Assembly: GCA_945906905.1 (NCBI GenBank)
Contig: CAMDSM010000003.1
Coordinates: 1 to 33,170 of the forward strand
DNA: 33,170 bases
Direction: 5' to 3'
DNA from: Altererythrobacter xiamenensis
GTDB lineage: Bacteria; Pseudomonadota; Alphaproteobacteria; Sphingomonadales; Sphingomonadaceae
In this document: positions 1 through 33,170 of the stretch, one piece after another
How positions within the stretch are numbered: position 1 is the first letter of the stretch
Layout: every line of letters starts with the position of its first letter
Notes under the pieces: model-generated
Databases searched by the model: none
What the model was told of the DNA's origin: nothing
What the model saw: the letters and a program-made list of their open reading frames with translations, nothing else
Position numbers and translations under genes: made by a program

Positions 1-394
1 TGACGATTTGCGGCAGGTCGAGGTGTCCTGTCACTTCACTGTAGTAGGGAAATGTCGCGTCGACAGGCACGGTGATCAGCTTCTCGTCGCCGCCTTTGTC
101 GTCTTCCATCATCAGTACGCCCACGGGGCGCACCTTGATCACCGCGCCGGGAATGATCGGCGAGCGGGTGATCACCAGCGCGTCGAGCGGATCGCCATCT
201 TCGCCCAGCGTATGCGGCACGAAGCCGTAATTGGCCGGATAGCGCATCGGCGTGTGCAGGATGCGGTCAACGAACAAGGCGCCCGAAGCCTTGTCGAACT
301 CATATTTCACCGGCTCACCGCCCATCGGAACTTCGATGATGACATTGAGGTTTTCGGGCGGATTATCGCCAACCGGAATGAATTCGATACGCAT
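1..394 (-). CDS. ppa: Inorganic pyrophosphatase, partial (C-terminus beyond window)
   Basis: Soluble family I inorganic pyrophosphatase, which hydrolyses PPi to two phosphates and so pulls biosynthetic reactions forward in the cytoplasm. The reverse strand reads MRIEFIPVGDNPPENLNVII, then YEFDKASGALFVDRIL, RYPANYGFVPHTL and the metal-binding stretch GEDGDPLDALV, all typical of the family. About 131 codons are present. Family members are usually about 175 residues, so the last quarter lies outside the window. The start is the ATG whose complement is 392-394, preceded by an AGAGGGATC ribosome-binding site. It is transcribed divergently from the flavin monooxygenase at 586. The identification is secure. 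Confidence 0.95.
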   Translation of the reverse strand, partial: MRIEFIPVGDNPPENLNVIIEVPMGGEPVKYEFDKASGALFVDRILHTPMRYPANYGFVPHTLGEDGDPLDALVITRSPIIPGAVIKVRPVGVLMMEDDKGGDEKLITVPVDATFPYYSEVTGHLDLPQIV

Positions 395-445
395 GGATGC
401 TTGATCCCTCTTTACGAGTGTAATTGGCATCCTCTCACCAATGGG

Positions 446-462
446 TTGGGCCGTTAGCCCAA
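446..462. promoter_or_regulatory. Inverted repeat in divergent ppa / monooxygenase intergenic region
   Basis: A perfect 6 bp inverted repeat, TTGGGC and GCCCAA around a 5 nt spacer, lies between the two divergent starts (394 and 586). A second, looser pair, ATTGG and CCAAT, sits just to its left at about 423-442. It could be an operator or a hairpin in either 5' leader. I see no convincing -35/-10 pair. The rest of 395-585 holds nothing else I can name except the AGGAG ribosome-binding site at 573-577. Confidence 0.3.
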
Positions 463-585
463 GAGAGCACGCAAGGCCACAGGTGAATTGCCAGCAGCGC
501 CAAAGTGAGTCATTGTAACGACCGTGACAATGGCGGCCAAGCAGAGTCGGAACGGCTCGCGGCGGTCTGGAGCAGGAGAGAGACG

Positions 586-1698
586 ATGCATGTAGGCTTG
601 GCTACCGGTTTCGGCCACCAGCGCGGCGACACCTATGATGATGCCCGGCTGGTGCGCGAGGAAGTCAACAATCTGGTGCTGGCCGAGGAGCTGGGCTTCG
701 ATTCGGTGTGGATTACCGAGCATCACTTTTCCGACTATTCGGTGTCAAACGATCCGCTGCAATTGCTCACCTGGATCGCCGCGCGCACCAGCCGCATCAA
801 GCTGGGCACGCAATGCATCATCGTGCCGTGGCACAATCCGGCGCGGCTGGCCGAATATATCATCAACCTCGATATCCTGAGTGGCGGACGGGCGATCCTG
901 GGCTTTGGCGGCGGGCTGAGCCCACAGGAATTCGCCGGGCTGGGGGTGGATCAGAACAAGGCCCGCGCGCTGTATAATGATATTCTCGACGTCCTGATCC
1001 CGGCGCTGGAAAGCGGCGTGATCGAGGGTGAGGGCGCCTATGGCAACATCCCGCGCACCGAGCTTCGCCCACGTCCGATCAAGAGCTTTGCCGGGCGCAA
1101 GTTCTGCGGATCATTGTCGGGCAGTTCGATGGTCGCGGCAGCGCGGCACGGCTTTGGCAATATGGTGCTGATGCTGCCCCAGCGCGGCCAGGAAACCCCG
1201 CCCGATCAGTATAAAGCTGTGTGGGACGAAGTGCATGGCGATGGCTCCAGCCCGCCCGCGCCGATGCTGAGCGGCAATTTCTACATTCACGAAGATGGCG
1301 ATTTTGCCGAACGACAGGGCCAGATGTATCTCGCCAATACCATGCGCGCGGCGGTGAAGAACTATTCGCTGTCCAAGCCCGGCACCTTTGCCAATGTGAA
1401 GGGCTATGAACAATATGAGCACATGATGCTTCACTCGCCGGCCGAAATTGACGCCTATTGCGAGAACTTCAGCAAAGGCGCGATCACCGGCACGCCGCAG
1501 CAGATTCTCGACCGCTTGTGGGAACTGAAAGGCATCTACAACCCGCAAGGCTTCTTCCCGCATGTCTATTTTGGCGGAATGCCGCAGGATGATTGCTTGC
1601 GCTCGATGCGCCTGTTCGCGGCCAAGGTTCTGCCCGAGTTGCAGAGCTGGGAGGCGGCGGCCAGCATTGATGATCGGTTCCTCGAAGCAGCGGAATAG
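586..1698 (+). CDS. LLM-class flavin-dependent monooxygenase (luciferase-like)
   Basis: A 370-residue bacterial luciferase-like enzyme, expected to use reduced FMN supplied by a partner reductase to oxygenate an unknown substrate. The N-terminus MHVGLATGFGHQRG, the stretch AEELGFDSVWITEHHF, SRIKLGTQCIIVPWHNPARLAEY, LDILSGGRAILGFGGG and the later ITGTPQQILDRLWEL follow the usual order of the TIM-barrel family. The ATG at 586 is chosen over an upstream in-frame GTG (505) because AGGAGAGAG sits 7-12 bases before it and family similarity begins there. It stands 38 bp ahead of hisS with no obvious functional link. The substrate cannot be told from sequence. A second family member is cut by the right edge of the window. 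Confidence 0.88.
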   Translation: MHVGLATGFGHQRGDTYDDARLVREEVNNLVLAEELGFDSVWITEHHFSDYSVSNDPLQLLTWIAARTSRIKLGTQCIIVPWHNPARLAEYIINLDILSGGRAILGFGGGLSPQEFAGLGVDQNKARALYNDILDVLIPALESGVIEGEGAYGNIPRTELRPRPIKSFAGRKFCGSLSGSSMVAAARHGFGNMVLMLPQRGQETPPDQYKAVWDEVHGDGSSPPAPMLSGNFYIHEDGDFAERQGQMYLANTMRAAVKNYSLSKPGTFANVKGYEQYEHMMLHSPAEIDAYCENFSKGAITGTPQQILDRLWELKGIYNPQGFFPHVYFGGMPQDDCLRSMRLFAAKVLPELQSWEAAASIDDRFLEAAE

Positions 1699-1711
1699 TT
1701 GCGGCTTTCGC

Positions 1712-1732
1712 AGGGGCGGACTAAACGCCCCT
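1712..1732 (+). promoter_or_regulatory. Hairpin over the hisS ribosome-binding region
   Basis: AGGGGCG (1712-1718) and CGCCCCT (1726-1732) form a perfect 7 bp G/C stem with a 7 nt loop, ending 4 bases before the hisS ATG. The only purine-rich Shine-Dalgarno candidate for hisS is the AGGGG inside the left arm, so folding would hide it. It could be a translational control hairpin, or a weak terminator-like structure behind the monooxygenase gene; no T-run follows. Confidence 0.45.
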
Positions 1733-1736
1733 CCCC

Positions 1737-2972
1737 ATGAGCAAGATTGAAACACCGCGCCCTGTTCGCGGCACGCAGGACATTTTCGGGGCCGACGCCG
1801 AAGCCTTCGCCTTTGTGGTGGAGACGTTTGAGCGCGTGCGGAAGCTCTATCGCTTTCGCCGCATCGAAATGCCGGTGTTCGAAAAAACCGAGGTGTTCGC
1901 CCGGTCGCTGGGTGAAACCACCGATGTGGTCGCCAAGGAAATGTATTCCTTCCTCGACCGGGGCGACGAATCGTTGACCCTGCGCCCCGAATTCACCGCC
2001 GGCATCGCCCGCGCCTTCATCACCGACGGCTGGCAACAACTCGCGCCGTTGAAGGTGGCGACGCACGGGCCATTGTTCCGCTACGAACGCCCGCAAAAGG
2101 GCCGCTACCGCCAGTTCCACCAGCTTGATGCCGAGGTGATTGGGGCAGGCGAGCCGCAGGCGGATGTCGAACTGCTGGCGATGGCCGATCAGCTGTTGAA
2201 AGAACTAGGCGTTTCAGATGGCGTGACCTTGCAGCTCAACACGCTGGGCGATGGCGACAGCCGCGATGCGTGGCGCGCGGCCTTGGTGGAGCATTTTGCT
2301 GGAGTGCGCGGGGTGCTGAGTGAGGATTCGCAGGAACGGCTGGAGAAAAACCCGCTGCGGATTCTCGACAGCAAGGATGCCCGCGACAAGGTCCACGTGG
2401 GCACCGCGCCGATGATCGACCAGTTTTTGAGCAGTGAGGCGCAGGATTTCTTCGGCGCGGTCACTTCGGGGCTGGATGCGGCGGGCGTGGCGTGGACGCG
2501 CAATCAGGCGCTGGTGCGTGGGCTGGATTACTACCGCCACACCGCGTTTGAATTCGTGACCGACCGGCTGGGTGCGCAGGGCACCGTGCTGGGCGGTGGG
2601 CGGTATGATGGGCTGATAGAAAGCTTGGGCGGCGCGCCGACACCTGCGGTTGGGTGGGCTGCGGGGATTGAGCGGTTGGCGATGTTGGTGGGGGATCGAC
2701 CGGAAGCACTTCTGGATGCGGTTGTTGTTGTTGAAGATGACGCCTCGTTGGCGCGGGCCATCGCAGTAACGCAAAAGCTCCGGCTCGCTGGCTGGAAAGC
2801 GGAATTGTTCGCTTCGGGCGCACCCCGCAAGCGGTTCGACAAGGCCAAGAAGGTTGCCTCACACACACTGGTCACATTCCCGGCCACCGAGCACGGCGTG
2901 ACGATGCGTGTGATGGGAGACGGTGGAGGAACCCACACCGCGATTGAGAATGCGGTCCTCTTCGACAAATGA
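1737..2972 (+). CDS. hisS: Histidine--tRNA ligase
   Basis: Class II aminoacyl-tRNA synthetase charging tRNA-His. The 411-residue protein shows [11 protein letters not shown] near the start, motif 2 at 114-129 ([16 protein letters not shown]), the histidine-specific loop [13 protein letters not shown] at 261-273, GGGRYDGL at 286-293, and motif 3 GWAAGIERL at 306-314. The C-terminal anticodon-binding domain follows from about 325. The start ATG is fixed by an in-frame TAA 15 bases upstream. Its TGA overlaps the prfA ATG (ATGA), so the two are translationally coupled. Length is slightly shorter than the roughly 420 of E. coli but complete. Confidence 0.97.
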
Positions 2973-4036
2973 CCATCCCCACCGAACGCCTCGCCCAGAT
3001 CACGCACCGCTTTGCTGAACTCGAAGCGCGCATGGCGTCGGGCCAGTTGGAGGGGGCAGCCTTCACTGCCGCCAGCCGCGACTATTCCGAGCTGGAACCT
3101 GTCGCCAACGCGGCCAGCCACGTGCTGGCCATGCGCGAGGAATTGGACAGCCTCACCGCCATGCTCTCCGACCCCGAGATGAAGGCGATGGTCGAAGACG
3201 AGCTGGCTCAGCTCAAGCACAGCCTCCCGCAAGCCGAGCACGCGCTCGCCATCGCCATGTTGCCGCGTGATGAGGCTGACAACCGCTCGGCCATGCTCGA
3301 AATCCGCGCGGGCACTGGCGGCGATGAGGCGGCGCTGTTCGCGGGTGATCTGCTGCGGATGTATGAGCGCTATGCTGCTTTGCAGGGCTGGAAGGTGGAA
3401 CCAGTCAGCATGAACGCCGCCGAGGTTGGGGGCTTCAAGGAAGTGGTCGCCAGCGTCACTGGCCCCAACGTGTTCCGCAAACTGAAGTTTGAAAGCGGCG
3501 TCCACCGCGTGCAGCGCGTGCCGGTCACCGAAAGCGGCGGGCGCATCCACACCTCTGCCGCCACCGTGGCGGTGCTGCCCGAGCCGACCGAGGTGGACGT
3601 GCAGATCAACGATGGTGACCTGAAGTTCGATATCTATCGTGCGAGCGGAGCGGGCGGCCAGCACGTCAACACCACCGACAGCGCGGTGCGCATCACCCAC
3701 CTGCCCACGGGCTTGGTGGTGATCTGTCAGGATGAGCGCAGCCAGCACAAGAACAAGGCCAAGGCGCTGCTGGTTTTGCGCGCGCGCCTGTACGAAAAGA
3801 TGCGCGACGAGGCCCAGGGCGAGGAAGCCGCCGCGCGCCGGGCGATGGTCGGCAGTGGCGATCGCTCCGAACGCATCCGCACCTACAATTTCCCGCAAGG
3901 CCGCGTGACCGATCACCGCATCGGCCTCACGCTCCATCGGCTTGACGAAGTGCTGGCAGGCCCGGCTCTTGGCGAAGTGATCGATGCGCTGACCGCCGAG
4001 GATGAGGCCAAGCGGCTGGCGGCTTTGGGGGAGTGA
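2969..4036 (+). CDS. prfA: Peptide chain release factor 1
   Basis: Recognises UAA and UAG stop codons and triggers peptide release on the ribosome. The 355-residue protein carries the catalytic GGQ loop at 229-231 ([16 protein letters not shown]) and a PVT tripeptide at 185-187 in [13 protein letters not shown], matching the PxT stop-codon reading motif of RF1 rather than the SPF of RF2. The GGQ glutamine is the target of PrmC, whose gene follows immediately. The ATG overlaps the hisS stop as ATGA. Length and domain order are normal, with a helical N-terminal domain to about 100. Confidence 0.97.
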
Positions 4037-4037
4037 G

Positions 4038-4865
4038 TTGAAAGTCGCTGACGCCTTGCGAGAAGCTGCCGCAACGTTGGCTGCCACCAGTGACACCGCC
4101 CGCCTCGATGCCGAATTACTGCTGGCCCATGCGCTGGGGGTCACCCGTTCGGCCATGTTGCTGCATCATATGCAAGCCGAAGCTCCCGCTAGTTTCGCCG
4201 CGCTGGTCGCCCGCCGCGAGGGACATGAGCCAGTCGCCTATATCTTGGGGCATCAAGAATTTCGCGGGCTGAACTTCGCGGTCAATCCGGCCGTTCTGAT
4301 CCCGCGCGGCGATAGCGAATGCGTGGTGGAGGCGGCGCTGCAAGCCCGCCCCGATGCCGCCCGCGTGCTCGATTGCGGCACGGGTTCAGGCGCGCTGTTG
4401 CTGGCAGTGCTGCACGAATTGCCCGCCGCCAGCGGTCTGGGCGTCGATGCCTCGACCCCGGCGCTGGCAGTGGCTAGCGGCAATGCCAAGGCCCTCGGGC
4501 TGGCGGGCCGGGCGCAATTCCTGTTGCGCGACTGGACCCAACCCAACTGGACCGACCAGCTCGGCCAGTTCGACCTGATTCTCGCCAACCCGCCCTACGT
4601 CGAAGACGATGCGCCGCTCGATCCGGATGTGCGCGATTTTGAACCAGTCAGCGCCCTGTTCGCCGGGCCAGAGGGGCTGGATGATTACCGCGTGCTGATC
4701 CCGCAGCTGCCCGCGTTGCTGCGCCAAGGCGGCATGGCAGTGCTCGAAATCGGTGCGAGCCAGGCTGCGGCGGTGTCCGCCATCGCCGCTCCCAATGGCT
4801 TTACCACCAGCCTGCACCACGATCTGGCTGGCAGGCCGCGCGCGCTGGTTCTCACGCCGTGTTGA
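4038..4865 (+). CDS. prmC: Release factor glutamine methyltransferase
   Basis: N5-glutamine methyltransferase that uses SAM to methylate the GGQ glutamine of release factors 1 and 2. From the TTG at 4038 the protein is 275 residues. The SAM-binding motif VLDCGTGSG lies at 110-118 and the catalytic NPPY at 184-187 (LILANPPYVEDD), followed by EGLDDYR. The TTG start is one base beyond the prfA TGA and has GGGGGAG just upstream. The in-frame ATG at 4002 would add 12 residues read from inside prfA and has no site of its own. Placement right after its substrate's gene is the classic arrangement. Confidence 0.95.
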   Translation: MKVADALREAAATLAATSDTARLDAELLLAHALGVTRSAMLLHHMQAEAPASFAALVARREGHEPVAYILGHQEFRGLNFAVNPAVLIPRGDSECVVEAALQARPDAARVLDCGTGSGALLLAVLHELPAASGLGVDASTPALAVASGNAKALGLAGRAQFLLRDWTQPNWTDQLGQFDLILANPPYVEDDAPLDPDVRDFEPVSALFAGPEGLDDYRVLIPQLPALLRQGGMAVLEIGASQAAAVSAIAAPNGFTTSLHHDLAGRPRALVLTPC

Positions 4866-5097
4866 CATTAGCACTTGGCAAACCTTTTTCGAGTAGCTAC
4901 CCCCTATGCAGGCAAGCGGCTTGTGGCATTTCGCCAGCACCCGCGGCCTAACTCCTCAATTTGCACTTCAAGCGGCGTCCATCGTCATTTGCCTGCGCAA
5001 ACCGGAGAAGCCACAGCTGCAAAGGGTGCGCTGTGACGAGGGGTCATGCGACCAGTGCTCACCAGAATGCCGGTCCCAATGAGAAAGCGGATTTCCC
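4866..5097 (+). other. Intergenic leader of the DUF4167 gene
   Basis: This 232 bp stretch has no convincing gene. It contains TTGACA overlapping the prmC stop (4862-4867) without a good -10 at 16-18 bp, a short dyad TTTGC/GCAAA at 4988-5001, and a hairpin CACAGC/GCTGTG at 5012-5035. A short reading frame MRKRISLE (5079-5105) overlaps the DUF4167 start and may be chance. It is most likely the promoter and 5' leader of the next gene. Confidence 0.35.
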
Positions 5098-6072
5098 TTG
5101 AATAACCAACGCAATAACAACAACAGCAACAACAATAGCAACAATCGTCGGCGTGGTCGCGGCAACAGCAATCGCAGCGGAAGCGGCGGTAACGGCGGCA
5201 ATCAGGGCAACCGGATTGACAGCCGCGCGCGTGGCAATGCCCCGCAGCTGCTGGAAAAATACCGCAAGCTGGCGCAGGAAGCGCAGCTGAACGATGATCG
5301 CGTGCAGACCGAATATTTCCTGCAATTCGCCGATCACTATTTCCGCGTGATCGCCGATGGCAAAGTGAAGAGCGACGATCCGCGTCCCCCCCGCCGCGAT
5401 GGCGAGCAGAGCGGTTTTGACGGCGATTATGACGATTTTGAGCGGGAGGATGAACGTCCACGCCAGCCGCAGCAGTCGCGCCGCTATGAGCAGTCGGACG
5501 ACGATGGGGAAGGCGAACAACGCCCAGAGCAACGCCCTGAACCGCGTCAGGATTCGCGACCAGAACGGCGCCCAGAATCGCGCCCGGATTCCCGTTCGGA
5601 ACCGCGCCGTGAACAGCGCCCCGAACAACGCTCCGAACAGCGGCCTGAGCCCCGATTCGAAGCGCGCGCCGGTGCCGAAGGTTCCGAGGGTGAGGCGGAT
5701 GGCGGTGACAATCCCTTTGCCGGACAGCCGCGTGCCAAACGCAACACTCCGCGTCGTCAGCCCGCCGAACGCGCCGCTCAGCGTCCGGTAGACCACGACG
5801 AGCCGGCCGGGCTTGATCCCCAGATGCTGCCGCCTTCGATTGCCCGCGTCCGCGATGATGCCGACGAGCATGAGAGCGACAAGCCCTTGATCAACCCGCG
5901 TGCCCGCAGCCGCCCGGCACCGCGTGCGCAAGCGCCAGCCGTTAAAGCTGCCCCTGAAGTCGCCCCTGAAGTCGCCGTGACAGCTGCTGACGAAGGTGAA
6001 AAGCCGCGCCGACAGCTCAAGATGCCGCGCAGCCGCTCGGGCGATGCAGAGGAACTCGAAGTAGCAGGCTGA
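5098..6072 (+). CDS. DUF4167 domain protein with disordered RPE-repeat tail
   Basis: An alphaproteobacterial protein of unknown function, 324 residues. Residues 2-16 are almost all Asn. An RRRGRG-type basic patch follows, then the DUF4167 core at about 38-92 (RARGNAPQLLEKYRKLAQEA, then YFLQFADHYFRVI). Residues 141-190 are a run of RPEQ, RPEP and SRPD-type repeats, and the rest is acidic/basic low complexity. The basic N-terminus suggests RNA or ribosome binding, but that is inference. The start is TTG at 5098: an in-frame TGA lies 18 bases upstream and no ATG or GTG is nearby. The gene commonly follows prfA-prmC in this group, which supports a translation-linked role. Confidence 0.85.
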   Translation: MNNQRNNNNSNNNSNNRRRGRGNSNRSGSGGNGGNQGNRIDSRARGNAPQLLEKYRKLAQEAQLNDDRVQTEYFLQFADHYFRVIADGKVKSDDPRPPRRDGEQSGFDGDYDDFEREDERPRQPQQSRRYEQSDDDGEGEQRPEQRPEPRQDSRPERRPESRPDSRSEPRREQRPEQRSEQRPEPRFEARAGAEGSEGEADGGDNPFAGQPRAKRNTPRRQPAERAAQRPVDHDEPAGLDPQMLPPSIARVRDDADEHESDKPLINPRARSRPAPRAQAPAVKAAPEVAPEVAVTAADEGEKPRRQLKMPRSRSGDAEELEVAG

Positions 6073-6091
6073 GGGGGCCGATCTGGCGGCG

Positions 6092-7669
6092 ATGCTCGCT
6101 TTCCTGCCTGATCCTTCCCAACGGCCCCGCCACGCGGGCTTGCTGGCGCTGGCGCTGGGCGTGGTGGCCGCCACCGGGTTTCAGCCGTATGGAGCCTGGC
6201 CGCTGTCGCTGCTGGCCATGGGCACGTTTGCTTGTCTGCTGCCCGCCACCCGCAGCTGGAAGCAGGCGGCCTGGCTCGGCTGGCTGTTCGGGCTGGGGCA
6301 CTTCACGCTTGGCAACAGCTGGATCGCCACGGCCTTCACCTTTCAGGCCAATTTGCCTGCTGTGCTAGGCTGGGCGGCGGTGCCGATGATTGCGGCCTAT
6401 CTCGGCATCTATCCGGCGCTGGCGGCAGGCGCGGCGCGGGCGCTTGCGTCCAAGGGCCACGGGCGAGGTTTCGCCTTCGCTTTTGCCGCCTGCTGGATCG
6501 TGGCCGAATGGCTGAGAGGCTGGGTGTTTACCGGCTATCCTTGGAACCCGTTTGCGGTGGTCTTGTTGGGGCCGATGGACCGTCCGGGCCTTGCCGCACT
6601 TGCCCCGTGGACGGGCACCTATGCCTTGTCCGGGCTGGCGGTGGTGCTGAGTGCAGGCCTTGTCGCCGCGCTGCTCCAACGCCGCTTTGTGGCCGCAGGC
6701 GTGGCGGCGCTGCTGGTGACGGCGGGGATGCTGTTGCCCGTTGACGAGGGCGCTGAGGGCACGCTGGCTGTCACGTTGGTGCAGCCCGGGATTGGGCAGG
6801 AGCAGATCCACGATCCGGGGTTCTACCAGGCCAATTTCACCCGCTTGCTGACCCTCTCGTTGCCGGCTGGCGAAGTGCAGACGCGGCTGGTGCTGTGGCC
6901 TGAATCGGGCATGGCCGACTATCTGGAGGAGGGCTATCCGCAGGTCTATTATGATCGCACCACCACGCTTGGCAGCCCGCTCTATGCGCGGCATGCGATC
7001 GGGCGGGCGCTGGGCGATGGCGGGCTGTTGCTGGCGGGCGGTCAGCGGTTGGTTTTCAACGAACAGCGGCGACTGACGGGGGCCTATAACTCGGTGCTGG
7101 CGGTGGCCGATGATGGCACGCTGGGGGCCGTCTATTCCAAGGCGCATCTGGTGCCGTTTGGCGAATATGTGCCCTTGCGCGGGCTTTTGGAACCGCTTGG
7201 GCTGACCCGCTTTGTGCCCGGCGCGATTGACTTTCTGCCCGGCCCCGGCCCGCGCACGCTCGATCTCGGGGCGCATGGGCGGGCGGGCATTCAGGTGTGT
7301 TACGAGATCATCTTTTCAGGGAACGTGGTCGACCGCGCGGATCGGCCGGATTTTATCTACACCGGCTCGAACGACGGCTGGTTTGGACAGGCCGGGCCGC
7401 CGCAGCACTTTGCCCAGAGCCGGTTGCGCGCGATCGAGGAAGGGCTGCCGGTTTTGCGCGCGACTACCAACGGCATTTCGGGCGTGATCGATGCGCGCGG
7501 TGTGGTCCGCCACACGCTGCCAAGCGGGCAGGCGGGCCGGATCGACGCAACTGTTCCGCCCGCTGCCCCGCCCACCTTGTTCGCCATGTTCGGGAACATA
7601 GTATCGCTTTGCTGGGCACTGGCGTTTCTTGCGTTCGCATTTGTTGCAATGCGGCATTCGCGCCGTTAG
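6092..7669 (+). CDS. lnt: Apolipoprotein N-acyltransferase
   Basis: Inner-membrane enzyme that adds the third acyl chain to the N-terminal cysteine of lipoproteins. The 525-residue protein has a hydrophobic N-terminal half with several membrane spans (about 14-215), then a nitrilase-like periplasmic domain. The catalytic triad is visible: Glu271 in LWPESG, Lys350 in YSKAHLVPFGEY and Cys403 in QVCYEIIF. TGSNDGWFG near 424-432 and a last membrane span near 498-519 complete the family pattern. It starts 19 bp after the DUF4167 stop, so probably co-transcribed. LolA, encoded at 28743, handles the same lipoproteins later in the pathway. Confidence 0.96.
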   Translation: MLAFLPDPSQRPRHAGLLALALGVVAATGFQPYGAWPLSLLAMGTFACLLPATRSWKQAAWLGWLFGLGHFTLGNSWIATAFTFQANLPAVLGWAAVPMIAAYLGIYPALAAGAARALASKGHGRGFAFAFAACWIVAEWLRGWVFTGYPWNPFAVVLLGPMDRPGLAALAPWTGTYALSGLAVVLSAGLVAALLQRRFVAAGVAALLVTAGMLLPVDEGAEGTLAVTLVQPGIGQEQIHDPGFYQANFTRLLTLSLPAGEVQTRLVLWPESGMADYLEEGYPQVYYDRTTTLGSPLYARHAIGRALGDGGLLLAGGQRLVFNEQRRLTGAYNSVLAVADDGTLGAVYSKAHLVPFGEYVPLRGLLEPLGLTRFVPGAIDFLPGPGPRTLDLGAHGRAGIQVCYEIIFSGNVVDRADRPDFIYTGSNDGWFGQAGPPQHFAQSRLRAIEEGLPVLRATTNGISGVIDARGVVRHTLPSGQAGRIDATVPPAAPPTLFAMFGNIVSLCWALAFLAFAFVAMRHSRR

Positions 7670-7720
7670 ATCGCACTACGCATTCGTCTCTATCAACCTG
7701 TCGAAGGACCGCCGTTCGCC

Positions 7721-8926
7721 ATGCGCCAATCCTATCTCTTTACTTCCGAAAGCGTTTCCGAAGGCCATCCTGACAAGGTTTCGGACCAGATTTCCGATGC
7801 CATCGTCGATCTGTTCCTGGGGAAGGATTCCGAGGCGCGCATTGCCTGCGAGACACTGACCACCACCCAGCTGGTCGTGCTGGCTGGAGAGATCCGCTGC
7901 AAGGGCGTGTATGAGGATGGCGCTTGGGCACCGGGCGCGCAGGCCGAGATTGAGGCGGCGGTGCGCAATACCGTGCGCGAGATCGGCTATGAGCAGGACG
8001 GCTTCCACTGGGAAAAGTTCGAATTCATCAACCGCCTCCACGGCCAGTCCGCGCACATTGCCCAAGGCGTCGATGCGGGCTCCAACAAGGACGAAGGCGC
8101 GGGCGATCAAGGGATCATGTTCGGCTATGCCACCGATGAAACTCCCGATCTGATGCCGGCCACCTTGTATTACAGCCACAAGATCCTCGAACGGATGGCG
8201 GCGGATCGCCATTCGGGCGCGGCACCTTTTCTGGAGCCGGACGCCAAGAGCCAGGTGACGCTGCGCTATGAAGGCAGCCTGCCGGTGGCCGCCACCGCCG
8301 TCGTCGTCTCGACCCAGCACGCGCCGGGTTATGACACGGGCGACAACGAGGCCCAGCTTCACACCTACGTCCGCCAAGTGATCGCCGAGGTGATCCCGCC
8401 GGTGCTGCTGCGTGAAACCGAATATCACATCAACCCCACTGGCAGCTTCGAGATCGGCGGCCCCGATGGCGACGCTGGCCTGACCGGGCGCAAGATCATC
8501 GTCGACACCTATGGCGGCGCGGCCCCGCACGGCGGCGGTGCCTTCAGCGGCAAGGATCCGACCAAGGTTGATCGGTCGGCAGCCTATATCACCCGCTACC
8601 TCGCCAAGAACATTGTCGCTGCTGGCCTTGCCACCCGCTGCACGATCCAGCTGGCCTATGCCATCGGCGTATCCAAGCCGCTGTCGCTCTATGTCGACAC
8701 GCACGACACGGGCACGATTGGTGACGACAAGATCGAAGCCGCGATCATGAGCATCGCCAAGCTCGGCGGCCTGACCCCGCGCGCCATCCGCACGCATCTG
8801 GGCCTCAACAAGCCGATCTATCGCAAAAGCGCCGCCTACGGCCATTTCGGTCGCCAGCCCGAGGGGGACTTCTTCCCGTGGGAGCGGACCGATCTGGTGG
8901 CGGACCTGAAGGCAGCTCTCGCTTAG
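7721..8926 (+). CDS. metK: S-adenosylmethionine synthetase
   Basis: Makes SAM from methionine and ATP. The 401-residue sequence has GHPDK at 15-19, [13 protein letters not shown] near 125-137 (the ATP-binding GAGDQG hexapeptide) and the phosphate loop [19 protein letters not shown] near 268-286. It begins 51 bp after lnt with GAAGGA upstream. The gap is too short for the usual SAM riboswitches and I see none. The stop TAG overlaps the first bases of a palindromic repeat. SAM is the methyl donor for PrmC upstream, but co-regulation is not shown. Confidence 0.97.
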
Positions 8927-8966
8927 AGCACTTTCCACCGCACCCGGATTGGTCGAGAAGGAGTCT
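8925..8966. repeat. Short palindromic repeat sharing 16 bp with the 22.4 kb element
   Basis: CCGGATTGGTCGAGAA at 8944-8959 is identical to 22626-22641 and to the complement of 22386-22401. Around it, AGAGC at the left end and GTCT at the right give a degenerate dyad of about 42 bp with the same outer bases (AGAGC...) as the larger element. It begins inside the metK stop codon. It is probably a solo or decayed copy of an interspersed palindromic repeat. Confidence 0.55.
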
Positions 8967-8991
8967 CAGGGCGCGTGCGTTGGCGGATTTA

Positions 8992-9073
8992 GGGTGACAC
9001 AGGTGACACCCTGTCACCCCCCCAAATCACCATATAAATGCCTATTTTTCATAGTGTTGGCCAAGGGTGACAC
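8992..9073. repeat. GGTGACA direct and inverted repeats
   Basis: GGGTGACAC occurs at 8992-9000 and 9065-9073, GGTGACACC at 9002-9010 and the complement TGTCACCCC at 9012-9020. The middle pair forms a perfect 7-3-7 dyad, GGTGACA-CCC-TGTCACC. An AT-rich segment (about 9025-9055) separates the last copy. This looks like a protein-binding cluster, but the flanking genes converge on it so no obvious promoter is served. An in-frame reading of 8949-9161 gives no recognisable protein. Confidence 0.5.
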
Positions 9074-9149
9074 TTTGGGGGTTTGGGCGCGAAACATCGC
9101 AATTATCACATTCTCTGGCGTAAGAATATTACGTCAGCGGGGTGATGAG

Positions 9150-9192
9150 CCGGACCTGTGAAAGAGCTTTCGCTGGCTCTGGCACAGGCCGG
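9150..9192. terminator. Strong hairpin downstream of metK and tannase (possible bidirectional terminator)
   Basis: CCGG-A-CCTGTG (9150-9160) pairs with CACAGG-CCGG (9183-9192), and inside it AGAGC (9163-9167) pairs with GCTCT (9176-9180). The stem is about 15 bp with a single bulge and a 2x2 internal loop. It lies 34 bp past the tannase stop and about 220 bp past metK. No T-run follows on either strand, so it may be a terminator, an RNA stabiliser or a repeat. Confidence 0.45.
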
Positions 9193-9225
9193 GGGCTGTA
9201 GGAAACAGGGTCTAGGGTCAGGACT

Positions 9226-10800
9226 CTAACTCTCGCCCACCCGGCACGAATAGCTCCCCACCAAGGCCGGATCGCCGCCGTCATAGTGGGCATAGGCCGG
9301 GTGCGGGCATAACGGCATCTGGCCGGGCGCACCACCTGCTCGGCTGGCGGGCACGGCGGCGGGGGCTGCGCCGCCCTCGGTCCATTCCACCAGCGGGCCG
9401 AGCAGGTCAAAACTGGTATAGGCGTTGCCGCCCTGGCAGTGCATCATGCCCGGCACCATGTAGAAGCGCGCGGCATTGTCCCACGCTTCGGCGCCGTTGG
9501 TGGCTCGGGCGCGCTGGAAATAGTCCCAAGTGTCAAAGGCCGAGAACCACGGATCGGAGACGCCGTGGTAGAAGATGATCTTGCTGCCCCGGCCAAGCCA
9601 GGTCGACAAGTTGGTCCAGAAGGCGGTGTCGGTCAGCCGCCCGATCGCGTCCCATTCGACCTGTTGCATCCGCGCATCGACATCCATTGTGCGCATGGTG
9701 CTGGGCGGACCGAGCGGGCCGGGCGCGCCAGAGGCCATGAAGCCGGGAATGCCCGCGCCCTGAAAGGTGATCCCGGTATCCCACGGGAATGGCACATAGA
9801 CCGGGCGGCCAGAGGCATCACGCGGCCCGGCAAAGGCTTGTGCCAATGCCTGCGTCCGCGCGGGCGTAAGGCAGCCCTCGCGCTCGCCTGCGCTGCATGA
9901 CAGCACGGCGGGATCGAAAGTGCGGCAGGCATTGACATTGGCGATGATGCCATCGGTGCGCCCGTCCGCCCCATCGCACTGGCGGATCAGCTCGCGATCA
10001 ACCAGCGCACGTTCGGCAGCAGTGAAACCGGCGGTAGTGGTCACCCCAGCGGATTGCGTGGCGTTGAGCAGCACCTGGCCATATTCAGCCACCATGTTGG
10101 AATGGCCCGGCCGCATCGCAGGCGCGCCAACCACGATTCCATCGAACAGTTCAGGGTAACGCTGGCTCGCCAGCATTCCCTCGCGCCCACCGGTGGAGCA
10201 GCCGGTCATATAGGAATGGTGCGGCGCGGCGCCATAGAAGCGCGCGGTGATATCGCGCGTGGCCAGCGTTACGGTGCGGACCGAGGTTTCGGCAAAATCG
10301 AGCGCAGCGCGCTGATCGGCGTGGAAGCTCTGGTCGAACACCGCGCCCTGATGTCCGCTGTCGTGGCTGGCAACGGCGAAACCGCGTGCCAGCGCGTTGC
10401 TCGCGCCCGCTGCGACCGGGCCGATGGCGGGTCTGATCGAGCCGTTGAGCCCGCCGCCGCCCATCAACAGATAGCGTTCGTTCCATACCACCGGTAGAGC
10501 CAGTTCAAACCCGATGCCATAGCTGACCCCGCCCGCGCCGCTGCGCTGGTTGATCGTGCCCGTAACGAGGCAGTGCGGTGCTGTGGTCATGGCCGGGCCG
10601 CCCTGACTGGCGGGCAGGTTGCGGCCTTCCGGGTAATAGGTGGAACCGGTGATGCGCACATCGCCGGAGACTTGACCCGATAGGGCCTCGCAGGATGCGG
10701 GATCGGCCTGTTCACCTTGGCCCTCAGCGGGCGCGGCGGATAATGGAGCCAATACCGCTGCGCCCAGCAACAACCTGATGAATGTCAGCGATCCGCGCAT
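9226..10800 (-). CDS. Tannase/feruloyl esterase family secreted hydrolase
   Basis: A 524-residue alpha/beta-hydrolase of the tannase family, which cleaves esters of phenolic acids such as gallate or ferulate. A signal peptide is evident (residues 1 to about 25, hydrophobic after MRGSLTFIR). The catalytic serine is Ser202 in GCSTGG, the aspartate Asp416 in GVSDPWF and the histidine His454 in GMMHC. Cys201 and Cys455 flank Ser and His, giving the CS-D-HC disulfide arrangement of this family. DGADGRTDGII (276-286) resembles its calcium loop. The start has AAAGGA upstream. It is divergent from the secreted SGNH hydrolase, so both may act on external plant- or alga-derived esters. The exact substrate is unknown. 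Confidence 0.9.
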   Translation of the reverse strand: MRGSLTFIRLLLGAAVLAPLSAAPAEGQGEQADPASCEALSGQVSGDVRITGSTYYPEGRNLPASQGGPAMTTAPHCLVTGTINQRSGAGGVSYGIGFELALPVVWNERYLLMGGGGLNGSIRPAIGPVAAGASNALARGFAVASHDSGHQGAVFDQSFHADQRAALDFAETSVRTVTLATRDITARFYGAAPHHSYMTGCSTGGREGMLASQRYPELFDGIVVGAPAMRPGHSNMVAEYGQVLLNATQSAGVTTTAGFTAAERALVDRELIRQCDGADGRTDGIIANVNACRTFDPAVLSCSAGEREGCLTPARTQALAQAFAGPRDASGRPVYVPFPWDTGITFQGAGIPGFMASGAPGPLGPPSTMRTMDVDARMQQVEWDAIGRLTDTAFWTNLSTWLGRGSKIIFYHGVSDPWFSAFDTWDYFQRARATNGAEAWDNAARFYMVPGMMHCQGGNAYTSFDLLGPLVEWTEGGAAPAAVPASRAGGAPGQMPLCPHPAYAHYDGGDPALVGSYSCRVGES

Positions 10801-10858
10801 GGCCCAGTCCTTTCCCGTTCTGTTTTGCCAAGGCTAGCAAGCCAGACAAACTGCGACA

Positions 10859-10876
10859 ACATGGGATTGCCCATGT
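10859..10876. promoter_or_regulatory. Palindromic operator candidate between tannase and SGNH hydrolase
   Basis: ACATGGG and CCCATGT form a perfect 7-4-7 inverted repeat in the 129 bp divergent gap. It lies 59 bp from the tannase start and 54 bp from the SGNH start. The symmetry and position suit a dimeric repressor controlling both genes. No regulator gene is adjacent, so the binding protein is unknown. Confidence 0.5.
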
Positions 10877-10929
10877 GCATTGTAACGCGGGTGCGGCTTG
10901 CTAAGATCGCGGCCAAGGGAGACCAGAGG

Positions 10930-12183
10930 ATGATCATGTTCAAATTGGCGGCGCTGGCGCTGGCCGCCACGCTGCTTACCAACCCCGCCATGACCCAGAC
11001 GGACCTTGCCGCCCCGCCGGGCTTGTGGGTCGCCAGCTGGACCGCCAGCCCGCACGCACCGCTGATGGCTGAAGGCCCGTTCGCCGCCGCCAGCTATGAC
11101 AATGTCACCATCAGCCAGATCTTGCGCCTGAGCGAGGGCGGCAACCGCCTGCGTGTTCGGCTGACCAACCGCTATGGCAGCGGACCGCTCGCCATCGGCC
11201 GCGCGCGGATATTCCAGATCGACGATGCGGGGGCCGAGGTTCCCGGCACCAGCCGGATGCTCACCTTCGGCGGCAACACTGGCGCAGTGATCCCGCGTGG
11301 AAGCCCCTTTGCCAGCGACGTGGTCGCCCTCGAACTGCCCGATCTCGCCCGCATCAAGGTGGAATTCCACCTGCCCACCCCCACCGGACCGTGCACCTGC
11401 CACCTCACCGGGCAGGATGTGCTGGCGGTCTCGGCCCCCGGCGATCATGTGGGTGAGGCGTGGGAGCCTGTTTCCACCTCCAGCACCCGCGCCTTCCTGC
11501 AGACGGTGGAAGTGCTCAGCCCCGATGCGAGTGGCACCATCGTCACTTTCGGCGATTCGATCACTGATGGCGTCGGCTCCACTCCGGGTGCCAACCGCCG
11601 CTGGCCCGATATTCTGGCCAATCGCCTGCAGGAGGCGGGGCTGGAATATGCCGTCGCCAATGCCGGGATCAGCGGCAACCGCGTGCTCAGCCCCGGCATG
11701 GGCGAAAGCGCGCTCGCCCGGTTTGACGAGGACGTGCTGAGCCTGCCCAATGTCACCCATCTGATCATTTTCGTCGGCGTGAACGATATCGGCAACCGCT
11801 TTGGCCAGATGCCGCGCGGAATGAGTGCCCTCATGCTCGATCAGCCCGCAATTGATGCAGACCAGATGATCGCCGGCTACCGCCAGTTGATCGACCGCGC
11901 ACGGGACCGTGGTATCGTCGTGCTCGGATCGCCCATCGGCCCCTACAAGGGCGCGGGATATTGGAGCGAGGAAGGCGAGGCGGCGCGCGTGGCGATCAAC
12001 GACTGGATCATCAACAGCGGCGAGTTTGATGGCGTGGTCCGGCTCGACACCGCTTTTGCCGATCCGGCCGATCCGGCACAGATGCGTGATGGCTATCACA
12101 TGGGCGATTACCTGCACGGCTCGGATGCGGGCTTGGCTGCCGTGGGTGAATCCATCGACCTGACGCTGTTCGCACAATTTTGA
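10930..12183 (+). CDS. Secreted SGNH/GDSL-family hydrolase
   Basis: A 417-residue esterase or acetylesterase. After a signal peptide (MIMFKLAALALAATLL, cleavage near the AMTQ region) comes a beta-rich domain to about residue 195, then the SGNH domain. Block I is GDSITDG with Ser210, the oxyanion residues are in NAGISGNRV and FVGVNDIGN, and the C-terminal DYLH (DxxH) supplies Asp and His. The start could be ATG 10930 or 10936. Both have purine-rich sites (GGGAGA, AGAGGA), and the longer reading from 10825 would place the signal peptide internally. It probably removes acyl or acetyl groups from polysaccharide. The neighbouring secreted esterase fits a shared external role. Confidence 0.88.
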   Translation: MIMFKLAALALAATLLTNPAMTQTDLAAPPGLWVASWTASPHAPLMAEGPFAAASYDNVTISQILRLSEGGNRLRVRLTNRYGSGPLAIGRARIFQIDDAGAEVPGTSRMLTFGGNTGAVIPRGSPFASDVVALELPDLARIKVEFHLPTPTGPCTCHLTGQDVLAVSAPGDHVGEAWEPVSTSSTRAFLQTVEVLSPDASGTIVTFGDSITDGVGSTPGANRRWPDILANRLQEAGLEYAVANAGISGNRVLSPGMGESALARFDEDVLSLPNVTHLIIFVGVNDIGNRFGQMPRGMSALMLDQPAIDADQMIAGYRQLIDRARDRGIVVLGSPIGPYKGAGYWSEEGEAARVAINDWIINSGEFDGVVRLDTAFADPADPAQMRDGYHMGDYLHGSDAGLAAVGESIDLTLFAQF

Positions 12184-12247
12184 CCTGATCGATCCAGCGG
12201 GAGGGGCTTTAACTTCCCCCTAAGGGACTATCGCTAAGAACTGCCAA

Positions 12248-13999
12248 ATGATGAGCAGGCGGATCTTGGGGCTGATCCTGCGGATAGCCGTGGTGGTGCT
12301 GGCGCTGAGTGCGCCAGCCAGCGCCTTTGCGTCGACCACGCACGAGCGTCTGCACGGCCAATTGGTCAACCACGCACACGAACCGCTGCAACCCACCTGC
12401 CACGGCTATTCTCAAACCGTAATGCCTCTGGGCCAGGCGATCACCGCGGTCGAATGGAATTGCCGCCCGAGCGGCTGGCGCGATGGCAACACGGTAAGCT
12501 GGCTGAGCTTCTCGGGCTGGACTGAGGGCGAACCGCCGCTGTTACTTTCCAGCCGCATCACCGTGTTCGAAAGCCTTTCCATCGCCGCGATTGCTGATGG
12601 TGCGGTGCAAGCCGTGGTGCATTATTCCAACGACGATGCCCGCCCGCGCATTGCCGGGCCGGTGTTCTCATTGCCGATGCCTGCAACCGATGCCGCCACC
12701 GATGGCTTCATCGTGCGCATCGTGCGCCCGCATTCGGTGACAATTGCCAGCGAGGCCACCGTCACCAGCGATCCGTTTGATCTGGCGATCACGCCGATGT
12801 CACTGATACTGCTGGCGATGGTTGCGGGTATGCTGCTGATGCCACTGATGCTCGATGCGATGTTCTATGTCGTGCTGCGCGAACGGTTCGTACTGCTCCA
12901 TGCCGGCATGACGATGGCGATGCTGGCCTATGTGATGTTTACCGGCGGCGTGGTGCATGGCTTTGCCGATGTGCCGGTTTCGCTGCAAGCGGTGCTGGGG
13001 CCGCTGGTGTGGGCAATCGGCGTGGGATTGGGCGGCCTGTTCACCGTGGCTTTTCTTGAACGCGACGCGCTGCCGGATTGGTTGCGCAAGACCGTGATCG
13101 TGATCGGCTGGTGGACCATGCTGGTGCCTGGTTTCTTCGCCCTGCAACTGGATGCGACCCAGCCGTTCGACAACCAGATGTATTTCCTATCCATCGCCGC
13201 TGCCATCCCGACCTATCTGGTGGCGATAGTGGTAGCGTTGTTTTCTGGCAGCAAGGCGGCGCGCTATCTGATCGTGGCGTGGATGCCGATCATCTTGGCC
13301 TCGGCGGATCGGCTGCTGCGAGGCATGGGTGTCTATTCGGCCCCGGCCTCGGCCGATCAGGCGTTGTATCTGGCGATGGCACTGGAAGTGATGATTATCT
13401 CGCTGGGCGTGGCCGAACGCTTCTTGACCGTGCGGCGCGAACGCGATCTGGCGCTCAACCAGGCCCGCTCGCTGGGGGAGTTGAGCGAGCGTGATCCGCT
13501 GACCGATCTGCTCAACCGCCGGGCCGTGGTCGAACGATTCGACAGCTTGCGGGCGGCCGGGTTTACCACTTTTGCCTTGCTCGATATCGATCATTTCAAG
13601 ACGGTCAACGACACCTTCGGTCATGGCATAGGTGACAATGTGCTGCGGGCCGTTGCGCGCGCACTGCAACCGGATGACGATTGCATTGCCGTGCGCATGG
13701 GCGGGGAGGAGTTCCTGCTGCTACTGCGCGGGCGCGGAGCGGCCCAACGCGCCGAACAGCGCCGCCAGGCAATCGTGCTCCACGTGGCCAATGCGGCGCA
13801 GCTTGACCGGCCGGTTACCGCCAGCATGGGGCTGGTCGAAGCACCGGCAGGGGCGCTGGCCGAGGCCGGCTTTGAGGCAATCTATCGCCGGGCCGACAAG
13901 TTGCTCTACGAAGCCAAGGAAGCCGGGCGCAACCGGACCATCAGCGAAAGGTTGCAACTGTTCCGCAGACGGCATGACACGCGCCGCACTGTTTTCTAG
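12248..13999 (+). CDS. Membrane-bound diguanylate cyclase (7TM sensor plus GGDEF)
   Basis: A 583-residue protein making cyclic di-GMP from GTP. Residues 1-28 look like a signal peptide or first span, 30-180 a periplasmic domain with paired cysteines (Cys51, Cys72), and 184-395 hold about seven hydrophobic spans, like 7TMR-DISM receptors. The GGDEF domain spans about 412-570, with DIDHFK at 446-451, NDTFGHGIGD and the active-site GGEEF at 485-489. The RxxD allosteric inhibitory site expected just before GGEEF is replaced by DDDC, so product feedback is probably absent. The start is ATG 12248 (or 12251). The upstream ribosome-binding site is weak. The ligand of the periplasmic domain is unknown. 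Confidence 0.92.
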   Translation: MMSRRILGLILRIAVVVLALSAPASAFASTTHERLHGQLVNHAHEPLQPTCHGYSQTVMPLGQAITAVEWNCRPSGWRDGNTVSWLSFSGWTEGEPPLLLSSRITVFESLSIAAIADGAVQAVVHYSNDDARPRIAGPVFSLPMPATDAATDGFIVRIVRPHSVTIASEATVTSDPFDLAITPMSLILLAMVAGMLLMPLMLDAMFYVVLRERFVLLHAGMTMAMLAYVMFTGGVVHGFADVPVSLQAVLGPLVWAIGVGLGGLFTVAFLERDALPDWLRKTVIVIGWWTMLVPGFFALQLDATQPFDNQMYFLSIAAAIPTYLVAIVVALFSGSKAARYLIVAWMPIILASADRLLRGMGVYSAPASADQALYLAMALEVMIISLGVAERFLTVRRERDLALNQARSLGELSERDPLTDLLNRRAVVERFDSLRAAGFTTFALLDIDHFKTVNDTFGHGIGDNVLRAVARALQPDDDCIAVRMGGEEFLLLLRGRGAAQRAEQRRQAIVLHVANAAQLDRPVTASMGLVEAPAGALAEAGFEAIYRRADKLLYEAKEAGRNRTISERLQLFRRRHDTRRTVF

Positions 14000-14016
14000 A
14001 GTGTGTGTGTTGATAT

Positions 14017-14412
14017 TCAGCCCATAAAGGGCGCGGAAACCTCCGGCGGCACGCGCATCAGCCGCCCGCTGGCCCGCTCCACCATCGCCCAGGTTGTCCG
14101 CGCCCGAACCAGCAGTTTGCCGCCCGCATCGGTAAAGGTGATATGCCGATCAAACCGCGCGCCCGATGGGCCTTCGCGGATCTCGGTCAGCGCCGTCACC
14201 ACATCGCCCAGACCGACATTGCCGCGATAGTCAATCTCGTGCCGGGTCACCACCCAGGCATATTTGGCGACGTGGTCGGGATCGCCATCGCGCGTCCAAT
14301 GCGCCGTGGCAATCTCCTCCATCCACCCGACCCAGACGGCATTGTTGACGTGGCCAAGTTCGTCAATGTGCTGGGCTTGGGCGGTGAAGGACATGGTGAA
14401 GGACCGGGCCAT
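14017..14412 (-). CDS. Hotdog-fold acyl-CoA thioesterase (4HBT family)
   Basis: A 131-residue single-domain thioesterase that would hydrolyse an acyl-CoA or acyl-ACP. HIDELGHVNNAVWVGWMEE at 15-33 is the family signature, with Asp17 the likely catalytic residue, followed by the YRGNVGLGDVV and TWAMVERASGR strands. The ATG shares one base with the stop of the oligopeptidase gene (TAATG), so the pair is translationally coupled although no biochemical link is obvious. The gene converges on the diguanylate cyclase with 17 bp between stops. The substrate cannot be assigned. Confidence 0.88.
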   Translation of the reverse strand: MARSFTMSFTAQAQHIDELGHVNNAVWVGWMEEIATAHWTRDGDPDHVAKYAWVVTRHEIDYRGNVGLGDVVTALTEIREGPSGARFDRHITFTDAGGKLLVRARTTWAMVERASGRLMRVPPEVSAPFMG

Positions 14413-16511
14413 TATTTTCGGCCTACCGCTGCGCTACTTGAGGCCGATCCCTCCAACCCCAACTGCCACAGGATAAACGCCATCTCCTCAGCATCCTCGC
14501 GCAGGCCCTCGAACCGCCCCGATTTGCCCGCGTGGCCCGCGCCCATATTGGTCTTGAGCAGCAGCACGTTGTCGTCAGTCTTGAACTCGCGCAATTTTGC
14601 CACCCATTTGGCCGGTTCCCAATAGGTGACGCGCGGATCGTTCAGGCCCGCCGTCACCAGCATCGGCGGATAGGCTTGCGCACACACCTGATCATAGGGC
14701 GAATAGCTGCGGATAGTGTTGAAGGCCGCCGCGCTTTCGATCGGGTTGCCCCATTCGGGCCACTCGCCCGGCGTCAGCGGCAGGCTGTCATCCAGCATCG
14801 TCGCCAGCACATCGACGAACGGCACATGCGCCACCACTGCGCCGAACAGATCGGGCGCCTGGTTGATCGCCGCCCCTATCAACTCGCCCCCGGCAGAGCC
14901 GCCGCTGGCGCTGATCCGGCCCGGCGCGGTATAGCCAAGCTCCGCCAGACCGCGCGCCACGTCGACGAAATCGTTGAAGGTATTGGTCCGCTGCTCCAGC
15001 TTGCCCGCCAGATACCAGCGCCGCCCCAGATCGTCCCCGCCACGAATATGGGCGATGGCATAGGCCATGCCGCGATCGACCAAGGACAAGCGGTTGGTCG
15101 AAAAGCCCGGATCGACGCCATAGCCATAGGCGCCGTAGGAATAGACGTGCAGCGGGCCGCCCGGCTCCCTGTCCCGCCGCTGGACGATGCTCACCGGCAC
15201 CAAGGCCCCATCGCGCGCGGCAATGCTGATCCGCTCGACCGCATAGAGCCTTGGATCATAGCCCGAGGGAATCTCCTGCACCTTGAGCACTTCCAAAGCG
15301 CCGCTGGTGAGGTGATAATCATAGACCGTTCCCGGCGTGACCATCGATTCATACCCGATCCGCAAGCGATCTACATCCCACTCGGGATTATGGCCCAAGC
15401 CAGCGCAAAAGCTCGCCTCGGGAAAAGCGATGGTCTCTACCGCGCCTGAATCGCCGTATTGGCGGATCTGTATCTGGTCGAGGCCGTTCAGCCGCCCCTC
15501 GGTGACGTAAAAATCCGCAAACAGGCTGAAATCGGTGAGGTAGAAGGCGTCTGACCCTTCGATCAGCGTGGTCCAGCAGCCCGGATCGGCCAGTGGAGCG
15601 GTGGCGAGGCGGAAGTTTACGTGGATGTCATTGGCCCAGATAAACAGCGTCTCGCCGTGCAGATCGACGCCATATTCCACCCCCGCTTGCCGCGCGCGCA
15701 CCAGCACCGGCGGGGCCAGCGGATCGGCGGCGGGGATCAGGCGCACCTCGCTGGTTTCATTGTCACCCGCCGCGATAATCAGCCACTCGCGGTTGGCCGA
15801 CATTCCTGGCGAGGCGGAAAAACCCAGCTGGTGTTCGTGATAGAGCTCAACATCGCCGGCTGGATCGCTGCCCAGCCTGTGCGCGCGAATGCTCTGGACC
15901 CGCCAATGCTCGTTGACATGGCCATAGATCAGCATGGTGTCGTGCGCCGCCCACACCAGATCGCTGTTGGTCTCCCCGATCACATCGGCCAGCTTTTCGC
16001 CCGTTTCCAGATCGACGATGTGGACGGTGAAGCGCTCGGACCCGTCGGTGTCGCTGGCATAGGCGATGTAGCGCCCGGTCTCGCTCACCGAAATGGCGTT
16101 GAGGCTAAAATAATCGAGGCCCGCCGCCAATGCCGGAACATCGAGGATCAGCTGATTTTCGCCACCAGCGACGGGCTTGCGGTAATGCTTGCGATATTCG
16201 CTGCCCAGCTCAAATTCGGACCAATAGAGCCAAGCCCCATCGCGCTGCGGCACGGTGGAATCATCCTCTTTGATGCGCCCGCGCATTTCGGCAAACAGCG
16301 TGTCGATCAGGCCTTTGTGCGGGGCCATGGCGGTTTCGAACCACTGGTTCTCGGCGGCCAAATGCGCCAGCACATCGGGATCGGTGACATCGGGATAGGC
16401 CGGATCGCGCAGCCAGTGATAGGGATCGGATATGGTCACGCCGTGCTGGGTATAGGAATATTGGCGCTTTTGGGCACGCGGGGCGGTTTGGTTCAAGGTT
16501 CTGGTCTCCAT
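14412..16511 (-). CDS. ptrB: Oligopeptidase B (S9A serine peptidase)
   Basis: Cleaves small peptides after Arg or Lys. The 699-residue protein begins with VTISDPYHWLRD, has a beta-propeller (about 75-425) and a C-terminal hydrolase domain. The triad is Ser539 in SGGSAGGE, Asp625 in LNDPRV and His660 in MGAGHAGKSGR. PGEWPEWGNP at 581-590 is characteristic of the oligopeptidase B branch rather than prolyl oligopeptidase. No signal peptide is seen, so it is cytoplasmic. It is divergent from the Xaa-Pro aminopeptidase gene 52 bp away. Together these would finish the degradation of peptides with basic or proline residues. Confidence 0.94.
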   Translation of the reverse strand: METRTLNQTAPRAQKRQYSYTQHGVTISDPYHWLRDPAYPDVTDPDVLAHLAAENQWFETAMAPHKGLIDTLFAEMRGRIKEDDSTVPQRDGAWLYWSEFELGSEYRKHYRKPVAGGENQLILDVPALAAGLDYFSLNAISVSETGRYIAYASDTDGSERFTVHIVDLETGEKLADVIGETNSDLVWAAHDTMLIYGHVNEHWRVQSIRAHRLGSDPAGDVELYHEHQLGFSASPGMSANREWLIIAAGDNETSEVRLIPAADPLAPPVLVRARQAGVEYGVDLHGETLFIWANDIHVNFRLATAPLADPGCWTTLIEGSDAFYLTDFSLFADFYVTEGRLNGLDQIQIRQYGDSGAVETIAFPEASFCAGLGHNPEWDVDRLRIGYESMVTPGTVYDYHLTSGALEVLKVQEIPSGYDPRLYAVERISIAARDGALVPVSIVQRRDREPGGPLHVYSYGAYGYGVDPGFSTNRLSLVDRGMAYAIAHIRGGDDLGRRWYLAGKLEQRTNTFNDFVDVARGLAELGYTAPGRISASGGSAGGELIGAAINQAPDLFGAVVAHVPFVDVLATMLDDSLPLTPGEWPEWGNPIESAAAFNTIRSYSPYDQVCAQAYPPMLVTAGLNDPRVTYWEPAKWVAKLREFKTDDNVLLLKTNMGAGHAGKSGRFEGLREDAEEMAFILWQLGLEGSASSSAAVGRK

Positions 16512-16528
16512 GCGCAGGTGTGGTAGAG

Positions 16529-16554
16529 CTTCCGGTTACATATTCAACCGGAAG
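16529..16554. promoter_or_regulatory. Perfect palindrome between two divergent peptidase genes
   Basis: CTTCCGGTT (16529-16537) and AACCGGAAG (16546-16554) form a perfect 9-8-9 inverted repeat in the 52 bp gap between ptrB (start 16511) and the aminopeptidase (start 16564). The right arm also holds GGAAG, the only ribosome-binding candidate for the aminopeptidase. It could be an operator bound by a dimer or an RNA hairpin controlling translation. Confidence 0.55.
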
Positions 16555-16563
16555 CACGCCGCC

Positions 16564-18369
16564 ATGCTGATGAACACTTTTGAAGCCCGCCTGACCGCCC
16601 TGCGCGAGGAATTGGCCCGGCGCGGCCTTGCCGGTTTCGTGGTGCCGATCAGTGACGAACATCTGTCCGAATATGTCGGCTCCTATGCCCAGCGCCTCGC
16701 ATGGCTGACGGGCTTTGGAGGATCGGCCGGGACTGTGGCGGTGCTCAAAGATCGCGCGGCGATCTTCGTTGACGGGCGCTATACGCTGCAAGTGCGCGAT
16801 CAGGTGGATGGGCGCTTGTATGACTATATGTCGGTGCCGCAGGATTCGTTGGCCGACTGGCTGGCCGAACATGCTCCCGCGGGCGCGCAAGTGGGCTTTG
16901 ATCCGTGGTTGCATACGTCCGGCTGGGCCAAGGCCGTGGCCGAGCGGCTGGACAAGGCTGGGGCCAAGCTGGTGCCGGTGGAGAGCAATCCAGTCGATGC
17001 CGTCTGGAATGACCGGCCCGAACCCTCCACCGCCCCCACCTTCCTTCAAGACGAGGCCTTGGCGGGCCGCTCCAGCGCCGACAAGCGCGGGGCAATCGGT
17101 GAATGGCTGAAGGCGAAAGAGCTGGATGCAGTGGTGATCTCGGCGCTCGATTCGGTCGCCTGGGTGCTAAATATCCGCGGGTCAGATGTTGAGCGTACAC
17201 CCGTGGCCTTGTCCTATCTGACGGTCCTCGCTGATGGCACGGCGGACTGGTTCATCGCCCCGGACAAAGTTCCCGCCCAAGTCGCCGACGCGCTGGGCAA
17301 TGCCGTTCGAGTGCGTGACCGGGGCACCTTTGAGGCTGCGCTGGGCGATTTTTCCGGCAAGGCCGTGGCTGCCGATCCGCAGCACTCGGTTGCGGCGATT
17401 GTTTCCGCGCTGGAGGCGGCGGGGGCGAAAGTTGCAGGCCTGCCCGATCCCGCTCTGCTGCCCAAGGCGATCAAGACATCAGCCGAACAGCACGGCCACC
17501 GGGCGGCGCAGGCCCGCGATGGCGCGGCGGTCTCGCGTTTCCTCCACTGGCTTGAGGCTGAGGCACCCAAGGGCAGCGTCGATGAACTGTCCGCTGCCGC
17601 CAAGCTGCAAATGTGCCGTGAAGCCTGTGGCGATCTGCGTGACTTGTCGTTCGACACCATCAGCGGCGCGGGGCCAAACGGCGCAGTGGTCCATTACCGG
17701 GTGAGCGAGGAAACCAACCGCCAACTGGAGCCGAACAGCGTCTATCTGGTCGATAGCGGCGGGCAATATCCTGATGGCACAACCGACATCACCCGCACCG
17801 TGTGGATCGGCCCCAATGCTCCGCCAGCCGAGGTCAAGGACCGCTACACCCGCGTGCTCAAGGGCCATATCGCGCTGGCCGTGCAGACATTCCCGGCGGG
17901 AACCACCGGATCGCAGCTCGACACTTTGGCGCGGCAGTTCCTGTGGGCGGCGGGCCTCGACTATGCCCACGGCACCGGCCACGGCGTCGGCAGTTTCCTC
18001 TCGGTCCACGAAGGCCCGCAGCGGATTGCCAAGCCCAGAGGTGGTCAGGCGGGTGGTGAGCAGGAATTGATGGCGGGCATGTTCCTCTCGAACGAGCCGG
18101 GTTATTACAAGAGCGGCGAATACGGCATCCGGATCGAAAATCTGGTGCTGGTCGAAGCACGCCAGATCGCCGGAATGGAAGGCGAATGGCTCGGCTTTGA
18201 AACGCTCACCCTGGTGCCGATAGACCGCAGCCTGGTGGATCTCGGCCTGCTCTCCGGCGCCGAACTGGCCTGGTGGAACGCCTATCACGCGCGCGTTTTG
18301 CAAGTGATCGGCCCGCAACTGACCGGGCCAGATCGGAGCTGGCTGGAGGAGGCCTGCGCGCCCTTATGA
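16564..18369 (+). CDS. pepP: Xaa-Pro aminopeptidase (M24B)
   Basis: Removes N-terminal residues preceding proline, using a two-metal centre. The 601-residue protein has the three-domain layout of the long Xaa-Pro aminopeptidases: two creatinase-like N-terminal domains (to about 300) and a catalytic pita-bread domain. Metal ligands are visible in VDSGGQYPDGTTDITRT (two Asp), GTGHGVGSFLSVHEGP (His) and the paired Glu of LSNEPGYY and GIRIENLVLV. ATG 16564 is preferred: translation from 16510 would overlap the ptrB start and add 18 unrelated residues. Its TGA overlaps the ATG of a 34-codon frame. The symbol is used for the function and may differ from the short E. coli enzyme. Confidence 0.92.
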   Translation: MLMNTFEARLTALREELARRGLAGFVVPISDEHLSEYVGSYAQRLAWLTGFGGSAGTVAVLKDRAAIFVDGRYTLQVRDQVDGRLYDYMSVPQDSLADWLAEHAPAGAQVGFDPWLHTSGWAKAVAERLDKAGAKLVPVESNPVDAVWNDRPEPSTAPTFLQDEALAGRSSADKRGAIGEWLKAKELDAVVISALDSVAWVLNIRGSDVERTPVALSYLTVLADGTADWFIAPDKVPAQVADALGNAVRVRDRGTFEAALGDFSGKAVAADPQHSVAAIVSALEAAGAKVAGLPDPALLPKAIKTSAEQHGHRAAQARDGAAVSRFLHWLEAEAPKGSVDELSAAAKLQMCREACGDLRDLSFDTISGAGPNGAVVHYRVSEETNRQLEPNSVYLVDSGGQYPDGTTDITRTVWIGPNAPPAEVKDRYTRVLKGHIALAVQTFPAGTTGSQLDTLARQFLWAAGLDYAHGTGHGVGSFLSVHEGPQRIAKPRGGQAGGEQELMAGMFLSNEPGYYKSGEYGIRIENLVLVEARQIAGMEGEWLGFETLTLVPIDRSLVDLGLLSGAELAWWNAYHARVLQVIGPQLTGPDRSWLEEACAPL

Positions 18370-18470
18370 CCATCAACCCGCCGGGCGTGTGGCACACTGC
18401 CGATATTGCCGACCACGCGCAGGGCCTGTTCATCACCGCCGGGATGGGCACTGAGAACCGCCCGCGCTGA
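18366..18470 (+). CDS. Small overlapping ORF (34 aa), unrecognised
   Basis: The frame starts with an ATGA overlap on the aminopeptidase stop and encodes MTINPPGVWHTADIADHAQG and 14 more residues before TGA. I do not recognise it. The overlap is the type used for real coupled genes here (hisS/prfA, pabBC/aminotransferase), which is the main support. It may instead be chance or the remnant of a longer gene. Confidence 0.25.
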   Translation: MTINPPGVWHTADIADHAQGLFITAGMGTENRPR

Positions 18471-18481
18471 TCGATCCCGGC

Positions 18482-18539
18482 GCGACAATTTGCGACACAA
18501 TAACCTCCTGACGGCACACCCCTGCGACAAGCAGCGCTT
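18482..18539 (+). promoter_or_regulatory. GCGACA direct repeats upstream of the two-component operon
   Basis: GCGACAATTTGCGACA (18482-18497) contains two GCGACA half-sites exactly 10 bp apart. A second, weaker pair, GCGACAAGCAGCG, starts at 18524. A 10-11 bp direct-repeat period is typical of OmpR/PhoB-family regulator sites, and the operon downstream encodes such a regulator, so autoregulation is plausible. The same pattern recurs at 29438-29453. Confidence 0.5.
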
Positions 18540-18552
18540 AAAGCCATGGAAT

Positions 18553-18613
18553 GAGCAACGGGGCGCTGCGCTCCTCCTCCCCCCCTTCCTTGGAAGCCGG
18601 TGCCTCGTTGCTC
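18553..18613 (+). ncRNA. Structured leader or small RNA with C-rich anti-Shine-Dalgarno loop
   Basis: GAGCAACGGGGC (18553-18564) pairs with GCCTCGTTGCTC (18602-18613) over 12 bp with one G-U. The 37 nt loop contains CTCCTCCTCCCCCCC, complementary to ribosome-binding sites. It ends 26 bp before the response regulator ATG. Alphaproteobacterial 'cuckoo' RNAs are hairpins presenting a CCUCCUCCC loop; this resembles them, but here it sits in a 5' leader and no terminator T-run follows. Whether it is a leader or a separate RNA is undecided. Confidence 0.45.
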
Positions 18614-18639
18614 TGTAAACGCCACCGGGACACGATGCC

Positions 18640-19425
18640 ATGGACAGCACTGATGCAACGGGGCATGCCCTGCCGGTAATGAACGATTCTGCCGAAATCA
18701 GATTGCTGCTGGTGGATGACGAGGCCAGCCTGCGTGAGCCGCTGGCCGACTATCTTGTCCGGCAAGGTTTCGCAGTGACGCAGGCCGCCGATGCCGCCCG
18801 GGCGCGGGTGTTGTTGGCTGACAAGAAACCCGATCTGGTGCTGCTCGATATCATGATGCCGGGCGAAGATGGCCTGTCGCTGTGCCGCCACCTGATTGAA
18901 AGCCAGCAGCTGCCGGTGATCTTCCTGACCGCGCGCGGTGAGGCGACCGACCGGATTGTGGGGCTGGAAATCGGCGCCGATGACTATGTGGTGAAACCCT
19001 TCGAACCGCGCGAGCTGGTCGCCCGCATCCGCTCGGTCCTGCGCCGGGCCAACCGCCCGGTTCCTGCGCTGGATAGCGATGCCTTGTATGATTTCGAAGG
19101 CTGGCTGCTCGATCCGCTGAAGCGGCGGCTGGTTGATCCCGAAGGCGCAGTGGTGCCGATCTCCTCGGCCGAATTCCGCTTGCTGGCCGCGTTCCTCGAT
19201 CATCCGCGACAGGTGCTCGATCGTGATCGCTTGCTCGATATGGTGCAGGGGCGCGAGGCGCATCTGTTTGACCGGGCGGTGGACAATCAGGTCAGTCGCC
19301 TGCGCCGCAAGATGGAGGATGACAGCCGTGATCCCCGCCTGATCCAGACCGTGTGGGGCGGCGGATATCGCTTCGCCGCCGATGTCCGGCGCATTGCCCA
19401 GGGCGCGACTGGAATTCGGGCCTGA
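18640..19425 (+). CDS. OmpR-family response regulator
   Basis: A 261-residue DNA-binding response regulator. The receiver domain (about 20-135) has the acidic pocket Asp26/Asp27, phosphoacceptor Asp70 in LVLLDIMMPGEDG, Thr97 and Lys119 in VVKPFEP. The winged-helix output domain (about 155-252) ends with the usual RRKMEDDSRDPRLIQTVWGGGYRF. The start at 18640 has GGGACA 9 bases upstream; an internal ATG at 18679 is possible. The stop overlaps the kinase start (TGATG). The stimulus is unknown. It may bind the GCGACA direct repeats upstream of its own gene. Confidence 0.93.
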   Translation: MDSTDATGHALPVMNDSAEIRLLLVDDEASLREPLADYLVRQGFAVTQAADAARARVLLADKKPDLVLLDIMMPGEDGLSLCRHLIESQQLPVIFLTARGEATDRIVGLEIGADDYVVKPFEPRELVARIRSVLRRANRPVPALDSDALYDFEGWLLDPLKRRLVDPEGAVVPISSAEFRLLAAFLDHPRQVLDRDRLLDMVQGREAHLFDRAVDNQVSRLRRKMEDDSRDPRLIQTVWGGGYRFAADVRRIAQGATGIRA

Positions 19426-20840
19426 TGGCGCGTTTTTTTGGACGCGTGCTTCCCAAGAGCTTGCTGGGGCAGATGCTGCTGGCGGTGGCTCTGGCGTTGC
19501 TTGTGGCGCAGACGCTGTCGGGCATCCTGTTGTTCCGCGCCGAAAACCAGCGCCGCGAATCCGATTTCACGGCCGCATTGGCATTCCAGCTGGTGGCCGA
19601 TCCGCGGGTGGACTATCGCTCGGCGGGCGATGCCAATCACGGCGAGCGCTTGCGGCGGCTGCGGATCGAACGATCCGACGCCAGCCCGGTCCTGCCGGGC
19701 GAGGTGACCGACCCCGAGCGTGAAGTGCGCCTTCGCGAAGTGCTCACCAGCCAGGATATCGTGATCGATGAACTGGTGGTTCTCGAACGCGAAACGCGCA
19801 ATGACGAGTATATCCTGCGCGGCCTCAGCCGGATCGGGCGCAGCAACAGTTTCACCAACCGCGAACGCTGGGATCGCGATGGGCGGATGCTGCTGGCCGG
19901 GTTGAAACAGGAAGGTGACGGCGAATGGCGCGTGGCCCGAGTGCCGATGTTTGACATGGAACCGCGTCGCTATGGCGCAGTGCTGATGCAGACCTTGCTG
20001 CTTTATATTGTGCTGGTCGGCGGCCTCGCCATCCTGCTGCGCCGCATCACCCGCCCGCTGGCGGCATTAGCCGACCGTGTCGAACGTTTTGCCGAAACCC
20101 GCCAGACCGCCGGGCAACTCGAACCGACCGGACCGATGGACACCCGCCGCCTGATCATCGCCCACAATGCCATGGAAGCGCGCATTGCCGCGCTGATTGA
20201 CGAGAAGGACGTGATGCTGGGCGCCATCGGCCATGATCTGAAAACACCGCTCGCCGCCCTGCGGGTGCGGATCGAATCGGTTGAAGACGAGACCGAGCGC
20301 GGGAGAATGGCCCGGACGATCGAGGATATCACCCGCTCGCTCGACGATATCCTCAGTCTCGCCCGCGTCGGCCGCCCAACCGATCCGCTCGAACGCACCG
20401 ATCTGGCCGCGCTGGTCGCTTCGGTTGTGGAGGAATATGAGGACATGGGTGAGCCGGTGACGCTAGGCGAAACGGCGCGTATGGCGCTCGAGTTGCGCGC
20501 AACCTGGCTGCGGCGGGCCTTGCGCAACCTCATCGACAATGGCCTGCGTTATGGGCAGGCCCCGCACGTGTCGCTGGCACGTGAAGGGGCCGAGGCAGTG
20601 ATCCGGATCACCGATAAAGGCCCCGGCATTCCCGATGGCGAGATTGCCGCAATGATGGAGCCATTCACCCGCGGCGAAGCCTCGCGCAATCGCGAAACCG
20701 GCGGCGCGGGCCTCGGCCTGACGCTGGCGCGGGCCATCGCTGAACAGCATGGCGGCCGCTTGAGCCTGTCGAACATGCACGACGAGAGCGGCAAAGTAAC
20801 CGGCCTGGCCGCCGAAATTCGCCTGCCTGTATTAGGTTAG
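19425..20840 (+). CDS. Sensor histidine kinase
   Basis: The partner kinase, 471 residues. It has two membrane spans (about 14-38 and 185-206) flanking a periplasmic domain of about 145 residues, then HAMP (RRITRPLAALADRVERF). The H-box has His270 in AIGHDLKTPLAALR, the N-box is NLIDNGLRYG, and the ATP lid has DKGPGIPDG and GGAGLGLTLARAIAEQHGG. The ATG overlaps the regulator TGA by one base (TGATG). The longer in-frame reading from 19353 would overlap the regulator and carry no membrane anchor at its start. Its tail overlaps the stop of the convergent metallo-beta-lactamase gene by 4 bp. Confidence 0.94.
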   Translation: MARFFGRVLPKSLLGQMLLAVALALLVAQTLSGILLFRAENQRRESDFTAALAFQLVADPRVDYRSAGDANHGERLRRLRIERSDASPVLPGEVTDPEREVRLREVLTSQDIVIDELVVLERETRNDEYILRGLSRIGRSNSFTNRERWDRDGRMLLAGLKQEGDGEWRVARVPMFDMEPRRYGAVLMQTLLLYIVLVGGLAILLRRITRPLAALADRVERFAETRQTAGQLEPTGPMDTRRLIIAHNAMEARIAALIDEKDVMLGAIGHDLKTPLAALRVRIESVEDETERGRMARTIEDITRSLDDILSLARVGRPTDPLERTDLAALVASVVEEYEDMGEPVTLGETARMALELRATWLRRALRNLIDNGLRYGQAPHVSLAREGAEAVIRITDKGPGIPDGEIAAMMEPFTRGEASRNRETGGAGLGLTLARAIAEQHGGRLSLSNMHDESGKVTGLAAEIRLPVLG

Positions 20841-22357
20841 CCCCCGACTGAATTGGGCACCAGTAGCCCATTTTCCAGCAGGTAGCGAAAATAGAACCAC
20901 TTCTCCTTCTCGCTGTTCACCTCGTTGCGGAAGGCGGTGATCAGCCGTTTGCCGTCGGTCTTGAGGTAGATTGCCCCATCCACTTCGACATTGGTGCGGG
21001 CAAGTTGCCGGATCAGATCGGTGATCTCGACCATCCTATCAGGCGATGGCCCGGCCACCTGGGCTTCGATCTTGGCGTGCAGATCAATCGCCAGCTGCTC
21101 GTCCTCGCGTTCGCGGGTGGATCGCTGCAATTCGGTGGACAGCAGCACGGGGGCAAAACCACGTCCCAGACGGCCCAGCCTTCCCAGCAGATCGGGCCGC
21201 GGGTGGACATGGCCTTCCTCGTCGCCCGATGAGATCACAAAGGCCGCCGGATGGACTGCGCTGAGGAATTCGTCGGTCACATCGGCGGCGCCGTGGTGGC
21301 ACACTTTCATCACATCCGACCGGAAAGTCTGCCGCGCTTCGGCCACAAAGATTTCGCGTTCGACAATGGTGGTCGGCCATTTGCCGATCCCGGTGTGCTG
21401 CTGAAGGAGGAACTTCTCCGCCGGGGCGTTCAGATCGCCACCGAACAGCACGCTAAAGGCACCGAATTGCAGCCGCAGGATCACCGAATGGCCGTTCTTG
21501 GTCTTGCCATAGCTGCCGCCCAGCACCCGCAACTTGTCACCATCGCCAGAATTCTCGACGAAAGGCCCAAGCACCTGGATGGTATAGTCACGAGCCGGAT
21601 CGGGAGCGAAGCCGGGCAGCCAGGCCTTGCCGCCATGCTGCTCGCCGTGCACGGTTGAGACCATGCGGTAGTCATCGACTGCGCCGCGCGCCAAGGCATG
21701 GCCCATCATCTGCGGATAGACATAATCGCGCGGCGGCGCGGTAAAGGCGGCGCGCATCGCGGAATCATCCACCAGCAGCCCGCGCAGATAGGAGAGATCC
21801 TCGCCAGCGCGCTGTTCCTTGCCGCCAACCTTGGCAAAATCGCCCGCCACCGCCCGCTCGGCCAGGCCGCTGTGATAGAGGTGGGCAAAGCGCGCCTTGG
21901 TATCGCGGAAAATCTGCGTGAAACCGCCGTAATGATCCTCGTCCGGGTGGGTGATGATCGCGGCATGGAAGACCAGCCCGGCGGTATTGGCGATGATCTT
22001 GAAGCGGTCAGCCAAAAACTCGGCCATATGATGCGATTTGCCCGCATCGATCACGACAATGCGCTCTGTTCCATCGCGCTCGGGCGTAATCAGCACGCAC
22101 CCATCGCCCTGGCCGACATCGACGAAGATGATCTCCAGCGGTCGCTGGTCGGTCAAGTGGCGAGTGGCCACACGCAAGGCTTGTGGATTGCCGCTCGACG
22201 AGCCCCACAACACATGCGTCCATTCGCCGCCCACTGGCCCCGCCGGATCCAGCGTAAGGTAATCACCCCACAACACTTGGCGGACCTTTTCGCCGCCATG
22301 GGTGAACAGGAAGATAGGCTTGTCATCGGGTGAAAGGTCGACGAATTTGTGTGCCAT
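20837..22357 (-). CDS. ComEC-like metallo-beta-lactamase fold protein
   Basis: A 506-residue soluble protein of uncertain function. After an N-terminal domain of about 75 residues comes a ComEC/Rec2-type metallo-beta-lactamase domain: IIFVDVGQGDGCVL near 76-89, metal motif HPDEDH at 137-142, FGGDLN with Asp308, CHHGAAD with His354/355, and SSGDEEGHVHPRPDLL near 376-391, which matches the ComEC ending. Residues from about 430 form a C-terminal extension I do not recognise (VDGAIYLKTDGKRLITAFRN). No membrane spans are present, so it is not a DNA-uptake channel. It may be a nuclease or phosphodiesterase. The start has GGGGGAGAAG upstream. Confidence 0.8.
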   Translation of the reverse strand: MAHKFVDLSPDDKPIFLFTHGGEKVRQVLWGDYLTLDPAGPVGGEWTHVLWGSSSGNPQALRVATRHLTDQRPLEIIFVDVGQGDGCVLITPERDGTERIVVIDAGKSHHMAEFLADRFKIIANTAGLVFHAAIITHPDEDHYGGFTQIFRDTKARFAHLYHSGLAERAVAGDFAKVGGKEQRAGEDLSYLRGLLVDDSAMRAAFTAPPRDYVYPQMMGHALARGAVDDYRMVSTVHGEQHGGKAWLPGFAPDPARDYTIQVLGPFVENSGDGDKLRVLGGSYGKTKNGHSVILRLQFGAFSVLFGGDLNAPAEKFLLQQHTGIGKWPTTIVEREIFVAEARQTFRSDVMKVCHHGAADVTDEFLSAVHPAAFVISSGDEEGHVHPRPDLLGRLGRLGRGFAPVLLSTELQRSTREREDEQLAIDLHAKIEAQVAGPSPDRMVEITDLIRQLARTNVEVDGAIYLKTDGKRLITAFRNEVNSEKEKWFYFRYLLENGLLVPNSVGG

Positions 22358-22378
22358 GCCAGCTTCTCCCCCAAGTTA

Positions 22379-22648
22379 AGAGCGCTTCTCGACCAATCCG
22401 GTACACCGTGATTGCCGCTGGAAGCTCCTCGGCAAGGAGCGTTGCGCAGGCCGGACTGGGTTGTCCGAACAAGCAACGCGACGTAGTCCGAGGGGCTTCC
22501 AGCAGCAACCCCGAAGGGGCGGGCCCCTTTTGGCCGATTGCGGCGTCTCTCGTCTGTCACGATGCAATGGCATCGCTCCCTCCTCGTTCCTTGCACTCGG
22601 CCAAAATTGGCTCCGTCACGGTGTGCCGGATTGGTCGAGAAACGCTCT
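22379..22648. mobile_element. 270 bp MITE-like element with 33 bp terminal inverted repeats
   Basis: The ends (22379-22411 and 22616-22648) are inverted repeats matching at 31 of 33 positions, with core CTCGACCAATCCGG. Inside, 22417-22432 and 22488-22503 form a second inverted repeat (15 of 16), enclosing GCGTTGC/GCAACGC and CGGAC/GTCCG, so the left half folds into a long hairpin. The right half holds TTTTGGCC (about 22528) against GGCCAAAA (about 22599). No reading frame is apparent and no clear target duplication is seen. It fills the gap between the metallo-beta-lactamase and HerA-like genes. A related 16 bp core lies after metK. Confidence 0.65.
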
Positions 22649-22655
22649 AAGCCAA

Positions 22656-24242
22656 TCAGCGCATCAGGCCGCCGATCAGGTTGCGCACAAATCTGCCGAT
22701 AATCGGTCCGCCCATTTCGCTGGCCATCGAGCCTGCCGCGCTGGTGGCGGCGTTGCGCATCGGGTTGGAGCGGCTGCGGCGGCCGGTGATCGCTCCGGCT
22801 GCGACGGTGGCGGCTGATGCAGCAGCAGCGCCGAGCGCGGCCTTGCCTGCCTTTTCCCAGATCGACGGGCTGGTGCGGGCGCGGCGACCCACTTCTTCCT
22901 CGCCCTTCTCTGCCACTTCCACGGCTGTGGCAGCGGCATCGGCGCTCTTGAGCGCGATCATTTCCTCGGCACTTTCGCGGTCAATCTTGGTGTCATATTT
23001 CCCGTCGAACGGACTGATCGACTGGATGAGCGCGCGCTCCTTGTCTGTAATCGGTCCCAGCCGGCTGCGCGGCGGCTTGATCAGCGTGCGCTGGACCACC
23101 GAGGGCGATCCATCCTCCAGCAGGGTGGAGACGAGCGCCTCGCCCGTGCGCAGTTCGGTAATCACCACCTCGACATCCAGTTCAGGATTGATGCGGAAGG
23201 TTTCCGCCGCCGCCCGAATCGCCTTCTGATCGCGCGGGGTGAAGGCGCGCAGGGCGTGCTGCACGCGGTTGCCCAGCTGGCCGGCAACTTCCTCAGGGAT
23301 ATCGATCGGGTTCTGGGTGACGAAATAGACGCCCACGCCCTTCGACCGGATCAGCCGCACCACCCGCTCAATCGTGTCGGTCAGCGCCTTGGGGGCATCG
23401 TCGAACAACAGGTGTGCTTCGTCAAAGAAGAACACCAGCCCTGGCTTTTCCGGATCGCCGACTTCGGGCAGGCTCTCGAACAGTTCGGCCAGCAGCCACA
23501 GCAGGAAAGTGGCGTAGAGCTTGGGGCTGCGCATCAGCTGATCGGCGGCCAGCACGTTGATAAGCCCTCGCCCCTGTTCATCGCAGCGGATGAAGTCGTT
23601 GATCTCCAGCGCCGGTTCGCCAAAAAACTGCGCCCCGCCTTGCGAATCAAGGCTGAGCAATTGCCGCTGGATCGTGCCGACGCTGGCCTTGGTGACATTG
23701 CCGTATTTGGAGGTCAGATCGGCGGCATTTTCGGCGGTGAAATGCAGCATCGCCTGCAGGTCTTCCAGATCGAGCAGCAGCATCCCTTGCTCGTCGGCAT
23801 AGCGGAACACGATGTTGAGCACGCCTTCCTGCGTCTCGTTCAAGTCAAGCAGGCGGGCCAGCAACAGCGGACCCATTTCCGATACCGTGGTGCGGATCGG
23901 GTGGCCCTGCTGGCCATACAGATCCCAGAACACCGCCGGATTATCCGAATAGGCATAGTCGGTCATGCCCAGTTCGGCAGCGCGGCTTTCCAGCTTGTCG
24001 GCGTGTTTGAACATGGGCGAACCGGCCATCGAGATGCCCGCCAGATCGCCCTTCACATCGGCCACGAACACCGGCACGCCCTGGGCCGAGAAACTTTCGG
24101 CCAGCCCTTGCAGTGTCACCGTCTTGCCCGTGCCGGTGGCGCCTGCGACCAGTCCGTGGCGGTTGGCGCGGCCCAGATTGAGCACTTGCCGCCCGCCGCT
24201 GGCATCCTTGCCGATGAAAATCTCGCCGCTAACCTCAGCCAT
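22656..24242 (-). CDS. HerA/YjgR-like ATPase (DUF853)
   Basis: A 528-residue P-loop ATPase of the HerA-FtsK superfamily, YjgR branch, probably hexameric and cytoplasmic. Walker A is GATGTGKT at 34-41, DVKGDL follows, and Walker B is [23 protein letters not shown] and [14 protein letters not shown] match the family. The last 75 residues are Ala- and Gly-rich with RRSRSNP and a hydrophobic end ([18 protein letters not shown]), as in other family members. GGGACA lies upstream of the ATG. The biological role of this branch is not established. It has no NurA partner nearby, so DNA-end resection is not implied. Confidence 0.9.
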
Positions 24243-24347
24243 GCGCTGTCCCGTCTCTCGTTTGATATGTCAGGGCAATGCTTGCCGCAGGCGGGGCGCG
24301 ATGGTCAAGCAATAGACAACAGACAATTTCCGGCTAGAGCGAAGGCT

Positions 24348-26159
24348 ATGGCTGGCCCGCAACCTTTTGTCCTGCTGGATGACGCCCGCGCGACAGGTGC
24401 GAGCGACGCGCAGTTGTTCGAACAGCCGCGCGCTATTTTTGTCGCCCACCGTCCCGCCGATGTCGCGCGCGTGCTGGCCGAGGCTGATGCGGCGCGGATC
24501 GAAACGGGTGGCACGCTGGCGGGCTACCTCGCATATGAAGCCGGGCTGGCGCTGGAACCGCGCCTCGCCCCTTTGGCCGAGGCCCGCAGCGGAGCCTCAG
24601 GCCCGCTGGTGTGGTTCGGGCTGTTTGATTCTGTCACCACGATCCCTTCGGCAGAGGTGTCCGGCTGGCTCGAAGCGCGTGGGCCAAGCGGGCGCGCCAG
24701 CATCGGCCCAATGGAGCCGCAATTGTCCACCGGGGCCTATCTCGAAGGATTCGAGCAGCTGCAGGAAGCGATCCGCGCGGGCGATATCTATCAGGCCAAT
24801 TTCACCTTGATGCTGGAGGGCGCGGCCAACGGCGAGCCACTGGCGATTTACAGCGCGATCCGCCCGGCCGCCATGGCGGGATACGGCGGGGTGATCTTCG
24901 ATGGATCGCATTGGTTGCTGAGCTTCAGCCCCGAACTGTTCTTCACGGTTCTGGGGCGCGAGGCCAAGGTCAAGCCGATGAAGGGCACGCGCCCGCGCGG
25001 CAGCACCGAGGCCGAGGATGCCGCCTTTGCCGAGGAGCTGGCCGGATCGGTCAAGGACAAGGCCGAAAACCTGATGATCGTCGATCTGATGCGCAATGAT
25101 CTTGCCCGTGTGGCCGAGGCCGGTTCTGTGCGGGTGGATCGGCCTTTCGCCATCGAAACCTATCCCACCGTCCACCAGATGGTCTCCACCGTGCGCGCTA
25201 CCTTGAACGAAGGTATGGGCGCGCTCGACATGATCCGGGCGCTGTTCCCCTGCGGATCAATCACCGGCGCGCCCAAAATCCGGGCGATGGAGCTGATCAA
25301 CGCGCTGGAGCGCGATGCGCGGGGGCCTTATTGCGGGGCCATCGGGCGGATCGGCAGCACGCCCGATGGCAGCACCGACGCCGCCTTCAACGTCGCCATC
25401 CGCACCGTGCGCCTGACCCCGGGTGAGAACAACCGCCACAAGGTTGTTGCAGGCGTGGGCGGGGCGATTGTTGCTGACAGCTCAGGCATGGACGAATGGC
25501 GTGAGTGCCTGGTCAAGGGCGGGTTTTTGCGCGGGGCTGCGAGCGGGGCCGATCTGATCGAAGCGATGCGTTTTGATCCTCTCGAAGGCATTCCGCTGCT
25601 TGAACTGCATCTTGAACGGATGAAGACCAGCGCGATGGCTCTGGGCTTTGCTTTCGACCGGCATGAAGCGCGCAACCGGATACAGGCTTTGTGCTTTGAA
25701 CTGGAACAGGGTGCCAAACTGCGTCTTCTGCTGGCCCGCAGCGGTGAATTGACGCTGGAAGCACAGCCCTTGAGCGCAGGCACCTTGCCCGAACCGGTGG
25801 TCTGCGCTGTGATCCCGCTGCCCGTGGTGAGTGGTGACTGGCGGCTGCGCCACAAGAGCACCGACCGCGCTTTTTACGACCATGCCCGCCGCGCTGCGCA
25901 GACCGCTGGCGCGCACGAGGCGCTTTTCGTCCGCGATGATGGCCTGCTGACCGAGGCGAGCCATTCGAATATCTTCGTGGAGCGCGATGGCCTGCTGCTC
26001 ACCCCGCCGCTTGCTTTGGGTCTGCTGCCGGGCGTGCAGCGCCGCCATCTGATCGAACAAGGCCGCGCGGAGGAGGCGGAATTGCGGCTGGACGATCTTG
26101 CGGGCGGTTTTCTGCTCGGCAATTCGGTGCGCGGATTGATGAAGGCCCGGTTGCTATGA
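24348..26159 (+). CDS. pabBC: Fused aminodeoxychorismate synthase component I and aminodeoxychorismate lyase
   Basis: Makes p-aminobenzoate for folate in one chain: the PabB half aminates chorismate (with ammonia from a glutaminase), and the PabC half releases pyruvate. Of 603 residues, about 10-395 are PabB, with KPMKGTRPRG at 209-218, DLMRNDLARV, TYPTVHQMVS and CGSITGAPKIRAMELI at 302-317. Residues about 403-603 are the PLP fold-type IV lyase, with Lys503 in RHKSTDRAFYD, LTEASHSNIF and LGNSVRG. The ATG at 24348 is the start because the open frame upstream is antisense to the HerA-like gene. GAAGG is unusually close (2 nt). It overlaps the next gene by ATGA. Confidence 0.93.
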   Translation: MAGPQPFVLLDDARATGASDAQLFEQPRAIFVAHRPADVARVLAEADAARIETGGTLAGYLAYEAGLALEPRLAPLAEARSGASGPLVWFGLFDSVTTIPSAEVSGWLEARGPSGRASIGPMEPQLSTGAYLEGFEQLQEAIRAGDIYQANFTLMLEGAANGEPLAIYSAIRPAAMAGYGGVIFDGSHWLLSFSPELFFTVLGREAKVKPMKGTRPRGSTEAEDAAFAEELAGSVKDKAENLMIVDLMRNDLARVAEAGSVRVDRPFAIETYPTVHQMVSTVRATLNEGMGALDMIRALFPCGSITGAPKIRAMELINALERDARGPYCGAIGRIGSTPDGSTDAAFNVAIRTVRLTPGENNRHKVVAGVGGAIVADSSGMDEWRECLVKGGFLRGAASGADLIEAMRFDPLEGIPLLELHLERMKTSAMALGFAFDRHEARNRIQALCFELEQGAKLRLLLARSGELTLEAQPLSAGTLPEPVVCAVIPLPVVSGDWRLRHKSTDRAFYDHARRAAQTAGAHEALFVRDDGLLTEASHSNIFVERDGLLLTPPLALGLLPGVQRRHLIEQGRAEEAELRLDDLAGGFLLGNSVRGLMKARLL

Positions 26160-27331
26160 CCAATCATCTCAGCCAAATGCTCCAGCGCATCGAAGCCTCT
26201 CCCACCACCGCCATGACCGACCGCGCCACTGCCCTGCGCGAGGCCGGGCGCGATATCATCTCGCTTTCGGTGGGCGAGCCTGATTTTGCCACCCCCTGCC
26301 ATGTGATCCAGGCAGCGAAGGATGCGCTCGATGCCGGGGCCACCAAATACACCCCCGTCACCGGCACCATGGCGCTGAAAAAGGCAGCCTGTCTCCATTT
26401 CCAGCGCGACCTAGGCATTGCCACCGATCCTTCGCGGGTGATCATTTCGGCGGGCGGCAAGCAGGCATTGTTCGAGGCGATTGTGGCCACCGTCAGCGCG
26501 GGCGACGAAGTGATCGTGCCATCGCCGTGGTGGGTCTCCTATCCCCAGATGGTGCGCTTTGCGGGCGGCAGCGTAGTGCCGCTGGTCACCCATGCGCATC
26601 GCAATTTCCGCTTCGATCCGGGCGATGTTGAGGCGTTGATTACCCCCGCTACGCAATGGCTGATGCTCAATTCGCCGGGCAATCCGACCGGCGCAGTCTA
26701 TCCCCCCGAAATGTTGCTGGGGATCGCCGAGGTGCTGCGCCGCCACCCCCGCGTAATGGTGCTGTCCGACGATATCTACGCGCCCTTGAACTATTCCAAC
26801 GAGCCCCATGCCACGCTGGCCAACTTGTGCCCCGATCTGGCGACACGCATCTGCACGGTCAGCGGCGTGTCCAAAAGCCACGCGATGACCGGCTTCCGCA
26901 TCGGCGTCGCCACTGGCCCGGCATGGCTGATCGAGGCAATGGGCACGCTGCAAAGCAACTCCAGCGGCAATCCCGCCGCCGTATCGCAAGCTGCTGCGGT
27001 GGCGGCATTTGAAGGCCCGCAGGAGTTCCTGATCGAATGGCGCGAGATTTTCCGCCGCCGCCGTGATCTGGTGGTGGCCCGGATCAACGCCGTGCCCGGC
27101 CTCTCCACCCCCGTGCCCGATGGCGCATTCTACTGCTTCATCGACGCCACACCCTTGATGGATCGCTTCGGGGGCGATGATAACCAGCTGGCACTGCATC
27201 TGCTCGAACACGGTGTAGCGGTGGTCGCGGCTTCGGCCTTTGGTGGCAGCAACGGCTTTCGCATTTCCTTCGCCACTTCCGAAGATGTGCTGCAAGAGGC
27301 CCTCCACCGTATTTCAAAGGCCCTGCAATGA
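26156..27331 (+). CDS. Class I pyridoxal-phosphate aminotransferase
   Basis: A 391-residue fold-type I aminotransferase of the aspartate/aromatic branch. SVGEPDF at 38-44, LNSPGNPTG at 171-179, SDDIYAPL near 204, the PLP lysine Lys240 in SGVSKSHAMTGFRIG and the substrate-carboxylate arginine in FRISFAT are all present. It resembles the alphaproteobacterial aspartate or prephenate aminotransferases (1-beta type), but the specificity cannot be fixed from sequence. ATGA overlaps at both ends tie it to pabBC before and the pseudouridine synthase after. Sharing an operon with chorismate-consuming pabBC hints at aromatic amino acid metabolism, which is inference. Confidence 0.9.
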   Translation: MTNHLSQMLQRIEASPTTAMTDRATALREAGRDIISLSVGEPDFATPCHVIQAAKDALDAGATKYTPVTGTMALKKAACLHFQRDLGIATDPSRVIISAGGKQALFEAIVATVSAGDEVIVPSPWWVSYPQMVRFAGGSVVPLVTHAHRNFRFDPGDVEALITPATQWLMLNSPGNPTGAVYPPEMLLGIAEVLRRHPRVMVLSDDIYAPLNYSNEPHATLANLCPDLATRICTVSGVSKSHAMTGFRIGVATGPAWLIEAMGTLQSNSSGNPAAVSQAAAVAAFEGPQEFLIEWREIFRRRRDLVVARINAVPGLSTPVPDGAFYCFIDATPLMDRFGGDDNQLALHLLEHGVAVVAASAFGGSNGFRISFATSEDVLQEALHRISKALQ

Positions 27332-27975
27332 GTGAATTCATCATCCTGTACGAAGACGCCGAAGCGCTGGTGATCAACAAGCCCGGCGGCCTGTCGATCG
27401 ATACCCCGCGCAAGGGCGGGCCATCGCTGGAGGCGCGGATCGATGAATTGAAGCTGGGCTTTCAACGCCCGCCGCAAGCTGCCCACAGGCTCGATACCGA
27501 TACCTCGGGCTGCCTGCTGCTGGCGCGCAATCCCAAGGCACTGGTGCGGTTCAACAAGGCTTTTGAACAGCGGCTGGTGGGCAAGACCTATCTCGGCATT
27601 CTCGCCGGTATTCCCGAAGCCAAGGAAGGCGTGATCGAACTGGCGCTGTCCAAGATCAGCAGCGAGGACAAAGGCTGGCGGATGATCCCGGCCAAAAAGG
27701 GCAAGCCCTCGCTCACCCGCTGGCGTGTGCTGGCCGAAGTCAATGGCCGGGCGCTGGTGGAATTCAGCCCCGAAACCGGCCGCACCCACCAGATCCGCGT
27801 CCACGCCGCCAGCGGCATCGGTATCGCGCTGCTGGGTGATCCGGTTTACGGCGAGAAGGCCGGCTTTGCCCGCACTATGCTCCACGCCAGTCGGCTGGAG
27901 ATTGGCCGCGAGAACAAGCCGCCGATCGTGGCCGAGGCACCAATGCCGCCCGATTTCACCGTGCTGGGTTTCTGA
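27328..27975 (+). CDS. RluA-family RNA pseudouridine synthase
   Basis: A 215-residue enzyme converting uridine to pseudouridine in rRNA and/or tRNA. The signature HRLDTDTSG lies at 53-61 with catalytic Asp56. INKPGGLSID near 17, KTYLGILAG and TGRTHQIRVHAASGIGIALLGDPVYG complete the domain. No N-terminal S4 domain is present and the length matches E. coli RluA (about 219) rather than RluC or RluD. The ATG overlaps the aminotransferase stop (ATGA), and arfB follows after 10 bp. The modified position is not predictable with certainty. Confidence 0.92.
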   Translation: MSEFIILYEDAEALVINKPGGLSIDTPRKGGPSLEARIDELKLGFQRPPQAAHRLDTDTSGCLLLARNPKALVRFNKAFEQRLVGKTYLGILAGIPEAKEGVIELALSKISSEDKGWRMIPAKKGKPSLTRWRVLAEVNGRALVEFSPETGRTHQIRVHAASGIGIALLGDPVYGEKAGFARTMLHASRLEIGRENKPPIVAEAPMPPDFTVLGF

Positions 27976-27985
27976 GAGCTTTGCC

Positions 27986-28390
27986 ATGGGCCGCATCCTC
28001 GACCACGCGCTGGCGATAGCCGAGGAAAGCTTCGTCACCGCGTCCGGCCCTGGCGGGCAGAACGTCAACAAGGTGGCGACCGCGGTGCAACTGCGCGTCA
28101 ACGTGTTTGAGCTGGGGCTGACTCCGGCGGCATTCCAGCGCCTGAAAACGCTCGCCGGATCGCGCCTCAACCTCAAGGGCGAAATCGTGCTCGATGCCCG
28201 CCGCTTCCGCACGCAGGAGGCGAACCGGGCAGACGCGCGCGTGCGGCTGGGCGCGCTGATCGAAGAAGCACTGATCGAACCCAAGAAGCGCGCCCGCACC
28301 ACAGTCAACCGCCCCGGCAAGGTCAAGCGGCTGGCATCGAAGAAAGCGCGCACTGCGGTCAAGGTCACACGCGGCAAGGTCGACTGGTGA
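27986..28390 (+). CDS. arfB: Peptidyl-tRNA hydrolase ArfB (ribosome rescue)
   Basis: Releases peptides from ribosomes stalled on broken mRNA. The 134-residue protein is a stand-alone catalytic release-factor domain with GGQ at 23-25 (SGPGGQNVNKVAT) and a long basic tail (KKRARTTVNRPGKVKRLASK) that would thread into the empty mRNA channel. The stop-codon recognition domain of RF1 is absent, which separates it from prfA at 2969. ATG 27986 is the start; the much longer open frame upstream is a shadow of the pseudouridine synthase gene. It is last in the pabBC operon, followed by a terminator-like hairpin. Confidence 0.94.
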   Translation: MGRILDHALAIAEESFVTASGPGGQNVNKVATAVQLRVNVFELGLTPAAFQRLKTLAGSRLNLKGEIVLDARRFRTQEANRADARVRLGALIEEALIEPKKRARTTVNRPGKVKRLASKKARTAVKVTRGKVDW

Positions 28391-28444
28391 GCCTCTCCAT
28401 CGCTTGACTTTACCCCGATTCTACCCCAATGGCGCGCCCCATGG

Positions 28445-28478
28445 GGCGGCGTGGTTTGCGTCGCCTGTTGTTTTTTTT
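28445..28478 (+). terminator. Rho-independent terminator between arfB and rpmG
   Basis: GGCGGCG (28445-28451) pairs with CGTCGCC (28459-28465), one G-U, with a 7 nt loop, followed by TGTTG and eight T (28466-28478). It is a well-formed intrinsic terminator 55 bp after arfB and 39 bp before rpmG. If rpmG has a promoter near 28404 (TTGACT, no good -10), it would lie in the rpmG leader and could act as an attenuator. TACCCC repeated 11 bp apart at about 28411 and 28422 precedes it. Confidence 0.7.
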
Positions 28479-28516
28479 GCGGCCACCAGCCCGCACAAGA
28501 TTTTGGGAATTGAGAC

Positions 28517-28681
28517 ATGGCGAAGCCCGCAACCATCAAGATCCGCCTGAACTCGACCGAGTCGGGCCACTTCTATGTCACCAAGAAGAACCCGCGCAAC
28601 ACGACAGAGAAGATGAGCTTCCGCAAGTATGATCCAGTCGTGATGAAGCACGTGGAATACAAGGAAGGCAAGATCAAGTAG
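28517..28681 (+). CDS. rpmG: 50S ribosomal protein bL33
   Basis: The 54-residue protein [20 protein letters not shown], then [20 protein letters not shown] and [14 protein letters not shown], matches alphaproteobacterial L33. There are no CxxC pairs, so it is the zinc-independent form. It is a component of the large ribosomal subunit near the E site. The gene is preceded by GGGAATTGAGAC and stands alone between a terminator and lolA. Confidence 0.97.
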
Positions 28682-28742
28682 GCTTGATCTGGCGTTATCT
28701 GGTTCAGTGACAGTTCAATGCCCCGCCGCTAATGATGGGCGC

Positions 28743-29405
28743 ATGAACCATTTGAAAACCCACATCACCCGCATATTGGGCGCCGCATCAGTCGGCCTCC
28801 TTGCCCTGTCTGTGCCTGCCACGCTGGCGATCCCCGCCGCGCCCGCCGCCGCGCAGTCAAGCACGCAGCTAGACCGTGCGGTGCGGGCATTGCGCGCGAT
28901 CAGCACCATGCGCGCCAGCTTCACCCAGTCCGACCGCACTGGACAGACGGTAAGCGGCACGCTGACCTTGCGCAGCCCGGGTCGCATCCGCTTTGAATAT
29001 AGCGACGACGTCAACATGCTGGTCGTGTCCAACGGCTCCACGCTGACCATGGTCGACTATGACGTGCAGCAAGTGGAACGCTGGCCGATTCGCAATTCGC
29101 CGCTGGGCGCGCTGCTCGATCCCAATCGCGATGTCGTTCGCTTTGGCCGGCTGGTGCCGACAAATTCGGCCGGAGTGGTCTCGATTGCGGTGGAAGACCC
29201 CTCGCGCCCGGAATACGGCGAGATCACGCTGATCTTCGTCGAACGGGCCGGTGCCCCGGGCGGGCTGGAGCTGAACAGCTGGGTGGCGCTCGATTCGCAG
29301 AACAACCGCACCACCGTGCGCCTGTCAAACCACGCCTATGGCATGAGCGTTCCTGACAGTGCTTTCACCTTCCGCGATCCGCGCCGCTCGGGCCGTCGTC
29401 CCTAG
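28743..29405 (+). CDS. lolA: Outer-membrane lipoprotein carrier protein LolA
   Basis: Periplasmic chaperone that ferries mature lipoproteins from the LolCDE transporter to the outer membrane. The 220-residue protein has a signal peptide (1 to about 38, ending APAAAQS). The LolA fold follows: RALRAISTMRASFTQSDRTG, GTLTLRSPGRIRFEYS, GSTLTMVDYDVQQVERWPI and a C-terminal FTFRDPR. ATG 28743 is chosen because GATGGGCG lies just before it, and an upstream GTG (28707) would put 12 polar residues ahead of the signal peptide. Functionally it follows Lnt, encoded at 6092. Confidence 0.93.
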   Translation: MNHLKTHITRILGAASVGLLALSVPATLAIPAAPAAAQSSTQLDRAVRALRAISTMRASFTQSDRTGQTVSGTLTLRSPGRIRFEYSDDVNMLVVSNGSTLTMVDYDVQQVERWPIRNSPLGALLDPNRDVVRFGRLVPTNSAGVVSIAVEDPSRPEYGEITLIFVERAGAPGGLELNSWVALDSQNNRTTVRLSNHAYGMSVPDSAFTFRDPRRSGRRP

Positions 29406-29437
29406 CCCTCGGATCAAGGCCGAGCGGTTGTAGGTTT

Positions 29438-29491
29438 GCGACAAATTGCGACCGGTCATTCATTTAAACGACAGGCTGGCCTCCCTATATT
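29438..29491 (+). promoter_or_regulatory. Promoter with GCGACA direct repeat upstream of candidate sRNA
   Basis: TATATT (29486-29491) is a good -10. TTTAAA (29463-29468) sits 17 bp upstream as a weak -35. GCGACAAATTGCGACC (29438-29453) lies just before it and carries two GCGAC half-sites 10 bp apart, nearly identical to the repeat ahead of the two-component operon at 18482. A weak -35 with an upstream direct repeat suits activation by an OmpR-type regulator. Confidence 0.55.
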
Positions 29492-29496
29492 GTGTC

Positions 29497-29628
29497 TTGC
29501 AGGTCAGCTGGTGGACGCGGGTTTCCCCCCTGTTGCCCCCTCCGCCGCCAAGGCTGGCCTCGCAAAGCGTGACGAACGCTGAAGACGAACCCCCGTCCCC
29601 AAATGCCCCGGGGCGGGGGTTTTTCTTT
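29497..29628 (+). ncRNA. Candidate small RNA of about 130 nt between lolA and xth
   Basis: The expected start (6-7 bases after the -10) coincides with the base of a long stem: TTGCAGGTCAGC (29497-29508) pairs with GCTGGCCTCGCAA (29553-29565), one bulge and one G-U. TGGTGG (29509-29514) pairs with CCGCCA (29545-29550), leaving a C-rich apical region with CCCCCC and CCCCCTCC. A second hairpin is AGCGT/ACGCT (29566-29580), then an intrinsic terminator with a T-run. The overlapping frame 29446-29685 encodes nothing recognisable. I cannot assign an RNA family. It lacks the conserved signal recognition particle core, and 6S RNA is not excluded. Confidence 0.6.
29589..29628 (+). terminator. Strong rho-independent terminator
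   Basis: ACCCCCGTCCCC (29589-29600) pairs with GGGGCGGGGGT (29610-29620), one bulged T, followed by TTTTT-C-TTT (29620-29628). It ends the candidate small RNA and would also stop read-through from lolA before xth. Confidence 0.85.
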
Positions 29629-29681
29629 CACCAAAATTGGCCCCGCTTGCTGACAGGCATCAACGCACCTAAGCGTTGCCA

Positions 29682-30485
29682 ATGATTTCTATCGCCAGCT
29701 GGAATATCAACTCGGTCCGCCTCCGCGCGGGGCTGGTCGCGCGTTTCCTGACCGAAGAAGCGCCCGATATTCTGTGCCTGCAGGAAATCAAATGCCAGGA
29801 ACCGCAGTTCCCCTATGCTGCGTTCGAGGCGCTGGGCTACACCCATTTCGCGGTTCATGGGCAGAAGGGCTATCACGGCGTGGCCATCGCCAGCCGCATT
29901 CCCATCCGCGAGGTGGCGCGCCACGATTGGCAGGCCAATGGCGAAGCACGGCACGTGGGGGTGGAACTGCTGGGGCCGCAGGCGGGCGCACTTGCAGGGA
30001 TGGTGCTGGAGAATGTCTATATCCCGGCGGGCGGCGATGCGCCCGATCGCACGATCAATCCCAAGTTTGGCCAGAAGCTCGATTTCCTCGAACGGATGAC
30101 CCAATGGGCCGGCACGCTTGATCGGCCGACACTGATCGTCGGCGATTTCAACGTCGCCCCGTTGCCCGAGGACGTTTACGATCACAAGGCGCTGCTGAAA
30201 GTGGTCAGCCATACGCCGATTGAGGTCGAAACGCTGGGCCGGTTCGCCGATGCCCACGGCTGGGTCGATCTGGGCCGCAAGCACCTGCCCGTGCCAGAGC
30301 GTTACTGGTCGTGGTGGTCCTATCGCACGTTCTGGCAGGAAAAGGATCGTGGTCGGCGGCTGGACCACATGTGGGCCTCGCCTGACCTTTCGGCGCAATC
30401 GCTGAGCCATCGCTTCGTCGAGGAAACGCGCCGGTGGGAAGGCCCAAGCGACCACGTGCCGCTGATTACGGAGTTTGCATCCTGA
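29682..30485 (+). CDS. xth: Exodeoxyribonuclease III (AP endonuclease family)
   Basis: DNA-repair nuclease that incises at abasic sites and removes 3' blocks. The 267-residue protein shows SWNINSVR at 6-13, Glu35 in LQEIKCQ, GDFNVAP at 154-160, RLDHMW with Asp228 and SDHVPL with His258, the full catalytic set of the ExoIII family. ATG 29682 is preferred over a TTG two codons upstream. The ribosome-binding site is weak. Its 3' end overlaps the conventional start of ribA by 52 bases. Confidence 0.94.
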   Translation: MISIASWNINSVRLRAGLVARFLTEEAPDILCLQEIKCQEPQFPYAAFEALGYTHFAVHGQKGYHGVAIASRIPIREVARHDWQANGEARHVGVELLGPQAGALAGMVLENVYIPAGGDAPDRTINPKFGQKLDFLERMTQWAGTLDRPTLIVGDFNVAPLPEDVYDHKALLKVVSHTPIEVETLGRFADAHGWVDLGRKHLPVPERYWSWWSYRTFWQEKDRGRRLDHMWASPDLSAQSLSHRFVEETRRWEGPSDHVPLITEFAS

Positions 30486-31564
30486 GCGCGCCCGAACCCA
30501 CAAGCGCGCCTTCTCCCGCACGCCGGGTGGCGCAGGCGGTGGATGCGCTGCGCCATGGCTGGCCGGTGAAGATCGGCTCTGCGCCGCTGTTGCTGCCGGT
30601 GGAAACTGCGCCGGAGACCGGAGCCGCTTCGCCCCGCATGCTGATCTCCGCTGCCCGCGCGGCCACGCTCAAACTGGTCAACCAGGCCCCGGCGGCCGAC
30701 GGCCACAGCCCGGTGCTGGTGCGCGCGGCTGAGCCGCTGACGTTGGCCGATGCCCGCCCGGTGGCCGATCCCGCGCTCGATCTGGTGGTGCCCTTGAAAG
30801 GCCCGTTCGTGGCCGAACCGATCATTTTCCTGCCCGAAGCAGAGGCGGCGCTGGAGTTGGCGCGGATCGCCGGAGTGCTGCCTGCCTTCCTGTTCGATCC
30901 GACTGGTGCAGGCGAGGCGTTATGCCTTGAGGCGAGCGACCTTGCCGAGTGGGCCGACCCGGAGCGCCTCACCATCGCCACCCGCGCGCGCCTGCCGCTG
31001 GCCGCTTGCGATGACGCCGAACTGGTCGCCTTCCGTAAAGTTGACGACATGCGCGAACATGTGGCGTTGATTATCGGCCAGCCCGATCATGACCGCGCAC
31101 CGCTGGTCCGCTTGCATTCCGAATGCCTGACAGGCGATATCTTCGGCAGCCTCAAATGCGATTGCGGCCCGCAACTTGATGCCGCGCTGGCGCTGATGGC
31201 TGATGAGGCCATCACTGGTGGTTGGGGCGTGTTGCTATACCTCAGGCAGGAAGGGCGCGGGATCGGGCTGATCAACAAGCTGCGCGCCTATCGCCTGCAA
31301 GATGCCGGGCTGGATACCGTGGATGCCAATTCAAGGCTCGGCCTGCCTGTGGAGGCGCGTGATTTTGCCACTGCCGCGCGGATGCTCGATCTGTTGGGGG
31401 TGGATCGCTTGCGGCTGCTGACCAACAATCCGGCCAAGGTCTCGGCGCTGGAAGCTGCTGGCCTGACGGTGATCGAACGCGTGTCGCACGAGCTGCCCGC
31501 CAACCCGCACAACGCCCGCTACCTCGCCACCAAGCGCGACCGAAGCGGGCATTTGCTGGGGTAA
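30434..31564 (+). CDS. ribA: GTP cyclohydrolase II with degenerate N-terminal RibB-like domain
   Basis: First step of riboflavin synthesis: opens GTP to the diaminopyrimidine with loss of formate. From GTG 30434 it is 376 residues. The GCH-II domain (about 195-372) has zinc ligands Cys231, Cys242 and Cys244 (HSECLTGDIFGSLKCDCG), LRQEGRGIGLINKLRAYRLQ and TNNPAKV. Residues about 28-185 look like a decayed RibB (DHBP synthase) domain: RRVAQAVDALRHGWPVKI and EAEAALELARIAGVLPAFLF align with it, but the catalytic acidic loop is missing. GTG 30434 is the only ordinary start near the family N-terminus. CTG 30482, overlapping the xth stop as CTGA, may be the true start. Confidence 0.92.
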   Translation: MGRPKRPRAADYGVCILSAPEPTSAPSPARRVAQAVDALRHGWPVKIGSAPLLLPVETAPETGAASPRMLISAARAATLKLVNQAPAADGHSPVLVRAAEPLTLADARPVADPALDLVVPLKGPFVAEPIIFLPEAEAALELARIAGVLPAFLFDPTGAGEALCLEASDLAEWADPERLTIATRARLPLAACDDAELVAFRKVDDMREHVALIIGQPDHDRAPLVRLHSECLTGDIFGSLKCDCGPQLDAALALMADEAITGGWGVLLYLRQEGRGIGLINKLRAYRLQDAGLDTVDANSRLGLPVEARDFATAARMLDLLGVDRLRLLTNNPAKVSALEAAGLTVIERVSHELPANPHNARYLATKRDRSGHLLG

Positions 31565-31575
31565 GGCACCTTACC
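31560..31575. terminator. Palindrome spanning two convergent stop codons
   Basis: GGTAAGG and CCTTACC form a perfect 7 bp inverted repeat with a 2 nt centre. It contains the TAA of ribA (31562-31564) and the TAA of the convergent beta-helix gene (31571-31573). It may be a compact bidirectional termination or stabilising hairpin, but a 2 nt loop is tight and no T-run follows. Confidence 0.3.
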
Positions 31576-32536
31576 TCAGCTCATACCGCGTCAGATTGCG
31601 CCCCAGCACATTGCCTTCGATCTGCCTCACCTCGCCCGACCAATCGGCCACGAACACCGAAGTGCGGTCCACTCCTGGCGCAAAGCGGGCGTTGTTGCCT
31701 GCCACCACCAGGCCCGCGCTGGAGAAGTCGCGGCTTTCGGCAGCGACGGCGATGAAGGCGGAGTAGTTCTCCTTGTCGCGCCCCTGCACGAACCAGTTGT
31801 TGCTGATCTGCCCGCTAGCGCCTGCTGGTAGATCGATCATGTAGTTGGTTGCGCGGCCGCCCGAATCATCGAAGCTGCATCCGGCGATATCGACGCGGGC
31901 ACTGCGGACCTTGGCGTAATGCCCGCCGCGTCCTTGCTCAAACCGGCTCCTGGTGATGCGCACCTGGCCCAGACTTCCGGTATAGATCGAATGCGCGCAG
32001 CCGCCTGCCCCCTCGCAAGTGCCAAGCCGCGTGAAGGTTGAGCGGTCGACCACCAGCTGCGCCCTGGTGTCATCGGCAGTGAGAATGCCCTGCTGGCTAT
32101 CGCGGAACCAGCTTTGCGCCACGGTCAGGTTGCCGTGTTCCAGCCGGATACCCGCGCCGTTGAAATCGCGCACATTCATGTTCTGGAACACCAGCCCCGA
32201 GACCTGCGCGCCGCGTCCTCGTAGCACCAGCGCGGCCTTGCCCTCGCAAGTGACGGCATCGAACACCGCTTCGCCCGGAACCAGCGCCATATAGGCGATC
32301 TCGCCCGCAGTTTGCACGGCGCATTGGCGGTGATTGCCCGGCGCAATGGCGATAGTCCCCTGCCCGTCGCCGATGGCATCGACTGCGGCCTGCAGGCTAG
32401 TGTAGCCGCGCCCGGTCTCCTCCACGGTGAATGGTGCAGGCGAGCCTTGCGCCAGCGAGGCGGTGAGCGGAAATGCGGCCAGTAGCGAGGCGGCCAGAGC
32501 GGCGACGGGGGCGGCGGTTTTGAGCACGGTTTTCAT
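31571..32536 (-). CDS. Secreted right-handed beta-helix protein
   Basis: A 321-residue exported protein with a signal peptide (MKTVLKTAAPVAALAASLLA, cleavage after SLAQG). The mature part starts YTSLQAAVDAIGDGQGTIAIAPG, a pectate-lyase-like opening, then repeats of the form LVFQNMNVRDFNGAGIRLEHG, LVVDRSTFTRLG and VRITRSRFEQGRGGHYAKVRS, suggesting about 8-9 coils of a parallel beta-helix. Four cysteines (in RQCAV, VTCEG, GTCEG and GGCAH) may form disulfides. No catalytic motif is evident, so it could bind or cleave polysaccharide. ATG is preferred to a GTG three codons upstream. It follows the luciferase-like gene on the same strand after 35 bp. Confidence 0.8.
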   Translation of the reverse strand: MKTVLKTAAPVAALAASLLAAFPLTASLAQGSPAPFTVEETGRGYTSLQAAVDAIGDGQGTIAIAPGNHRQCAVQTAGEIAYMALVPGEAVFDAVTCEGKAALVLRGRGAQVSGLVFQNMNVRDFNGAGIRLEHGNLTVAQSWFRDSQQGILTADDTRAQLVVDRSTFTRLGTCEGAGGCAHSIYTGSLGQVRITRSRFEQGRGGHYAKVRSARVDIAGCSFDDSGGRATNYMIDLPAGASGQISNNWFVQGRDKENYSAFIAVAAESRDFSSAGLVVAGNNARFAPGVDRTSVFVADWSGEVRQIEGNVLGRNLTRYELR

Positions 32537-32571
32537 GGTCCGCACTGTGGCACAATCAAGTAATGGGCAGG

Positions 32572-33170
32572 TTAATGCCCCGCAAAGGCCGGCATCACCT
32601 CAGCCCCGAACAATTCGGCGGAGCGGGTCACTTCGGCCACTGTAAGATCGCCAAATGCCAGCTGGGCGACGCAGTAGTTATGGCCGCCGAAACTCACATC
32701 CCGGAGCAGGAAATCGCGCACCGTGGCGGGCGATCCGGCGCAGGCTGAGCCCGCTGCTTCCAATGCCGGCCAATCCTTGGGGAAGTTGCGGACAAAGGCA
32801 TTGTCGCCCCCGCGCTGTTCCCACAGATGCACGAAGCTGGCGCGCCAGCGAGCAAAAGCGCGGGCGGCGATGGATTTCGCCTCGCCGTCCGTATCGGCCA
32901 CCACGATATGCCGCCCCACGCCGATCAGCGGCATGTCCTCGGGCGCGCCGTCATAGGCCGCATGATATCCGGCGATCAGCGCGCGCATTGGCTCTCCGTT
33001 GAGCAAGGTGACGATATTCAGCCGCTGCTGCGCGCACTGCTCCTTCGAACCGGGCGAATTGGTGCCATACCACAGCGGCGGATGCGGCACTTGCGTGGGC
33101 CGCTGCGGCACGGGCACGTCGTCAAAATTGTAGAACCGCCCGTGATACGTCAACCGAACCTGCGTCAGGC
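32572..33170 (-). CDS. LLM-class flavin-dependent oxidoreductase, C-terminal part
   Basis: The last 198 codons or so of a second luciferase-like monooxygenase; the frame stays open to the window edge. Recognisable stretches are YHGRFYNFDDVPVPQRPTQ, PPLWYGTNSPGS, ALIAGYHAAYDG and AGSPATVRDFLLRDVSFGGH, the usual C-terminal half of the family. It differs clearly from the enzyme at 586, so the two are not a recent duplication. The start, about 140-180 residues upstream, is not visible. The substrate is unknown. Confidence 0.88.
   Translation of the reverse strand, partial: LTQVRLTYHGRFYNFDDVPVPQRPTQVPHPPLWYGTNSPGSKEQCAQQRLNIVTLLNGEPMRALIAGYHAAYDGAPEDMPLIGVGRHIVVADTDGEAKSIAARAFARWRASFVHLWEQRGGDNAFVRNFPKDWPALEAAGSACAGSPATVRDFLLRDVSFGGHNYCVAQLAFGDLTVAEVTRSAELFGAEVMPAFAGH

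Follow-up and report, generated by a model that had tools for sequence, protein, structure and literature searches.

We identified a predicted small RNA gene of about 130 nt at positions 29497-29628, on the plus strand, of the window (the whole 33,170-nucleotide stretch of DNA analyzed here). It is apparently a family-wide sphingomonad RNA gene, carried by almost all genomes of the family to which the window belongs, and the best reading of its sequence is that it represents a new RNA family of an already known kind, the base-pairing sRNAs with C-rich loops. We consider it probable that this is a stand-alone sRNA gene with its own regulated promoter and that its two C-rich loops pair with G-rich ribosome-binding sites.

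Boundaries and fold of the RNA

The gene sits in the gap between the lolA stop (29405) and the xth start (29682), on the same strand as both. Folded as RNA, 29497-29628 reaches -70.4 kcal/mol (z = -4.86), and none of 200 shuffled sequences was equally stable; a covariance model of the RNA (R1, see below) matches 29498-29625 with an E value of 7.6e-33. The predicted 5' end is at 29497-29499. The homologues support these limits, with a 5' end close to the base of the first stem and a 3' end at a T-tract. A sequence-only reading of the window had proposed a discrete RNA of about 130 nt ended by a terminator, and the fold, the terminator with its T-tract and the boundaries of the homologues agree with that proposal.

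The RNA begins with a 5' hairpin (29497-29565) whose stem, from the fold and the comparison of arms across homologues, covaries. This hairpin carries the ultraconserved C-rich loop UUUCCCCCCUGUUG (29522-29535), a putative first seed. A second hairpin, AGCGUGACGAACGCU, follows at 29566-29580, in agreement with the second hairpin of the earlier reading, and is near-invariant in homologues. The terminator scan, the fold and the homologues all indicate a strong intrinsic terminator with a T-tract at 29587-29628 (hairpin 29587-29622); its C-rich loop (29603-29609), AUGCCCC here and WUGCCCCC in most relatives, is a putative second seed. Two C-rich stretches had been singled out from the letters, and both are present: CCCCCC lies at 29525-29530, inside the 5' hairpin region, but CCCCCTCC falls partly in a stem and lacks conservation. 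It is UUUCCCCCCUGUUG and the terminator loop that are conserved as putative seeds.

The homologues contain no reading frame. Stops are common in all three frames, and the spacing between the loop and the second hairpin ranges from 26 to 36 nt, covering all three phases. A coding sequence is ruled out by these frame-breaking indels and stops.

Distribution and novelty

A DNA search recovered the element from 35 of the 37 genomes of the genus, and R1, built from 30 of the loci found in this way, matched 314 of the 396 genomes of the order. Within the window's own family (approximately 313 genomes), only four genomes were missing among the matches listed, and two of these were recovered by a sensitive search. 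Two nearly complete genomes of the same family (G317 and G352) have no full match to the RNA, which may reflect loss or strong divergence. Records with the exact loop bear the names Erythrobacter, Novosphingobium, Porphyrobacter, Croceibacterium, Pelagerythrobacter, Tsuneonella, Sphingosinicella and Sphingomonas. Neither the full-RNA model R1 nor the 5'-loop model R2 found a convincing member beyond the family; a wider alphaproteobacterial family was rejected, the weak outside matches being mostly terminator look-alikes. The loop match in L229 was attributed to chance, as were five of the 119 loci retrieved with the exact pattern (L070, L071, L085, L144 and L172).

The RNA had been put forward as an undescribed small RNA, and this description held: at Rfam 15 gathering scores, no family matched the RNA, either in the window or at eight homologous loci, and homologues with covarying stems were found. 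The only Rfam match in the homologous loci was a tRNA elsewhere in them, and the best sub-threshold scores in the window, at most half the cutoff, are weak chance matches. 6S RNA (RF00013) was considered and rejected; it has no match here, and the 6S-like match of this genome lies on another contig (G000:C36:9342-9509).

The RNA is not reported in the open-access literature that we searched, a search that the original Zymomonas sRNA list lay outside of. We take xth of Zymomonas ZM4 to lie at about 1.74 Mb, by our own estimate. This gene is ZMO1699 (PMC3712917). Northern-verified sRNAs exist in Zymomonas, and none of the ten sRNA coordinates printed in a report on them, which are the only ones compared, falls near the estimated position of xth (PMC6970203); the RNA may nevertheless have been detected earlier in that genus.

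Fixed loops on covarying stems

Sixty homologous loci (L001-L060) were fetched by overall similarity (30) or with the model (30), in neither case using the motif; some genomes are in both sets. Across all 60, the loop UUUCCCCCCUGUUG and the hairpin GCGUGACGAACGC were identical, as was GCGTGACGAACGC within the second hairpin, which recurs in 148 of 155 homologues. Selecting the best-scoring model hits favors close matches. Identity of the loop in the later 119 loci is not independent evidence because those loci were selected by the loop. A few genera have altered 5' loops (L184, L191, L194 and L195), and in the genus of L194 and L195 the 5' loops are degenerate and the terminator loop AUGCCCCC is retained.

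The stems are free to change. The stem below the first loop has about 20 pairs (16-25), and at most of its positions GC, CG, AU, UA and GU pairs were all seen among the homologues. On 103 non-redundant arms, 5' stems paired with their own partner at -22.7 kcal/mol, compared with -15.2 kcal/mol when arms were swapped between species and -12.9 kcal/mol when they were shuffled (Wilcoxon p = 1.2e-18). Terminator arms behaved similarly (own -29.1 vs swapped -19.4), with compensatory changes such as GUCCC/GGGAC, GUCGC/GCGAC, GGUCC/GGACC, GGACC/GGUCC and GUGCC/GGCAC. Pairing is kept in relatives while the stem sequences change, a check that the sequence-only reading had itself proposed, and the promoter is conserved too.

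Although its stem changes, the terminator loop keeps the sequence WUGCCCCC or one near it. Since terminator loops require no fixed sequence, the loop probably has a job beyond termination.

Sphingomonads, among them Novosphingobium, Erythrobacter, Sphingomonas and relatives of Zymomonas, are important degraders and bacteria of oceans and freshwater, and to our knowledge little is known of their riboregulation. The near-universal presence of the RNA in the family and a 14-nt loop that hardly changes point to a central regulator. The covariance model would annotate this RNA in hundreds of genomes, and the analysis names a gene that can be deleted, a seed that can be mutated and a candidate target to begin with.

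Promoter and neighboring genes

The -10 element TATATT anticipated by the sequence-only reading was found at 29486-29491 by promoter scan, which pairs it with TTTAAA at a 17-nt spacing; relatives have a TANNNT-like element at this position. The scan gave two promoter-like sites per 1.1 kb where 0.2 were expected. The -35 hexamer is poor and is not conserved in relatives. What is conserved around the -35 position is a pair of boxes, TTCAT and GACAG (29459-29474). In 145 of 155 homologues, the gap that separates lolA from the RNA has TTCA exactly 27 nt upstream of the TA of the -10 element; a G(A/C)AAG or GACAG box between the two is nearly invariant, and GCGAC occurs upstream in 122 of the 155 (28 after shuffling). 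This layout, TTCAT-N6-GMAAGC-N9-CCTANNNT across homologues, looks like a promoter controlled by a dedicated regulator. We infer that the RNA is made from its own promoter and ended by its intrinsic terminator.

Further upstream is a direct repeat, TTGCGACAAATTGCGAC (29436-29452, plus strand), a possible regulator site with a single exact copy in the genome. A near copy lies upstream of another ORF in the same genome (C165:4982-5008, L221) and may be a shared regulator site. Separately, near position 1501 of L213, L214, L217 and L218, from contigs C20, C47, C64 and C91 of this genome, there are intergenic palindrome-like sequences of the form GGGTGACA...GGGTGACAGGGTGTCACCC or closely similar to it, each with AT-rich DNA after it, which look like a dispersed repeat family.

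The constant neighbor of the RNA is lolA, on its upstream side (28707-29405, plus strand; Pfam LolA, PF03548; synteny). Wherever the flank of a homologous locus includes lolA, the RNA is directly 3' of that gene in the same orientation, usually within about 150 nt. Such an arrangement could arise if the RNA had no promoter and were cut from the 3' untranslated region of the lolA mRNA, but 145 of 155 loci have the promoter layout with its fixed 27-nt spacing in the gap behind lolA, and we regard this origin as very unlikely.

Downstream, xth (exodeoxyribonuclease III; 29682-30485, plus strand; Pfam PF03372) is the usual but not constant neighbor. In the window, about 55 nt separate the end of the terminator from the start of xth, which is on the same strand, and xth comes next in most genomes, as would be expected of a cis-acting leader or attenuator of xth. 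However, xth is 1.7-3.5 kb away in many genomes with a convergent gene after the RNA, and the constant neighbor is lolA. The next gene is convergent in L067, L075, L077, L079, L080, L131 and L074; it is an alkaline phosphatase (Pfam PF00245) in Erythrobacter- and Porphyrobacter-type genomes and a histidine kinase or metH, both named from sequence by eye, in others. Because convergent genes follow the RNA in several genomes, it is extremely unlikely to be a leader of xth. In L067, L075, L077, L079 and L080 the alkaline phosphatase lies between the RNA and xth, and this junction looks prone to gene turnover.

Proposed mechanism and candidate target

In the mechanism that we propose for a stand-alone sRNA, the regulated promoter would yield an RNA of about 130 nt ended by the intrinsic terminator, with two C-rich loops exposed, UUUCCCCCCUGUUG on the 5' hairpin and WUGCCCCC on the terminator hairpin. 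Both loops probably act as anti-Shine-Dalgarno seeds that pair with the G-rich ribosome-binding sites of several mRNAs, and seed pairing would then block translation in trans. We can only guess that the invariant second hairpin is a contact for a protein or chaperone.

Pairing of the C-rich loops with ribosome-binding sites is plausible, and one conserved candidate target was found. The first loop has CAACAGGGGGGAAA as its complement. CAGGGGG was counted 22 times at 2-11 nt upstream of an ATG in the window's genome, compared with 5 for the reversed pattern. One such gene encodes a CHASE2-domain cyclase (PF05226 and PF00211), which in this genome (G000) has CAGGGGGGAA a few nucleotides before its ATG. 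Homologues of the cyclase in 12 congeners have an upstream G-run of at least 5 in 10 of 12 and of at least 6 in 7 of 12, with start codons that are uncertain in several congeners; as the site in the window's genome was the reason for choosing this gene, the evidence comes from the remaining 11 congeners (9 with G5 and 6 with G6). An upstream run of G5 or longer was found for 10 of 163 lolA, 6 of 156 rpmG and 0 of 139 ribA control genes; xth would be an unfair control, as it is preceded by the terminator of the RNA itself. The mRNA of this adenylate/guanylate cyclase is the best candidate target found, with weak to moderate support from these comparisons, and its G-run could serve the ribosome alone.

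Other searches yielded less. Exact ACAGGGGGG sites in the window's own genome gave no clear target, and most other G-rich sites are not common to different species. A PotB-like ABC permease with a G6 site (L240) was rejected, as its close homologue occurs in one congener only and lacks the long G-run there. The G6 sites of six congeners revealed no second shared target. A bolder model, in which a core family sRNA silences the CHASE2-domain cyclase and other mRNAs with G-rich ribosome-binding sites via two interchangeable C-rich loops, the terminator loop being one, under a dedicated regulator binding TTCA-N7-GMAAG near the -35 position, strikes us as doubtful; if true, a core sphingomonad sRNA would control cyclic-nucleotide signaling.

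The C-rich loops could also bind protein rather than mRNA. The RNA might be a protein-binding or sponge RNA, its loops and invariant GCGUGACGAACGC hairpin holding a protein, as CsrA sponges do through other motifs, and mRNA pairing being secondary. Consistent with this, 148 of 155 homologues have the same sequence in the second hairpin, more constancy than the structure by itself requires, and the loops keep their sequence and not merely their C content. However, we know of no C-rich-loop-binding regulator of such a kind in sphingomonads. Fixed loops on free stems are also seen in the alpha-r14 RNAs, which act by pairing (PMC10746234). We therefore consider a sponge unlikely and retain the base-pairing sRNA as the preferred reading.

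Comparison with known small RNAs

The sphingomonad RNA has a poly-U terminator and one candidate target; Hfq-dependent trans-acting sRNAs bind Hfq and control mRNAs by antisense pairing. In RepG of Helicobacter pylori, a C/U-rich terminator loop is the seed and acts on a G-run; the sphingomonad RNA resembles it in having a terminator loop as the proposed seed, and the two are unrelated in lineage and sequence.

The CcsR or cuckoo RNAs of Rhodobacter have C-rich loops and, like the sphingomonad RNA, are small RNAs of Alphaproteobacteria. They are found behind DUF1127 genes, clustered, and arise by processing of a co-transcript that has an RpoHI/RpoHII promoter (PMC10253847). In contrast, the sphingomonad RNA is a single-copy gene behind lolA with its own predicted promoter, and its neighbors are lolA and xth, not DUF1127 genes. 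In an alphaproteobacterium of another family, L185:1516-1547 (G524:C3:~11542-11625) contains a hairpin, GAGGCGGC-CUUCCCCCCUGUUC-GCCGCCUC, with a terminator, right behind a small DUF1127-like ORF. Its loop is nearly the same and its stem and locus are different; it is perhaps a convergent cuckoo-like RNA.

GsrN of Caulobacter pairs with an mRNA leader through an exposed C-rich 5' loop (PMC5869019), and the sphingomonad RNA likewise has an exposed C-rich loop near its 5' end. GsrN is expressed from a sigma-EcfG promoter, usually near the general stress locus, its BLASTn matches are limited to Caulobacteraceae, and Erythrobacter litoralis is reported to have no gsrN-like gene (PMC5869019). By inspection, the promoter of the sphingomonad RNA, unlike that of GsrN, has no GGAAC element, and the neighboring gene is lolA.

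The closest working model for the sphingomonad RNA, in our assessment, would be alpha-r14/NfeR1 of Sinorhizobium meliloti, which silences mRNAs at the ribosome-binding site and has three loops that carry the ultraconserved CCUCCUCCC on stems whose sequence is free (PMC10746234). Both are alphaproteobacterial RNAs with conserved C-rich loops on stems of free sequence, a likeness and not a membership. The sphingomonad RNA differs in having no CCUCCUCCC, and has instead UUUCCCCCCUGUUG once and AUGCCCC/WUGCCCCC in the terminator; it also has the invariant GCGUGACGAACGC hairpin, another locus and no Rfam match.
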